From Lactococcus carnosus (GTDB taxonomy: Bacteria > Bacillota > Bacilli > Lactobacillales > Streptococcaceae), in assembly GCF_006770265.1 (NCBI RefSeq), contig NZ_CP017194.1:930001-994000 (forward strand): a DNA stretch of 64,000 nucleotides, read 5' to 3'. Shown piece by piece: positions 1-64,000 of this stretch. Within the stretch, counting starts at the first letter, position 1. Each line of letters starts with the position of its first letter. The translations under genes and the position numbers were made by a program. The notes beneath the pieces were generated by a model, which worked only from the letters and a program-made list of their open reading frames with translations, did not search any database and was not told the DNA's origin.

Positions 1-1937
1 ATTATAACGATGATGCCATTCAGGTATTAGAAGGTCTAGATGCTGTAAGAAAAAGACCAGGCATGTACATTGGGTCTACAGATGGTATCGGTCTCCACCA
101 TCTTGTCTGGGAGATTGTCGACAATGCAGTAGATGAAGCTTTATCTGGCTTTGGCGATCAAATTAATGTGACGATTCATGAAGATGGCTCACTTACTGTA
201 TCAGATAGTGGTCGTGGTATGCCAGTTGGGACACATGCGACGGGTATTCCCACAGTAGAAGTGATTTTTACTGTCCTGCATGCGGGTGGTAAGTTTGGTC
301 AAGGTGGCTATAAAACATCTGGTGGGCTTCATGGCGTTGGGTCTTCAGTCGTTAATGCCCTGTCTAGTTACCTGGAAGTTGAAATCATTCGAGATGGTCT
401 TGTTTATAGACAACGCTTTGAAAATGGTGGCAAACCTGCGACAACACTTGAAAAAGTTGGTAAAGCACCTAAATCGAAAACAGGCACAAAAGTACATTTT
501 ATGCCAGATCCTACGATTTTTTCGACCACAGATTTTAAATATGCGACTATCTTTGATCGCCTAAACGAATCAGCATTCCTCCTACCTAATGTGACCATGG
601 TCTTGACAGATGAACGTCATGAAGTGGATGGACAACCTGAAACAGCAAGTTTTCACTATGAAAATGGTGTACAGGATTTTGTCGGTTATCTAAATGAAGA
701 TAAGGACACGCTAACACCTGTCATGTATTTTGCAGGTGAAGCGGAGAGTTTCCAAGTAGAAGTTGCCATTCAATATAACGATGGGTACTCTGATAATATT
801 TTAAGTTTTGTTAATAATGTCAAGACCAAAGATGGTGGGACGCATGAAGCAGGACTCAAACAAGCCATTACCAAATCGATGAATGAATATGCCCGTAAAT
901 CAGGCTTACTCAAAGAAAAAGATAAAAATTTAGAAGGCTCTGATTACCGTGAAGGCTTGACAGCTATCTTGTCTGTCCTGGTACCAGAAGAACATCTACA
1001 GTTTGAAGGACAAACAAAAGATAAATTGGGTAGTCCTAAGGCACGTCCAATCGTAGATAGTATCGTCAGTGACAAACTGGCTTATTTCTTGATGGAAAAT
1101 GCTGAACTATCACAAAACTTGATTCGTAAGGCAATTAAAGCACGTGATGCCCGTGAAGCAGCTCGAAAAGCGCGTGATGATGCAAGAACTGGTAAAAAAG
1201 GTAAGAAAGATAAAGGCCTTTTATCAGGGAAATTAACACCAGCCCAAGGTAAAAATCCTGCTAAAAATGAAATCTACCTGGTCGAAGGAGATTCTGCCGG
1301 TGGCTCTGCCAAGCAAGGGAGAGATCGCAAGTTTCAAGCGATTTTGCCACTGAGAGGGAAGGTCATCAATACTGAGAAAGCCAAGATGGCAGATATTCTC
1401 AAAAATGAAGAAATTAACACCATGATTTATACCATAGGTGCGGGTGTTGGCGCTGACTTTGATGTGTCTGATATCAACTACGACAAAGTTATCATTATGA
1501 CCGATGCCGATACAGATGGGGCACATATCCAAACCCTGCTATTAACCTTCTTTTATCGCTATATGAAGCCTTTAGTCGAAGGTGGGCATGTCTATATCGC
1601 TTTACCACCACTTTATAAAATGAGTCAGGGTAAAGGAAAATCAGAGAAAATCGAATACGCATGGACAGATGGCGAATTAACTGATATTCGCAAGCGTTTT
1701 TCTAAAGGTGCTATCTTACAGCGCTATAAAGGGCTGGGTGAGATGAATGCCGATCAGCTTTGGGAGACAACCATGAATCCTGAGACTAGAACCTTAATCC
1801 AGGTCACACTAGATGATGTGGCACAAGCTGAAAAACGTGTCTCAGTACTCATGGGAGACAAAGTAGAACCACGTCGTAAATGGATCGAAAATAACGTAGA
1901 ATTTACGCTTGAAGAGAAAAGTGAAGTGATGCAATAA
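1..1937 (+). CDS. parE: DNA topoisomerase IV subunit B (5' end outside window)
   Basis: ATPase subunit of topoisomerase IV, which with ParC decatenates daughter chromosomes. The reading frame is already open at base 3 (Y-N-D-D-A-I-Q-V-L-E-G-L-D-A-V-R-K-R-P-G-M-Y-I-G, the GHKL N-terminus), so only about 10-15 codons are missing. The ATP-binding motif DNAVDEA lies near nt 120-140, the Toprim motif EGDSAGGSA near 1280-1310, and the acidic TDADTDGAH motif near 1500-1530. The PLRGKVINTEKAKMADI stretch is the quinolone-resistance region and reads as wild type. ktrB begins one base after the stop, so the genes are probably co-transcribed. ParE rather than GyrB is chosen because parC follows in the same block. 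Confidence 0.96.
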   Translation, partial: YNDDAIQVLEGLDAVRKRPGMYIGSTDGIGLHHLVWEIVDNAVDEALSGFGDQINVTIHEDGSLTVSDSGRGMPVGTHATGIPTVEVIFTVLHAGGKFGQGGYKTSGGLHGVGSSVVNALSSYLEVEIIRDGLVYRQRFENGGKPATTLEKVGKAPKSKTGTKVHFMPDPTIFSTTDFKYATIFDRLNESAFLLPNVTMVLTDERHEVDGQPETASFHYENGVQDFVGYLNEDKDTLTPVMYFAGEAESFQVEVAIQYNDGYSDNILSFVNNVKTKDGGTHEAGLKQAITKSMNEYARKSGLLKEKDKNLEGSDYREGLTAILSVLVPEEHLQFEGQTKDKLGSPKARPIVDSIVSDKLAYFLMENAELSQNLIRKAIKARDAREAARKARDDARTGKKGKKDKGLLSGKLTPAQGKNPAKNEIYLVEGDSAGGSAKQGRDRKFQAILPLRGKVINTEKAKMADILKNEEINTMIYTIGAGVGADFDVSDINYDKVIIMTDADTDGAHIQTLLLTFFYRYMKPLVEGGHVYIALPPLYKMSQGKGKSEKIEYAWTDGELTDIRKRFSKGAILQRYKGLGEMNADQLWETTMNPETRTLIQVTLDDVAQAEKRVSVLMGDKVEPRRKWIENNVEFTLEEKSEVMQ

Positions 1938-1938
1938 G

Positions 1939-3279
1939 ATGTTTGTGCCTCGATTTGTCAAAAATATGAAACCACCTCAGCTGATTATCTTTGTCTTTCT
2001 AACAGTCATTTTGATTGGCTCTATCTTTTTAGCATTGCCGATATCAGATCAAAATGGTCAGGCTACTTCTTATTTAGACAGTTTATTTATGGCTGTATCT
2101 GCAACCTGTGTGACGGGCTTAGCAGTCGTTAATACTGCTGATCACTGGAACACCTTTGGACAGGTCGTCATTTTAATCATGGTCGAAGTAGGCGGGCTAG
2201 GCTTTATGAGCTTTTTGGTCTTGTTGTTAAATATGACAGGCCAACATCCCTCGTTTAAGTCAAAGATGATGATTCGTGACGCCTATAGCTTTACTAGTAT
2301 TAATGGTGGGGTTAATCTGGTTAAATCAGTCATTAAACTTTCCTTGATGATACAGATGATCGGTGCTTTATTATTAAGTGTAGATTTTATACCAAGATTT
2401 GGTTGGGCAAAAGGGGTCTGGTTTAGTGTCTTCCATGCCATATCCGCGCATTCAAATGCAGGATTTGACTTGTTTGAGACCTCATTATTTCAGTTTAAAG
2501 ATAATCCCTATGTCTTATTTGTCATGAGTTTGCTGATTCTATCAGGGTCATTTGGTTTTATCGTCTGGTTTGACTTAATCAATTTTCGGTCAATCAAAAA
2601 AATTACCCTGCATTCTCGATTGGCTTTAACCATGACCACTGTCTTAGTAGGTAGTGGAACGGTCTTGTACAGTCTATTGAACGTCAAAACGTTTGATGGG
2701 CACATCCTTAGCTATATGGCACAAAACTTTTTCCTAAGTATCACACCACGTTCTGGCGGCTTTACCTTTAGTAACTATAACGCAATAAGTTATGCTAGTC
2801 TTGTCTTAACCATGATTTTGATGTTTATTGGTGGGACGTCAGGTTCGACTGCAGGTGGGGTAAAAACGACGACTTTTGGGATATTAATCCTGAATATTAA
2901 GGCTATCTTTACTAATCGTAATAGCACCATATACCATGAACGACGTATCCCTAGGCGGATTATTAGCCGTGTCTATGAAATTGTGTTCATCTATATCGGC
3001 ATTATTTTCACATCAGCCTTTATTTTATTAATAACAGAACATTTACCCAAAAATAATGGCATCGAGTACGTTTTCTTTGAAGTGATTTCAGCTCTTGCTA
3101 CAGTCGGCTTATCACTGGGACTAACACCAGAGTTGACAGCTATCGGCAAGGTAACAATCATGATTTTGATGTTTATCGGTCGAATCGGGATTATGACGGT
3201 GATTTATGCAGTCGGTAGTCATGCGAAAATCGATGAAGAGTTGATCCAATATCCAGATGAGGAAATTGTTGTTGGCTAA
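1939..3279 (+). CDS. ktrB: KtrB-type potassium channel subunit (TrkH/KtrB family)
   Basis: Membrane subunit of the Ktr sodium-dependent potassium uptake system. At 446 residues with about eight to ten hydrophobic helices it has the usual KtrB length. The four pore-loop repeats are visible: around SATCVTGLAVV, HAISAHSNAGFDLF, SITPRSGGFTF and VISALATVGLSLGL, each with the filter glycine. The loop GGTSGSTAGGVKTTTFG between helices of the third repeat is the intramembrane gate region of the family. The start lies one base after the parE stop, with only a weak purine-rich stretch before it, suggesting translational coupling. ktrA follows at 47 bases. Assignment to Ktr rather than TrkH rests on size and the adjacent single-RCK partner. 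Confidence 0.9.
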   Translation: MFVPRFVKNMKPPQLIIFVFLTVILIGSIFLALPISDQNGQATSYLDSLFMAVSATCVTGLAVVNTADHWNTFGQVVILIMVEVGGLGFMSFLVLLLNMTGQHPSFKSKMMIRDAYSFTSINGGVNLVKSVIKLSLMIQMIGALLLSVDFIPRFGWAKGVWFSVFHAISAHSNAGFDLFETSLFQFKDNPYVLFVMSLLILSGSFGFIVWFDLINFRSIKKITLHSRLALTMTTVLVGSGTVLYSLLNVKTFDGHILSYMAQNFFLSITPRSGGFTFSNYNAISYASLVLTMILMFIGGTSGSTAGGVKTTTFGILILNIKAIFTNRNSTIYHERRIPRRIISRVYEIVFIYIGIIFTSAFILLITEHLPKNNGIEYVFFEVISALATVGLSLGLTPELTAIGKVTIMILMFIGRIGIMTVIYAVGSHAKIDEELIQYPDEEIVVG

Positions 3280-3326
3280 TGGCTGTCGCTGTTTAAGTCG
3301 CTTATATAAAAGGAGAAAGATGACCT

Positions 3327-3980
3327 ATGAAAAGTTTTTGTGTGATAGGATTGGGCAAGTTTGGCTCTAGTGTCGTAAAAAGTCTGATAAACAGTGGTCA
3401 TGAAGTCGTGGCAATTGATACAGATGCTAAAAAGATTGATGACCATAAAGATATCGCGACACATGTCATGATTGCGGATGCAACAGATGAACGTGTTTTG
3501 AAAAACATCGAGATTGATAAGTTTGATGGCGTCGTTGTAGCGATTGGGCGAAATGTCCAAGCGAGTATTTTAACCACGATGATTGTCATCGAAAGTGGTG
3601 CTAAAAATGTTGTTGCCAAGGCAACGACAGATGTTCAGATTAAAGTCTTGACTAAAATCGGTGCTGGTAAGATTATTGAACCAGAAAAAGATGCAGGTAA
3701 CCGAGTAGCTGATGCGCTAACACACCCAGATATTGCAGAATATTTGGATTTATCAGATGACTATTCCTTTGCTAAAATCGCTGTTAAAAATAAAAAGTTT
3801 AAAGGCTTAACGCTCTACCAAGCAAATCTAACACAGGATTATCAAGTAAATGTCGCCTTTATCAAAAAAACAGATGGGACAGCCAGTATCGGTAAACATG
3901 ATACGGTCATTGATTTAGATGATGTACTCTATGTGGTCGGCAACAAGCAAGATATAGAAAAATTTTCAGAAATCATATAA
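3327..3980 (+). CDS. ktrA: KtrA potassium uptake regulatory subunit (RCK domains)
   Basis: Cytoplasmic ring-forming regulator that binds ATP/ADP (RCK_N) and, in Firmicutes, c-di-AMP (RCK_C) to gate KtrB. The 217-residue length is typical. The Rossmann motif GLGKFGSSV is at residues 8-16, the second-strand acidic residue in AIDTDAKK near 30, and the RCK_C domain runs from about 135 to the end. The start at 3327 is supported by AAAGGAG at 3308-3314; another ATG at 3320 is in a different frame. It sits between ktrB and parC on the same strand, so all four genes may share transcripts. Confidence 0.92.
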   Translation: MKSFCVIGLGKFGSSVVKSLINSGHEVVAIDTDAKKIDDHKDIATHVMIADATDERVLKNIEIDKFDGVVVAIGRNVQASILTTMIVIESGAKNVVAKATTDVQIKVLTKIGAGKIIEPEKDAGNRVADALTHPDIAEYLDLSDDYSFAKIAVKNKKFKGLTLYQANLTQDYQVNVAFIKKTDGTASIGKHDTVIDLDDVLYVVGNKQDIEKFSEII

Positions 3981-4003
3981 AAAAAAAAGAAATTAGATAA
4001 CCT

Positions 4004-6451
4004 ATGTGCAATGTACAAAAACTCTCTTTAGAAGAAATTATGGGTGACCGCTTTGGTCGCTATTCAAAATATATCATTCAGGAGCGGGCGCTACCTGATA
4101 TTCGTGATGGTTTAAAACCAGTGCAACGTCGGATTCTCTATTCGATGAACAAGGATGGTAATACCTTTGAAAAAGGGTATCGTAAGTCAGCTAAGTCTGT
4201 TGGTAATATTATGGGTAACTATCATCCACATGGTGATAGCTCGATTTATGATGCCATGGTCCGTTTATCTCAGGACTGGAAGATGGGGCAAGTTCTTGTT
4301 GAAATGCACGGGAATAACGGGTCTATGGATGGTGATCCACCAGCTGCCATGCGGTATACCGAGGCGCGGCTATCTGAAATTTCGACCTATTTATTACAAG
4401 ATATCGATAAAAATACAGTCCCATTCGCCTGGAATTTTGATGATACAGAAAAAGAACCGACTGTTTTACCAGCCAGTTTTCCCAATTTATTGGTCAATGG
4501 CTCTACTGGTATCTCGGCAGGCTATGCGACTGATATCCCTACACATAATTTAGGTGAAGTGATCGATGCAACGGTTTATATGATTGATCATCCCAAGGCT
4601 ACGGTCGATAAGTTAATGGACTTCTTACCTGGGCCCGATTTTCCTACTGGTGCAATCATCCAAGGGAAATCTGAGATCAAAAGAGCTTATGAAACTGGTA
4701 AGGGAAAGGTTGTTGTCCGTTCTAAGACAGCAATAGAGGAGCTTAAAGGGGGCAAAAAAGAAATTGTTGTCACTGAGATTCCCTATGAGCTAAATAAAGC
4801 GTCATTAGTTAAAAAAATCGATGATGTTCGGGTGAATGCAAAAGTAGCTGGTATTGCAGAAGTGCGTGATGAATCTGATCGTGATGGTCTGCGCATCGCC
4901 ATTGAACTTAAAAAAGATGCTGATGCTGAGTTGATCTTGAACTACCTTTTAAAATATACAGATTTACAAGTCAACTATAATTTTAATATGGTGGCAATCG
5001 ATCATGCGACCCCACAACAAGTCGGGATTATCCCAATTCTATCTAGCTATATCCAACATAAAAGAGAAATCATCAGATCGCGGTCGATATTTGATCGTGA
5101 AAAGTCTGAGAAACGCTTGCATATCGTTGAGGGCTTGATTCGCGTACTGAGTATTTTGGATGAAGTCATCGCCCTAATCCGTGCCAGTGATAACAAAGCT
5201 GATGCCAGAGAAAATCTGATGGCATCTTATGACTTTAGTGAAGCGCAGGCGGAAGCCATCGTTACCTTACAGCTTTATCGCCTAACCAATACAGATGTTG
5301 TCACTTTACAAAGTGAAGAAGCCGAACTAAAAGAACGGATTTTGACCTTGTCTGCCATCATTAATGATGAAAAAACGATGTTTAATGTCATGAAACGTGA
5401 ATTGCGTGAAGTTAAAAAGAAATTTGACCAACCGCGCAAAAGTGTCTTAGTAGATGAGGTTGTGACGATAGAAGTCGAAGCAGCATCACTCATCGTCAAA
5501 GAAGAAACCATCGTCAGTGTGACGCGTTCAGGTTATGTGAAACGGACGACACCAAGAAGTTTTGGTGCCTCTAAATTAACTGAGATTGGGAAACGTGAAG
5601 ATGACGTCTTGCTGTTTCAGCAGGCTGCCTTGACAACCCAGCATCTACTCATGTTCACGACACTAGGAAATGTGATTTATCGTCCTATTCATGAACTAGA
5701 TGATGTCAAATGGAAAGATATTGGGACGCATTGTTCCTCTTTAGTCAATAACTTTTCTCAAGATGAAGCGATTTTATTTGCTTATATTTTAGATGATTTT
5801 GACACAGTCACGAATCAGTTACTCATCACGACCAAGTTTGGCTTGATCAAGCAAGTGCAACTGTCTGACTTTAAACCATGGCGGACGTATCGATCGAAAT
5901 CACTCCAATTTGCCAAGTTTAAACAGGCAGATGATGTTGTTATTGGGTTAGAATTTGCTCAGAACTTAGATATCATGCTTGTGACCTATAATGGTTATGC
6001 CCTTAGGTTCCCATCAACAGATGTACCTCTTGTCGGCCCTAAAGCAGCAGGTGTTAAAGCAATGAATTTGAAGGATGCTGATTTTATCGTCGCGAGTTAT
6101 TTTGTCAGTACTGACTCCTTCTATGTCCTAACACAACGTGGCGCCTTAAAACGCGTTAAATTTAGTGACCTACCTGCTAAAAGTCGTGCAGGTCGTGGCT
6201 TGCAAATCCTACGTGAACTCAAAAAAGCGCCACATAAAGTGATTAGCTCAGGCACAATCAAAAATAGGTACGGTGGTGACTTATTTGCGGAAGCTGATCA
6301 GGAAATGCAAGTCTTACAAGTTATCTCTAACACAGATACCTTATTTGAAATTAACTTACCAGATTTGAATATCCTAGAACGTACGTCAAATGGCTCATTT
6401 ATCTTTGATGAGACAAAAGAACTTGGTGTTAAGTCGTCTAAAATCAAGTAA
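4004..6451 (+). CDS. parC: DNA topoisomerase IV subunit A
   Basis: DNA-cleaving subunit of topoisomerase IV. Full length at 815 residues. The catalytic tyrosine is Y118 in AAMRYTEARLS. The quinolone-resistance region HPHGDSSIYDAMVR has Ser79 and Asp83, the susceptible residues in streptococcal numbering. The C-terminal beta-pinwheel domain follows after about residue 490. The start MCNVQKLSLEEIMGDRFGRY aligns with the usual ParC N-terminus, although the site before it is only an A-rich stretch without a good Shine-Dalgarno. A strong intrinsic terminator follows 10 bases after the stop. Confidence 0.96.
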   Translation: MCNVQKLSLEEIMGDRFGRYSKYIIQERALPDIRDGLKPVQRRILYSMNKDGNTFEKGYRKSAKSVGNIMGNYHPHGDSSIYDAMVRLSQDWKMGQVLVEMHGNNGSMDGDPPAAMRYTEARLSEISTYLLQDIDKNTVPFAWNFDDTEKEPTVLPASFPNLLVNGSTGISAGYATDIPTHNLGEVIDATVYMIDHPKATVDKLMDFLPGPDFPTGAIIQGKSEIKRAYETGKGKVVVRSKTAIEELKGGKKEIVVTEIPYELNKASLVKKIDDVRVNAKVAGIAEVRDESDRDGLRIAIELKKDADAELILNYLLKYTDLQVNYNFNMVAIDHATPQQVGIIPILSSYIQHKREIIRSRSIFDREKSEKRLHIVEGLIRVLSILDEVIALIRASDNKADARENLMASYDFSEAQAEAIVTLQLYRLTNTDVVTLQSEEAELKERILTLSAIINDEKTMFNVMKRELREVKKKFDQPRKSVLVDEVVTIEVEAASLIVKEETIVSVTRSGYVKRTTPRSFGASKLTEIGKREDDVLLFQQAALTTQHLLMFTTLGNVIYRPIHELDDVKWKDIGTHCSSLVNNFSQDEAILFAYILDDFDTVTNQLLITTKFGLIKQVQLSDFKPWRTYRSKSLQFAKFKQADDVVIGLEFAQNLDIMLVTYNGYALRFPSTDVPLVGPKAAGVKAMNLKDADFIVASYFVSTDSFYVLTQRGALKRVKFSDLPAKSRAGRGLQILRELKKAPHKVISSGTIKNRYGGDLFAEADQEMQVLQVISNTDTLFEINLPDLNILERTSNGSFIFDETKELGVKSSKIK

Positions 6452-6461
6452 TGTTTAATGA

Positions 6462-6528
6462 AAACCGATATAAAATAAAAAAGAAGTCTACCCGGCTTCT
6501 TTTTTATTTTATATCGGTTTATTTAATC
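6462..6528 (+). terminator. Intrinsic terminator after parC
   Basis: A perfect 25-base inverted repeat (6462-6486 with 6496-6520) around a 9-base loop, with an A-rich left arm and T-rich right arm. Its symmetry means it could also stop transcription from the other direction. Confidence 0.88.
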
Positions 6529-6561
6529 TAAATATTATATGATTAATAAATAAAAAAATTA

Positions 6562-6607
6562 AATCATTAGACTACGAAAAATCTTAATTTTTCGTAGTCT
6601 AATGATT
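6562..6607. repeat. Perfect 20-bp inverted repeat
   Basis: Arms 6562-6581 and 6588-6607 pair perfectly over a 6-base spacer. It lies 40 bases after the parC terminator in a gene-free AT-rich stretch. It could be a second bidirectional terminator or a remnant end of a small mobile repeat; no neighbouring copy is seen. Confidence 0.6.
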
Positions 6608-7118
6608 ATTTAATAGTATTAACACCACAATTATAGCTTATTTTCACTTGTTTTTCAAGACATTATGAGTATTTAGTTAGATATATATTGCATTGTATGT
6701 TATTAATTTTTCACCTTTAAAACCCAGCAATCATAAGATTTTTACCTTATTTATCTTTCGAGAAAATTAAGATTTTCCTTAAAGATGTTAATTTTAAATT
6801 TAAGTATGATGAACTGAATTTTAATATAAGATACGATTAAATACAGTATATTTAATCGTATGTATTTGGTTTGTTTTTTTACTTAGTCGCACATGTTTTA
6901 TTTTATAACCTATTTTCTATAATTAAATTGATTTAATCATTGTGATTTTATAGCTTAATAAGTTTTGGCTTAGTCTGGTTTGATGGATACCCTTCTTTTT
7001 TTTATATAAGTATCCAGATAGTGTGAGCTTAAAATACGATTTTCATGAATAATTACAAGCTTTTTTTGGAATCTTATAATTATTCAAGAATATATAAATA
7101 ATAAAGGAGTAAAGATAT
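6608..7118. other. Gene-free AT-rich region upstream of the adhesin
   Basis: About 500 bases with no convincing coding frame. It contains a GGATAC/GTATCC inverted pair near 6987-7014, a TGAATAATTA/TAATTATTCA inverted pair spanning about 7045-7085, and the candidate adhesin promoter listed separately. Nothing else recognisable was seen. Confidence 0.5.
7053..7080 (+). promoter_or_regulatory. Candidate promoter for leader ORF and adhesin
   Basis: TTACAA at 7053-7058 and TATAAT at 7075-7080 with a 16-base spacer. The -35 and -10 fall inside an inverted repeat (TGAATAATTA ... TAATTATTCA), a possible operator. The transcript would have a leader of about 140 bases before the adhesin start. Confidence 0.5.
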
Positions 7119-7172
7119 ATGGAAAAAATAAATATAAAGTATCACTTTTTATCTGGTACTGGTTATATTTAG
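7119..7172 (+). CDS. Putative 17-residue leader peptide
   Basis: ATG preceded by an excellent AAAGGAG (7103-7109) at 9 bases, followed by 17 codons and TAG. The peptide reads MEKINIKYHFLSGTGYI. It precedes the adhesin start (7228) by 56 bases, with a small AGCC-TACG-GGCT hairpin (7186-7197) between. The strong ribosome site here contrasts with the weak one at the adhesin, so it may be a translated leader or the remnant start of a decayed gene. No known family recognised. Confidence 0.35.
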   Translation: MEKINIKYHFLSGTGYI

Positions 7173-7227
7173 AAACTTCACCATTAGCCTACGGGCTTAT
7201 GTAAATTATTTGGAATGGGTGCATTTT

Positions 7228-9748
7228 ATGAGAAAACTATCGAAAAGTAGTATATTTATCTTAATGACAGTGATTATATTATTACAATATGTATCACCGA
7301 TTTTAGCAGTTGCTAATACATTAGATGAAAAAAATGATTTGGTTTCGTTGAAGTCAGCAAAAATTAGCAAACAAGATGATCAGACTGTAACAGTTGATCT
7401 GAAAGTGACTGCTAATAATGTGACAGAGCAAACCGCAAAAACTAAAATTGAGTTTAGTAATAAGGCTATTGTTTTTAAAGAAGCGTTAAATCAACTCACA
7501 ACTTCTAAAAATCAATATAAGTTGAATGGCCAAGTACTAGAAGCTACAATTGCACCAAATACTAGTAAAGAAGAAAATAATCTTAGCATTAAACTTGACA
7601 AGGCAAGTTTGAAAGGGATTGATAATGTACAAGTTAGTAGTGGAGACAGCAAGACGACTTTAGACTTAAGTGGTGTCACTCAGTTACCTGAGAAAAGTGT
7701 CACAACAGAATCTTCGTCAAAAACTAATGAGTCAACTTCTCCTGCTAGCTCAACAACAAGCAGTAGTAGTAAAGAAGACGACGGCTGCTAAACTTACTGA
7801 TGCTGAACCACAAGCTAATCGCCTGAATGATTATCTCGAAGAAGACTCAAAAGGGACTATCTTTACTAATGTTAGCTTAAATTTTTTGGATAAAGATAAA
7901 AAGCCAGTTGATCCGAATGATTTTAAAGCAGATGGGACTGTTGATTTATCTTACGCGTGGGCTATTCCCAATCACTTAAAAAATGACTACACATTAAAAA
8001 ATGGCGACTTTTTTGAGTTTAGTTTGCCAGATAATCTCATATACGAATCAAGTTCAGGTACATTAAAAAATGATAAAACCGGAAAAGATTACGGTGTATT
8101 TCAGATAAATAGCGATGGTCGGGTTAGATTTACTTTTAACAATGTAACAGATGTATCTGATATAGATGGTGTCTTTAATTATAGTCGATCAAAAATAAAG
8201 TCGACTGTTCCAGGAAAGACTGAAATTAAAATACCTCTAACAAGTGGGGTCCAATCACAGCCCATTATTATCAAACCTACAGGCGGTGATAACATTAAAA
8301 AGACAGGGGCATTTGATAAAAACCCTAATCCATCGAAGATAGACTGGGATGTAACCATCAATACAAATGGTAATCATTTAGTAAATGCAGTGGTTTCAGA
8401 TGCCTTTCCACCAGGGAATACCTATGATAGTGTTGAAGTATTTCCATTAACTATCGATACAAAAGGTAATGTTACTGGTCAAGGAAAAGCACTGAATAAG
8501 GACAGCGATTACACTGTAGATAGCAAAGGGACTGTTAACAAGTGCGTCTGACTGGACATATAGTTTTACTGACCTACCAAAATTCAGAGCTGGTAAAGCA
8601 ATTGTATACACCGTCACTGAAGATAGTTTAGACAACTATACACCAAAAACTAATGGTTATGACATTACCAATAGCTACACACCTGCGAAGACAAGTGTCT
8701 CAGTAAGTAAACTATGGGATGATAAAGACGACCAGGATGGTCTACGTCCAAAGAGTATTAAAGTGCAACTCTATGCAGGTGAGAACCCAATAGGTGATCC
8801 TGTAACATTGGACTCAGATAATCAATGGGCGACGACGTTTAGTGATTTAGATTTAAAAGCTAAAGGTCAACTCATTAGCTACACGGTTAAAGAAGTAGAT
8901 ACAATAAAAGGGTATACGCCAACTATCAATGATATTGATCAAGGTAATATCATCATTACCAATGCCCATACCCCTGAACTGATTGAAGTTAAAGGAACTA
9001 AAACTTGGGATGATAAAGATAACCAGGATGGTCTCCGCCCAGACAAAATCATCGTTAACTTAATGGATGGTGAAACAAAAGTCGCCTCTAAAGAAGTGGT
9101 ATCCGTCCTGATAAGATCACTGTTAACTTGTTAGCTGATGGTAAACAAGTTGCGACTAAAGCCGTAACAGCTGATACGAACTGGACATACAGCTTTACTA
9201 ACCTACCAAAATTTGAAGCTGGTAAAGCAATCGTCTATACAGTTTCTGAAGCAACAGTAACAGGTTATGATGTAACGGTTAATGGTACTGACTTAACGAA
9301 TACGCATGCTCCTGAACTGATAGCAGTTAATGGTACTAAGACTTGGTCAGATAATAATAACCAAGACGGTATCCGCCCTGATAAGATCACTGTTAACTTG
9401 TTAGCTGATGGTAAACAAGTTGCGACTAAAGCCGTAACAGCTAAAGATGACTGGAAATATAGCTTTGTTAGTCTTCCAAAATTTGTGGCAGGAAAAGCAA
9501 TCGTCTATACAGTTTCTGAAGTAACAGTAACAGGTTATGACACAACGGTTAACGGGTATGATTTAACCAATACCCATACACCTGCTAAACCGAATCAACC
9601 TGTTACACCAACTACACCTAACAAACCAAAAGGTAGTAATTTACCGAAAATATCTGAGATGATCAATAGTCTATATAATCTCATTGGGTTCGTCATGCTT
9701 GCACTTGCTGGATTTGGCTTAGTTTTGGCAAAAAAAGGTAAGTTGTAA
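7228..9748 (+). pseudogene. Broken cell-wall-anchored adhesin with collagen-binding and CnaB repeats
   Basis: Remains of a large surface protein in three frames. Segment 1 (7228-7791) has a signal peptide (MRKLSKSSIFILMTVIILLQ...) and a Ser/Thr-rich stretch, then shifts frame near 7755-7790 in an AGT/AAG microsatellite. Segment 2 (to 8551) carries a Cna-type collagen-binding A region that stops mid-domain. Segment 3 (frame open from 8544, to 9134) and segment 4 (to 9748) carry CnaB repeats with WTYSFTNLPKFEAGK-type and NTHAPELI-type motifs. Both later breaks coincide with repeat-unit junctions, as after unequal recombination or collapse in assembly. The C-terminus has a Pro/Thr linker, LPKIS in place of LPxTG, a membrane helix and KKGKL. 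The ATG at 7228 is preferred over the TTG at 7210 because the signal peptide begins there. Confidence 0.85.
9060..9590 (+). repeat. Near-identical CnaB repeat units
   Basis: The stretch from about 9101 (ATCCGTCCTGATAAGATCAC) recurs at about 9371 with almost no change over roughly 90 bases, giving period about 270 bases. More diverged units occur at about 8550-8690 and 8700-8970. Each encodes one prealbumin-like CnaB stalk domain. The identity of the last two suggests recent duplication or gene conversion. Confidence 0.75.
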
Positions 9749-9815
9749 TCAGGTAAACTTCCCTATTTAGCTAGGTGCATACGACTAAATAGCAAACAAA
9801 ATGATAATCATTTAT

Positions 9816-9840
9816 AAGCAAGCGCAGGCTTGCTTTTTTT
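9816..9840 (+). terminator. Intrinsic terminator before lspA
   Basis: Arms AAGCAAGC (9816-9823) and GCTTGCTT (9828-9835) with loop GCAG and a T run to 9840. The extended -10 element of lspA begins at the last T. Confidence 0.88.
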
Positions 9841-9848
9841 GGTATAAT
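9840..9848 (+). promoter_or_regulatory. Extended -10 promoter of lspA
   Basis: TGGTATAAT, a consensus TGn extended -10, ends 6 bases before the lspA ATG (9855). No TTGACA-like -35 at the usual spacing, since that position is inside the terminator stem. The transcript would start at or next to the ATG. Confidence 0.6.
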
Positions 9849-9854
9849 TGATAA

Positions 9855-10313
9855 ATGAAGTTAAAAAAAATAGGGTTACCGATTCTCATCATTTTGGGAA
9901 TTGTCATTGACCAAATCGTCAAGATAGCAGTTGTTGATCATTTTGCTTTATCACAACAAAAAGTTGTGTTAAAAGGGGTCTTGTCCCTCACAAAGTTACA
10001 TAATAATGGTGCTGCTTGGTCCTTACTAGAAGGACAGCAGTGGTTCTTTACGATTACTACCATACTTGTATTAGTCGCAGCGACCTGGTTTTTAATCAAG
10101 AATTTACACAAAAATTGGTATGCCTTTGGCCTAACCTTGATTATCTCAGGTGCGTTGGGGAATTTTATCGATCGAGTCCGTCAGGGTTATGTTGTCGATA
10201 TGTTCCAACTGGATTTTATCAATTTTCCGATTTTTAATGTCGCAGATATGTTATTAAGTATTGGGTTTGTCATCCTATTTATCGGGATTTTAACAGAAAA
10301 GGATGAAGATTAA
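9855..10313 (+). CDS. lspA: Lipoprotein signal peptidase II
   Basis: Aspartyl membrane protease that cleaves signal peptides of prolipoproteins after lipid modification. 152 residues, four membrane helices. Family motifs are present: ITDQ-like IVIDQIVK at 17-24, NNGAAWSLL near 50, and the catalytic aspartates in GNFIDRV (about 115) and NVADM (about 130). The ATG sits only six bases after an extended -10, and no Shine-Dalgarno exists, so the message may be leaderless; no better internal start exists because residue 1 aligns with family N-termini. The rluD-type gene begins three bases after the stop, an operon. Confidence 0.95.
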   Translation: MKLKKIGLPILIILGIVIDQIVKIAVVDHFALSQQKVVLKGVLSLTKLHNNGAAWSLLEGQQWFFTITTILVLVAATWFLIKNLHKNWYAFGLTLIISGALGNFIDRVRQGYVVDMFQLDFINFPIFNVADMLLSIGFVILFIGILTEKDED

Positions 10314-10316
10314 AAC

Positions 10317-11219
10317 ATGAAAATTAAAATCAAAGCAACACAGGTTGGGTCACGACTTGATAAAGCCATTTCAGATGCCTCTAATGTGTCTAGAACACAA
10401 GCCAATGACTTAATCAAAGCAGATGCTGTATTTGTCAATGGTGAAGTCAAAAAAGCGAAATATAAGGTATTAGAAAATGATCTGGTCTCATTTGTGATCC
10501 CTGAACCAAAAGTTTTATCTTATGAGGCTGAAAATATCCCACTAGATATCGTCTATGAAGATGATGATGTGGCTGTGATTAACAAACCGCAAGGTATGGT
10601 TGTGCATCCATCGGCAGGCCATCATTCAGGAACACTAGTGAATGCCTTGATGTATCACATGACAAAATTATCTAGTATTAATGGCGTGATCAGACCTGGT
10701 ATTGTTCATCGGATCGATAAAGATACGAGTGGCTTACTGATGGTTGCCAAAAATGATCAAGCACATGAGCTGTTAGCAGCGCAGTTGAAAGATCATAGCT
10801 CTAAGCGCCGTTATTTGGCCATTATTCATGGTAATCTCTTAAATGACCGTGGTGTGATTGAAGCACCGATTGGGCGTAATCCTAAAGATCGTAAGAAACA
10901 GGCAGTGATTGCTGGTGGGAAACATGCCTTGACTCATTTTGAAGTGCTAGAGCGCTTTGGCGAGTTTACGCTGGTTAATTTGACACTTGAAACAGGGCGG
11001 ACGCATCAAATTCGCGTCCACATGGCCTATATCGGTCATCCAGTAGCAGGAGACCCATTGTACGGTCCTAAAAATGTCTTGAAGCCAAACCATGGTCAAT
11101 TACTGCACGCTGAGATATTAGGCTTTAAGCATCCAACATCTCAAGAATGGTTGGAGTTTGAGATTGAACCGCCTAAATTATTTAAGTCAACCCTTGAAAA
11201 ACTCAGAGTGACAGACTAA
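10317..11219 (+). CDS. rluD: RluD-family 23S rRNA pseudouridine synthase
   Basis: Converts specific uridines of 23S rRNA to pseudouridine. 300 residues, with an S4 RNA-binding domain at about 12-60 and the catalytic domain after about 80. The catalytic motif HRIDKDTSGLLMVAK has the essential aspartate near residue 139. GRTHQIRVHM near 225 is the other family signature. The lspA-rluD order is common in lactic acid bacteria. The exact paralogue (RluD versus RluC-like) cannot be fixed from sequence alone. A terminator follows within 10 bases. Confidence 0.9.
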   Translation: MKIKIKATQVGSRLDKAISDASNVSRTQANDLIKADAVFVNGEVKKAKYKVLENDLVSFVIPEPKVLSYEAENIPLDIVYEDDDVAVINKPQGMVVHPSAGHHSGTLVNALMYHMTKLSSINGVIRPGIVHRIDKDTSGLLMVAKNDQAHELLAAQLKDHSSKRRYLAIIHGNLLNDRGVIEAPIGRNPKDRKKQAVIAGGKHALTHFEVLERFGEFTLVNLTLETGRTHQIRVHMAYIGHPVAGDPLYGPKNVLKPNHGQLLHAEILGFKHPTSQEWLEFEIEPPKLFKSTLEKLRVTD

Positions 11220-11228
11220 ACTATTGAG

Positions 11229-11253
11229 AAGTTGTCGTATGACAACTTTTTTT
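11229..11253 (+). terminator. Intrinsic terminator after rluD
   Basis: AAGTTGTC (11229-11236), loop GTAT, GACAACTT (11241-11248), then Ts. Confidence 0.88.
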
Positions 11254-11315
11254 ATTTTGTCTGATATTGCTTGAAAAGACCGTAATCTCATCAGCAGTTT
11301 GCTTAGGATTTATTG

Positions 11316-11324
11316 TGGTATAAT
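11316..11324 (+). promoter_or_regulatory. Extended -10 promoter of kdpDE
   Basis: TGGTATAAT, consensus extended -10, 40 bases before the kdpD ATG. No clear -35. Confidence 0.6.
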
Positions 11325-11364
11325 TTACAGTATTAAACTACTAAATACTAGTTGAGGCAGAACA

Positions 11365-13995
11365 ATGCAAGAAGGTAAGTTAAGAATATATTTTGGCTAT
11401 GTTGCTGGTGTCGGGAAAACCTATGCCATGTTAGCAGCTGCCCATGAAGAGAAATATAATGGGGTAGATTTAGTTGTTGGCTATGTTGAGCCACATAATA
11501 GACCGGATACGACTGCATTAATTGCAGGACTTGAGCAGCTGTCCCCTAAGGAAATTACCTATAGAGATAGACCATTTTATGAGGTCGATGTCGATCAAGT
11601 TATCAAAAGAAATCCGCAAGTTGTTATCATAGATGAGCTTGCACATAGTAACATTATTGGGTCACGTAATCACAAGCGTTTTCAGGATGTCGAAGAAATT
11701 TTAAGGGCTGGTATTGATGTCTATACGACCTTAAATGTGCAACATATTGAGAGTGCATTTGAACAGATAGAAGCCATAACAGGCGTCCGTGTTAATGAAA
11801 GAATTCCAGATTATCTATTTGATAATGCGAGTCAAATTGAACTGATTGATATTGACCCTGCTGAGCTCATTGAGCGACTACATAAGGGGAAGATTTATCA
11901 TCAGTCACAGGTCCAACACTCACTGGATCATTTTTTTACCTTAAAAAAACTGCGCGCCCTAAGGGAAATAGCCTTACGTAAAACTGCGGATCAAGTCAAT
12001 CATGCTGCACTAAAAAATGACAGTAATTACGATGGTGCTTCTGCTAAGGAGCATATTTTAGTCTGTGTGTCGGCTTCCTTGACAACACCAGGTGTGATTC
12101 GGTCTGCAGCAAAGCTGGTCAGGGCATTCAAAGGTGACTTTACAGCCCTACATGTTGTCACTGAAAGAGATGACTACTTAACTAAAGCAGAACGTAAACA
12201 ACTACAAGCTAATCTGCGTTTAGCTGATCAACTCGGCGCAAAAATCGCAGTTATTTACGGTGAAAATTTTTCTGAACAGATCTCTGAATACGTCAAAGTG
12301 AGTCATATTTCTAAGCTTGTTGTTGGTAAATCATCAGACAAGCGATTTTTTAAGGGGCGTACCTTTATAAATGATGTGGCACAAGCAGTGCCTAATTTAG
12401 GAATTTACATTATTCCCATGGTAAATGAGCAGCAGCCCAACCGATTTTTTCTCAAAAAACTCGGTAAGGTTGACCTTCATTTTGACATGAGTGATTTAGT
12501 CAAGACATTACTTATGCTAGTGTGCTGTACGATTTTGGGTCTATTTGCAGAGAAAGTCGGCTTTAGTTTTTCAAATGTAATCATCCTATATATTTTAGGG
12601 GTTCAAGTCAACGCCTTGGTCACAAAAGGTAGAATTTTTAGTTTTATCTCGTCACTACTTGCGGTATTGTGTTTTAACTTCTTCTTTACAGAACCTTATT
12701 TTTCACTTAGGGCCATAGACTCAAGTTATCCGGCGACTTTTTTTGTCATGCTGACAGCGGGGCTTATCACGAGTAATTTGATCAAAAAGATTAAGGCGCA
12801 AGTTCGCCTAAATTCTGATCGGGCCCATCGAACAGAGCTCTTGTTTCAAACTAATCAAGCATTGCAGATTCCAGAGAGTAGCAGTGAGACTTTAGCTGTT
12901 ACAGCAAATGCCTTGATCAGTCTATTAGCAAGAGATATTGTGATCTATCCTGTAGAAGATGGTATCAGGCAAAAAGAGGTCTACTATCCAGCAGGTAACA
13001 CGACCTATACTTTAGACACTTACCAAAATTTAAAAGAGTCAGGTGTGGCAGAGTGGGTACTTTATAATAATAAGCGTGCTGGTGCGACAACGGATACTTT
13101 ATCTGCTGCAAAATTCCTGTATCTATCCATCAGGCGAAAACAAGCTGTTTTTGCAATTATTGGGATTTTGATGGCGGATACTGATCCACTAGACCCATTT
13201 GAGAAGGAAGTATCCTTGGCCATCTTAGGAGAAGCAGCTTTAGTATTGGAAAAAGATACCTTGCGAAGACAACAACAAAAAGTTGCATTAGAAATGGAAC
13301 AAGAGCAGCTAAGAAGTAACCTATTACGCTCTATATCGCATGACTTGAGAACACCACTCACTAGCATTTCAGGTAATGCTAAGCTCATGCTAGATAACAG
13401 TACGCGTATAGCAGAAGCAAGTAAGCAAGAGTTACTATCATTTATCTATGATGACGCATTATGGTTGACCAACTTGATCGAGAATTTGCTGATGATTACC
13501 CGACTAGAAGGGGATGTTGCACTTAACTTACAGGCAAATAATCTGGATGATGTGATTCGGGCAGCAATTAAACATGTTGATCCCCATCTGGATGAGCATG
13601 TCTTTAACCTGACGATATCAGAAGCAGATTTGTTTGTTAATATGGATCCTGCATTGATTATGCAAGTGATCATTAATTTATTAAACAATGCTGTAAAATA
13701 CACACATCAGGGGTCAATAATCGACTTGCGCGTGACAGCTAGTGACAAAACTGTTTGCCTTGAAGTTGCTGATAATGGCCCAGGCATATCTGATAAAGCA
13801 CTTGCAAAACTATTTGATCTCTTTTATACGTCTACGGATTCCCCAGATGCGGCACGTGGATTAGGCATTGGGCTAGCACTTTGCAAAACGATTATCACCA
13901 TCCACAAAGGTGAAATTTATGCTAAGCATCAGCTACCTAGTGGCACGATTATCGGGTTTACTTTACCCAGGATGGAGATAAAGGCTAATGAATGA
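11365..13995 (+). CDS. kdpD: KdpD potassium-sensing histidine kinase
   Basis: Membrane sensor kinase that with KdpE turns on the Kdp ATPase at low potassium. Full length, 876 residues. In order: KdpD N-terminal domain with Walker A (VAGVGKTYAML, about 13-23) and IIDELAHSN Walker B-like segment; a universal-stress (Usp) domain at about 225-350, the c-di-AMP-binding module in Firmicutes; four membrane helices at about 380-480 (DUF4118); a GAF domain; HisKA with SHDLRTPLTS (phospho-His about 658); and HATPase_c (NNAVKYT, NGPGIS, GLGIGLAL). Start is supported by GAGG at 11353-11356. It overlaps kdpE by eight bases, so the two are translationally coupled. Confidence 0.96.
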   Translation: MQEGKLRIYFGYVAGVGKTYAMLAAAHEEKYNGVDLVVGYVEPHNRPDTTALIAGLEQLSPKEITYRDRPFYEVDVDQVIKRNPQVVIIDELAHSNIIGSRNHKRFQDVEEILRAGIDVYTTLNVQHIESAFEQIEAITGVRVNERIPDYLFDNASQIELIDIDPAELIERLHKGKIYHQSQVQHSLDHFFTLKKLRALREIALRKTADQVNHAALKNDSNYDGASAKEHILVCVSASLTTPGVIRSAAKLVRAFKGDFTALHVVTERDDYLTKAERKQLQANLRLADQLGAKIAVIYGENFSEQISEYVKVSHISKLVVGKSSDKRFFKGRTFINDVAQAVPNLGIYIIPMVNEQQPNRFFLKKLGKVDLHFDMSDLVKTLLMLVCCTILGLFAEKVGFSFSNVIILYILGVQVNALVTKGRIFSFISSLLAVLCFNFFFTEPYFSLRAIDSSYPATFFVMLTAGLITSNLIKKIKAQVRLNSDRAHRTELLFQTNQALQIPESSSETLAVTANALISLLARDIVIYPVEDGIRQKEVYYPAGNTTYTLDTYQNLKESGVAEWVLYNNKRAGATTDTLSAAKFLYLSIRRKQAVFAIIGILMADTDPLDPFEKEVSLAILGEAALVLEKDTLRRQQQKVALEMEQEQLRSNLLRSISHDLRTPLTSISGNAKLMLDNSTRIAEASKQELLSFIYDDALWLTNLIENLLMITRLEGDVALNLQANNLDDVIRAAIKHVDPHLDEHVFNLTISEADLFVNMDPALIMQVIINLLNNAVKYTHQGSIIDLRVTASDKTVCLEVADNGPGISDKALAKLFDLFYTSTDSPDAARGLGIGLALCKTIITIHKGEIYAKHQLPSGTIIGFTLPRMEIKANE

Positions 13996-14692
13996 ACAGA
14001 CAAGAATCTTAATTTGTGAAGATGATACTGCCATCAATAAATTACTGTCGATCACAATGGAAGTAGCAGGCTATCACTATCGCTCGGTTACGACGGGGAA
14101 ACAATGTATTCGTGAAATCGTACGCGAAGAGCCAGATATCCTTTTACTTGATCTAGGTCTGCCAGATATGGAGGGGGTTGAGATTATCAAAAAACTGCGT
14201 GGGTTTTCTGATTTCTCTATCATCGTCATTAGTGCAAGAGGAGAAGAGACGGATAAGGTAATGGCACTTGATGCTGGTGCAGACGATTATTTAACAAAAC
14301 CTTTTTCAACTGAAGAACTTTTGGCAAGGTTACGTGCCACATATAGAAGATCCAAAGCTGCTACGAAAGAAACGGGTCAAGAGCCTACAGTATTTTCAAA
14401 CGGTTGGCTCAGTATTGACTATCTAGCGCAAGAGGTGTTGATTCAGGGCGAGAAGGTACATCTAACACCAATAGAATATAAGTTGCTCGTCTTACTTGCT
14501 AATAATCTTAACCGCGTCTTAACCTATCAGTTTATTACACGTGACATTTGGTCTTATAATGAAACAGATTATGCTGCATTACGTGTCTTTGCGACAACAC
14601 TAAGAAAAAAAATAGAGTTGGATCCTAGCAATCCTAAACTGATCCAAACACATATCGGTATCGGCTATCGGATGGTTAAACTAGATGCATAA
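13988..14692 (+). CDS. kdpE: KdpE response regulator (OmpR family)
   Basis: DNA-binding partner of KdpD; activates the kdp structural operon directly downstream. 234 residues: receiver domain with phospho-acceptor in LLLDLGLPDMEG (about residue 54) and the conserved Lys in LTKPFS (about 103), then a winged-helix OmpR-type domain from about 130 (LTPIEYKLLVLLANN ... GIGYRM). Its ATG lies inside the end of kdpD. A terminator separates it from the kdpFABC genes, so the regulators and structural genes are separate transcription units. Confidence 0.95.
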   Translation: MNEQTRILICEDDTAINKLLSITMEVAGYHYRSVTTGKQCIREIVREEPDILLLDLGLPDMEGVEIIKKLRGFSDFSIIVISARGEETDKVMALDAGADDYLTKPFSTEELLARLRATYRRSKAATKETGQEPTVFSNGWLSIDYLAQEVLIQGEKVHLTPIEYKLLVLLANNLNRVLTYQFITRDIWSYNETDYAALRVFATTLRKKIELDPSNPKLIQTHIGIGYRMVKLDA

Positions 14693-14731
14693 GTCAAACA
14701 GGCTCACCTCAGGGTGTGCTTTTTTTTGACT
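14692..14731 (+). terminator. Intrinsic terminator after kdpE
   Basis: Inverted repeat AGTCAAA...TTTGACT with inner GGCTCACC / GGTGTGCT arms and an eight-T run, starting in the kdpE stop. Confidence 0.8.
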
Positions 14732-14750
14732 AGAGATATGATGCGTGACT

Positions 14751-14818
14751 TATCTTAACAGAATCTTAATACCATAAGTAAAATATTTATACCATCTTAA
14801 TTTTTCAAGTGTTAAAAT
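14751..14818 (+). promoter_or_regulatory. kdp structural operon promoter with candidate KdpE direct repeats
   Basis: Two ATCTTAA boxes 11 bases apart (14752-14758, 14763-14769) and a third at 14794-14800 precede a TAAAAT -10 at 14813-14818. OmpR-family regulators bind tandem repeats spaced 10-11 bases, so the first pair is a plausible KdpE site. The upstream region is only about 115 bases, too short for a ydaO-type riboswitch. Confidence 0.45.
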
Positions 14819-14845
14819 AATTTATCATCACATAGGAGGAAGATA

Positions 14846-14941
14846 ATGGATTTAATGATCATGATAGGCTTAATAGTTGGTTTTGGCCTGCTATTTTGGC
14901 TGATTAACTGGTGTGACAAGCAGATCAATAGAGAAGGGTAG
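14846..14941 (+). CDS. Single-helix microprotein at head of kdp operon
   Basis: A 31-residue ORF with a strong AGGAGG (14834-14839) seven bases before the ATG. It reads MDLMIMIGLIVGFGLLFWLI followed by NWCDKQINREG: one membrane helix and a short charged tail with a WCDKQ motif. It precedes kdpF by nine bases and is the first gene of the operon. Small proteins with a helix and a C-terminal G/W-C-D/E-x motif upstream of kdpF/kdpA occur, as I recall, in several bacterial kdp loci; this is unverified. I infer a small accessory subunit of the Kdp complex; function unknown. Confidence 0.75.
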   Translation: MDLMIMIGLIVGFGLLFWLINWCDKQINREG

Positions 14942-14950
14942 GACGCATCA

Positions 14951-15031
14951 ATGTTTATACTTTTATGGATTGTGATTAGTTTACTCATGGGTTACTTACT
15001 ATATGCCTTAATTAATCCAGAAAAATTTTAG
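14951..15031 (+). CDS. kdpF: KdpF small subunit
   Basis: 26 residues: MFILLWIVISLLMGYLLYAL then INPEKF. The one-helix structure and the Y-A-L-x-x-P-E-K-F ending are the KdpF signature. KdpF is a stabilising peptide of the KdpFABC pump. GGGTAGGA overlapping the preceding stop may serve as ribosome site. kdpA starts 9 bases after the stop. Confidence 0.92.
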   Translation: MFILLWIVISLLMGYLLYALINPEKF

Positions 15032-15040
15032 GAGAAAATC

Positions 15041-16810
15041 ATGTTACAGATTACGGTTGTTTTAATCATTAGCATCCTGTTAATGTTGCCAATGGGCAAG
15101 TACTTATATCATATTGCCACAAGAGCACATACTTTTGGAGATCCAGTTTTTGATCGCGTCGACAACTTGATCTATAAAGTTATCGGCGTAAAAAACAGAG
15201 GGTTAACTGGCATGAATTGGCAGAAATACATCATGACATTATTACTAACGAATGCGGTAATGGTTGTCATCGGGTATTTTATTCTCAGACTACAAGCAAT
15301 GCCATTCCTTAATCCAAATCAGATACCTGGCATGGAACAAGGGTTAGCACTTAATACGGTCGTCTCGTTTATCACAAATACTAATTTACAAGACTATTCA
15401 GGTGAGTCATCCCTGTCTTATTTGAGCCAAATGATTGTCATCATATTTATGATGTTCACCTCAGCAGCCTCAGGATTTGCGGCGGCCATGGCCTTTATTC
15501 GTGGCTTTTCTGGTAAAGTGACAGACATGGGTAATTTCTATGCTGACTTTATCAGGATTATCACGCGCGTGTTATTACCCTTATCAATCCTAGGGGCAAT
15601 GCTCTTAATGTCACAAGGCGTGCCACAAACGCTCATGCATAATTTAACCGTGCATACAGTAGAAGGTAAGCTACAAGATATTGCGCTCGGGCCAGTTGCA
15701 GCACTCGAAATTATCAAACATCTTGGCACAAATGGTGGTGGCTTCTTTGGTGCTAATTCGGCCATGCCATTTGAAAATCCAACGATCCTGACTAATATCA
15801 TCGAGATGCTATCGATGACCCTGTTACCAGGAGGTGTGCTCGTTGCATTTGGCTTGATGGTTTCAGATAGTCATAAAGAGAAAAATCGCACAATAGTGGC
15901 TAACACATCAACCCTGTCTGCCTTACATCCTAAAAAGAGGCATAAAGTTTGGTTAGGTAGCCAAGCTAAACCGCTATTCATCGTCATGAGTGTCTTATTT
16001 TTACTAGGGCTAGGTGCGATACTGTGGTCAGAGTCCCAAGGTAATCCGATTTTAAAACATCTCGGGCTAAGTCAGGCGATGGGGAGCATGGAGGGCAAGG
16101 AGACGAGATTTGGTGTCGTGATGAGTGGCCTGTTTACAGAAATCACCACAGCCTTTACAACTGGTTCAGTTAATAATATGCATGATAGCCTCACGCCACT
16201 AAGTGGCGGTGTTGCGATGATGAATATGATGCTAAATGTTGTCTTTGGTGGCAAAGGTGTAGGCCTGATGAATATGGTCATCTTCGTCATCTTGACTGTA
16301 TTCATATGTGGGCTAATGATTGGGCATACACCGGTTTATCTTGGTAAAAAGATAGAAGGAAAGGAAATGAAGCTAACGGCAATGGCGATTATCGTCCATC
16401 CCTTGATTGTACTCGTCTTTTCAGCAATAGCAGTTTCTGTAGCTGCTGGTGTGGCTGGAATTTCAAATCCAGGTAATCATGGTCTTTCGCAAATCGTTTA
16501 TCAGTATACCTCTTCGTCATCAAATAATGGCTCAGGGTTTGAGGGTCTGAAAGATAACAGCCTGTTTTGGAATGTCACAGCAGGTATTGCTATGTTTGTA
16601 GGTCGGTATGTTACCCTCATCTTCCAGCTGGCAATCGTCGCGTCCTTAATGGCTAAACAAAAAGTAAACGACTCGATTGGTTCCCTTAAAACAGATACGA
16701 TGACCTTTACAACAGTGCTATTTGTTATCGTGATTGTTATCTCAGCCTTAACGTTTCTACCGGTTTTGGTACTGGGACCAATAGCTGAATTTCTTAAGAT
16801 GCGAGGTTAG
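15041..16810 (+). CDS. kdpA: KdpA potassium channel-like subunit
   Basis: Potassium-selective membrane subunit of the KdpFABC P-type ATPase. At 589 residues it is longer than the common ~557, with the extra residues largely in a loop around 280-320 ([13 protein letters not shown]). The four selectivity-filter regions are visible: [37 protein letters not shown] and [12 protein letters not shown]. Start supported by AGGAG (15029-15034), overlapping the kdpF stop. kdpB begins two bases after the stop. Confidence 0.95.
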
Positions 16811-16812
16811 AC

Positions 16813-18879
16813 ATGTCAGAAAAAAATAAAAAATTTATGGATAAGAAACTCTTACAACAGGCGGTCTTTGGCGCTTTTGTTAAACTAAATCCAGCTTATA
16901 TGATGAAGAATCCGGTCATGTTTGTTGTTGAAGTCGGGTTTATGATTACCTTACTCCTCTCAGTCATGCCTAATTTATTTGGTCATGTAGTGGGTGAGGG
17001 ACGTCTTTATAATATCATCGTGACGATGATATTACTCTTAACCCTCCTATTTGCCAATTTTGCAGAATCTGTAGCAGAAGGGCGCGGTAAAGCGCAAGCT
17101 GAAAGTCTGAAAAAAACACAAGAAGACATGAAGGCACGCTTAATCGCCACTGCAGGGAACACGACCCAGGACATAGAAAAAATGATCGACGCTAGTGACC
17201 TAGCCAAGGGCGACATCGTCCTCGTTAAATCGGGTGAGATTATTCCCCGTGACGGAGAGGTTATCGATGGGATTGCCTCAGTAGATGAATCAGCTATTAC
17301 AGGTGAGTCAGCACCAGTGGTTAAAGAATCTGGTGGCGACTTTGCCTCTGTTACGGGTGGTACGAGAGTGGCAAGTGATTGGCTGAAAATTAGGATTACT
17401 GCGAATTCAGGGGAGTCCTTTCTCGATAAAATGATTTCGCTGGTTGAAGGTGCATCACGCAAAAAAACACCAAATGAAATCGCCTTGAACACTTTACTTG
17501 TCAGCTTAACCATTATTTTTATGATTGTTATCGTCACGCTATATCCGATTGCTTTATTTGTGCATGTCCCGCTAACGGTCTCTACTATGATTGCCTTAAC
17601 CGTTTGTTTAATTCCGACAACAATAGGCGGCCTACTATCAGCTATTGGGATTGCTGGAATGGACCGTGTCACACGATTTAACGTCATTGCCATGTCTGGC
17701 AAGGCAGTAGAGGCAAGCGGTGATGTCGATACCATGATCTTAGACAAGACAGGAACCATCACCTACGGGAATCGGATGGCCTTTACATTTTTACCTGTGG
17801 CAGGTATCGCACCAGAAACATTAATCGAAAGTGCCGTTTTAACCTCTGTACAGGATGATACGCCAGAAGGCAAATCTATCGTTAAACTGGCAGAATCCCA
17901 AACAGGAAAGCCCTTTACTGGTAATTCCGAAATGACCTTCATTGCCTTTTCTGCCCAAACAAGGATGAGCGGTGTCGATATTTCTGGAGGTGCTCGTGTT
18001 CGAAAAGGCGCAACTGATGCCATCGTCAACTATGTCGAGAGATTGGGTGGGGACATTCCTAAAACCCTAAAAGCAATCACAGATAGTGTCTCTTCAGCAG
18101 GCGGCACACCGCTGGTTGTGGCAAACAATCAGACGATACTAGGCGTGATTTATCTCAAAGATACCATCAAACCAGGATTGGTAGCACGCTTTGCAAGGTT
18201 GCACGAAATGGGCATTAAAACGATTATGTGTACGGGAGACAACCCTTTGACAGCAGCGACAATTGCACAAGAAGCAGGCGTCGACAGCTTTATAGCAGAA
18301 TGTACGCCTGAGGATAAGATTCGCGCCATAAAAGCAGAGCAGGCACAAGGTAAAGTAGTCGCAATGACCGGTGATGGCACTAATGATGCACCCGCGCTCG
18401 CACAAGCAGATGTCGGCATTGCCATGAATTCTGGGACCAGTGCAGCAAAAGAAGCAGCAAATATGGTCGACCTAGATTCAGATCCGACAAAAATTCTTGA
18501 TATTGTTGAGATAGGTAAGCAATTGTTGATTACCAGAGGGGCATTGACGACCTTTTCAATCGCTAATGATATCGCCAAGTATTTTGCGATTATCCCAGCC
18601 ATGTTTATGGTTGCAATTCCAGAAATTAGTATCATGAATGTGATGGGACTTGCGACACCATCAAGTGCGATTCTATCAGCACTCATCTTTAATGCGGTGA
18701 TCATCCCGATTTTGATCCCACTTGCGATGAAAGGGGTTCGATATAAACCCCAACGTTCTGAAAAATTACTGACGCATAATATGTTAGTTTATGGGTTGGG
18801 TGGTGTGATAGCTCCCTTTATCGGGATTAAGTTAATTGATTTAGTGATAGCGCCACTCTTACATTTATTAGGAATTTAA
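16813..18879 (+). CDS. kdpB: KdpB P-type ATPase catalytic subunit
   Basis: ATP-hydrolysing subunit that drives potassium import through KdpA. 688 residues. P-type motifs in order: TGES in [12 protein letters not shown], the phosphorylated Asp in [10 protein letters not shown] (about residue 311), KGAT in [10 protein letters not shown], and [20 protein letters not shown] of the hinge. The N-terminal segment [19 protein letters not shown] is typical of KdpB. No anomalies. Coupled closely to kdpA and kdpC. Confidence 0.96.
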
Positions 18880-18891
18880 GAAAGGAAAACG

Positions 18892-19524
18892 ATGAAAAAG
18901 ATCATCTATGCATTAAAAACCCCGTTTTTACTTACTGTCACATTTATGATTATCTGTGGGATAGGTTATCCGTTACTCGTCACAGGACTGGGTCAGACTT
19001 TATTTCCTTATCAGGCAAATGGCAGCCAAATCAAAGAGAATGGAAAAGTTGTGGGGTCCGCATTAATCGGACAAGCTTTTACTGAGTCAACCTACTTAAA
19101 AGGTAGACCATCAGGTGTCAGCTATAATACCTATACAGCAGCAGAAAAAGAAAATGGTCACTACCTTGGTGTGGCATCAGGGTCAGAAAATCTAGCACCA
19201 AGTAATCCCAACCTCAAAAAACGAGTAGCACAGGATATGCCACGTTTCCTAGACCAGAATCCAACGATTAAAAAGCAGGCTATCCCAACAGATTTAATGA
19301 CCGCTTCTGGATCTGGACTAGACCCTCATATCAGTCCTGAAAGTGCAAAAATTCAAGTGCCAGAAATAGCCAAGGCGAGTAAGATAAGTGAGAAAAAATT
19401 ATATCAACTGATTGATGCACAGACGACAAAACCAGTTTTTAATTTTTTAGGGACGCCTACCGTTAATGTTTTAGCAGTTAATCTAGCCATACATGCGCAA
19501 CTCAATACAGCCAAAAGTAATTAA
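18892..19524 (+). CDS. kdpC: KdpC subunit
   Basis: Single-pass accessory subunit that stabilises the Kdp pump and aids ATP binding. 210 residues, membrane helix at about 12-32, then the extracytoplasmic domain with GRPSGVSYNTY and the hallmark TASGSGLDPHISPESA. Preceded by AAAGGAAAA. Last gene of the operon; no strong terminator seen directly after it. Confidence 0.95.
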   Translation: MKKIIYALKTPFLLTVTFMIICGIGYPLLVTGLGQTLFPYQANGSQIKENGKVVGSALIGQAFTESTYLKGRPSGVSYNTYTAAEKENGHYLGVASGSENLAPSNPNLKKRVAQDMPRFLDQNPTIKKQAIPTDLMTASGSGLDPHISPESAKIQVPEIAKASKISEKKLYQLIDAQTTKPVFNFLGTPTVNVLAVNLAIHAQLNTAKSN

Positions 19525-19573
19525 AATATGGCTCTGGTCTTTAATTTACTCAGGACAGCTGACTGATCATATA

Positions 19574-19582
19574 TGCTATAAT
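19574..19582 (+). promoter_or_regulatory. Extended -10 promoter of HAD gene
   Basis: TGCTATAAT, extended -10, 33 bases before the GTG start at 19615. Confidence 0.55.
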
Positions 19583-19614
19583 AGAAGAATAAACTATAGG
19601 ATGAGGACTAGCAA

Positions 19615-20307
19615 GTGACCTACAAAGTAATTATAGTTGACTTAGATGACACCGTTTTAGACTTTAAAGCTGGTGAAGTTAAAGGATTAGCAACAGTATT
19701 TAAAGCATTTCAGACGGCAGCGGTTGACTATGAGGCTTGGGTAACAGCTTATAGCAAGATTAATCATCGCATCTGGCGAGAAATCGAGGCTGGTGCAGCG
19801 ACACAACCCTTATTAAATGACCGCTTTTCTAAAACGTTTGCTCAGTTTGGTCAAGTTATCAATGGGGCAAAAGCTGAAGCAGCTTATCGTCAGGTATTAG
19901 ATGCCAATGATGCCGTGGTAGCAGGAGCAGATGCGTTACTTAGTAAACTGAATCAAGCAGGCTATCAGTTAGTTGTTGGGACAAATGGTAAGACGGCGAC
20001 CCAATATAGCAGATTAGCCTTAACAGGATTTGATCGCTATTTTAAGCAGGTCGTGATTTCACAGGAAATCGGACATGCCAAACCAAGTACAGGATTCTTT
20101 GACCATATCTTTAAGCTATATCCAGACAATACTAAATCAGAGTTCTTAATGATTGGCGATACCTTAGCATCAGATATTCAAGGCGCAAATCAAGCTGGGA
20201 TCGATAGTATATGGATAGATATCGACAAACAGCTAGGTCTAGTAGAAGCGCATCAGGCAACTTACTGTGTCCAATCCTTATCAGAGATTTTACAAATTTT
20301 GACTTGA
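19615..20307 (+). CDS. HAD-family phosphatase, YjjG/YfnB-like
   Basis: Haloacid dehalogenase-type hydrolase of 230 residues, probably a nucleoside 5'-monophosphate phosphatase of the YjjG type. Motif I is VDLDDTVLDF (about 9-18), motif II VVGTNGK (about 122), motif III lysine in HAKPSTGFF, motif IV GDTLASDI. The alpha-helical cap at 20-110 fits class I. The start is GTG at 19615, set by GAGGA at 19603-19607. Substrate cannot be read from sequence. Unlinked in function to kdp or guaA. Confidence 0.82.
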   Translation: MTYKVIIVDLDDTVLDFKAGEVKGLATVFKAFQTAAVDYEAWVTAYSKINHRIWREIEAGAATQPLLNDRFSKTFAQFGQVINGAKAEAAYRQVLDANDAVVAGADALLSKLNQAGYQLVVGTNGKTATQYSRLALTGFDRYFKQVVISQEIGHAKPSTGFFDHIFKLYPDNTKSEFLMIGDTLASDIQGANQAGIDSIWIDIDKQLGLVEAHQATYCVQSLSEILQILT

Positions 20308-20323
20308 TTGACAGACATCTTAT

Positions 20324-20363
20324 AGACAAGCAGCTATCTAGTCAGATAGCTGTTTTCTTGTCT
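20324..20363 (+). terminator. Intrinsic terminator after HAD gene
   Basis: AGCTATCT / AGATAGCT stem with loop AGTC, extended by outer AGACAAG / CTTGTCT pairing around a TTTT. Confidence 0.75.
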
Positions 20364-20506
20364 CAGGGATGAAAGGACGTTTCCTTATTGCCTAACAAAT
20401 AGTGTGGTAAAGAAAGGACATGCAGTCAAAAAGTCTAAGTCGTCATCACAAACTTGGCAAATTAATCAAGTATCCTGAAAATAAATCTCAAAAACACCAC
20501 TTTTTT

Positions 20507-20515
20507 TGGTAAAAT
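20507..20515 (+). promoter_or_regulatory. Extended -10 promoter of guaA
   Basis: TGGTAAAAT 53 bases before the guaA start. In the leader, TCGCAGCTATA and TCGCAGTTATA form a near-direct repeat (20531-20541, 20543-20553). No purine riboswitch or PurBox recognised. Confidence 0.45.
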
Positions 20516-20567
20516 AGAAGAAACATATTTTCGCAGCTATATTCGCAGTTATAGAAGGAGCTTTACT

Positions 20568-22121
20568 TTGACAACCACTGATACGCAAGACATCCAGAAA
20601 ATCATCGTACTGGATTACGGTAGCCAATACAACCAACTAATCACACGACGCATTCGTGAATTTGGTGTTTTTTCTGAGCTGAAAAGCCATAAAATGACTC
20701 TCGATGAAATCAAGGCCTATGCCCCTAAAGCCATCATCATCTCTGGCGGCCCTAACTCTGTCTATGAAGCGGATGCTTTTGACATTGATCCAGGCGTTTT
20801 TGAGCTGGGTATTCCAGTCCTTGGTATTTGTTATGGCATGCAACTGATGACCCAAAAACTTGGTGGTAAAGTTGAAGCTAATCCAGGTAATGGAGAATTT
20901 GGCCCAACAAAAATCAGCCTAGATTCACCATCAAATCTGCTTGACGGCACACCTGTAGAGCAAACTGTCTTGATGAGTCACTCGGATAATGTCACAGCTC
21001 TTCCTAAAGGCTTTAAAATTGCCGCACATACGGATAAAACACCGATTGCTGCGATTGCAAATGATGAAAAAGGCCTTTACGGGGTACAATTTCACGCTGA
21101 AACAACCCTCAGTGAATATGGTCACGTGATTATTGAGAACTTTGTTAAAAAAATCGCTAAGGCATCTGGTACTTGGTCGATGGCTGGATTTGTAGAGCAA
21201 CAAATCAAAGAAATTCGTGAAAAAGTCGGGGATAAAAAAGTCTTGCTCGGCCTATCAGGTGGGGTTGACTCATCAGTTGTTGGCGTTTTGTTACAACGTG
21301 CGATTGGCGACCAATTAACCTCTATCTTTGTCGATCATGGCCTACTTCGTAAAGGTGAAGCAGAACAAGTGATGAAAGATTTAGGTGGTAAATTTGGCCT
21401 AAATATCGTCAAAGTGGACTGTAAAGACCGCTTTATGAGTAAACTTGCTGGCGTTGCTGATCCTGAGAAGAAACGTAAGATAATCGGTAACGAATTTATC
21501 GAAGTTTTTGATGATGAAGCGTCGAAACTTGATGGTGTTGACTTCCTTGCACAAGGCACACTGTATACAGATGTGATCGAGTCAGGAACGGACACTGCAC
21601 AAACAATCAAGAGCCATCATAACGTTGGTGGCCTACCAGAAGATATGCAGTTTGAACTGATTGAACCACTTAACAAATTGTTTAAGGACGAAGTCAGAGA
21701 ATTAGGTGAAGTCCTTGGCATGCCTCATGACCTTGTTTGGCGTCAGCCTTTTCCTGGTCCAGGTCTTGCTATCCGGATCATGGGGGAGATTACAGAACCA
21801 CGTCTTGAAAAAGTACGCGATTCTGACTTGATTCTTCGTGAAGAGATCGCTAAAGCTGGTTTAAACGAAAAAATCTGGCAATACTTCACAGTCGATACAG
21901 GCGTTAGCTCAGTCGGTGTAACAGGTGATTTCCGTAGCTATGATACAGTCATTGCCATTCGTGCCATCACATCGATTGATGGGATGACTGCTGACTTTGC
22001 TGAGATCGATTGGCAAGTTCTTTCAGAAGTATCACGTCGCATCACAAATGAAGTCAAAGGCGTTAACCGCGTCGTCTACGATATCACAGCTAAACCACCA
22101 GCTACGGTTGAGTGGGAATAA
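20568..22121 (+). CDS. guaA: GMP synthase (glutamine-hydrolysing)
   Basis: Makes GMP from XMP, glutamine and ATP. 517 residues: class I amidotransferase with catalytic Cys in GICYGMQLM (about residue 88) and [13 protein letters not shown]-pyrophosphatase loop [10 protein letters not shown] near 228; C-terminal dimerisation domain. Start is TTG at 20568, chosen because AAGGAG (20554-20559) lies eight bases ahead and the N-terminus fits. The last codons GAG TGG GAA TAA form the left attachment site of the integrated element, and the C-terminus remains intact. Confidence 0.96.
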
Positions 22122-22169
22122 CAGAAAAGAGCCTTATAACCTTTATTTTTAAGGGTTATGAGGCTCTTT
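22110..22169 (+). other. attL: left end of guaA-integrated element
   Basis: Imperfect direct repeat of 29259-29318. The shared core is GAGTGGGA(A/G)TAA, the last codons of guaA, followed by a diverged copy of the same terminator-like sequence (TTTATTTTTAAGGGTTAT in both). The pair brackets integrase, relaxase and coupling-protein genes, defining an element of about 7.15 kb. Confidence 0.85.
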
Positions 22170-22172
22170 TTT
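22127..22172 (+). terminator. Terminator after guaA at attL
   Basis: AGAGCCTTATAACC pairs with GGGTTATGAGGCTCT across an A/T-rich loop, followed by six Ts. Confidence 0.85.
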
Positions 22173-22176
22173 GTAT

Positions 22177-22199
22177 GTTGCTAACAATTTGCAAACAAC
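22177..22199. repeat. Left 23-bp subterminal direct repeat of the IME
   Basis: GTTGCTAACAATTTGCAAAC (then AAC) matches 29145-29167 at 21 of 23 positions in the same orientation. The two copies lie just inside the two ends, a likely integrase arm-type binding site. Confidence 0.6.
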
Positions 22200-22204
22200 A
22201 ACTT

Positions 22205-23295
22205 CTATTTTATAATTTTTATCCCACCAACCAATTGAGTAGTTTCTATATTATCACACCGCTTGTCTTGCCATTTGACTTTAATAAAATCATCTTGCCA
22301 AAATACATATAAATTCAATTTTTCATCTACAATTTCCACTACATTAGGATATTTCTCTCGACGATTTACTATTTTTGTATACTTATTTCGCCCTAAAATA
22401 GCATCACTAGCTAAAGCGATTAATATCTCATTAGATAAATCATCTCTATTTACTCTTATATATATCCTGTTTCCCCCTACAGCAGAAAATTCTTCGCCTT
22501 CTATTGCTAAATTCCAATTTTCAAAATCTACTTTTTTATATTTATAAAACTTAAACTTGTAAACTAACAATTTCAGGTAGAACTTTACATATGAAAATAC
22601 GTTATTTTTATTATTACTAAAAATAACCTTTCTCTCAATCATCATCATCTTTTTCGCAAGATAAATGACTGGTATATTTATAAGCCACACAAAGCCTTCA
22701 ATACCGAAATCTAGCCAAAAATTTATTGTTAAAACATCTCTGAAATTGTTAATAAATTGAATCATTGAACTAATAATCATAAATAAAGATATACTAATTA
22801 ATATAAAATTAAAAACTTTTGCCACTATTTTCGTATCTTCCTCTAACTCTGCAAATCCAATAATAATAATCAAAATTGTCAAAACCAACATAAGAATTAT
22901 CTCTCCAACTAACGGAAATGTGTAGGAAGAATTAATAAATAAAGGGATTGCTGCTAGCCCAAATAATTCTGTTTTCTTATCATGAAAAATCTCTTTAAAA
23001 CTTAGATTTTTTAAATGTTCCACAATCGGAAATACTGAAAAAAATAGAACAATCAAATAATCTTTTATATACCACAATGAAATTTGCAGGTTGTTTTTAT
23101 ACGAAAAATAGTATATTACTAACAAGTAACTCAAATTAATCATTATTATTACTAGCGCAATAGGATTTAACAAGAACTTTATTGTGTATTTAATAATATC
23201 CTTCAAAGAATCTAATAAATTTTTTTTCTTCCAAATATAATAACAACAAGTAAAACTACTACCCAAAATAAAATAGCTTGCTCTCTCGTACTCAA
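22205..23295 (-). pseudogene. IME cargo: multi-pass membrane protein with frameshift in an A8 tract
   Basis: Unrecognised membrane protein of about 365 residues, AT-rich, the last gene before attL. The best start is TTG at 23295: AAGGAG (minus strand, 23304-23309) is eight bases ahead, and this frame gives MSTREQAILFWVVVLLVVII, a good first membrane helix, but ends at 23212. The main frame (open to 22205) takes over at the A8 run 23220-23227; nine As would join them as ...FGRKKNLLDSLKD. Alternatively translation begins at TTG 23326 in the main frame, but that has no ribosome site. The main part has about seven helices to residue ~240, then a ~110-residue cytoplasmic domain with FSAVGGNRIYIRVNRDD and VEIVDEKLNLYVFWQDDFIKV. 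It resembles, from memory, uncharacterised membrane proteins common on mobile islands. Confidence 0.7.
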
Positions 23296-23359
23296 TAATT
23301 ATTCTCCTTCCCTTTAATTTCATCAAATTCTTTGAAGCTCAATCTTGTACACAAATTTC

Positions 23360-23623
23360 TCATTTCTTTCTATCTATCCCCAGAATCTTTACTTTTCTTT
23401 GTGTGAGTTCCAAGGAATCATAGCTTTCTCTACGCTTAACAAAATTATCATAATGATACTTAGCAACTTCATCTAGAGCTAGTTGAAATGCTCCGTACAA
23501 CGTCCCATATAAATCATTACCATCAGCATAAACTTCCATAACTTGTAGCTTATATTCTTGAAATTCTTCTGGCACACCATCACCAAAACGTTCAATTCTT
23601 ATTGTTACCTGATTTTCCCTCAT
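23360..23623 (-). CDS. IME cargo: 87-residue protein of unknown function
   Basis: Starts at 23623 with TAGGAGG eight bases ahead, so it is well translated. Soluble, acidic in its first half (IERFGDGVPEEFQEYKL) and basic at the end. No motif recognised. It lies between the 127-residue gene and the membrane protein on the same strand, within the module between integrase and attL. Confidence 0.65.
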   Translation of the reverse strand: MRENQVTIRIERFGDGVPEEFQEYKLQVMEVYADGNDLYGTLYGAFQLALDEVAKYHYDNFVKRRESYDSLELTQRKVKILGIDRKK

Positions 23624-23646
23624 TTAAATAACCTCCTAGCAACACT

Positions 23647-24030
23647 TTAACGACATTTTCTATTTACATACATTGTGATTAAATGTCGTTTCAAGTATAC
23701 CATATTAGGTAAAGTCAAACTGCTTGCTAACCATATATGATTTTCTATTTCCGCATGAAAGAATGCTATGAAATCGCCCTGTGTGCTTAATGGTAAATCC
23801 TCTAGCATACATTCAAATATAGGTCGTTTCTTTGCTGTATCTTCTATTACCAAAATATCATTTATATAAGCATAATTGAATCCAGTTTCTTTCATTTCCT
23901 CTATCCTTGAATATACCAAACTTTTCCTATTAAGTTTTTCTCGTACAAAAGTTGGTTTTAAGCCATTTAAATACAGAACACCAATTGAAAGCTCATTTAA
24001 AAATGCTATAGTATCAATATCAATATTCAT
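23647..24030 (-). CDS. IME cargo: 127-residue protein of unknown function
   Basis: ATG at 24030 overlaps the stop of the preceding gene in TAATG, implying translational coupling. No hydrophobic helix, no catalytic motif recognised; contains FVREKLNRKSLVYSRIEE, a helical charged stretch. Conserved pairing with the upstream 123-residue gene would support a two-protein function. Confidence 0.65.
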   Translation of the reverse strand: MNIDIDTIAFLNELSIGVLYLNGLKPTFVREKLNRKSLVYSRIEEMKETGFNYAYINDILVIEDTAKKRPIFECMLEDLPLSTQGDFIAFFHAEIENHIWLASSLTLPNMVYLKRHLITMYVNRKCR

Positions 24031-24401
24031 TATGCAAGCTCAATTTTTTCAGCACGATAATACATCGGGTTGCCTTGCATACTGCATTCTAGTTTTACGA
24101 ATTTTACTTTAACGGAATCTTTTTTCATTATATCGTCATTTGTCGTTAAAGCAGTCGGATTTAGTATTTTAATTTGTGTGCTTTTCTTTTTAAATTTTCC
24201 ATCCAAGATTGTAACAGAATAATTTTGACCTATAATTTTATCTGTAGCAAAATTTCTTGGTTTCCCTTCTCTGTCTTTGATAACTTCGCCATTTTCATCT
24301 GCTCTATGCTCTTGTTCAAAAACAGGCGTTACCTCATCTAACTCAAACAATGTCCCAATCGTATTAAAATCCCAATCTCTAACACTTAATAATTTTGCCA
24401 T
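24030..24401 (-). CDS. IME protein of 123 residues, possibly DUF961-like
   Basis: Begins two bases after the integrase stop and ends overlapping the next start, so it belongs to the integrase transcript. Beta-rich pattern: ...QNYSVTILDGKFKKKSTQIKI..., then VKVKFVKLECSMQGNPMYYRAEKIEL. The length and final strands recall DUF961/Orf23-like proteins of Tn916-type elements, but I see no decisive motif and the link is tentative. Confidence 0.65.
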   Translation of the reverse strand: MAKLLSVRDWDFNTIGTLFELDEVTPVFEQEHRADENGEVIKDREGKPRNFATDKIIGQNYSVTILDGKFKKKSTQIKILNPTALTTNDDIMKKDSVKVKFVKLECSMQGNPMYYRAEKIELA

Positions 24402-24403
24402 TT

Positions 24404-25591
24404 TTATTTTCCTTCTTTCTTGATATATTGGTTTCCACTAAATTTTTTTGTTTCTTTTATTGCTTTTTCATTCATTTCTACATTTATAAGCCCTACAAGC
24501 CTATTTGCGACCTCTATATTAGTATTTGGATATAGGTGCCCATATGTTCCTAAAGTTGTCTTGATGTCCTCATGACCTAGCCTGTCACGTACTACAATAG
24601 CATTTTCTCCCAATGATATTAATAATGAAGCATGGCTATGACGTAGAGCATGAGTTTTTACCCTATGAACGCCTGCAAGCTTCGAGTGTCTTTTAATAAT
24701 GTGATACGGTGCACTCTTATTTGTGGGTAATCCATTGTAAGAAAGAATCCATTTTGAACCTCCACATTTTTCTTGTGCTATTTTCCAATTTTTTAAATAG
24801 CTTATTGTATCACTATCTATTGCAATTACCCTATTACTTGCAGTTGTTTTAGGTTCAGTAATGTAATATTCTTCAGCATTTTTATAGTACATAGATTTAT
24901 TGACACGTAAGGTCTTATTCTCAAAATCAATGTCATTATCCCATTCTAATGCTTGAGCTTCACCAAAACGCAAACCTGTCATAAATAGTAGCCAGATAAG
25001 AATGAACGAATAGTTTTGGTAGTAATCCGAAGTATCAAAGGTAGCTATCACTTTTTCAAATTCAGATTGAGTCCAAAAATCAACTTTCTTTTTATTCTTT
25101 TTAACATTTCCCACTTGTTTTGCAACGTTTTTTTGTAATAAACCTAACTTCACAGCTAAATCTAAACTCATTTGAAACAATCCATAAATATTTCTAATAT
25201 AAGCACTAGAATATTTTTCAGATAATTCATTTTGCCACTTTTTTATCATTGGTGAATTAATTTCATTTAATTTTCTTTTGTAAAAATAGGCGAAATGAAT
25301 TCTCATAGAAGAAACTCGGTTATCATAGGTTCGCTTTTTAACAGAACGTTTATAGTCTGTTTCGAAATAAGTTGTATAGAATTCTTGATAACTCATTGAA
25401 CTATTTTTCTTAATAGCGGTTTTAGAATAATCATTCATGTAATCATCATAGGCAGATTTTGCTTCTTTTTGGGTTTGAAAACCACGTTCCCAATGTTGGA
25501 CTCGTTTGCCTTTTTCATCAAAACCTAAACTTGCTACAAAGTACCATTTTTTATTTTTTTTATCTTGATAAACATTTGCGATCTTAGGCAT
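24404..25591 (-). CDS. int: Tyrosine integrase of guaA-specific IME
   Basis: Site-specific recombinase that inserts and excises the element at the guaA 3' end. About 395 residues: AP2-like/SAM-like N-terminal DNA-binding part (KKNKKWYFVASLGFDEKGKR), core-binding domain, then the catalytic domain with Arg in TGLRFGEAQAL, HALRHSH, and the nucleophile in TYGHLYPN. The ATG at 25591 overlaps the DUF3173 stop by eight bases (ATGCCTAA); a TTG at 25612 is an alternative. The overlap with the DUF3173 gene is typical of such integrative elements. Confidence 0.92.
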   Translation of the reverse strand: MPKIANVYQDKKNKKWYFVASLGFDEKGKRVQHWERGFQTQKEAKSAYDDYMNDYSKTAIKKNSSMSYQEFYTTYFETDYKRSVKKRTYDNRVSSMRIHFAYFYKRKLNEINSPMIKKWQNELSEKYSSAYIRNIYGLFQMSLDLAVKLGLLQKNVAKQVGNVKKNKKKVDFWTQSEFEKVIATFDTSDYYQNYSFILIWLLFMTGLRFGEAQALEWDNDIDFENKTLRVNKSMYYKNAEEYYITEPKTTASNRVIAIDSDTISYLKNWKIAQEKCGGSKWILSYNGLPTNKSAPYHIIKRHSKLAGVHRVKTHALRHSHASLLISLGENAIVVRDRLGHEDIKTTLGTYGHLYPNTNIEVANRLVGLINVEMNEKAIKETKKFSGNQYIKKEGK

Positions 25592-25787
25592 GTATTTTTT
25601 CTTCAATTTCAAGATTTATTCCTAAAATTTCCTCAACTGCTGATACTGGAACTCTAGCCAATCTCTTAGAGCAATAATAAGCAAAACCTTTTTCAACCAT
25701 TAGACATTTGGCAAGTCTGATGATACTAGCAGATTGACTTGTTCCGTATCCAAGTTCTATCAAGTCATGTTTTGTTATTGTAACCAT
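25584..25787 (-). CDS. DUF3173 small protein (excisionase-like)
   Basis: 67 residues, starting MVTITKHDLIELGYGTSQSA and continuing with LMVEKGFAYYCSKRLARVPVSAVEEILG. This matches the DUF3173 pattern (helix-turn-helix-like, found immediately upstream of tyrosine integrases in streptococcal IMEs). Preceded by AAGGAGG. Probable role: directionality factor or integrase partner. Confidence 0.82.
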   Translation of the reverse strand: MVTITKHDLIELGYGTSQSASIIRLAKCLMVEKGFAYYCSKRLARVPVSAVEEILGINLEIEEKIHA

Positions 25788-25810
25788 AATTTCCTCCTTT
25801 AACCTAGTTG

Positions 25811-26749
25811 CTAATTTTCTTTTTCCTTTTTTGTTCTAGCGTGTACCGCTGATATTAAGTCAGTTCGTCCAATAGAAACTAAATGGGCTATCATTCTTTC
25901 AGCCAATCCACGAGAAAAGTCTTTTTTTTGAAATCTCAAATCATTTAAATTTCCTAATGCGTTGTTCTCTGATAAGAATACAAACGCCTGATATGTCGCT
26001 AATCCTCCTCGTTCCTCAAGCCAATTAGCACTACTTTGTAGTGTTGTAACTTCGTATTTTCTATTCAGATTAATAGGTGGTATTTTCAATAAAAACTTAT
26101 CCCAAAACCGACAAACTATTTTTTTTGAGCTATCTGTGTAAAAACGAAGTTCTTGACGAAGAACTGCCCGAATAAGATTTTCAAGTGATTCATTTTCATA
26201 AGCGATTCTTCTAGCCATATCATTAGCAGGTTCTCTTTTTAGTTCAATTTCAATTCTATTCCAACTACCAAAATCTGATATATCCTTTCCAGTCATTTTG
26301 GCTTGCTCAATAGCTTTATTGTAGATGCGACACATTAGATCACTTGTGCGAGAGCCTATATTTAAGGTTTTTCCTGTTGTAAGGCGGTATTTTGATTCGT
26401 TTATTGAATAATCACGACCATTTGACCAATAAAGATTTTTTTTTGCCTTACTAATCAACTTTTCCACTGTAAAATAGGGTAGTTCGTTTTTATCATCAAG
26501 AGCACAGTCTAACCGTAGAAATTCAACTTTTTCACAAATTCCAAAAGCGACTTGAAAGAATTCCTTCCAACTTAATGACTTACTCTCTAGGATTATTTCA
26601 AGTTGAGTACATGCTTGACCACTTAGCTGAATACAACAATCTGGTGTAAAAAGTGCATTGCGATAAGTGTATATGTGAATTAAACCATATGAGTAATAAG
26701 AATCGTAACCATAGAACATAAGTTGACCATCTGAAAGCTCACAGTCCAT
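25811..26749 (-). pseudogene. MobT-family relaxase, N-terminus missing
   Basis: Rep_trans/MobT-type relaxase related to Tn916 Orf20 and ICEBs1 NicK, which nick the element at oriT and start rolling-circle transfer. The first ATG gives 312 residues, but recognisable family sequence begins upstream of it: in the same frame, back to a TAA at 26831-26833, the DNA encodes QSKLDWIKIRLWEQ followed by PEIVINELFGIEL. No ATG, GTG or TTG lies in that stretch. MobT proteins are usually near 380-400 residues with an N-terminal helix-turn-helix, so that region appears deleted together with the end of the FtsK gene. CIQLSGQACTQLE and the YNKAIEQAK segment are typical of the family. Probably inactive unless started at a non-AUG codon. 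Confidence 0.75.
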
Positions 26750-26807
26750 AAGTTCAATGCCAAATAGTTCGTTAATTACTATTTCTGGCTGTTCCCATAG
26801 CCTAATT

Positions 26808-28133
26808 TTAATCCAATCTAGCTTGCTCTGTTACAGAGTCTATAAAAATATATCCTCCACCTTTAACTGTAATAGTTTTATACTCAACCTCGGTAGAACC
26901 AAATAGCATTTGTCTACCTTCTTGTGAAAGATTTGATAGCCCAACTCTTACTTGCAATTGGTCTCTAATTGCTCCGTCTAATACAGAAGTATCTGGTCTC
27001 TGTAATATGATTTCAGCAAAAACACCACATGCTCTACCTTTAAGAACAATATTGTAAATGTTTTTGGTTATTTCTTCTTTTATTTTTTTATCAACTGTTT
27101 TCATCAACGCTGCATACTCGTCAATGAAAATAACTACTGGAGGAATTCCTTCAAAATCAATGAAGGTTTTTCCGAAAGCAGAAGCATCTGTAAACATTTC
27201 CCTGTAACGACTTTCCACGAGTTCAGACGTTTCTCTAATCAACTTCGCAATTTCATTAGACTCAACTGCTACTTTCCCTTCAAATCCTGTAACAAAACGA
27301 TACAGAGATAAATCGGAAGCTTTAGGATCGCATATCCTTATATCAGCGCCACTCCAGGTAGGGGGACTATTTTGCACATCAGACATTTGGCTATATGAAA
27401 GCACCTTACTATTGATATAGAAACTTTTTCCTGAGCCCGTCCCACCAATTGTCAAGCCATGACTGACCTTGGAAACGTCATATGATAAAGAGTGTGTTAC
27501 GTTCACAACTGTCCCGTGAGCGGCTCTTGTATTTTGAGATATTTCAATCCGTTTATCTTTATGTTTCAAAAATGTGTAGTCTACGTAGTCAAAATTCGTT
27601 ATGGCTTTTTCCAGCTCTAAACCTAGCGCTGACTCAAAGTGACCTCCCAACTCATTACTTATCTTATTCCATTTATCGCCATTTCTTTGGACAGAAACAT
27701 ATATTTTTTTCTCGTCCTCTTTAAAAAATATAGGAATATACATGGTTACAATTCGTTTTCTTGAAGATTTTCCACTTAAATTAGTAAATTCGACATCTTT
27801 ATCCTCATATAGTGATAATGTATCAATTACATAACGTAAGTTCTGAGCAATAATAGGATTTTTACTTTTTCTATATTTAAAAAAGAGTTTGAAAACTAAA
27901 ATGTCACAATAAATTTGTAATGGTACTAAGATAATAAAAATATAGTCAAAATAAAAAATAACTCTAATTAGATTACCAAAAGATACTACGAATGAAGAAC
28001 TTAAAAATAGATAAATTAATAACAATATGAGTGGGAATAAAGATTTTTTTTTAGGGAAATCTACCAACGTCCATTCTGATTTGTTAAGAATGGGAATTCG
28101 GTTCTTTATATTATAGAAAAAATTTAGGAACAT
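26808..28133 (-). CDS. FtsK/TcpA-type coupling protein, C-terminus truncated
   Basis: DNA-pumping ATPase of the mobilization module (Tn916 Orf21-like), which delivers relaxosome DNA to the transfer channel. 441 residues: two N-terminal membrane helices, Walker A GGTGSGKSFY (near 230), Walker B VVIFIDEYAAL (near 345), and the sensor segment AEIILQRPDTSVLDGAIRDQL. It ends abruptly ...GGGYIFIDSVTEQARLD, where homologues usually run further, and its last codons overlap the open MobT frame. ATG at 28133 overlaps the previous stop (TAATG). Confidence 0.88.
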   Translation of the reverse strand: MFLNFFYNIKNRIPILNKSEWTLVDFPKKKSLFPLILLLIYLFLSSSFVVSFGNLIRVIFYFDYIFIILVPLQIYCDILVFKLFFKYRKSKNPIIAQNLRYVIDTLSLYEDKDVEFTNLSGKSSRKRIVTMYIPIFFKEDEKKIYVSVQRNGDKWNKISNELGGHFESALGLELEKAITNFDYVDYTFLKHKDKRIEISQNTRAAHGTVVNVTHSLSYDVSKVSHGLTIGGTGSGKSFYINSKVLSYSQMSDVQNSPPTWSGADIRICDPKASDLSLYRFVTGFEGKVAVESNEIAKLIRETSELVESRYREMFTDASAFGKTFIDFEGIPPVVIFIDEYAALMKTVDKKIKEEITKNIYNIVLKGRACGVFAEIILQRPDTSVLDGAIRDQLQVRVGLSNLSQEGRQMLFGSTEVEYKTITVKGGGYIFIDSVTEQARLD

Positions 28134-28417
28134 TATTCTACCAAGTCCTTTTCATTATTTCTTTTACAGTAAAAAATACGATATTCAATAGCACTAAAAA
28201 TAGATACGCAAGCTAGAAGTAACAATCCCAATACTTTATACCACGTAAACGCGTTAATCCAGTAACCTTGTTTTAAAAATGGATGAATATATATAACGTT
28301 GGGTTGGTAACTGTACAAGTAATAGTAATCACCTATTAGTAAAGCTAATCCTATGATTAAATAAAATGTTGCAAATACTGCTAAATTGAAGAAAATTTTG
28401 CTTGATGTTTTATTCAT
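28133..28417 (-). CDS. Small two-helix membrane protein of the mobilization module
   Basis: 94 residues from ATG at 28417, chosen over a start at 28468 because AAGGAGG lies seven bases ahead. Two membrane helices (IFFNLAVFATFYLIIGLALL and VLGLLLLACVSIFSAIEYRIF) separated by an exposed loop. Directly coupled to the FtsK gene. Small membrane proteins sit at this place in Tn916-type mobilization modules; specific role unknown. Confidence 0.72.
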   Translation of the reverse strand: MNKTSSKIFFNLAVFATFYLIIGLALLIGDYYYLYSYQPNVIYIHPFLKQGYWINAFTWYKVLGLLLLACVSIFSAIEYRIFYCKRNNEKDLVE

Positions 28418-28474
28418 GTTGAACCTCCTTTGAATTTTGAAGAAGGGCGAGGACAATAGCCTCGCCACCTACTT

Positions 28475-28714
28475 TTATTTAATCAAGCCGAGTGCTTTAC
28501 AAGTAGCTATGAGTCTCACATAATAAGTGTAGTTTATACCACGAGGTCCGAATTCAGTGGATTTAGACCTATAATGGAGATCATACTCTTTTTTGAAACT
28601 AGCATATTCTTTTGAATGCTGTGGAAAAGCTACTGGAGCATATTCAATCCAATTAATTATTTTAGATTGTTCTGCTACGTAGTTCCAATCAATCCCTATA
28701 ATAAATTGTTTCAT
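28475..28714 (-). CDS. 79-residue protein of the mobilization operon
   Basis: First gene of the minus-strand operon, with AGGAGGG before the ATG at 28714. Sequence starts MKQFIIGIDWNYVAEQSKII; soluble, Tyr/Lys-rich, no motif recognised. It faces the RHH regulator gene across the operator array. Confidence 0.65.
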   Translation of the reverse strand: MKQFIIGIDWNYVAEQSKIINWIEYAPVAFPQHSKEYASFKKEYDLHYRSKSTEFGPRGINYTYYVRLIATCKALGLIK

Positions 28715-28816
28715 GTTATCCCTCCTTTATTTATTTTTAAATCGTATTTAAACTATCTGATAACTAGCTTAAAGCTATTTTAATTCATTAGAATATGTTT
28801 GTCAATATTTTTTGCG

Positions 28817-28882
28817 TTTAAACTAGTTTAAAAACAAAAAAAGACTTAAACTAGTAAAAGAACATTCCTTAACTAGTAAAAA
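28817..28882. promoter_or_regulatory. Operator array of TTAAACTAGT boxes
   Basis: A perfect 16-bp palindrome TTTAAACTAGTTTAAA (28817-28832), then TTAAACTAGTAAAA (28846-28859) and TTAACTAGTAAAAA (28869-28882). A weaker box (AACTAGCTTAAA) lies at 28772-28783. They fill the divergent control region between the mobilization operon and the RHH gene. Confidence 0.7.
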
Positions 28883-28893
28883 TCTATTTAAAA

Positions 28894-28902
28894 TGATATA
28901 AT
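28894..28902 (+). promoter_or_regulatory. Promoter of IME RHH regulator
   Basis: TGATATAAT extended -10. The third operator box sits at the expected -35 position, so binding would block this promoter. Shine-Dalgarno AAGGAGGG at 28920-28927. Confidence 0.6.
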
Positions 28903-28934
28903 TAGTAGAGAAAATACTTAAGGAGGGTTAATCT

Positions 28935-29141
28935 ATGGCTAATGCAAATGAAAAACAAATAGCTTTTTATATGACTAAAAGAAGTGCCGAGGAACTAGAT
29001 GAAATTCAAAAGATTTTTGCAGAACAAGAAGGACGTGTCACGAAGGCATATGTTTTAAACCAAGCAATTTATCATTATTATGAATATATTAAAGATTTTT
29101 ATGGACTCTCAGATGAAAATGATACAGAGGAGAAGAATTAG
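28935..29141 (+). CDS. Ribbon-helix-helix-type regulator of the IME
   Basis: 68 residues: a short basic N-terminus, KQIAFYMTKRSAEELDEIQK (strand plus helix), then VTKAYVLNQAIYHYYEYIKD (second helix). This strand-helix-helix pattern fits CopG/Arc-like repressors. It is the only element gene on the plus strand and is preceded by three repeated palindromic boxes and an extended -10, which fits autoregulation and control of the divergent mobilization operon. Strong ribosome site. Family assignment is from pattern only. Confidence 0.65.
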   Translation: MANANEKQIAFYMTKRSAEELDEIQKIFAEQEGRVTKAYVLNQAIYHYYEYIKDFYGLSDENDTEEKN

Positions 29142-29144
29142 ATT

Positions 29145-29167
29145 GTTGCAAACATTTTGCAAACAAC
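29145..29167. repeat. Right 23-bp subterminal direct repeat of the IME
   Basis: GTTGCAAACATTTTGCAAAC (then AAC), counterpart of 22177-22199. Confidence 0.6.
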
Positions 29168-29258
29168 CGTGGAAAAGTCTAACATTTTCTTACTAATTCA
29201 ATCTAAACAAAAAGCTTTAAACTATTCAAAGTCATTCAAATTATAATTAGCTGTGACG

Positions 29259-29318
29259 GAGTGGGAGTAAAAGAAAAGAGCTTAGAATCCTTTATTTTTA
29301 AGGGTTATCTGCTCTTTT
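29259..29318 (+). other. attR: right end of guaA-integrated element
   Basis: Carries a remnant guaA end in frame (GCT GTG ACG GAG TGG GAG TAA) followed by AGAAAAGAGC and the TTTATTTTTAAGGGTTAT segment shared with attL. Its hairpin is degraded relative to that at attL, but the T run persists. Confidence 0.85.
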
Positions 29319-29598
29319 TTTTATTACAAATACAGTTAGTCGCAATTGATGATGAAAAATGTGTAGACCGAAAAACAAAGGCAACTTAAATTTTACAATA
29401 CAAAATGATACATTGAGAATGTAGATAATGATACAGCACTTAAGTAGGTGTTAATCTGATTGCTAATGTCACTGATTGTCTTTTGCATCTATTTAAAATT
29501 GCCTTTATTAATATCAAATAGTAAACAGATTCTTTGATTAAACATACCTATTTTGCGATAATGATTTTGAAGATAAAATTTATTAAATTTAGGAGAAA
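29319..29598. other. Intergenic region before ahpC
   Basis: No gene seen. Near the ahpC start there is GATAATGATTTTGAAGATAAAATTT (partly like Fur/PerR-type sites) with GATAAAAT as possible -10; too weak to call an operator. Confidence 0.4.
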
Positions 29599-29601
29599 AT
29601 G

Positions 29602-30165
29602 ATGTCATTAATTGGAAAAGAAATAGATAATTTTGTTGCTGATGCCTATCAAGAAGGTAAATTTTTAACTGTCAATTCGGAAGATTTTAAAGGAAAATGG
29701 CAAGTGATTGTTTTTTATCCTGCTGACTTCTCATTTGTTTGTCCAACAGAGTTGGAAGATTTGCAAGAACAATATGATTTTCTTCAATCACTAGGTGTGG
29801 ATGTTTATTCATGTTCTACAGATACGCATTTTGTACATGCTGCATGGCATGAACACAGTGAGGCGATTGGTAAAGTAACTTATCCAATGCTTGCTGACCC
29901 AACACAAAAAATCTCACGTATTTTTGATGTATTAGATGAAGCATCTGGCTTGTCACAACGTGGTTCATTTATTATTGATCCAGATGGTGTTGTACAAGCT
30001 GTAGAAATTACTGCAGATGGTATCGGTCGTGATGCTAGTCAACTCGTTGATAAAGTACGTGCTGCACAGTATGTTCGAAAAAATCCAGGTGAAGTATGTC
30101 CTGCAAAATGGAAAGAAGATGCAGAAACTTTGACACCAGGTTTGGATTTAGTTGGTAAAATTTAA
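29602..30165 (+). CDS. ahpC: Alkyl hydroperoxide reductase subunit C (peroxiredoxin)
   Basis: Typical 2-Cys peroxiredoxin that reduces hydrogen peroxide and organic peroxides, recharged by AhpF. 187 residues; peroxidatic Cys47 in [10 protein letters not shown], resolving Cys in GEVCPAKW near 166. Two adjacent ATGs exist; the second (29602) is chosen because AGGAG at 29591-29595 is six bases ahead and MSLIGKEI is the usual N-terminus. ahpF follows after a gap of about 60 bases. Confidence 0.95.
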
Positions 30166-30223
30166 CTCATTCAGGCGATGTAGATTACTCGCCTTTTTGA
30201 AAATAGAAAAATGAGAGGCTCAG

Positions 30224-31754
30224 ATGTTAGAAGAAAATCTTAAGACACAACTCAAGCAATATCTTGACCTATTAGAAAATGATATTGTACTACGTTTAAA
30301 TGCAGATATCAGTGAAACTAATGGTAAAAAAAATACATGATTTTGTAACTGAAATTGCAGATATGTCTGCGAAAATTAGTATTGAAAAAACGACAGCAAT
30401 CAAATCTCCAGGTTTCTCAGTTGATCAAAAGGATACGATTTCTGGTATTGTATTTGCTGGGCTACCATTAGGTCATGAATTCAATTCCTTGGTTTTGGCG
30501 CTATTACAGGTGAGTGGTCGGGCACCCAAAATAGAGGCCGAACTAAAGGAACGCATTCAATCCATTCGTCAACCTTATCATTTTGAAACCTATGTTAGTT
30601 TGACCTGTCATAATTGTCCGGATGTTGTACAAGCATTGAACATTATGAGTGTGCTCAATCAAAATGTCTCACATACGATGATTGAAGGCGGGATGTACCA
30701 AGATGAAGTAAACTCTCGTGGTGTCATGGCTGTACCAACCGTTTTTGTTAATGATGAAGAGTTTTCAAGTGGACGTATGAGCTTAGAAGAAATCCTTAAC
30801 AAACTAATCGGCCAAGCAGGTAGTGAAGCTTTTGAAGAGAAAGAACCCTATGATGTCCTTGTTGTTGGTGGTGGACCTGCAGGAGCCAGTGCAGCAATTT
30901 ATGCAGCACGAAAGGGCATACGCACGGGTATTTTAGCTGAGAAATTTGGCGGACAGCCTTTAGAAACACTGGGCATTGAAAATTTTATTGGGACTACTTA
31001 TACGGAAGGACCAAAGTTAGCAGCGCAACTAGAAGAGCATGTTAAATCGTATCCAGTTGATGTGATGAAAACACAAAAAGCAATCAAGTTAGCTAAAAAT
31101 GAACTAGTTGAAGTGACGCTAGAGAATGGTGCTGTGTTACAGTCTAAGACTGTTGTCTTGTCTACTGGCGCACGTTGGCGCTCATTGGGCATTCCAGGTG
31201 AAGAAACCTTCAAAAACAAAGGCATTGCTTATTGTCCACACTGTGATGGGCCATTATTTGCAGGTAAAAAAATAGCTGTTGTTGGTGGTGGTAACTCGGG
31301 TATTGAAGCTGCAATCGACTTAGCTGGTGTCGTCGAACACGTGACTGTTTTAGAATTTTTACCAGAATTAAAGGCAGATAAAGTCTTACAAGATAAGCTT
31401 TATTCACTTGACAATGTTACTGTACTGACAAATGTTGAAACGAAAGCAATTTACGGGCAAGATAAAGTTGACAGTCTAGCTTATATGGACCGTGAGACAC
31501 AAGAAGTGCTAACACTTGAGTTGGCAGGGGTCTTTATTTTGATTGGTCTTGTGCCAAATACAGAATGGCTTGAAGGAAGTGTAGATCGTACAACGCGCGG
31601 AGAAATTATCGTTGATAAACAAGGTGCGACAAACTTACCAGGTGTCTATGCAGCAGGTGACTGTACAGACTCAGTTTATAAACAAATTATTATTGCTATG
31701 GGAAGTGGTGCGACAGCAGCTTTAGGTGCCTTTGATTACATTATTAGACACTGA
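30224..31754 (+). pseudogene. ahpF: Alkyl hydroperoxide reductase subunit F, frameshifted in an A8 tract
   Basis: FAD-dependent NADH:peroxiredoxin reductase. The natural start is ATG 30224 (SD GAGAGG), giving MLEENLKTQLKQYLDLLEND, the standard AhpF N-terminus, but this frame ends at 30340. The rest is in another frame from A8 at 30326-30333; seven As would join them as ...ETNGKKIHDFVTEIADM. The remainder is intact: N-terminal TCHNC redox centre, FAD site VGGGPAGASAA, redox CPHC, NAD site [11 protein letters not shown], and GVYAAGDCTD near the end. Either a sequencing error, a true null, or slippage-corrected. Confidence 0.85.
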
Positions 31755-31763
31755 TTTTAGCTA

Positions 31764-31789
31764 TAAGTGAGTACTTCGGTACTTGTTTT
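31764..31789 (+). terminator. Probable terminator after ahpF
   Basis: GTAC-TTCG-GTAC hairpin with short outer pairing and a TTTT tail. Moderate strength. Confidence 0.5.
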
Positions 31790-31843
31790 GGCTCTGTCAA
31801 CTCTGCGGTGGTAACACACTAAAATGAGGTAAATTAAGGTGTG

Positions 31844-31870
31844 AAAAGTTATCTTCGGATAGCTTTTTTT
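31844..31870 (+). terminator. Second hairpin with T run after ahpF
   Basis: AAAGTTATC-TTCG-GATAGCTTT followed by Ts; no gene between it and the previous hairpin, so the stretch may be debris of a lost gene. Confidence 0.6.
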
Positions 31871-31947
31871 AGTGGATTTATAATAAATCCTATGGGTATA
31901 TATTTCCCACATGATGTATTATAGAGCCTTTTTTATTAACCAAAATG

Positions 31948-31986
31948 AAACAGCGTATCACGTGTCAGTGATGCGCTGTTTTAATT
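31948..31986. terminator. Strong hairpin, possibly orphan terminator
   Basis: Fourteen-base arms AAACAGCGTATCAC (31948-31961) and GTGATGCGCTGTTT (31968-31981) with a T-rich tail. No coding frame lies just upstream. Confidence 0.6.
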
Positions 31987-32116
31987 TACGAGATAATTTA
32001 TAAGGTAATATAATCAGAAAATAACATAATATGATACAATTAGTTTGAATTAATAGATTAATTAATAATTGGACTACACCAATTATTGCATATTGGGCAT
32101 TACCTATGTGAATGAT

Positions 32117-32184
32117 CGCTGATGTAGATAAGCTAGCTGTCTTTATTTAAAAGAAGACGGAAAAAGTAGAGGAGGAAAAAGATG
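32117..32184 (+). pseudogene. C-terminal remnant of a DUF6273-like paralogue
   Basis: The 45 bases before the next gene repeat its own 3' end: ...GCTGTCTT(T/C)..TTTAAAAGAAGACGG.AAAAGTA...GGAGGAAAAAGATGAAAAAAC occurs here and again at about 32980-33030. Here it lacks a base that would keep the frame. It is what remains of an upstream tandem copy. Confidence 0.6.
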
Positions 32185-33027
32185 AAAAAACTAAAGATAA
32201 GCAAAAATGGGGTGAAACAAGGCTTTAAAATCTTTGCTAGTTTGACAGTTATTTGGGGATTATATGCCCTAGTCCGACTGAATAGGCAGGTCACAGTCAA
32301 AGATATTGCTTTCGATAATATCTTGTCGATCATCAACAAACTAGATGGTTATACTGTTTACCTGAAAGAAAAGGGGGGCTATGAACTTTATCTCGTGCTA
32401 AGTAAAAACTACAACGGATATGGGAATGTGCTCTTACTCAGAAAATATCTGTTAGATGAGGAACGGATTTTTAATGAGGCAGAAGGCTATGGTGCCTACT
32501 ATGAAGATAGCAAGATCGATAGCTACTTAAATACAGAGTTTAAGCAGACCTTATCCCCTAAGGTTCAAAAACAGCTGGTGACCAGTCAACTTGAGATCAC
32601 AGCATTATCAAGCGTTGGGTCCGTCGGTGATGACACCATATCCATACCACGTCAGGTCTTTCTACTGTCGCATAGGGAACTATCGCTTCCTAAATCAGGA
32701 ATGGCAGCAAAAGAAGGAAGGAGATTACTTTACATGATAAATACAGCACATGCTATTGCAAAAACGAAAGAAGGTGAGGCACTTGAGTACTGGTTACGGA
32801 CATCTTATACAGAACATGATACGACGATTTGGACTTTTAGGTCACCGCTTACACCGAACTATGCCGCATTATGGGATATGACTATTAAGTCTTTAGCTGT
32901 CAGAAGTGTCCGACCGGCATTCTGTATCAAAAAAGATACAAAACTAGAAAGAAAGGAAGGGATTGTCCCAGGTAAGGCTGTCTTCGTTTTAAAAGAAGAC
33001 GGCAAAAGTAATGGAGGAAAAAGATGA
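32182..33027 (+). CDS. Membrane-anchored protein with DUF6273-like domain
   Basis: 281 residues. An N-terminal helix (IFASLTVIWGLYALVRL) anchors it, then an extracytoplasmic domain with DSYLNTEFKQTL, IPRQVFLLSHREL, EYWLRTSYT and VRPAFCI. This order (D-x-Y-L-N ... F-L-L-S ... W-L-R ... V-R-P-A) is that of DUF6273-type domains found on surface proteins and formylglycine-like folds; function unknown. SD GAGGAGG is seven bases before ATG 32182. The final VFVLKEDGKSNGGKR is the repeated segment also seen upstream. Confidence 0.7.
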   Translation: MKKLKISKNGVKQGFKIFASLTVIWGLYALVRLNRQVTVKDIAFDNILSIINKLDGYTVYLKEKGGYELYLVLSKNYNGYGNVLLLRKYLLDEERIFNEAEGYGAYYEDSKIDSYLNTEFKQTLSPKVQKQLVTSQLEITALSSVGSVGDDTISIPRQVFLLSHRELSLPKSGMAAKEGRRLLYMINTAHAIAKTKEGEALEYWLRTSYTEHDTTIWTFRSPLTPNYAALWDMTIKSLAVRSVRPAFCIKKDTKLERKEGIVPGKAVFVLKEDGKSNGGKR

Positions 33028-33503
33028 AAAAACAGAGACAAAAAAATTAGCTTGCCTACTTGTTAAAAGGTGTCAGAGACTGTACGCTTAAAGTTGAACC
33101 AGGAGTTAGCTTATTTATAAGTGGTGAGACAAGTCGTTTGACAGGCGCTAGTGTGATTGATTTTTCTGGTCGATACGATGCCAAAAATTGTACCATCGAA
33201 TTAGATCAACCTAAAGCTTACGACTTCATCAATAAAAACAAATCAAGATTTACATCTCGCCAAAGTGTCCTAAATCTAAGGCATGATAGTAATCAATTCC
33301 GTATCAAGAATACTGATATAGCCGTATGGCGTACGGATAGAAAGGTAAGTGAGGTAGAAAAACAAGTCGCCAGCCAAAAAATAGAAAAAGCAAAAGCGTT
33401 TGTATTAATTGGTAATAAGCAAAATAAGCATAGTCAAGATATCTTAAAAATAGCAGACTTTAAGTCATTAAAAGAGCAGGAAATTCGTCGCATTGGGAAC
33501 TAG
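33024..33503 (+). pseudogene. Truncated partner protein with in-frame stop
   Basis: An ATG at 33024 with GGAGG ahead gives MKKQRQKN then TAG; the same frame then stays open for 150 codons to 33503 (LAYLLKGVRDCTLKVEPGVS...). The second part has beta-rich sequence (ASVIDFSGRYDAKNCTIELD) and a basic helical end. A TTG at 33060 could restart translation but has no clear ribosome site. No family recognised. Reads as a decayed companion of the DUF6273-like gene. Confidence 0.55.
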
Positions 33504-33556
33504 GCTATTAAGAACTAGTTGCTTAATCTGATTCAGAATGATTAGATAAATAATAA

Positions 33557-33590
33557 AGGTGGTGGTAGGCGTTAATCTACTACCTTTTTT
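33557..33590 (+). terminator. Terminator before MerR gene
   Basis: GGTGGTAG pairs (with G-T pairs) with CTACTACC, then six Ts. Confidence 0.7.
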
Positions 33591-33629
33591 ATATCTTAAA
33601 ATAATAATCTGGTATTTCTAAACTCCCTC

Positions 33630-33660
33630 TTGACATTGAACCATTGTTCACAGTTATAAT
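33630..33660 (+). promoter_or_regulatory. MerR-type promoter with 19-bp spacer
   Basis: TTGACA (33630-33635) and TATAAT (33655-33660), both consensus, separated by 19 bases containing TGAAC-CATT-GTTCA. The over-long spacer with a central dyad is the hallmark of MerR-activated promoters. Confidence 0.8.
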
Positions 33661-33683
33661 AGAAGATAAGAGAGGATAGTCCT

Positions 33684-34094
33684 ATGTATACCATCAAAAC
33701 ATTAGCGCAAGCATTACAGATACCCGTGTCTACCATTCGTTACTATGAAAAGAAGGGCTTGCTGACTGCTAAAAGAGCTGCAAATAACTATAGGCAGTTT
33801 ACTGAAGCAGATAGAGACCAACTTAGCCTAATCTTAGTGATGAAATATGCAGGCTTTAGCTTAGCAGAGACAAAAGACATGCTCAGCTTTTCAGGTCTTT
33901 CACAAGCGTCATGTGCGAGTGAGACGCAGAAGCTGATTCTGCAAAAGAAAGCAGCACTTTTACGAAAAATTGACAACTATAAAACGATTGTTCAGTTATT
34001 AGATACGGTCGGTCCTTTAGCCATAACCAGTGATACGCCTAATGCAGAAGCACGCTTATCTCAAAAGATTAATGACATCTTTCAAAACTTATAG
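33684..34094 (+). CDS. MerR-family transcriptional regulator
   Basis: 136 residues: winged helix-turn-helix TIKTLAQALQIPVSTIRYYEKKGLL at 3-27, wing RAANNYRQF, then a dimerisation coiled coil (SETQKLILQKKAALLRKIDNYKT) and a short effector tail. Only one Cys (CASETQ), so metal sensing like MerR is unlikely. It probably controls its own promoter and the oxidoreductase gene 15 bases downstream. Confidence 0.88.
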   Translation: MYTIKTLAQALQIPVSTIRYYEKKGLLTAKRAANNYRQFTEADRDQLSLILVMKYAGFSLAETKDMLSFSGLSQASCASETQKLILQKKAALLRKIDNYKTIVQLLDTVGPLAITSDTPNAEARLSQKINDIFQNL

Positions 34095-34109
34095 AAAACA
34101 GGTCTTATC

Positions 34110-34664
34110 ATGCATACAACACTATTAATCGGACATCCCTATGACAAAAGCTTTAACCATGTTATTTTGGCTAAACTGCTCGAAAGATATCCGTCAGCAA
34201 CCGTCATTAACCTAGTAGCAGATGGCTTTAACCCAGCGATGTTGTCAGCCGATTTGGCACTTTTTTCAAAAGGGGCCTATGCTGATCCCTTGGTAGGCAA
34301 GTATCAGGAGATTTTAAGTCAGACGGATAAATTGATTATCATCGCCCCAATATGGTGGTATGGTTTACCTGCCATCATCAAGGGATTCTTTGATAAAGTC
34401 ATGCTGAAAAACTTTGCCTATACAGAAGTAAATGGTCGCCTAGTCGGTCAATTAACGCATATCAAAGAAACAGTCGTCATTACGACCGGGATTGCGCCTG
34501 CGATATATCTCAGATTATTTGCTGGACATCCAATCGGTGCATTAAAGAAAAGAATTTTGAAGGATATGGGCTTGAAACAGGTCAAATGGTTTCATAAAGG
34601 CAATGTCACAAAATCAGCTGCAAACAATAAAAAATGGTTAGTTGCAGTCGCTAAAAAAGTTTAA
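34110..34664 (+). CDS. NAD(P)H quinone oxidoreductase (flavodoxin-like fold)
   Basis: 184 residues, FMN/FAD-dependent reductase of the MdaB/KefF/YheG type that reduces quinones or electrophiles. Flavin-binding LIGHPYDKSFNHVI at the N-terminus; IIAPIWWYGLPAIIKGFFDKV is the family signature at about 78-98; TTGIAP near 130. Co-transcribed with the MerR regulator, which suggests induction by an electrophile or quinone. Substrate not determinable. Confidence 0.85.
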   Translation: MHTTLLIGHPYDKSFNHVILAKLLERYPSATVINLVADGFNPAMLSADLALFSKGAYADPLVGKYQEILSQTDKLIIIAPIWWYGLPAIIKGFFDKVMLKNFAYTEVNGRLVGQLTHIKETVVITTGIAPAIYLRLFAGHPIGALKKRILKDMGLKQVKWFHKGNVTKSAANNKKWLVAVAKKV

Positions 34665-34673
34665 CTAGTGGTG

Positions 34674-34740
34674 TATGATCGTATGAATCTATCATACAAT
34701 GCCTCTCCTTTCATAAAGTCATGCTTTGATAGAGGAGAGG
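34674..34740 (+). promoter_or_regulatory. Two hairpins in the rbsK leader region
   Basis: GTATGAT / ATCATAC (34674-34698) and CCTCTCCT / AGGAGAGG (34702-34709 with 34733-34740). Neither has a T run, so they are more likely leader structure than terminators. Confidence 0.4.
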
Positions 34741-34812
34741 GGGACATAGAAAAAGCAAGAAGCAATTATGGCTTATTTTATGTATTTTATAAAAAATTAG
34801 AGGTGGAGACTG

Positions 34813-35718
34813 ATGAATAAAGTTGTCGTACTAGGCAGTTTAAATATGGATTTGGTAACTACCCTAGTGAGGTTACCTGAAGTAGGTGAGACCATCATCG
34901 CCAAACAACTAGATTATTTTGTAGGCGGCAAGGGTGCCAATCAAGCGGTTGCAGCCTCACGTGTTGGTGGTGATGTGACGATGCTAGGTAAAATCGGCCG
35001 TGATACTTTTGGTGAAAAAATATTGAAGCAGCTCAAGCAAGAATGCTTGAATTTAATAAATATCGAAGAAGACGACCAGTCTTTTACAGGTATCGCCAAT
35101 GTCTTTAAGTTACCAACTGACAACTGTATTACCGTTGTCGCTGGTGCTAACGGCAAGGTTGATGACAAATATGTCGTCGCACACGCTGACAGTATAGCAG
35201 ATGCTGATGTCCTGCTCATGCAGTTAGAGATTCCGATTGAGGCTGTCAAACAAGGCTTAAGCATTGCCAAAGCAGCGGGACTTGTAACGATTCTGAACCC
35301 TGCCCCATTTTCAGCAGCTGTTTTAGACCTCCTAGCACAAGTAGACTACCTCACACCTAATGAATTAGAGTTTTCAAGTTTATTACCTGATAGTTTAAAA
35401 GCATTGCCTTTTGAAGAAGCCATGCTGTCATTTTCAGAACAGTATGATACAACAATGATCGTGACGAGAGGTGCCAAAGGGGTAGCTTATGTTCAAGATA
35501 GTCAGCTATTAACAGTGCCAACTCAAGAGGTAGCCGTAAGCGATACAACAGGTGCAGGGGATACCTTTAACGGCATCCTAGCACAGCAGTTAAGTCGTGG
35601 GGAATCTCTAGCAAATGCGATTTCGCTTGCAACGGCTGGTGCAACTTATGCCATCACGAAATTTGGTGCACAGACTTGCATGCCAACCCTGCTTGATTTG
35701 CAAGCGTTTCAAGCCTAA
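34813..35718 (+). CDS. rbsK: Ribokinase (PfkB family)
   Basis: Phosphorylates ribose to ribose 5-phosphate. 301 residues, PfkB fold: N-terminal GSLNMDLV, substrate signature GGKGANQAVAASR (about 38-50), and ATP/catalytic signature DTTGAGDTFNG with the base Asp near 250. SD GAGGTGGAG ahead of the ATG. It stands alone, without rbs transport genes, so the sugar specificity is by homology only. Confidence 0.88.
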   Translation: MNKVVVLGSLNMDLVTTLVRLPEVGETIIAKQLDYFVGGKGANQAVAASRVGGDVTMLGKIGRDTFGEKILKQLKQECLNLINIEEDDQSFTGIANVFKLPTDNCITVVAGANGKVDDKYVVAHADSIADADVLLMQLEIPIEAVKQGLSIAKAAGLVTILNPAPFSAAVLDLLAQVDYLTPNELEFSSLLPDSLKALPFEEAMLSFSEQYDTTMIVTRGAKGVAYVQDSQLLTVPTQEVAVSDTTGAGDTFNGILAQQLSRGESLANAISLATAGATYAITKFGAQTCMPTLLDLQAFQA

Positions 35719-35741
35719 TCATGTCATTGCACTAAGTCAAT

Positions 35742-35777
35742 ATAGCCTATCACACAAATCGTGATAGGCTATTTTTA
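35742..35777 (+). terminator. Intrinsic terminator after rbsK
   Basis: Twelve-base arms ATAGCCTATCAC / GTGATAGGCTAT, loop of seven, T-rich tail. Confidence 0.88.
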
Positions 35778-35830
35778 TTAGCAAATCATGAGATAAATTG
35801 GTTAAATATACCTGAAAATAAGTCAGTACA

Positions 35831-35839
35831 TGCTATACT
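35831..35839 (+). promoter_or_regulatory. Extended -10 promoter of fbp
   Basis: TGCTATACT, 42 bases before the ATG; -35 weak. Confidence 0.5.
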
Positions 35840-35881
35840 ATAACTATTAAGATGGTATGTATTTGAAAGAGGAAACCGAGT

Positions 35882-37807
35882 ATGTCAGACAATAAATATC
35901 TCGCTCTATTAGCTGAAAAATATGAAACGACAGATAAAGTCAAAAGTGAACTGGTCAACTTAGAAGCCATACTCAACTTGCCAAAAGGCACTGAGCTCTA
36001 TATCAGTGATATCCATGCTGAATATAAGGCCTTTAACCATATCATTCGAACGGGTGCTGGGAATATTAAGGAAAAAATCGATGAAATTTTCCCGGATGAA
36101 AATGCGCAAGAGATGGAACACCTGGCGATGTTGATTGCCTATCCGACAGATATGCTGCAAGGTAAGGCGACAGATTCAGCTGAGGCTAATCTCTGGTCAG
36201 CAGTAACCATCAATCGATTACTAAAATTATTACGTCATCTCGGTACCAAGTATTCGCGATCTAAAGTGCGTAAGGCAATCGATGCAGATTTCCGTTATTT
36301 TACGGAAGAATTAATGCTAAGTGTTGATGCCAATCAGACTGAGAAAAAAGACTATTACCAACAAATCATCAAGCGATTAATTGAACTTGACCAAGATGAA
36401 AAGTTCATCCGTAGTCTGTGTATCACGATACAAGAGTTAACTGTCGATCATTTGCATGTCGTCGGGGATGTATTTGATCGTGGAGCAGGTGCAGATAAGG
36501 TCATGGATCGGTTGATTCAGTTTCATAATGTCGATTTCCAGTGGGGTAACCATGATGTGCTTTGGATGGGGGCGTATGCTGGTAATTTAGCCTGTCTTGC
36601 GACGCTGTTAAGGATTGCAGTCAAGTATAATTATCTTTATGAGTTAGAGGCTGCCTATGGCTTAAATCTCAGACCCTTATTTTTGTTTGCAGAAGCACAT
36701 TATACTGATAATAACTCGGGATTTACACCAGCACCACGTGCAGATGATGAACTGTATGGCGTAGAAAACCAGACTCGGCTATCACAAGTACATCAAGCTT
36801 TGTCGATTATTCAGTTCAAGTTAGAAGGACAAATCATCTCTAGGAGACCTGATTTTGAGATGGCAGATCGTAATTTACTTGAGAGAATTGACTATGAGCA
36901 GCAGACCATCAATCTGGCTGGTCAAATATATACGCTCAAAAATGCATGTTTTCAAACCATTTCCCCTGAGCTGCCTAATCAACTGACTGACGGTGAAAGC
37001 TATGTCATGACAGCTATCTTATCCTCCCTTCAAAAATCTGAGAAATTTCAACGGCATATGCACTTTCTAGTCGAAAAGGGGTCGGTCTATTTGGTATATA
37101 ATCGCCATCTCCTCTATCACGGCTGTATGCCTTTAAAAGATGACGGCTCATTTTTGGAGATGCAAATCGAAGAAAATAGCTACTCTGGTCGGGCCTTGCT
37201 TGATAAATTTGATACACACATTAGGCGAGGTATTCACTATCCTGACATCGGCGATGATTATTCGACAGATTTGATGTGGTATGCCTGGGCTGGTAAATGT
37301 TCTCCCTTATTTGGCAGATCATCGATGACGACATTTGAACGGTATTTCATTGCAGATAAAAAAACACATCAGGAAGGGGATAATGCCTACTTTACCTATC
37401 GCGAAGATCCTAAAATGATGACCAAGATACTAGCTGAATTCGGCTTAACTGATCCCCAGTCAGTTGTCATTAATGGCCATACGCCTGTAAAAGTAGGTGA
37501 TGGTGAAAGTCCGATTAAAGCAGCTGGTAAACTGATGGTTATAGATGGTGGGATGAGCAAAGCCTATCAAAAGACAACAGGTATAGCTGGTTATTCCCTA
37601 CTAAATGACTCCTATGGCTTTAAAATCGTCACGCATGCGCCTTTTACTTCTATAGCTGATATCTTAGCTAAAGGTAAGGGCAATGAGTCTTTGAAATATT
37701 TTCTTGAAGAAAAACCGAAACGTCGCATGATTAAAGATACAACGATTGGAGATCGGTTACGTGCAAGCATCACTGATTTAAATGCCTTATTGGACTATAT
37801 GCCCTGA
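35882..37807 (+). CDS. fbp: Fructose-1,6-bisphosphatase, class 3
   Basis: Gluconeogenic phosphatase of the Firmicutes-specific metallophosphatase type. 641 residues, usual length. Motifs: LYISDIHAEYKAF, VVGDVFDRGAGADKVMDRL with metal ligands, QWGNHDVLWMG, and INGHTPVKVGDGESP near the end. SD GAGG before ATG 35882. The class is certain from the calcineurin-like motifs. Confidence 0.95.
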   Translation: MSDNKYLALLAEKYETTDKVKSELVNLEAILNLPKGTELYISDIHAEYKAFNHIIRTGAGNIKEKIDEIFPDENAQEMEHLAMLIAYPTDMLQGKATDSAEANLWSAVTINRLLKLLRHLGTKYSRSKVRKAIDADFRYFTEELMLSVDANQTEKKDYYQQIIKRLIELDQDEKFIRSLCITIQELTVDHLHVVGDVFDRGAGADKVMDRLIQFHNVDFQWGNHDVLWMGAYAGNLACLATLLRIAVKYNYLYELEAAYGLNLRPLFLFAEAHYTDNNSGFTPAPRADDELYGVENQTRLSQVHQALSIIQFKLEGQIISRRPDFEMADRNLLERIDYEQQTINLAGQIYTLKNACFQTISPELPNQLTDGESYVMTAILSSLQKSEKFQRHMHFLVEKGSVYLVYNRHLLYHGCMPLKDDGSFLEMQIEENSYSGRALLDKFDTHIRRGIHYPDIGDDYSTDLMWYAWAGKCSPLFGRSSMTTFERYFIADKKTHQEGDNAYFTYREDPKMMTKILAEFGLTDPQSVVINGHTPVKVGDGESPIKAAGKLMVIDGGMSKAYQKTTGIAGYSLLNDSYGFKIVTHAPFTSIADILAKGKGNESLKYFLEEKPKRRMIKDTTIGDRLRASITDLNALLDYMP

Positions 37808-37848
37808 TTGGCTGACTAGGCCTATTTCGACAAAAAGGAGGATGTGAC

Positions 37849-37929
37849 ATGATTGACTTACTACTAGCACTGGTGATTACACCCCTATCTACATGGGCAC
37901 TTGCATCGTATACAAAAGCAACAAAATAA
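37849..37929 (+). CDS. 26-residue hydrophobic peptide, type I toxin-like
   Basis: ATG with near-perfect AAGGAGG seven bases ahead and its own terminator right after. Peptide MIDLLLALVITPLSTWALAS followed by YTKATK: one membrane helix with central P and a basic tail, the layout of Fst/Ldr-type toxins of Gram-positive bacteria. An antisense RNA would be expected but none can be shown from sequence. It could also be a harmless membrane peptide. Confidence 0.6.
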   Translation: MIDLLLALVITPLSTWALASYTKATK

Positions 37930-37937
37930 AATCATCA

Positions 37938-37979
37938 AAACACCTTAAATCATGATTGATGATTAAGGTGTTTTTTTGT
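37938..37979 (+). terminator. Terminator of the small peptide gene
   Basis: Sixteen-base perfect stem (37938-37953 with 37959-37974), then Ts. Confidence 0.85.
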
Positions 37980-38109
37980 TTACTAAACATGGAAAATATA
38001 GTAAAATAAGACCAGATATCATGCACCATCAAGACTGATACGCTATCGTTGTCGGGCTTCAGTAGTCAGATTATCATGTTTGAAAAACAAAGTAAAGGAA
38101 AAAGTAGAG

Positions 38110-39141
38110 ATGGCAAGTATCAGAGAAATAGCAAAATTAGCTGGCGTGTCTGCTGCCACAGTTTCCAGAGTTTTAAATGCCGATGAGACGATGAGCGTTA
38201 AAGCGGCAACGAGAAGTAGAATCATTCAAGTTGCCAATCAATTAAATTATCATAAGGTAAGTAGTTTAGGGGTTAAGTCACCAAAGCAGGCTAATTTACT
38301 ATCTATTGCTTTAATTAAAACACACGCTTCAAAAGGTGAAAGTGACGATCCTTATTTCAGGTTGATAAGAGAAGGGATCAAGAGTGAGGCAGATATATGG
38401 AGTTTTAGACTTGAAATCCTTAAGTTAGGTGATATTAGACTGGATCAGCTTGGCAACTTTGGTGCAGTAATTGTGGTTGGTGTATTAACTGATAGCGCAT
38501 TGTCACAACTTTACGATGTCAATCCTAATTTAATCGTTGTTGATCATTATTTTGCAAGTTCTCGGTATGACCTTGTCCATCATGATTTTGCCAAACAAAC
38601 ACAAGCAGTTCTAGATTATTTATATGAACAAAATCATCGGAAGATCGCTTTTATTGGTGGGGATATAGAAGTAGTGGATCTAAACGGAGATAAGCAAGAC
38701 GTATTATCAGACGTTAGATCAATTGCCTATAAAAATTGGATGACACTTCATGGTTTGTCCAATCACTGCCAGGTGAGAACAGGAAACTGGACGATGGGAT
38801 TTGGCTTAGCCGCGACCAATGCCTTACTAGATCAATCAAAAGAGATGTTGCCAACTGCCATTGTTTCAGCAAGTGATCCGATGAGTATTGGGATTTATCG
38901 TGCACTGCAACTCAAATCAATTCCTATTCCTCAAGCACTATCGGTTTTTAGTTTTGACGATATTGAGATGGCAAGCTATATGTCTCCTCCGCTTAGCACT
39001 GTTCAAATAGATAGTCTAGAAATAGGTCGAGTTGCCGTTAGACTCGCTAAGGAAAGAATGATAGACGGTCGTAAGAGTGCACTTCGTGTTGAAGTTGCCT
39101 CTAACCTGATTTTGCGTGAGAGCGTTAGAAAAAATGACTGA
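38110..39141 (+). CDS. LacI/GalR-family regulator
   Basis: About 343 residues. Helix-turn-helix and hinge IREIAKLAGVSAATVSRVLN at 4-23; periplasmic-binding-like effector domain after 60. Start at 38110 (MASIREIA) is the canonical LacI-family N-terminus; an upstream TTG (38080) adds only a basic stretch. It lies just before the alpha-galactosidase gene and presumably binds the TAAACGTTTA-type palindromes found there and at the ABC/sucrose phosphorylase genes; effector probably a galactoside. Confidence 0.88.
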   Translation: MASIREIAKLAGVSAATVSRVLNADETMSVKAATRSRIIQVANQLNYHKVSSLGVKSPKQANLLSIALIKTHASKGESDDPYFRLIREGIKSEADIWSFRLEILKLGDIRLDQLGNFGAVIVVGVLTDSALSQLYDVNPNLIVVDHYFASSRYDLVHHDFAKQTQAVLDYLYEQNHRKIAFIGGDIEVVDLNGDKQDVLSDVRSIAYKNWMTLHGLSNHCQVRTGNWTMGFGLAATNALLDQSKEMLPTAIVSASDPMSIGIYRALQLKSIPIPQALSVFSFDDIEMASYMSPPLSTVQIDSLEIGRVAVRLAKERMIDGRKSALRVEVASNLILRESVRKND

Positions 39142-39193
39142 TTGCTTGTCAATGGTCTTTTTTTATAGGTAATTTAGGGTCTATTTAACCGTA

Positions 39194-39222
39194 TTGACAA
39201 CGCTTTCAAAAAACTATATACT
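39194..39222 (+). promoter_or_regulatory. aga promoter with overlapping cre site
   Basis: TTGACA (39194-39199), 17-base spacer, TATACT (39217-39222). TTGACAACGCTTTCA (39194-39208) matches the cre consensus WTGNNANCGNNNNCA exactly, so CcpA would cover the -35. Confidence 0.8.
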
Positions 39223-39230
39223 ATGTGTAG

Positions 39231-39240
39231 TAAACGTTTA
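39231..39240 (+). promoter_or_regulatory. LacI-type operator before aga
   Basis: Palindrome TAAACGTTTA just after the start point, in AGTAAACGTTTAGT context; same core as 42500-42511 and close to 45719-45730. Confidence 0.6.
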
Positions 39241-39269
39241 GTAAAAATATAAAGCGAATGAGGTATCAC

Positions 39270-41471
39270 ATGACATTAATTACATTTGATGAACGCAATC
39301 AAGTTTTTCACCTATCCAATAAGACGATTTCCTACATTATCGGACTTGAAAGAGCAGCATATCTTAGCCATCTCTATTTTGGCAAGGCGATTAAGAGGTA
39401 TCATAATAGTCGGAAATACCCACTTATAGACCGCAGTTTTTCACCCAATCCTGCAGGCTTACCACTTAAAACACGGGATTTTTCGTTGGATGTGTTGCCA
39501 CAGGAGATGCCAAGTCATGGTCATGGGGACTTCCGAAATCCAGCTGTTCAAATCAAGCAAGTAAACGCCTCATCTATCACGGACTTTGTTTATGACAGCT
39601 ATGAAATTATCGCAGGTAAACCAGCACTTAAGGGCTTACCTGCAACCTATGTTGAATCGGATAGTGAAGCTGAAACGCTTGTCATTACACTAGTTGATCA
39701 CTTGCTTGATCTTACTTTGAAGCTATCCTACACAATCTTTGCTGACAGACAAGTCATTGCTAGAAATTCCTTTCTTGAAAATAAGGGTCAGGAATCGGTC
39801 ATCATTGAAAAAATTGCGAGTGCATCACTTGATTTAGTTTCACAGGACTTAGAGCTTATCAGCTTGGCTGGTCGTCACAACAAGGAACGTGAGATTGAGC
39901 GTCAGACGGTACAGAGAGGCACTCGGATTATAGATAGTAAAAGGGGATCATCAAGTCATCAAGCCAACCCCTTTATCGCACTCGTGTCGCCAAAGACAGA
40001 TGAGTTTACAGGCACTGCAATTGGTTTGACCTTGCTTTATAGTGGTAATCATGAGATGCTGGTTGAACGTGATCAGTTCGAACAAACCAGAGTGATGGCA
40101 GGTATCAATCCTTTTGGTTTTGAGTGGGAATTAGCACCGACTCAAAGCTTCCAATCACCAGAAGCCCTGCTCGTTTTTTCAGATCAGGGGTTAAATGGTA
40201 TGAGTCAAACCTTTCATGATGTGCTTCAAAATCGCTTGGCTAGAGGGAAATTTAGACATGCAGACCGACCGATTCTGATTAACAACTGGGAAGCGACGTA
40301 TTTTGACTTTAATACAGATAAAATAAAGGCAATCGTAGATGGTGCAGCTGACCTCGGTATTGAGTTGTTTGTGCTTGACGATGGCTGGTTTGGCAAGCGA
40401 GAGGATGATACCTCAGGACTAGGGGATTGGTTTGAAAATACGGATAAACTATCAGGTGGTTTAGCTGGTATTTCTGACTATGTCCACGGAAAAAATATGT
40501 CATTTGGCCTATGGTTTGAGCCAGAGATGGTCAATGCTGATAGCGATCTCTATCGTGCCCATCCTGATTATGCCCTTCAAATACCAAATCGTAGTATCAG
40601 TACCTCACGCGATCAATATGTGCTTGATTTTTCTAGAAAGGATGTCCGGGAGACAATCATAGCTCGGATGCGCCACATTCTTGATACCGTCAATATCGAC
40701 TATATCAAATGGGATATGAACCGGAGTTTGACCGAGGTATACTCATCAACACTTGACAGTACAAATCAAGGCGAAGTGTTCCATAGATATGTGCTCGGTC
40801 TCTATGAGATGCTAGAAACGTTGACAACTGAGTATGATCATATACTTTGGGAAGGATGTTCAGGGGGAGGCGGCCGATTTGACCCTGGTTTCCTATATTA
40901 CATGCCACAAAGCTGGACAAGTGATAATACGGATGCTGTCGAAAGACTTGATATACAATATGGGACGAGTTTACTTTATCCTATTTCATCGATGGGCTCA
41001 CACGTCTCAGTTGTCCCTAATCACCAAACACATCGTGTGACAGGTCTTGATATTCGGGGAGATGTTGCCATGAGTGGTGTGTTTGGCTATGAGCTCAATG
41101 TGCAAGATATGACAGTAGCAGATAAAGTGACGGTTAGTGAACAAGTTGCCTTCTATAAACAGCATCGTCAATTACTTCAGTATGGCAAGTTTCATAGGCT
41201 TGTGTCGCCATTTGAGACATCGCATGCTGCCTGGCTATTCGTTAATCCAGATAAATCACAAGCCATCGCCTTCTATTTTAGGAAGTTTGCTGAATCAGCT
41301 GGTCCACTCCACACGATTAAATTTGCAGGCCTTGATCCAGAAAAGGTTTATCAAGTGAATGGCGAGGCAAGTTATGGTGGAGATGAGTTGATGCATGTTG
41401 GCATCTATCTTGATCCCTTTATGGTTGGTGACTATCAAAGTCGTAAGTTTGTGATAGATGAAGTGATTTAA
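39270..41471 (+). CDS. aga: Alpha-galactosidase, GH36
   Basis: Cytoplasmic enzyme removing terminal alpha-1,6-galactose from melibiose, raffinose and stachyose. About 733 residues, GH36 length. N-terminal beta-supersandwich, then the barrel: LDDGWFGKREDD, nucleophile Asp in IDYIKWDMNR (about residue 480), acid/base Asp in SWTSDNTDAVERL (about 550). Start at ATG 39270 because GAGG at 39259-39263 is correctly spaced; the ATG at 39258 has no ribosome site. First gene of the alpha-galactoside cluster under catabolite control. Confidence 0.94.
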   Translation: MTLITFDERNQVFHLSNKTISYIIGLERAAYLSHLYFGKAIKRYHNSRKYPLIDRSFSPNPAGLPLKTRDFSLDVLPQEMPSHGHGDFRNPAVQIKQVNASSITDFVYDSYEIIAGKPALKGLPATYVESDSEAETLVITLVDHLLDLTLKLSYTIFADRQVIARNSFLENKGQESVIIEKIASASLDLVSQDLELISLAGRHNKEREIERQTVQRGTRIIDSKRGSSSHQANPFIALVSPKTDEFTGTAIGLTLLYSGNHEMLVERDQFEQTRVMAGINPFGFEWELAPTQSFQSPEALLVFSDQGLNGMSQTFHDVLQNRLARGKFRHADRPILINNWEATYFDFNTDKIKAIVDGAADLGIELFVLDDGWFGKREDDTSGLGDWFENTDKLSGGLAGISDYVHGKNMSFGLWFEPEMVNADSDLYRAHPDYALQIPNRSISTSRDQYVLDFSRKDVRETIIARMRHILDTVNIDYIKWDMNRSLTEVYSSTLDSTNQGEVFHRYVLGLYEMLETLTTEYDHILWEGCSGGGGRFDPGFLYYMPQSWTSDNTDAVERLDIQYGTSLLYPISSMGSHVSVVPNHQTHRVTGLDIRGDVAMSGVFGYELNVQDMTVADKVTVSEQVAFYKQHRQLLQYGKFHRLVSPFETSHAAWLFVNPDKSQAIAFYFRKFAESAGPLHTIKFAGLDPEKVYQVNGEASYGGDELMHVGIYLDPFMVGDYQSRKFVIDEVI

Positions 41472-41512
41472 GAAGTGTAATCACCTTTAAGCTAATTTAT
41501 TCTCATATCATT

Positions 41513-41543
41513 AAAAAAAAAACGCTGATTTGGCGTTTTTTTT
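41513..41543. terminator. Bidirectional terminator between aga and araC-type gene
   Basis: A-run, AACGC-TGATTTG-GCGTT stem, T-run; serves the two convergent genes. Confidence 0.8.
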
Positions 41544-41609
41544 AATAAATTAATGAATTAGTCTACAATAAAGTATGAAACAGATAAAATAAAAAATCAA
41601 TCCGTATGC

Positions 41610-42479
41610 TTATTTTTTTATGCGATTCATATTGGTAGAAGTTAATGTTTCAAGCATCAAATTATCATGATTTTCAGCACGAAATTTCGTTGGGCTAACA
41701 CCATAACGCTTTTTAAATGCATTTGAAAACCCAAGAGAATCTGTAAAGCCAATACTCTCTGAAATTTGAGAAATCAAATTCTCTGAATGAATAAGCAACA
41801 TGATTGCTTGGCCCATACGTAAGTCAATTAAATATTTTTGTGGTGAGAGGCCATACTTATGTTTGAAAACTGTAAAAAGATAGGCACGAGAAATCATCAC
41901 ATGGGCTAAAACTTCTTTTATTTTGATGCCACTCTTATAGTTATTATTGATAAACATATAGGCTTTTTCAGCATAATAATCAGATTGATTTTTATGAGAA
42001 CTTGCCAGTTTTGGGAAAGCAGTCATTAGACTTTTCATTAACAAAAAAAGTTCTGCTTGAATTAGTAAATCAATACAAGCCATATCCTCATAGGATAGAC
42101 TATAAATTTGATTAAATGATTTGATAAAGTCAGTTGTGCTGACATTTTTCAATACCCAATTTTGGTCATTGACTGAGGTTCTGGCAAATAAATCTGCTAC
42201 AATTCGACCACTAATACCGAGCCAATTATAGACCCATGGGTCTATAGGATCTGACTGATAAAAGGTCTCAACTTCAGCAGGTAATATGAAACAATCACCA
42301 GCTTCTAAAGTATATTTTGAGCCATCAATTGTGAATATACCACGTCCTGATACAATATAATGCATAACATAATTTTCACGTTTTGTAGGGCCAAAACTAA
42401 AACTAGGGATTGTGGTTTCATTACCCACAAAATCAAGATTGATATCTAAATAATTTTGATGAAACTCTCTATATTTCAT
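41610..42479 (-). CDS. AraC-family regulator of the alpha-galactoside cluster
   Basis: 289 residues. N-terminal cupin sugar-sensing domain (GRGIFTIDGSKYTLEAGDCFILP) and C-terminal double helix-turn-helix (ISRAYLFTVFKHKYGLSPQKYL and FSNAFKKRYGVSPTKFR). Same architecture as MsmR/RafR activators of streptococcal raffinose operons. Divergent from the ABC importer genes; GTAAACGTTTAC lies 20-32 bases ahead of its start, so it is itself under LacI/CcpA-type control. Confidence 0.88.
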   Translation of the reverse strand: MKYREFHQNYLDINLDFVGNETTIPSFSFGPTKRENYVMHYIVSGRGIFTIDGSKYTLEAGDCFILPAEVETFYQSDPIDPWVYNWLGISGRIVADLFARTSVNDQNWVLKNVSTTDFIKSFNQIYSLSYEDMACIDLLIQAELFLLMKSLMTAFPKLASSHKNQSDYYAEKAYMFINNNYKSGIKIKEVLAHVMISRAYLFTVFKHKYGLSPQKYLIDLRMGQAIMLLIHSENLISQISESIGFTDSLGFSNAFKKRYGVSPTKFRAENHDNLMLETLTSTNMNRIKK

Positions 42480-42497
42480 AATTTACTAAACTTTCTT

Positions 42498-42599
42498 TTG
42501 TAAACGTTTACTGCATACATTTTACCATAAATTAAGAACGTCTGTCTATATCTATACTCATATTTCTATCATATAATAAATATATAGAAAGCGCTTACT
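42498..42599. promoter_or_regulatory. Divergent control region araC / msmE
   Basis: Contains GTAAACGTTTAC (42500-42511), within TTGTAAACGTTTACT that fits cre with one mismatch; an extended -10 for the minus-strand gene (TGGTAAAAT); TATAAT (42572-42577) for msmE; and TAGAAAGCGCTTACT (42585-42599) immediately downstream as a roadblock-type operator. Confidence 0.6.
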
Positions 42600-42641
42600 A
42601 AGCACTAACTAAATATAAGTTCTAGAAGAGGGAAACTTAAT

Positions 42642-43886
42642 ATGAATAAAAGAACAAAATGGGCAATGACAGTTGTCAGTTTAGCGTCAGTTGCTTTACT
42701 AGCGTCTTGTGGCAGTACAAGTAGCAAAAAAACTGAAATTGAATTTTTCACTCAAAAAAAAGAGACACTAGGAATTACAAAAGAAATTGCTAAAGATTTT
42801 GAGAAGGAGAATAAAGACATAAAAGTAAAAGTTGTATCTGTACCAGATCCGAGTAATGTTTTGAAAACACGTATTTCTTCAAAAGATACACCTGATGTTG
42901 TTAATATCTACCCACAAAATTCAGATTTTAAAGAATGGGCAGCGAATCATGTATTTGAAGACTTAACTGGTAAGTCGTTCATGAACAATATCAAAGAAGG
43001 CGTTGCTGCACAATATAAAATAAATGATAAGCTTTATAGTGCCCCACTAGATTCAAATGCATGGGGATTCTTCTACAATGTAGATGCCTTTAAAAAACTT
43101 GGGATTGAAGCGCCTAAAACCTGGGATGAATTTGAAGCAGTAGTTAAGGATATAAAAGAAAAAGGGAAGGATCAGTCACCTTTCGCACTATCTCTAGCAC
43201 AAGGTGATGCTTGGTCACTAAATGGATTTGGTCAGTTGGCATGGGCACAAGCTGATGGCGGTTTTGATGGGGCACAAAATGCACTTCGTTTTTCTCCAAA
43301 AGGGGCTATTAAAACGGCTAATCCTAATTTTCAATCTGTTATCAAGCAACTAGATATTCTAAAAGGCAATGGACAAAAAGGTGCAGAAGGTGCAACCTAT
43401 AATGATGCAATAGCAGCATTTGTAAGTGGAAAATCGCTTATTTTACCTCAAGGTATTTGGGCACTTGCTGCTGTTCAACAGCAAAAACCAAGTTTTGAAA
43501 TTCGATCTTTTGCTTATCCAGGTAAAACAGCTGAAGACGCAATGAGTGTTGGTGCAGCAGATATGGCACTTTCTATTTCTAGTACATCTAAACATAAAGC
43601 AGCAGCTGAAAAATTTGTTAACTACTTTAGTACAGCTAAAGTTTTCCAAAAATATTTTGATGTAAATGGAGAGCCAACATCAGTCAAAGGTGTTAAGACA
43701 AAGGGTAAAATGCCAGAACTCGAGGGCATAACACGACTTACATTTACTGATAAACAGTTTGTCTGGTTACAATCTAAATGGACTAGTGAAATTGATTTCC
43801 ATACACTGACAGCAAATTACGCACGCTCAGGAAACGCAGATAATTTTGCAAAAGAACTAAATGTTTTCTTCGATTCAATGAAATAG
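42642..43886 (+). CDS. msmE: Sugar ABC transporter substrate-binding lipoprotein (MsmE/RafE-like)
   Basis: 414 residues. Lipoprotein signal MNKRTKWAMTVVSLASVALL then ASC with lipidated Cys23. Periplasmic-binding family 1 fold for oligosaccharides; substrate predicted as raffinose/melibiose-type sugars from the neighbouring alpha-galactosidase and sucrose phosphorylase. Followed by two permease genes. Own promoter and cre-like operators upstream. Confidence 0.88.
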   Translation: MNKRTKWAMTVVSLASVALLASCGSTSSKKTEIEFFTQKKETLGITKEIAKDFEKENKDIKVKVVSVPDPSNVLKTRISSKDTPDVVNIYPQNSDFKEWAANHVFEDLTGKSFMNNIKEGVAAQYKINDKLYSAPLDSNAWGFFYNVDAFKKLGIEAPKTWDEFEAVVKDIKEKGKDQSPFALSLAQGDAWSLNGFGQLAWAQADGGFDGAQNALRFSPKGAIKTANPNFQSVIKQLDILKGNGQKGAEGATYNDAIAAFVSGKSLILPQGIWALAAVQQQKPSFEIRSFAYPGKTAEDAMSVGAADMALSISSTSKHKAAAEKFVNYFSTAKVFQKYFDVNGEPTSVKGVKTKGKMPELEGITRLTFTDKQFVWLQSKWTSEIDFHTLTANYARSGNADNFAKELNVFFDSMK

Positions 43887-43984
43887 GATTGCTTTCAGAT
43901 TTATGGATTTTTCCTAAACTCATCTAATGTGATGAGTTTAGTATAAAGTTCATAAATTCATAAAACTAGAAAAGAGATTATATT

Positions 43985-44854
43985 ATGAAAGATAAATTTA
44001 TCAGTAAGTACTGGGGATACCTCTTCCTACTAGTACCAATCATCTTGCAATTTATATTCTTTTACTTACCCACTATCCGAGGTGTCATGTTCTCGTTCAC
44101 CAATTGGACGGGATTGACAGATAACTATGACTATATCGGTTTTAAGAATTATACAGCCATTTTTAGTGATCCAAAATTTATTAAAACGATCAGATTTACG
44201 ATTATTTTTACCATTGGGATGATTGTGGGTCAAGTAAGTATTGGAATTCTTGTTGCTCGTGCTTTGAATGCTAAACTTAGAACGTCTAATTTCTTTCGTG
44301 GCATTTTCTTCTTTCCTGCCGTGATTGCAACGGTAACAATCGGTATGATCTTTAAGCAAATTTTTGCTTATGGTATCCCCTTAATTGGGGAAACATTCCA
44401 TATTGCTTTTTTGAAAGAAAATCTACTTTCAAATCCTAAAACAGTTATCTATGCGGTGCTATTTGTTGCTTTGTGGCAAGGGATTGCGACACCAACGATT
44501 ATTTTTCTAGCAGGGTTACAAAGTATACCCCATGAAATTCTGGAAGCCGCAGCGATTGACGGTGCAAATAGAAAGCAAATTTTTAAAAGCATTGAAATCC
44601 CCTTTTTAATCCCATCAATTTCTATGGTATTTATCCTTGCTTTAAAAGGTGGCTTGACTGCCTTTGATAATATATTCGTGCTGACAGGTGGTGGACCAAA
44701 TGATATGACAGCAACATTAGGCATGCTAGTCTACAATACCGCCTTTAAGAATAATAGTTTTGGTTATGCTAATGCGCTTGCTGTCGTCTTATTCATTATA
44801 ATCGTCGTCATTTCTCTGATTCAACAAGCTGTTTCTAAGCGATTTGAAGTGTAG
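43985..44854 (+). CDS. msmF: Sugar ABC transporter permease (MsmF-like)
   Basis: 289 residues, six membrane helices, MalF-type. The ATPase-docking EAA loop is EAAAIDGANRKQIFKSIEIP near 190-210. Forms a heterodimer with the next gene product. Confidence 0.88.
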   Translation: MKDKFISKYWGYLFLLVPIILQFIFFYLPTIRGVMFSFTNWTGLTDNYDYIGFKNYTAIFSDPKFIKTIRFTIIFTIGMIVGQVSIGILVARALNAKLRTSNFFRGIFFFPAVIATVTIGMIFKQIFAYGIPLIGETFHIAFLKENLLSNPKTVIYAVLFVALWQGIATPTIIFLAGLQSIPHEILEAAAIDGANRKQIFKSIEIPFLIPSISMVFILALKGGLTAFDNIFVLTGGGPNDMTATLGMLVYNTAFKNNSFGYANALAVVLFIIIVVISLIQQAVSKRFEV

Positions 44855-44876
44855 GGAAGCATGAAAGGGTAGAGAA

Positions 44877-45704
44877 ATGAAAAATAAAGAAAATAAGTTA
44901 CCACATTTACTATTACTAATAATCGGGGCCATACTTATCTTAATCCCCATCTATTTGACATTAGTCAGTTCTTTTAAAGACACGCCTCAAATCATGCAAC
45001 ATTTCTTTAGTTTACCAAAACACTTTACGATGGATAATTACACCCGCTTAATTGAGGATGGTATTGGGAAGTACTTCTTTAATTCAATCATCATTTCTGT
45101 TGTTTCAATTGTATTGATCATTTTGATTGTGCCGATGGCAGCATTCTCTATTGCTAGAAATATCAGTCGTAAAACAGCATTTACAATCATGTATTCCTTA
45201 TTGATTCTTGGTATTTTTGTCCCTTTTCAGGTGATTATGTTACCAATTACAAATCAAATGACAGCGATGGGACTGATGAATTTACCAGGTTTGATTCTCC
45301 TATACTTGACATATGCCATTCCACAAACGCTATTTTTATACGTCGGTTATATCAAGTTATCAATTCCTGAAAGTTTGGATGAGGCAGCAGAGATTGATGG
45401 AGCAAGTAAACTAACCATGTTTGTTAAAATAGCCTTTCCATTGATGAAACCGATGCATGCAACAACATTGATTCTAAATGCCTTATGGATTTGGAATGAT
45501 TTCCTCTTGCCACTGTTGATACTTAACCGGGATGATTCTTTTTGGACCTTACCCTTGTTCCAATACAATTATCAAGGACAATATATGAGTGACTTTGGTC
45601 CAAGTTTTGCTTCATACGTCATTGGTATTATTACAATTACGATTGTTTATCTCTTTTTCCAAAGAAGTATTATTTCAGGCATGAGTAATGGTGCAGTCAA
45701 ATAG
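44877..45704 (+). CDS. msmG: Sugar ABC transporter permease (MsmG-like)
   Basis: 275 residues, six helices, MalG-type, EAA loop DEAAEIDGASKLTMFVKIAF. Last transporter gene; no ATPase (MsmK) follows, so a shared ATPase encoded elsewhere must energise it, as known for streptococcal sugar ABC importers. Confidence 0.88.
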   Translation: MKNKENKLPHLLLLIIGAILILIPIYLTLVSSFKDTPQIMQHFFSLPKHFTMDNYTRLIEDGIGKYFFNSIIISVVSIVLIILIVPMAAFSIARNISRKTAFTIMYSLLILGIFVPFQVIMLPITNQMTAMGLMNLPGLILLYLTYAIPQTLFLYVGYIKLSIPESLDEAAEIDGASKLTMFVKIAFPLMKPMHATTLILNALWIWNDFLLPLLILNRDDSFWTLPLFQYNYQGQYMSDFGPSFASYVIGIITITIVYLFFQRSIISGMSNGAVK

Positions 45705-45715
45705 ATTTTAAACGA

Positions 45716-45753
45716 TAGAAAACGTTTACATAGCATGCGTATTTTGCTATACT
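45716..45753 (+). promoter_or_regulatory. gtfA promoter with cre-like operator over -35
   Basis: TTTACA (45725-45730), 17-base spacer, TATACT (45748-45753) with TG extension at 45745-45746. TAGAAAACGTTTACA (45716-45730) fits cre with one mismatch and overlaps the -35. Confidence 0.65.
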
Positions 45754-45794
45754 ATACTTATTAAACGATTGACAAACTATCAGAGGAGAAAACG

Positions 45795-47240
45795 ATGCCA
45801 ATTCAAAATAAGGTGATGCTAATTACATATGCGGACAGTTTAGGTAAAAATTTGAAAGAGCTACAAACTGTACTTGCTGATGATTTAAAAGGGGCGATTG
45901 GTGGTGTGCATTTGTTACCCTTCTTTCCATCGACAGGAGACCGAGGGTTTGCACCGCAAGATTATCGTCATGTTGACAGTGCATTTGGTGATTGGGAGGA
46001 TATCGAGGCAATCGGTGAAAATTACTATCTGATGTTTGACTTCATGATTAACCATCTATCTCGTCAAAGTCCTGAGTTTATTGATTTCAAAGAGAAGAAA
46101 GATGCATCAGAATTTGCAGATTTATTTCTTCGAAATAAAAACTTCTGGCCAGAGAATCGGCCGACTCAGGCAGATATAGATCTGATCTATAAACGCAAGG
46201 ACAAGGCACCATTTCAAGAAGTAACTTTTGCTGATGGGACACATGAGCTTGTTTGGAATACCTTTGGTGAAGAACAGATAGATCTTGATGTGACTCAAGC
46301 CGTTACAAGGCAATTTATCAAAGCAACTTTGACACAATTGATTGATCATGGTTGTGATATCGTGCGTCTGGATGCCTTTGCTTATGCCATTAAAAAGTTA
46401 GATACAAATGACTTTTTCGTTGAACCTGAGATTTGGGAGTTACTAAACGACATCAGAGACATCACGATGGCAAAAGGGTGTGAGATTTTACCAGAGATTC
46501 ATGAACACTACAGTATTCAACATAAAATCGCGTCACATGATTTCTATATCTATGATTTTACTTTACCGATGGTCGGTCTTTATACACTCTACTCAGGAAA
46601 AACAAATCAATTAGCTAAATGGCTAAAGATGTCACCTATGAAGCAATTTACAACATTAGATACACATGATGGCATTGGTGTTGTTGATGCTGCTGATATT
46701 TTAACGCAAGCAGAAACAGATTATACATCTGAAGAACTCTATAAAGTTGGCGCTAATGTCAAGAAAATTTTTTCATCTGAAGCCTATAATAATCTAGATA
46801 TTTATCAAATTAATTCAACCTATTATTCCGGTTTGGGAGATAACGATGCTGCTTACTTACTGGCACGTGCCATTCAAGTTTTTGCACCGGGTATCCCGCA
46901 AGTCTACTATGTCGGCTTGTTAGCAGGAAAAAATGATCTTGAGCTATTAGAAGCATCAAAAGAAGGCCGTAATATCAATCGACATTATTATGATCTGCCA
47001 GAAATTAAGACAGAATTACAACGGCCAGTCGTCCAAAAATTGTTGGCACTCTTAACCTTCAGAAATACGGCTGCAGCCTTTGATCTTGAGGGGAGTATTG
47101 AAGTTGAGACACCAAGTGAGCATGAGATTATCATTAGACGATTTGATGCGCAAAAAGAAACTTGTGCGGTACTGGCGGCGAATGCCAAAACATATGCGTT
47201 TGAGATTAAGCTTAACGGAGAAAAAATATCAGGGTTATGA
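45795..47240 (+). CDS. gtfA: Sucrose phosphorylase (GH13_18)
   Basis: Splits sucrose with phosphate into glucose 1-phosphate and fructose, completing raffinose use after galactose removal. 481 residues, typical. Motifs: [17 protein letters not shown], nucleophile Asp in [10 protein letters not shown], acid/base Glu in [24 protein letters not shown] ahead of ATG 45795. Some GH13_18 members act on sucrose 6-phosphate; the raffinose context favours sucrose. Confidence 0.92.
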
Positions 47241-47315
47241 TAGAATATAGTCAACATATTAGGTGTCAAGAGTTAAATGGAAATGATACTTAGAATAGAT
47301 AGATTGAGGTAAGAA

Positions 47316-48305
47316 ATGACAGTTTTAATTTTAGGCGGAGCGGGTTATGTTGGTAGTCATGCGACAGATGAATTTTTAGCGCGTGGCTATGATGTGGCTG
47401 TCGTTGATAACTTATCGACCGGCCATCGTGCCGCAGTCGCTGATAAAGCCCGTTTTTATGAGGGGGATATCCGTGACAAGGATTTCTTAGCTGATGTCTT
47501 TACTAAGGAGTCGGATATCGAGGGTGTTATGCATTTCTGCGCCTATTCCTTGGTTGGTGAATCGATGGAAAAACCACTCATGTATTTTGAGAATAATGTG
47601 GGTGGTGCGATGACCCTACTTGATGTGATGCATCAGTTTGATGTCAAACATATCGTCTTTTCATCAACAGCAGCTACCTTTGGTATCCCAGAGGTATCAC
47701 CGATTACTGAGACAACACCACAAAACCCGATCAATCCTTACGGCGAAAGTAAACTGATCATGGAAAAAATGATGGCGTGGCAAGCCTCAGCGACTGATAT
47801 GACCTATGTTGCCTTACGCTATTTTAATGTAGCAGGTGCCAAACATGATGGGTCAATTGGCGAAGCACATAAAAATGAAACACACTTGATACCCATCATC
47901 TTGCAAGTTGCACTTGGTCAACGAGATAAAATCATGATCTATGGCGATGACTACCACACAGAAGATGGCACTTGTGTTAGAGACTATATCGGTATGACAG
48001 ACTTGATCGATGCGCATATCAAAGCATTGGCCTATCTAAAAGCTGGTGGCAAGTCAGATGCCTTTAACTTAGGGACTAAAACAGGCTACTCAAACTTGCA
48101 AGTACTCGAAACTGCAAGACAAGTAACTGGTCATGCGATTCCATCTGAGATTGGTCCTCGCCGAGCTGGAGATCCTGATGCCTTGGTTGCGGATAGCAGC
48201 AAGGCCCAGGAAACGCTTGGCTGGAAACCAACTGAAAGCTTGACTGATATTATCGGTAACGCTTGGCAGTGGCATCAGAAGCATCCTCATGGCTATACTG
48301 ATTAA
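47316..48305 (+). CDS. galE: UDP-glucose 4-epimerase
   Basis: Interconverts UDP-galactose and UDP-glucose, the final Leloir step for galactose released by Aga. 329 residues, short-chain dehydrogenase fold: [14 protein letters not shown] at the N-terminus, catalytic Ser in FSSTAATFG and YxxxK in [12 protein letters not shown]. galK and galT are not here. SD GAGG at the right place. Terminator follows. Confidence 0.94.
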
Positions 48306-48326
48306 TAGCAAATAGGGTTAATATGA

Positions 48327-48362
48327 GAACGTGTAGAGAATCAATTTCTGCACGTTTTTTTT
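48327..48362 (+). terminator. Intrinsic terminator after galE
   Basis: AACGTG / CACGTT arms with inner AGAGAA/TTTCT pairing and eight Ts. Confidence 0.8.
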
Positions 48363-48549
48363 AGACTTCAAATGCGTATCTATATACCTGACTAGTTATT
48401 TTAGGCATAATTAAGCGCATATATGCATTACGATAGGTAAGTCTATCAGCCGATTTGGTAAAGTTAATCAATGTATAGATGAGTTTTGGGGGTTCAGTAC
48501 AGTGTCTAGCGATTAGCTAACCTCAATTTGAACCCAATTAAGATTTACT

Positions 48550-48572
48550 TTGGAAGCGCTAACAATTATAAT
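48550..48572 (+). promoter_or_regulatory. cre site and -10 of the PTS regulator gene
   Basis: TTGGAAGCGCTAACA (48550-48564) matches WTGNNANCGNNNNCA exactly; TATAAT at 48567-48572 follows immediately, so CcpA would sit between -35 and -10. Confidence 0.7.
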
Positions 48573-48593
48573 AAAAATGTAAGGGAGGATAAA

Positions 48594-50419
48594 ATGATTA
48601 GACAAGAAATCAGCTTAACTGAATGTGACAGACAAGCTTTAGCCATCTTAATGATTTCAGTTGAACTTGAAGATGTTTCTGTTTATCATTTACAAGATGC
48701 TTTACTGGTTTCACGAGGAACTGTTTTAACTGATATAAAAAAAATACAAAGTCATGCGATAGCATATGGCGTATTGTTAAAATATACCAGAAAAAATGGC
48801 TACCGATTCTATGGCAATGAAACAGCAATACGGCTAATGATCCATCATAGCTTGCTGCATTCACTTGATAACGTCATAGCGAGAGAGAGAGTTGAACATC
48901 TACTAAATCAATCTGAAACTCATTATTATAAAGAAGTCGAGTTTGAGATACATCAATTTTTACAAAAAATAGATTAACAGTTGTCCCTAGTAGATTAGCA
49001 GAAACAATCTATTTTTTAGCTTTTGTCATCATAAGAGCTAAGCAACATCCGATTAAGCTCACTGAGAAGCAAACGACCATCTTAGGTAAACTAATCATTA
49101 GGACAAAAGGCAATGCGTTAGTGAGTCATTTTTCAAGTATATTAGATAAAGATGCTGAGACTGATTACTTTACGATGGTGTTGATGGGCATGATTCAATC
49201 AAAGGTACGTGAATTTGGAACTGAATTTCTGTATGACTGTTCGTATCTAATTTGCCAAAAATTTGAACATGCGGTAGGTGTTGTATTTGACAAATTTGAT
49301 GAGGTTGTCGCGCATATTTATGCGCATCTCGTACCCGCATACTTCAGAATGCTCGGTCAATTTAGGATTGAAAATGTCATTATTGAGCAAATACGAAGGC
49401 AATATGAGCACCTGTTTCAGTTGACGCAATATAGCCTTAGCCCATTAGCAGCACTAAGTGGAGAAAAACTAGCAGATAGTGAAATTGGCTACTTTACGAT
49501 TTTATTTGGAGGTGAAATCGCTAATTTAACAGAAAGAATAGGTGAAAAGAGATATCAAGCAATTATTGTTTGTCCAAGTGGTATTAGTAGTTCTTTAATC
49601 ATGATGTCAGAATTAGCAACACTTTTCCCGATGATTGATTTTATAGAAGCTGCATCTTTACAAGAGTTATCAAAGTTACCAATAACCGATTATGACTTGA
49701 TTTTCTCAACGGTTGAGATAGAAACAAAAAAACTGCTTTATGTCATAAAACCTATCTTAACTACCGTTGAAAAAGGAGAATTATTACGACTTGTACAAGA
49801 GGATTTATTGATTCCTACTGTAGTTGTACCATCAGTAACGGAGATGTTGGAAGCAATTCTACCCTATGTAACTTTAAAAGACGGGATTACAAAAGATAGA
49901 ATTAAGAAAATAGCCACCCAAAAATTAATAAAACAACTAAAGAAAAAGGAAGGTGAGTTGCCAATGCTCTCAGATTTATTAACAGTAGATAAGATTCAAT
50001 TTAATGATCAAGACCCCACACCAGACTGGCAATCAGCGATTAGACTAGCCAGTGAACCTTTACTGGATCATCAGGATATATCGATGCAATATGTAGATGC
50101 TATGATTCAAAAGGTCAAAGATTACGGACCATTTATTCATTTAGGATTTGGTATTGCGCTACCTCATGCTAGACCAGAAGATGGTGTTCATCGGTTGGGC
50201 ATGTCACTATTAAAGTTTGAAAATCCAGTCTATTTATTGGAGGATAAAAAACATCCTATCTATGTTTTTATTTGCTTAGCAGCAGTTGATAATGCATCAC
50301 ATCTGCGTGCCTTGAGCAGTCTAACAAAAATATTGACAGACAAACTGTCAGTACAACGTCTTTTGTCGGCTAAGACGACAGAAGAAGTCGTGCAATTAAT
50401 TCAAGAAAAAGAGGAGTAA
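48594..50419 (+). pseudogene. PRD-containing PTS regulator with EIIB- and EIIA-like domains, frameshifted
   Basis: BglG/MtlR-type activator of the following PTS operon. ATG 48594 has AAGGGAGG ahead; this frame ends at 48977 after the helix-turn-helix (VSRGTVLTDIKKI). At the A6 run 48964-48969 the frame changes; seven As would read ...HQFLQKN-RLTVVPSRLAETIYFLAFVII..., a normal PRD. The second frame (GTG 49121 usable start) carries the second PRD, an EIIB-like domain with VCPSGISSSLI, and an EIIA domain (type 2) with phospho-His in IALPHARPEDG. Intact length would be about 608 residues, shorter than the ~690 of double-HTH relatives. Error, decay or slippage cannot be separated here. Confidence 0.8.
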
Positions 50420-50422
50420 ATT

Positions 50423-50704
50423 ATGAGATTAGCAGCAGTGTGTGGCTCTGGGTTAGGGTCAAGCTTTATGGTTGAAATGAACATTCAAACAATTTTAAAA
50501 GAATTGTCTATAAGTGGTGTAGATGTACAGCATTATGATGTTGGTAGTGCCTCACCAGACTTAGCAGATGTATTCTTTGTAGGAGGTGACTTAGCTGATA
50601 GTACGATGCATTTAGGACGTGTGGTCGTTTTGAATAGTATCATTGATATGGACGAGTTGAGAGAAAAAGTAACGGCAGTCGTTAAAGAGGCTGGATTGAT
50701 GTAG
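50423..50704 (+). CDS. PTS EIIB component (UlaB/SgaB-like)
   Basis: 93 residues with the phosphorylated Cys7 in AAVCGSGLGSSFM. Lactose/ascorbate-type EIIB. Begins three bases after the regulator stop. Transfers phosphate from EIIA to sugar entering through the next gene product. Confidence 0.88.
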   Translation: MRLAAVCGSGLGSSFMVEMNIQTILKELSISGVDVQHYDVGSASPDLADVFFVGGDLADSTMHLGRVVVLNSIIDMDELREKVTAVVKEAGLM

Positions 50705-50716
50705 GAGAATTGAAAA

Positions 50717-52081
50717 ATGAAGAGTATATTAAATGTATTAATTGATATTGCGAGTACACCAGCAATTTTGGTAGCACTAATTGCAGTTATCGGCTTGCTA
50801 CTTCAAAAAAAAGGAATTGCAGATATTATAAGAGGTGGCATTAAAACTTTTGTTGGTTTTTTAGTTGTAACAGCGGGCGCAAATTTTGTTGTTTCATCAT
50901 TGGAACCGTTTGGTGTGATGTTTCAAAAAGCTTTCCATGTGACTGGTGTCGTACCAAATAATGAAGCGATTGTCGCAGTAGCGTTAGAAAAGTTTGGTAC
51001 ATATACTGCCTTGATCATGCTAGCAGGGATGATGTTTAATATCTTGTTTGCACGCATCACACGTTATAAATATATTTACCTGACAGGACATGCGACACTC
51101 TATATGGCTTGTATGATTGCTGTTATATTGAGTGTTACTGGTCTAGATGGTATACTACTCGTCTTATTTGGTGGGATATCTTTAGGGCTAGCAAATACAA
51201 TCTTCCCAGCTATCTTACAACCCTTTACGGTTCAAATTACTAAAAACGATTCGGTTGCCTTAGCTCATACAGGTAATTTTGGCTATGCCTTATCGGCAAT
51301 CATTGGTAAATTATTTGGCAATAAAGAAAACTCTACAGAAGATATTAATTTCCCGAAAGGACTCTCATTTCTTCGTGACTCAACAGTATCAATTACCATA
51401 ACGATGGGTGTCGTTTACCTGATTGTAGCAATATTTGCTGGTAATGGTTATGTGACAAAAGAGCTGTCTTCTGGCACTAACTTTATCGTATATGCTTTAA
51501 AACAAGCAGGCAGTTTTGCGGCGGGGGTTTTCATTATTTTAGCTGGTGTGCGCCTCATATTGGCAGAAATCGTACCCGCATTTAAAGGGATCTCTGAGAA
51601 ATTAGTGCCAAATGCTAAACCAGCCTTAGACTGTCCGATTGTCTTTCCATATGCACCTAATGCAGTATTAATTGGTTTCTTCTCTTCTTTTCTAGGTGGT
51701 ATTTTATCACTCGTGATCATGGCTGTTAGTGGCTTACCAATTATTATTCCAGGTGTAGTGCCTCATTTCTTCTGTGGTGCTACATCAGGTGTCTACGGCA
51801 ATGCAACTGGTGGTGTGAGAGGTGCAGTTCTGGGGTCATTTATACAAGGCATTCTGATCAGCTTCATGCCAATTTTTCTGATGCCAGTAATGGGAGATTT
51901 AGGATTTGCAGGATCAACTTTCTCTGATACTGACTATGGCGTTGTTGGGTTATTTTTAGGTAACTTAGCAAACGGTGGCGGTAAACTGTTTGTCATGGTC
52001 GGTATTCTAGTCATCTTGGGGATTGTCTTGGCTACTAGCAAAATAACAAGCCTTCGTTTAAATAAAGAGATGACTAAATAG
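50717..52081 (+). CDS. PTS EIIC component (UlaA/SgaT-like)
   Basis: 454 residues, about 10-11 membrane helices, ascorbate-type PTS permease family with GGIKTFVGFLVVTAGANFVV and FCGATSGVYGNATGG. Ascorbate itself is not certain: no ulaD/E/F/G catabolic genes follow; a transketolase pair does, pointing to a sugar whose phosphate enters the pentose phosphate route. Confidence 0.88.
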   Translation: MKSILNVLIDIASTPAILVALIAVIGLLLQKKGIADIIRGGIKTFVGFLVVTAGANFVVSSLEPFGVMFQKAFHVTGVVPNNEAIVAVALEKFGTYTALIMLAGMMFNILFARITRYKYIYLTGHATLYMACMIAVILSVTGLDGILLVLFGGISLGLANTIFPAILQPFTVQITKNDSVALAHTGNFGYALSAIIGKLFGNKENSTEDINFPKGLSFLRDSTVSITITMGVVYLIVAIFAGNGYVTKELSSGTNFIVYALKQAGSFAAGVFIILAGVRLILAEIVPAFKGISEKLVPNAKPALDCPIVFPYAPNAVLIGFFSSFLGGILSLVIMAVSGLPIIIPGVVPHFFCGATSGVYGNATGGVRGAVLGSFIQGILISFMPIFLMPVMGDLGFAGSTFSDTDYGVVGLFLGNLANGGGKLFVMVGILVILGIVLATSKITSLRLNKEMTK

Positions 52082-52141
52082 TCGATTATGACTATAAGAT
52101 GTGAAAGCTACGTAATAAATTGAATTAAAGTAGAGGTAAAA

Positions 52142-53026
52142 ATGATAATGAAGGAAAGTAAGGCAGTCGCTTCGTATGAAACAGTATTAAAATTGAGGGA
52201 TGCTATCCGACTGGATACATTAAAAATGTTGCAACACATGGGCTATGGTCATATTGGTGGGTCAATGTCAATTGTTGAACTATTGGCGGTATTATATGGC
52301 AAACAGATGAGAATTGATAGTCAAGTACCAGACTGGGCTGAGCGAGATAGGCTTGTTTTATCTAAAGGTCATGCAGGCCCGGCCTTATATGCTACCTTAG
52401 CTAATAAAGGCTTTTTCCCACATGATTGGCTATTCACCTTAAATGAAGGCGGAACGAATCTACCGAGTCATCCAGATAGACTAAAAATACCAGGTGTTGA
52501 TGCCACAACAGGATCTCTAGGGCAAGGGACATCGATTGCTGCAGGCATTGCGACTGGACTGAGGTTATCTGGTAGTGATGCTTATACCTATCTCATAGTT
52601 GGTGATGGGGAATTAAATGAAGGACAGTGTTGGGAAGCATTTCAATTCATTGCGCATCAGAAATTAACGCATTGTATCGTATTTATAGATGATAACAAAA
52701 AACAGTTGGATGGTTATACGGCTGATATTATTAACCAATTTGATATCCAGAAAAAATTGGAAAGCTTTGGTTTTATGACCTTGAAAGTTAAAGGAAATGA
52801 TTTAAAGGCCATAGATGATGCGACTAATTTTCTAAAAGATCAAGAAGATACAGCAGTTGCTATTGTTTTAGATACTGTTAAATCACAAGGTGTGCCATTT
52901 TTTGAAAACCTACATGATAATCACTCTGTCAAGTTTAATACTGAGCGCTATCAACTCGAACTACAGAAAGCCATTGATGAGCTAGCAGCACGGGTAACGA
53001 TTGGAGGAGAAAATCATGACTTATAA
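52142..53026 (+). CDS. Transketolase N-terminal subunit
   Basis: Thiamine-diphosphate-binding half of a split transketolase. 294 residues; HIGGSMSIVELLAVLYG, SKGHAGPALYA, and the cofactor motif GDGELNEGQCWEA. SD AGAGG before ATG 52142 (ATG 52148 also possible). Overlaps the next gene by 11 bases. Confidence 0.92.
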   Translation: MIMKESKAVASYETVLKLRDAIRLDTLKMLQHMGYGHIGGSMSIVELLAVLYGKQMRIDSQVPDWAERDRLVLSKGHAGPALYATLANKGFFPHDWLFTLNEGGTNLPSHPDRLKIPGVDATTGSLGQGTSIAAGIATGLRLSGSDAYTYLIVGDGELNEGQCWEAFQFIAHQKLTHCIVFIDDNKKQLDGYTADIINQFDIQKKLESFGFMTLKVKGNDLKAIDDATNFLKDQEDTAVAIVLDTVKSQGVPFFENLHDNHSVKFNTERYQLELQKAIDELAARVTIGGENHDL

Positions 53027-53978
53027 GTTAAATCCAGATAGGCAAACACTGGGTAACGAGTTACGCTCTGTTTTTGTCGACACACTAGATGAGTTGATGT
53101 CTCAAAATCCCAAAATAATTGCCTTAGAAGCAGACTTAGGTAGTGCAAGTGGCTTTTCAAACTTAGTTAAGCAGCATGATAAACAACTGCTTAACGTTGG
53201 AATTTCAGAGGCTAACATGATGGGTGTTGCAAGTGGTCTTAGTCTTGTTGGCTATCAACCATTTTGTCATACCTTTGCACCCTTTGCGACAAGGCGAGCA
53301 TTTGATCAATTATTTATATCTGGCGGTTATGCACAAACAACACTTAATATATTTGGATCTGATCCTGGCTTTACTGTAGGGCCTAATGGCGGGACACATA
53401 CTTCATGGGAAGATATTGCACTGATGAGGATGATTCCAAATAGTATCGTATGCGATCCAGCAGATGGCGTACAGCTTGCCTGGCTGATTAAAGCATTAGC
53501 AAAGGAAAAAGGCATTCATTATATTCGTGCTAATCGCAAAGCAGTTAGACAAGTCTATGAAGTAGGTGCTACATTTGAAATTGGAAAAGGCAACATACTT
53601 AAACAAGGTCATCATGTTGCTATAGTAGCAGCAGGACAATTAGTCAGTGAAGCACTAGATACTGCTGAAAAACTTAGTGACATGGGAATTGATGCGACAG
53701 TGATAGATATGTTTAGTATTAAGCCGTTGGACGATAGCTTAATTACTTCTCTTTCAAAAGCACATACACATGTAGTAAGTATAGAGAATCATTCAGTAAA
53801 TAATGGCTTAGGCAGTGCGATAGCAGATGTGATTGCAGAGAATGGCCTCAACATCAAGTTATTAAAAATAGGTGTTAATGAGCGCTTTGGTCAAGTAGGT
53901 AGTCCGGATTATTTACAAAATGAATTTGGCTTGTCAGCAAATAAAATACTAGCAAAGCTTTTAAATTTCTTAGCATAA
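53016..53978 (+). CDS. Transketolase C-terminal subunit
   Basis: About 320 residues, pyrimidine-binding and C-terminal domains: ALEADLGSASGF, VGISEANMMGVASGL, FAPFATRRAFDQL. Start set by GGAGGAG ahead of ATG 53016. Works with the previous product; together they move two-carbon units between sugar phosphates. Confidence 0.92.
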   Translation: MTYKLNPDRQTLGNELRSVFVDTLDELMSQNPKIIALEADLGSASGFSNLVKQHDKQLLNVGISEANMMGVASGLSLVGYQPFCHTFAPFATRRAFDQLFISGGYAQTTLNIFGSDPGFTVGPNGGTHTSWEDIALMRMIPNSIVCDPADGVQLAWLIKALAKEKGIHYIRANRKAVRQVYEVGATFEIGKGNILKQGHHVAIVAAGQLVSEALDTAEKLSDMGIDATVIDMFSIKPLDDSLITSLSKAHTHVVSIENHSVNNGLGSAIADVIAENGLNIKLLKIGVNERFGQVGSPDYLQNEFGLSANKILAKLLNFLA

Positions 53979-54007
53979 TCTAGAACATAAGGTATCAAGA
54001 AACAGCA

Positions 54008-54020
54008 AATACCGAACAAT
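54008..54020 (+). promoter_or_regulatory. PurBox upstream of purH
   Basis: AATACCGAACAAT matches the lactococcal PurR activator box AWWWCCGAACWWT at every position. Lies about 100 bases before purH; a possible -10 (TATAAA) lies at 54057-54062. Confidence 0.75.
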
Positions 54021-54053
54021 AAACGTATATTTCCACAAGATATACGTTTTTCT
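54021..54053 (+). terminator. Terminator after transketolase genes
   Basis: AAACGTATAT / ATATACGTTT stem with nine-base loop and a short T run; abuts the PurBox. Confidence 0.7.
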
Positions 54054-54119
54054 ATATATAAAATAATAAAAAACGCTTAAAATTGAACTATCAACTGTTT
54101 TTATAAAAAGGAGAATAAG

Positions 54120-55664
54120 GTGACTAGACGAGCGTTAATTAGTGTGAGCGATAAAGCAGGTATTGTAGCATTTGCTACGACATTACAAGAATTAGGGTGG
54201 GAGATTATTTCTACTGGTGGCACTAAGACGGCCTTAGACGCTGCTGGTGTTGCGACCATTGCTATCGATGATGTGACTGATTTTCCTGAAATGATGGATG
54301 GCCGCGTTAAGACCTTGCATCCTAAGATTCATGGTGGTCTCTTAGCTCGACGTGATCTTGACAGCCATGTTTCTGCTATGAAAGCGCACGATATCCTACC
54401 GATTGATTTAGTTGTCGTCAACCTTTACCCATTCAAGGAAACGATTGTAAAGCCTGATGTGACCTATGCTGATGCTGTAGAAAATATCGATATTGGTGGA
54501 CCATCTATGCTACGTTCTGCTGCCAAAAATCATGCAAGTGTAACAGTAGTCGTAGATCCTGCTGACTATGCTCTAGTTTTGGATGCGTTCTCTGAACATG
54601 GCGATACTAGCTATGAAACACGTCAAAAACTAGCTGCCAAAGTATTTCGTCATACGGCTGCATACGATGCCTTGATTGCTGAATACTTTACCGCACAAGT
54701 GGGTGTCGATAAACCAGAAAAACTAACAGTGACTTATGACCTTAAGCAAGCCATGCGTTATGGAGAGAATCCACAACAAGATGCTGATTTTTATGAAACA
54801 GCATTACCAGTTCCTTATTCAATTGCAGCAGCAAAACAATTGAATGGTAAGGAGCTATCCTTTAATAATATTCGAGATGCTGATGCAGCGATTCGTATTA
54901 TTCGTGATTTCACTGCACCGACTATTGTTGCCTTAAAACATATGAATCCTTGTGGTATCGGTAGTGCTGATACCATTGAAAAAGCTTGGGATTATGCCTA
55001 TGCATCTGATCCTGTTTCAATATTTGGTGGGATTGTTGTCTCAAACCGTGAGGTAGACGTCGAAACTGCTAAAAAAATGCATGATATCTTCCTTGAAATC
55101 ATTATAGCGCCGAGTTATTCTGAGGAAGCCTTAGCGGTGTTAACCACTAAAAAGAAAAACCTAAGAATTTTAGCACTCGATTTCGCGAAACAAGCCGCAT
55201 CAGAAGAGCCAAAAGAGTTGACAGGTGTTCTTGGTGGCTTATTAGTACAAAATCAAGATACGACTGTTGAGTTACGTGATACATGGGATATCGTAACTGA
55301 CCGCCAACCAAGTGAAAAAGAAGTCGCTGCCTTAGAATTTGCTTGGCGTTCAGTTAAATATGTCAAGTCAAATGGGATTATTATCACAAATAATCACCAA
55401 ACGCTAGGTGTAGGTCCTGGACAAACTAATCGCGTTGCATCTGTTAAAATTGCGATTGAGCAAGCTGCAGATCGACTCGAAGGCGCAGTACTAGCATCAG
55501 ATGCTTTCTTCCCATTTTCAGATAATGTAGAGGAAATCGCAAAAGCTGGTATCAAAGCGATTATCCAACCTGGAGGCTCAGTTCGTGACCAGGATGCAAT
55601 TGATGAGGCAAATAAGCATGGTATCGCCATGGTCTTCACTGGTGCACGTCACTTTAGACATTGA
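54120..55664 (+). CDS. purH: Bifunctional AICAR transformylase / IMP cyclohydrolase
   Basis: Last two steps of IMP synthesis. 514 residues: N-terminal MGS-like cyclohydrolase domain ([33 protein letters not shown]) and C-terminal transformylase ([13 protein letters not shown]). GTG start at 54120 with AAGGAG at 54108-54113. Likely activated by PurR through the PurBox. No other pur gene adjacent. Confidence 0.95.
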
Positions 55665-55735
55665 TACCTGGACTTAATGGGGCAATTTGTGCCCTAAAAG
55701 TGATATCATATGAAAGAAAGTAAATACAAAAATAA

Positions 55736-55771
55736 CCTAAGTAGTCACTTAAATAGCTACTTGGTTTTTTT
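55736..55771 (+). terminator. Terminator after purH
   Basis: AAGTAG / CTACTT stem with a seven-T tail. Confidence 0.7.
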
Positions 55772-55825
55772 GGATAAAAAGACGATCTTGATACTAACCA
55801 GATATGACGCTTTAGCAATAAATTA

Positions 55826-55873
55826 AAAACAACAGTTAATCCAGAGCACAATGCATGGATTAACTGTTGTTTT
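55826..55873. terminator. Bidirectional terminator for purH and dlt operon
   Basis: Seventeen-base perfect arms (55826-55842 with 55857-55873), AAAA on one side and TTTT on the other, 30 bases after the dltD stop in its direction. Confidence 0.85.
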
Positions 55874-55903
55874 GTCAATATATCAGTTACGATATGGGTA
55901 GTA

Positions 55904-57163
55904 CTATTTTTTGATGTGAATATCTTGTTTATTTGCCCATTGATTAGAAAAGAAATAATCATTTAATTTATAAGTCGGTTGTACTTGTTTAGTTGTTAGG
56001 AAGCGATTGACATGTTTATCGAACGCTAACCAACCATTCCATCCTAAATGGATTGTATCTTCCATAAAAAATTCTTGATTGCCTTGTTTTGAAAAATCGG
56101 CAATATGTTTAAAGCCCTGAGAAGAGAGTTGATACTTAATTTTAGTCACAGTTTTCTGGTACATATCCTCACTTAATCCCGTATAACTTTGCCATTTAGC
56201 ATTAACAGGAGGAATCACAAACATCACATCTGTATTATTCCTAGCAAATTCATTTAGCACGAGTTGTAAATCGTTATACTCAGGTGATTGGAGGTAAGAA
56301 AAGTGTCTCTGACTGTTCTTTAACTTAGGTAGTTTTGCGCCAATTTGTGTTGAAAAGAAATTATCTATAATACCAAACTCGTTATTAGTAGATTGTGAGT
56401 TACCCAGTTCATCTGCTCGTTGCTTAAGCGATTGTACGTTATATGGTTGCGGTAAGCGTTTCGCATGAGGTTGGACAAGTTTTTGAAAATTATTGTTAAA
56501 TTGTAGGCTAGAAAATGAGTTATCTTCATGGACTGCTAGGCTTTTTTGTATCTTAATTTGCCACAAATCAAACTGACTTAGCGACTTACCATTTGCAATT
56601 TTTTTCATGTATTTCGCTAGAGAACTAGTAGGCGATACTTTTAAAAAGTGTCTCGCTGCATATCTATCTTCTGGTATGTTTTGAGCAGTTTCTAGAAAAC
56701 GATAGCCTTGATCACTAGCAAAATAATAGTTAAATGAAATTGGCCCTTGTCCTTTTTTAGTAAACCATTGGGGAGAGATAAAAAAGACGGCTTGTTTATT
56801 TTCAAGTTCTGTGTGAATTTGCTGCATACCAAAGTAGTGCGTTAATGATTCAGCTCCTTGAAGACCAAGTAAAAATGGTGTGTAGGGTCTTTGATAAGCT
56901 TCAGATAATACAGACGGATGCAATTCATCAAATCGTTTCCATTCACTAGAGCCAAAAAAAGGCACGAAACGATGATTTGGATCTGAAAGTGCTTCTTTTT
57001 TAATCGTCGCATTTTTAAACACAATTTTTGTTAAGGCAGATGCTGCACGTTTTTCACTAGACAAGTTATGACTTGTTTTAGCGGGGGCAAGAAATAAAAC
57101 ACTTATGAGCAGGAGCATGGCTATCAAAATAGGTCCGAAAATAAACCAAAGTCGCTTAAGCAT
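55904..57163 (-). CDS. dltD: DltD, D-alanyl transfer to lipoteichoic acid
   Basis: Membrane-anchored thioesterase/acyltransferase that completes D-alanylation of teichoic acids outside the membrane. About 419 residues. N-terminal helix ([20 protein letters not shown]), catalytic Ser in [10 protein letters not shown], and Asp/His in [14 protein letters not shown] 57163 is chosen: it overlaps the dltC stop by eight bases and has AGGGA eight bases ahead. Confidence 0.94.
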
Positions 57164-57395
57164 GTTGTAATTCCCTAACACCTTCTACAATTTTATTGCC
57201 TGTATTCCAGTCATCACGGCCCATGTCTGACACTGGGATTTTAATATTAAATGTTGTCTCTAGTTCTATGACTAGCTCAACAGTCCCCATAGAATCTAGA
57301 ACACCAGCATCAAAGAGGTCTTCATCCATCATGGTAGAAATATCTTCCATAAATAGCGTATCGATAAGTTGAATTACTGTTTCTTGAACGTTCAT
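57156..57395 (-). CDS. dltC: DltC, D-alanyl carrier protein
   Basis: 79 residues; phosphopantetheine attached at Ser35 in [11 protein letters not shown]. Accepts D-alanine from DltA and passes it to DltB. TAGGAG ahead of the ATG. Preceded by a hairpin and a possible internal promoter, unlike the tight coupling elsewhere in the operon. Confidence 0.95.
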
Positions 57396-57412
57396 TTTAA
57401 ATCTCCTAAATT

Positions 57413-57466
57413 AGTATAAGCATCATTGCTATTTATCTAAATGATATACTTTTTAGATAAATAGCA
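57413..57466 (-). promoter_or_regulatory. Hairpin and candidate internal promoter between dltB and dltC
   Basis: Perfect 15-base inverted repeat (57427-57441 with 57452-57466). On the minus strand TTTAGA (57441-57436), 17 bases, TATACT (57418-57413) form a possible promoter whose -35 lies inside the stem. Confidence 0.5.
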
Positions 57467-57517
57467 TGATGTCGTAGGCAGGTATAGCTGGTAATGATAC
57501 AAAGCATATGAATTAGC

Positions 57518-58807
57518 TTACTTAGGTTGAGAGAGAAAATTATGGAACCAAAGTGTATCTAAAAATCCTGAGAATATCAATAAGCTAATCATCACAACAT
57601 GGAATGTGATGAAAATCCCAAGACCATGTGTCCATTTATTATCTGCAAGTGGTCGTTGGCCGATAAGTTTTCGCGATTTATTGATTGCTTTTTTCTTACG
57701 AATCCACCAGTCATTAATGATAAGACCGACACCATGGAAGATCCCATAAGCCACGTAGTACCAGTGTAACCCATGCCAGAAGCCCATGAGTGTCATATTA
57801 AGCAAATAGGCGACACTTGAGGTTGTATTCCTATTTTTAAAGACTTTACGCTTCATCATGGTATAGACTAATCTCATGAAGACAAAATCTCTAAACCAGA
57901 AACTAAGAGACATATGCCAACGATTCCAAAAATCTTTTAAGTCTCTTGCTAGGAACGGTTTGTTGAAGTTGATGGGTGTTTTGATTCCCATGATATAAGA
58001 GATACCAACAGCAAACATAGAATAACCAGCAAAGTCAAAGAATAGGTCAAATCCCCAAGCATACATATACAGAATTGTGTGCCAATTTATTACGCCACCA
58101 GCAGCCAGTGCAGCTAGTTTGATAGGGGGAATAATATAGGTCACCAACGTATGAGAAATGATGAACTTATATAGTGCACCGAGCATCAGATACCAGACAG
58201 CTTTTTCAAGCATATTCAGATAGTCATCTCGACTGGGTACATTTACATAATCTTCATTAAACCGGCGATAGCGGTCGATTGGACCAGAAGAAATCGTTGG
58301 TAAAAAGATCATAAATCGTAAGAAGGACCAGATAGTTACATTTTTTAATTCACCATCACGCATTTCCATAATCATGGCAACATTTCTAAATGTCAGATAA
58401 GAAATACCTAGAAACCCAAGCAAACTATTATGGCCGACTATAGTAGGTTCTATTTTTATGATCAGTAATGGTAATAGTGAGAACAGGATGCTGATATAAA
58501 ATAACCAGTTATGATTGGCTTTTTTTCGATAAGCTTGATAGGCGAAGACGACAATGGTCTGCCAAACTAGATAAAAAATAAAAGCGAAAAATTGTAGATA
58601 ATGCAACCCACCGAACATCAAACTGATGAATGCAATGGAAACAAGTTCTTCATATATTGGTAATCTTTTACCAAACCAGATCGCGATAGCAATCGGAATA
58701 AGTGTTAAGAGTAAAAAGATAAAATAATTTGGTGTACCATAAGGTTGCCAATTAGGCAATGACCGTAAAAATGAACTCATTGGTAGTGACTGTAAAAATG
58801 AACTCAT
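57518..58807 (-). CDS. dltB: DltB, MBOAT-family D-alanine transferase
   Basis: Multi-pass O-acyltransferase that moves D-alanine across the membrane. 429 residues from the first ATG (58807), which overlaps the dltA stop in ATGA. Conserved His in [19 protein letters not shown]. The first nine residues (MSSFLQSLP) are repeated as MSSFLRSLP because of a 27-base duplication; the second ATG (58780) is an alternative start. Confidence 0.93.
58760..58807 (-). repeat. 27-bp tandem duplication at dltB start
   Basis: TGACYGTAAAAATGAACTCA plus T occurs at 58760-58780 and 58787-58807 with one difference, period 27. Each copy contains a start codon. Confidence 0.85.
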
Positions 58808-60345
58808 CGTGTATTCACCTCAGTTATCAATGCCTTGATATCAATTTTACCATTTGGTGTAATTGGTAGCGATTCCCGATAAATAAATCTTGATGGCATC
58901 ATATATGACATCATCTCATCTACAAGTTCAGCTTTAATTGTTTTTGTCAGGGTTAACTCTTTGTCAAATTGTGCTTTGACACCTGGTTTAACAACGACGT
59001 AAGCTAGTAATTGTTGGACTTTGTGTTGCGCATTATAGCGTGGGACAGCAACAGCAGCCTCTACATATTCAGATAGGTTTAAGACATGTGCGACTTCTTC
59101 AAGTTCTATACGGTAACCATTAAACTTGATTTGGAAATCAATTCGGCCCTGGTAATGCAACATACCATCAGCGTCTAGAGACCCTAAATCACCTGTATGA
59201 TAGGCTGGTGCACCATTCAATTCAAAGAAAGATTGGACTGTTTTTTCTGGATTATTAATATAGCCTTTTGAAACAGCAGGTCCTGTGACGATAATTTCAC
59301 CAGGCATATCAGGTTTTAGGATATCTCCCGCATCATTAATAATAAAGGTTGGTGAATCGGCTTTGATATACCCAATTGGCAGACGGTCAGCTTTTTCAAT
59401 CATCTGATTTGAAATCGCAACTGCTGAAAAAGCGACAGTACTCTCAGTAGGTCCAAATGAATTGATAATCCTAGCTTTTGGAAATCTCTGGTGCAATTTA
59501 CTTGCAGTACTGACGGTCAGCTCTTCACCACAAAAATAGAAATGTGATAGGTCTGGCATTTTATCGCTTGAAAAATCATCTGATAACAGCACCATATCAG
59601 CAAAAGAAGGTGTAGAGACCCATACTTGAATCGGCATTTGAGGTAAGATGGCAAACAAATCTTTAAAATTCTCTGTTTTTTCTTTAGGCAGTGCATATAA
59701 GCAACCACCTACTGCTAAAGCAGGTGCCCAGGACATGACTGACAAATCAAAGGAGTAAGGCGCTTGGGATAGTATCTTAGCACCCGATGGTAAATCAAAT
59801 TCACTAGATGTCAAAACCCAATTGACAAAAGATAGTAGGTTATCATGTGAAATTTGTACGCCTTTTGGTTGACCAGTTGTCCCAGAAGTAAAGATGATGT
59901 AATAGGTATCATCACCTGCTACAGGATGTGTCAACTCATAGGCAGTAGCTTGTGAAATGGCATCTGTCAAATCGTCTGAACTGATGATAGGTAGACCTGA
60001 GATAGCGATAGGGAGTTGTTGCACAGCAACGACTGCACTTGGTGCTGCAATCGTTACAATTGAGGTGATACGTTCAGTCGTTGAATTGACATCTACTGGA
60101 ATATAAGCGTGTCCTGATTTTGATAAGGCAACGAAAGCGACAAGCATCTCGTAGTCTTGTCCACCAAATACCATGACTGGGCTCTTAGCAGGTAAGTTTA
60201 AGCTATCAATATATGCAGCAAGACTATCTGAATCTTGCTTCAGTTGGGCGTAGGTATTTTGTTTACCTAACATATCATAAACTGGTTTTTGGGGTTGCGT
60301 GCGTGCGTAATGATCAAGTGTCACTATAAAGTCTGAAACGGGCAT
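58804..60345 (-). CDS. dltA: DltA, D-alanine--carrier ligase
   Basis: Adenylates D-alanine and loads it on DltC. About 513 residues. AMP-binding signatures [27 protein letters not shown] and PITPNGKID. Start at ATG 60345 (MPVSDFI), with AGAAAGAAG ahead; the upstream ATG at 60378 lies inside dltX. Stop overlaps the dltB start. Confidence 0.94.
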
Positions 60346-60367
60346 GTCTATTCTTCTTTCTGTGTGA

Positions 60368-60526
60368 TTAAAATTCATTATAGATAAAATTACCTTGTCC
60401 AGCTCCAGTGTAACTGAAGAAGTAGAGGAGAGCTAAAAAAATAAAGAAGTAGAGGATAGTCTGTAAAATAAATTTGATGATTGGCCACTTATTTTGTTGT
60501 GGCAAGTTTATGATGTAATGAATCAC
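60368..60526 (-). CDS. dltX: DltX small membrane protein
   Basis: 52 residues from GTG 60526, with AGGAGA ahead. One helix ([17 protein letters not shown]) and the diagnostic C-terminus [12 protein letters not shown], which in characterised systems is involved in D-alanine transfer with DltD. First gene of the dlt operon, 22 bases before dltA. Confidence 0.93.
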
Positions 60527-60557
60527 TTTAGTCTCCTGTTGTGTTCAACCTGTTAGC

Positions 60558-60617
60558 AGACAGTGTACTGTCTATCTTAAGGTATCTGTTTTGCTTATGA
60601 TTATTACATTATAGCAA
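60558..60617 (-). promoter_or_regulatory. dlt operon promoter and leader palindrome
   Basis: Minus-strand TGCTATAAT (60617-60609) is an extended -10. Downstream in the leader lies AGACAGT-GT-ACTGTCT (60558-60573), a 7-2-7 dyad that may be an operator. Confidence 0.6.
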
Positions 60618-60744
60618 AACTAAAATTAAAATTGTATTAAAAATCGTAAAATGTTACTTACAATATTGAAAGATTTACATCTTTTAGTCTCTATCTTACA
60701 GCAAACCTAACCTGAACTCTCTTTAAAATAAGGTGTATCGTGAT

Positions 60745-61464
60745 TTAAAGCGGCTTTTTATTAGGTGTGCCCGCTTTACGGGGAAATCTTTTTGGTGTTT
60801 CCTTTTTCTTCTCAATCATCACTAGATGGCGTTCATCACCATTTGGTAAGGTATAATCTAGAGGTGTGCCTAATTTGCCACCTAAAATAGCAATCGCATG
60901 TTTGGCTTCTGTCATCTCATCTAGCATCTGACTTGCTTTAAGTGATAGCAGTTTACCATTCTTTTTTAAAAAAGGTAAGGTTAATTCTGACAAGACATTC
61001 AAGCGTGCTACTGCGCGAGCAGTAACATAGTCAAACTGACCTCTATAAATAGGATCTTGTCCAAAATCTTCAGCTCGTCCATGTAATAAGGTAACGGTCG
61101 TTGTATCGAAGTCTAGTTTATCAGATAGGGCTTCTAAAAATTTAATCCGTTTATTTAAGGAGTCAATGATGGTTACGTTTAACTCAGGAAAGATAATCTT
61201 CATCGGAAAACTCGGAAAACCAGCACCAGCGCCAATGTCTAACAATTTGAGTGACGTATTATCAATTACGTTATATAAAAGTGGTGTGATAGAATCATAA
61301 AAGTGCTTGAGATAGACGTCCTGTTTTTCAGTAATAGCAGTCAAATTAATTTTTTCGTTTTCAGTTACTAAAAAATGATAATAGGTTTCAAATTGTTTTT
61401 TTTGTGTATCAGTTAAATAAATATCAAATTTTTCTAGTTGGCTATAAAAGGCTTCTGGTGTCAT
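60745..61464 (-). CDS. rsmG: 16S rRNA m7G527 methyltransferase
   Basis: 239 residues. SAM-binding [24 protein letters not shown], and [12 protein letters not shown] are RsmG signatures; C-terminal [15 protein letters not shown] is standard. ATG overlaps the previous gene's stop (ATGA), so it is translated with the eet/dmk genes. Confidence 0.95.
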
Positions 61465-62405
61465 AATTGTCTTTCTAGTAGGGTTTTCGTAATCATATAG
61501 ATATCAGATTTTACAGGGATATCTGGTAATTTTTGGATCAACTTCAAGGCCTTATCGGTATGCTTTTTAGCTAGTGCGTAGGTTTTATCTAAGGCATTTG
61601 TTTCATGAATAATGACAAATACTTGCTCATAAGCTTCCTGTGCTAATAGATCACCTACCTTAGTATCGGCAGCAATGGCAAATAGAACAGGCGCAGAATA
61701 GATCCCTTGTTTGATATCTGTCAGTACAGGTTTGCCAAAGGTTTGACTTTCTGTTGTGTAATCTAGATAGTCATCCATAATTTGGAAGGCAATACCGATA
61801 TTAAGTCCAATATCATAGGCACGTTTGGCAAGTAACATTTGGCCATCTGCAAAAAGAGAGACAGCACAAGCTTGTGCAAATAACTCAGCCGTTTTTCCGG
61901 AAATATTTGCTAGATAGTCTGAAATGGTTTGATCCGTGTTGAAACGCAAATTCATCTGCCCAAGTTCACCATTCAGTACGGTTTCCATGGCATCAATTCG
62001 CTTTGATAGATTTGACATATCTAAGGCGTGTTTAATCATTAACTTAAAGACAGCAATAAATAAATAATCACCAGCGTAGACAGCAACTTCATTGCCATAG
62101 AGGTGGGAAATCGTTGGTACACCCCGTCGTGTTTCGGCTTCATCAATGATATCATCATGAACTAGCGTTGCCGTATGTAGCAGTTCTATTGAACTGGCTA
62201 AGGCGATTCTTTTGTCTGAGTCTAAGGTTGTAAAGTCAGCAAATAGTAGCAGATATGCTGGGCGGAGCATCTTTCCACCAGAAGCTAACAAGCTTAGAAT
62301 CGCTTGCTGCGTCTGAGGATTTTTTACTTTAATGGCATCAGTCATCGTGTCATGAACGATATCAAGTTGCTTAGCAAGTTGGGGATATGTATTCCAAAAA
62401 GTCAT
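61461..62405 (-). CDS. dmkB: Polyprenyl diphosphate synthase, DmkB-like
   Basis: Makes the isoprenoid tail of (demethyl)menaquinone. About 314 residues; aspartate-rich motifs [15 protein letters not shown] and [10 protein letters not shown]. Start at ATG 62405 overlapping the eetB stop in ATGA; a TTG at 62420 is less likely. In Listeria and relatives dmkB lies with eetA and eetB in the extracellular electron transfer locus, the same order as here. Confidence 0.88.
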
Positions 62406-62950
62406 AGGTCTGTCATCCAAATTTTATTTTCTTTTACAAATAAATCATTGATCGGTTTAATCTTATAAAGTAGAGAGTTGGCAGCTACGCCTATAAAAAA
62501 GCCAGCCAAAAGACCGAAAAAGGCGAGCCATGGTAAATACAAAAGTACTGCAGGTGTCTGGGATATAAAAGTCGCCATTACAAGCTGACCGACATTATGA
62601 AAAAAACCGCCTGCTAATGAGATGCCAATCAGACTAACTAGTTTTGGTCCCAAGAGTTTGATGAGATACATGGCTAGAAGGGATAATATCCCACCAGAAA
62701 GACTGTACAAGAAGACAGAAAATCCAGTAAATAAGGCAGTAAGTAGCAATTTTAAGATCATCAAAATGATGACATCTGATTTTTTTAATGTAAAAATTGC
62801 CATTAAGACGACAAGATTACTAAACCCTAGTTTGGCACCAGGGGCGAATGCAAAAGGTGAGGGGAATAGGGTTTCGACGATACCAATAATGGTTGCCGTA
62901 GCTGTCAGTAAAGCAATATAGACAAGTCTATGTAGCTGATGTTGTGTCAT
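62402..62950 (-). CDS. eetB: EetB-like Gx transporter family membrane protein
   Basis: 182 residues, about five membrane helices, Gx_transp family (heptaprenyl synthase component I-like). FPFAFAPGAKLGFSNLVVL-type stretch at 30-50 is the family hallmark. Overlaps eetA in ATGA. Proposed membrane partner of EetA in moving electrons from NADH dehydrogenase to the outside. Confidence 0.85.
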   Translation of the reverse strand: MTQHQLHRLVYIALLTATATIIGIVETLFPSPFAFAPGAKLGFSNLVVLMAIFTLKKSDVIILMILKLLLTALFTGFSVFLYSLSGGILSLLAMYLIKLLGPKLVSLIGISLAGGFFHNVGQLVMATFISQTPAVLLYLPWLAFFGLLAGFFIGVAANSLLYKIKPINDLFVKENKIWMTDL

Positions 62951-63381
62951 TGGTAATCTACTATCCTATCTTTTTTATCTTTACCCTTGTCATCATCGGT
63001 TGCGCCCATGATTTCAATGACTAAGCGATGTGGTAAACACACGATGGTTTGACCAGTCTTACCAATGTAGCCCTTGCGAACACAAATTTGATCACCGCAG
63101 TTGGCATAAACAATGGCAATTTGACCATCACGAACTTCTATTTTATTGATGTCGTCATGTGCTGCGTCGCGGTAAGTATAGGTCTGGTCTTTACCTAAAT
63201 CAAACGTTTTAACGACCTGACTATTAACCCGAAGTTGCGCAATCTGCCCTGGCTGTTGATTTCCCCTTAGCAGTAAGAAAGGAGAAAAACTTGCGATCAT
63301 TAATAAGATTATCAAGATGAAATCGACTGGTTTCATCTGTAAATGCTTTACTTTTCTAGAGATGCCCGTGATTGATTTCAT
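62947..63381 (-). CDS. eetA: EetA-like NusG domain II protein
   Basis: 144 residues: one membrane helix (FILIILLMIASFSPFLLL), then the NusG_II beta domain with ANCGDQICVRKGYIGKTGQ and CLPHRLVIEI. Two Cys flank DQI and a third lies in CLPHR. ATG 63381 is preceded by GGAG at very short distance and by a TGATAAAAT extended -10 about ten bases upstream; ATG 63336 is an alternative. Confidence 0.85.
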   Translation of the reverse strand: MKSITGISRKVKHLQMKPVDFILIILLMIASFSPFLLLRGNQQPGQIAQLRVNSQVVKTFDLGKDQTYTYRDAAHDDINKIEVRDGQIAIVYANCGDQICVRKGYIGKTGQTIVCLPHRLVIEIMGATDDDKGKDKKDRIVDYQ

Positions 63382-63465
63382 TACTCCATTTTATCATGTT
63401 TTATAAATTTTTGCTTAAAAGTTTTAAGTGGCAAATGGGTAACAAGCTAGTTATCAAAAATAGAT

Positions 63466-63491
63466 AAGAAAAGCGTCCCTGTCGGAACGCT
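63466..63491 (-). terminator. Terminator after galU
   Basis: Minus-strand AGCGTTCC-GACA-GGGACGCT with a TTTTCTT tail. Confidence 0.8.
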
Positions 63492-63497
63492 AGATGA

Positions 63498-64000
63498 TTA
63501 GTTTTTCTTTGTACTTATTTTACTTGCTGCCTCAAGTTCTTTTGCTTTTTTGATAATATAATCATGTAAAGCATCTTTGATTTGCGGGTGTGTTAAGCCA
63601 TATTCGATTGTTGTTTCAACAAAGCCGAACTTGTCACCAACGTCATAACGTTTGCCTTTAAATTCACGAGCAAAAACGCGTTGTGTTTTATTTAATCGCT
63701 CGATTGCATCTGTGAGTTGGATTTCATTTCCAGCACCAGGTTTTTGAGTTTCTAGAATACTGAATATTTCAGGTGTTAATAAATAACGACCGATGATTGC
63801 AAGATCACTAGGTGCATCTTCAATTGCAGGTTTTTCAACAAAGTTAGCGACATTATAGAGTCCCTTTTCGACTTCGCCTTCGGGTGCAATGACACCATAT
63901 TTGTCAACTTCTTGATGCGGTACTGCCATGACCGCAATCGTAGATGCATGTGTTTTTTCATAGTCATTAATCAGTTGCTTCGTTAAGGGAATCTCAGACT
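63498..64000 (-). CDS. galU: UTP--glucose-1-phosphate uridylyltransferase (5' end outside window)
   Basis: C-terminal ~167 residues. Makes UDP-glucose, the partner of galE and glycolipid synthesis. Seen: [41 protein letters not shown], and the [21 protein letters not shown] motif conserved in GalU. The frame is open to the last base of the window. Confidence 0.94.

What the first reader, a model, noticed from the sequence alone, without database searches (positions are those of the whole stretch)
26780..26840. Out-of-frame junction joins truncated FtsK gene to headless MobT gene
The FtsK-type protein stops at ...VTEQARLD, while 12-22 bases upstream the MobT frame opens after a TAA with QSKLDWIKIR..., the normal start of its relaxase domain, without any start codon for 27 codons. 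A single deletion removing the coupling protein's tail and MobT's N-terminal helix-turn-helix explains both.
Basis: partly seen in the sequence, partly recalled or inferred. Interest (0 to 1): 0.6.

Follow-up and report, generated by a model that had tools for sequence, protein, structure and literature searches.

The report
Broken chimera of two mobile elements
A small mobile DNA element next to the guaA gene of a lactococcus-like bacterium was stitched together from two different elements; the seam cut off the tail of its DNA-pump gene, the start of its DNA-nicking gene and the DNA site that is nicked, so it can probably still hop out of the chromosome but not transfer itself by mobilization.

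Summary
On the minus strand the FtsK/TcpA-like gene stops at 26810-26808. The MobT/Rep_trans frame opens 23 nt earlier, at 26830, in the +1 frame, and has no ATG/GTG/TTG before codon 28 (26749). A sister element at the same guaA site in Lactococcus piscium DSM 6634 is 88.7% identical over window 23672-26824, and identity ends at the seam; beyond it that element carries a different FtsK. The window's FtsK half belongs to elements with an unrelated REP_ORF2-G2P relaxase. The seam therefore joins two element lineages, most simply by deletion between tandem elements or by illegitimate recombination. No HTH was lost: 20-plus relatives show short N-termini and no HTH. What was lost is the FtsK C-terminal tail, MobT's ribosome-binding site and first residues, and the oriT-like hairpin found between these genes in relatives. 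The attachment sites, integrase and excisionase look intact. Best reading: an integrated, possibly excisable, transfer-defective chimeric IME. No second copy of the seam was found. A more interesting by-product: several relatives seem to start MobT at AUU, AUA or AUC behind good Shine-Dalgarno sequences.

The parts
22110..22172 (+). attL: guaA 3' end and following hairpin
   Evidence: 63-nt direct repeat with 29259-29321, 79% identical; guaA ORF 20568-22121
22205..23326 (-). 373-aa putative membrane protein next to attL
   Evidence: 61% identical to the protein at the same place in the guaA element of G422; no Pfam or NCBIfam match; absent at this position in L. piscium DSM 6634
23647..24030 (-). 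127-aa conserved element protein
   Evidence: 78% identical to G088; present in the DSM 6634 element
24030..24401 (-). 123-aa conserved element protein
   Evidence: 79% identical to G088
24404..25612 (-). tyrosine integrase
   Evidence: PF00589 E 2.5e-24, Arm-DNA-bind_4; dN/dS 0.064 against DSM 6634
25584..25787 (-). excisionase-like protein (DUF3173)
   Evidence: PF11372 E 3.7e-25; proteins at the same place next to the relaxase are annotated 'excisionase' in plasmid records
25811..26830 (-). mobT relaxase frame without a start codon; Rol_Rep_N + Rep_trans
   Evidence: 92% identical to L. piscium DSM 6634
26747..26749 (-). first ATG in the mobT frame (codon 28), without a Shine-Dalgarno
   Evidence: duplex energy -2.5 kcal/mol, against -10 to -21 in relatives
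26808..26833 (-). the seam: mobT frame opens (26830), DSM 6634 homology begins (26824), ftsK stops (26808)
26808..28133 (-). FtsK/TcpA-like coupling ATPase gene, 3'-truncated
   Evidence: PF01580; nearest G079, 59-61% identical, continues for roughly 30 further residues
28133..28714 (-). two small ORFs (111 and 79 aa) upstream of ftsK
   Evidence: no Pfam match
28935..29141 (+). 68-aa divergently transcribed small protein, CopG/RHH-like by appearance only
   Evidence: 88% identical to the corresponding gene of the G422 guaA element; no Pfam match
29259..29321 (+). attR
   Evidence: direct repeat with attL, start-to-start 7149 bp

Best explanation
This is a 7.15-kb integrative and mobilizable element in the 3' end of guaA. 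A recombination joined the int-xis-mobT module of one guaA element (L. piscium DSM 6634 type) to the ftsK-regulator half of another element (G079/G422 type), most simply through tandem accretion at the shared attachment site followed by a short-homology deletion. Shown: the seam, the change of relatives across it, loss of FtsK's conserved tail, loss of MobT's start region and SD, and absence of the oriT-like hairpin. Inferred: MobT is not made as a working relaxase, the coupling protein is impaired, and there is no oriT to nick. The element can therefore at most excise and reintegrate with its own Int/Xis, or be moved passively by a larger element. The seam looks recent because the mobT frame is still open and shows no faster change in this lineage.
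For: Window 23672-26824 matches the DSM 6634 element at 88.7% and stops at the seam; the FtsK there is a different protein, about 350 bp from mobT. FtsK's nearest relative (59-61%) aligns up to ...GYIFIDSVTEQ and then continues ...VYFETPFISKDFDFLDEIDKIYKKRLGIN; its element, and that of G422, carry REP_ORF2-G2P relaxases. An FDFI/L-type tail closes FtsK even at 28-31% identity. A hairpin with loop CTTGTAATAC (DSM 6634, G088) or TTGTCTAATAG (G033) lies upstream of mobT in relatives and is absent from the window element; published MOBT nic sites are CT'AA in the loop of a hairpin, and in ICESt3 oriT lies between orfK and the relaxase gene orfJ (PMC9371924, PMC6499999). No mobT-frame start candidate has an SD: -6.0 kcal/mol at best, against -10 to -21 in relatives. 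D5 and W6 are invariant and lie in the first strand of the catalytic domain in an AlphaFold2 model, pLDDT about 94; both would be lost from the first ATG. Polarised MobT changes: 8 window, 6 DSM, 14 unresolved.
Against: One genome only, and reads are not available. The true parents are not in the collections, so the tandem-deletion route is a guess. No stop or frameshift has accumulated in mobT, which would also fit continued expression by an unknown route. oriT was recognised by resemblance to published nic sites, not by assay.
Confidence: 0.82

Rival explanations
1. A simple internal deletion in one intact ancestral element removed the FtsK tail, the intergenic region and MobT's N-terminus with its HTH.
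For: Both genes are cut at one point.
Against: Close MobT relatives have no HTH. No element was found that combines this FtsK type with this MobT type: MobT relatives have another FtsK or none near mobT, and FtsK relatives have another relaxase.
Confidence: 0.1
2. The two genes are still expressed together: +1 frameshifting near the ftsK stop makes an FtsK-MobT fusion, or ribosomes ending ftsK reinitiate at AUU 26812 (overlapping the stop) or 26806.
For: The frames overlap by 23 nt; the mobT frame is open with dN/dS 0.146 against DSM 6634; relatives appear to use AUU, AUA or AUC starts.
Against: No frameshift signal was recognised. AUU 26812 and 26806 have weak SD pairing (-2.1 and -6.0 kcal/mol) and would drop D5 and W6. 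No relative has the arrangement.
Confidence: 0.04
3. Assembly or sequencing error.
For: Reads are unavailable and only one genome carries the seam.
Against: Single-contig genome with no second MobT or close FtsK copy to mis-join. The seam falls between two homology blocks, not inside one.
Confidence: 0.04

Closest known systems
MobT (Rep_trans, PF02486) IMEs of streptococci with a TcpA coupling protein, including guaA-targeting Tyr_3 integrases (Coluzzi et al. 2017, PMC5357655)
   Same: Tyrosine integrase, guaA 3'-end site, Rep_trans relaxase, FtsK-like coupling gene; exchange of modules and TcpA between IMEs is described there
   Different: Here the exchange point cut both genes and the oriT-like hairpin is missing
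guaA element of Lactococcus piscium DSM 6634 (NZ_JXJW01000008.1; L039)
   Same: Same site; int, xis and mobT segment 88.7% identical at DNA level
   Different: Different FtsK, intact mobT start region with SD, nic-like hairpin present; lacks the 373-aa gene
Elements of G079 and G422 (L048, L062), the latter at guaA
   Same: FtsK 59-61% (G079) and 41% (G422); 68-aa regulator 88% and int 75% (G422)
   Different: Relaxase is REP_ORF2-G2P, not MobT
RelSt3 / Orf20 / NicK MOBT relaxases of ICESt3, Tn916 and ICEBs1 (PMC6499999, PMC9371924)
   Same: Rep_trans catalytic domain; CT'AA nic in a hairpin loop, between coupling and relaxase genes in ICESt3
   Different: RelSt3 and Orf20 have an N-terminal HTH; this subclade has none. 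NCBIfam MobT model 78.6 bits against cut-off 600

Membership tests
Integrative and mobilizable element (IME) | integrase and attachment-site repeats at a specific site | tested here: met
   PF00589 integrase; 63-nt att repeats at guaA
Integrative and mobilizable element (IME) | its own intact relaxase gene | tested here: not met
   no start codon or SD for mobT; catalytic domain otherwise intact
Integrative and mobilizable element (IME) | oriT | tested here: not met
   nic-like hairpin of relatives absent; a different oriT cannot be excluded
Integrative and mobilizable element (IME) | mobilization by a helper element | not testable with these tools
   needs mating
MobT/Rep_trans relaxase | PF02486 domain over its curated cut-off | tested here: met
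   109.3 bits against 29.6; Foldseek 4cij E 5.3e-18 for the DSM 6634 homologue
MobT/Rep_trans relaxase | NCBIfam MobT equivalog cut-off (ICE-type MobT) | tested here: not met
   78.6 against 600 bits
MobT/Rep_trans relaxase | N-terminal HTH (ICE-type MOBT) | tested here: not met
   absent in the window and in the IME-type relatives
TcpA/FtsK coupling protein | FtsK_SpoIIIE ATPase domain | tested here: met
   PF01580 39.8 bits against 24
TcpA/FtsK coupling protein | C-terminal tail shared by the relatives | tested here: not met
   ends roughly 30 residues early relative to G079

The most novel reading that the evidence does not exclude
Behind the missing start codon lies a wider rule: relaxase genes of the IME-type MobT subclade are repeatedly translated from AUU, AUA or AUC codons behind good Shine-Dalgarno sequences. 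Relaxase would then be kept scarce by initiation-factor-3 discrimination, and genome annotation cuts these proteins inside their catalytic domain.
Probability: 0.45. Interest if true: 0.55.

Novelty: new member of a known kind. Interest (0 to 1): 0.3.

Why it matters
The seam is a clear molecular record of module exchange between two IME lineages, and it shows how an exchange can leave a resident element able to excise but not to mobilize itself. It also warns that annotation alone would list an FtsK plus a relaxase here and call the element mobilizable. If the AUU/AUA/AUC starts of the relatives are real, they point to a little-noticed translational brake on relaxases and to systematic mis-annotation of their N-termini.

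Tried and rejected
HTH loss was rejected by relatives' N-termini. A single-element deletion was rejected as the simplest reading by the change of relatives at the seam. A programmed frameshift was considered: no recognised signal and no relative with the arrangement. A second copy of the seam was sought and not found: genus and family genomes, viral contigs, plasmids, phages. FtsK relatives were not found in viral contigs. Accelerated decay of mobT was not seen. The two small ORFs upstream of ftsK and the attL-side gene gave no Pfam match. An attempt to fold 272 bases of the DSM 6634 intergenic region failed on length; a 101-base piece worked. One alignment failed because of a stop codon in the chosen range, and one script returned nothing because of a wrong option and was rerun.

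Full report
What is there. The window is part of a 2.16-Mb single-contig genome of the genus that includes Lactococcus piscium. L. piscium DSM 6634 appears in the same genus search as G400, and its contig of 94,844 bases is NZ_JXJW01000008.1. A 7.15-kb element sits in the 3' end of guaA between two 63-nt att repeats at 22110 and 29259. It encodes a tyrosine integrase, a DUF3173 excisionase-like protein, a Rep_trans relaxase frame, an FtsK-like ATPase and small proteins.

The seam. On the minus strand the FtsK ORF (28133-26808) ends ...VTEQARLD with TAA at 26810-26808. The MobT frame opens at 26830 after TAA 26833-26831, in the +1 frame, with no ATG/GTG/TTG until 26749. Rol_Rep_N matches from residue 2.

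Relatives on the MobT side. The only hit in the named genome collection, L. piscium DSM 6634, has a MobT 92% identical. Its element is at the same guaA site and matches window 23672-26824 at 88.7%, ending at the seam. Upstream of its mobT there is an intergenic region of about 350 bp and an FtsK gene of another type. The next MobT relative, G088 (65%), again has another FtsK, 28% identical to the window's. G033 (43%) has no FtsK near mobT, but its integrase is 61% identical and it sits beside guaA.

Relatives on the FtsK side. The nearest FtsK is in G079 (59-61%). It follows the window protein to VTEQ and then continues PVYFETPFISKDFDFLDEIDKIYKKRLGIN. Distant FtsK relatives also end in an FDFI/L-type tail. 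G079 and G422 carry a REP_ORF2-G2P relaxase between ftsK and the excision/integration genes. G422 is a guaA element whose 68-aa regulator is 88% identical to that at 28935-29141.

What the seam removed. First, the FtsK tail. Second, MobT's ribosome-binding site and first residues: start candidates in the window frame pair with the 16S 3' end at -0.8 to -6.0 kcal/mol, against -10 to -21 in relatives. The first ATG would omit D5 and W6, invariant in an eight-sequence alignment, and the first strand of the catalytic domain in an AlphaFold2 model of the DSM 6634 homologue (pLDDT about 94 there; PDB match 4cij). Third, the oriT-like hairpin: DSM 6634 and G088 share an identical 25-nt block with a GCCTG/CAGGC stem and loop CTTGTAATAC, and G033 has ACACAGTG-TTGTCTAATAG-CACTGTGT. 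None is present in the window element. Published work places the MOBT nic site, CT'AA, in a hairpin loop, and in ICESt3 oriT lies between orfK and the relaxase gene orfJ (PMC9371924, PMC6499999).

No HTH was lost. Across more than 20 IME-type MobTs the residues before the domain number roughly 8-20 when counted from the SD-preceded start, with no HTH. An HTH-less Rep_trans relaxase next to a TcpA gene has been noted for an rpmG IME (PMC7563843).

Mechanism. Replacement of TcpA genes between IMEs is documented (PMC5357655), and tandem integration at one site is common (PMC5704250). The simplest route here is two guaA elements in tandem and a deletion from the FtsK tail of one to the MobT start of the other. 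At the seam both sides share only a few bases, which fits short-homology joining; the exact parents are not available. The seam appears recent: mobT stays open, dN/dS against DSM 6634 is 0.146, and its resolved changes are 8 in this lineage and 6 in the other. MobT and xis have lower dS than int and the 123-aa gene (0.30 and 0.29 against 0.63 and 0.86), which suggests further mosaicism.

By-product. The start codons of IME-type mobT genes are unusual. At normal distance behind a Shine-Dalgarno sequence they are ATG (one of two G022 copies, G011), GTG (G307) or TTG (G096, G230), but ATT in DSM 6634, G101 and G133, ATA in Enterococcus-type elements and in the other G022 copy, and ATC in two viral-collection contigs. 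In DSM 6634 the ATT has -15.1 kcal/mol against -3.4 for the upstream ATG. In two plasmid records the annotated CDS starts 54 nt inside the matched domain. A wider sample of Rep_trans proteins mostly shows ordinary starts upstream of the domain. This is suggestive, not proven: G133 has an internal stop, G033 and G379 show no clear start by this rule, and an AUU/AUA/AUC codon near an SD is not rare in A+T-rich DNA. A library search for AUU start codon together with relaxase found nothing.

Limits. One genome, no reads, and no mating or expression data. oriT is assigned by resemblance. The order of events is inferred.

Noticed in passing
L039 9974-9982 region; L010 and L007 (reverse strand); L086, L087, L096, L097, L137 (ATA); L088, L089 (ATC): IME-type mobT genes appear to start at ATT, ATA or ATC behind good Shine-Dalgarno sequences; no canonical start is available close by in L007, L087, L088 or L089.
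   Followed up: partly
L096 4001-4055 and L097 3001-3055: The annotated relaxase CDS (WP_002322215.1, WP_330935594.1) begins 54 nt inside the domain matched by tblastn, so these annotations look N-terminally truncated.
   Followed up: partly
L039 9853-9870; L049 7496-7513: A 25-nt block identical in DSM 6634 and G088, with a GCCTG/CAGGC stem and loop CTTGTAATAC, upstream of mobT: a likely nic site with GT'AA in place of the published CT'AA.
   Followed up: partly
L004, L006, L009 just upstream of the mobT Shine-Dalgarno: Conserved DNA CCTGCACG(T/A)TTT, apparently non-coding; role unknown.
   Followed up: no
L142 8540-9490 (G000:C1:350539-351489): A VirB4-like AAA_10 domain (225 bits) in a 338-aa open frame near an 811-aa ORF and a tyrosine-integrase-like ORF: possibly a decayed ICE in the same genome, relevant to whether a helper exists.
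   Followed up: partly
window 23360-23672 and L039 13144-13309: The attL-side genes of the window element (87 and 373 aa) are missing in DSM 6634, where homology stops inside the 127-aa gene: a second mosaic boundary.
   Followed up: partly
L007 / L084 (G133:C13): This mobT homologue has one in-frame TGA inside: another apparently broken relaxase gene in the family.
   Followed up: no
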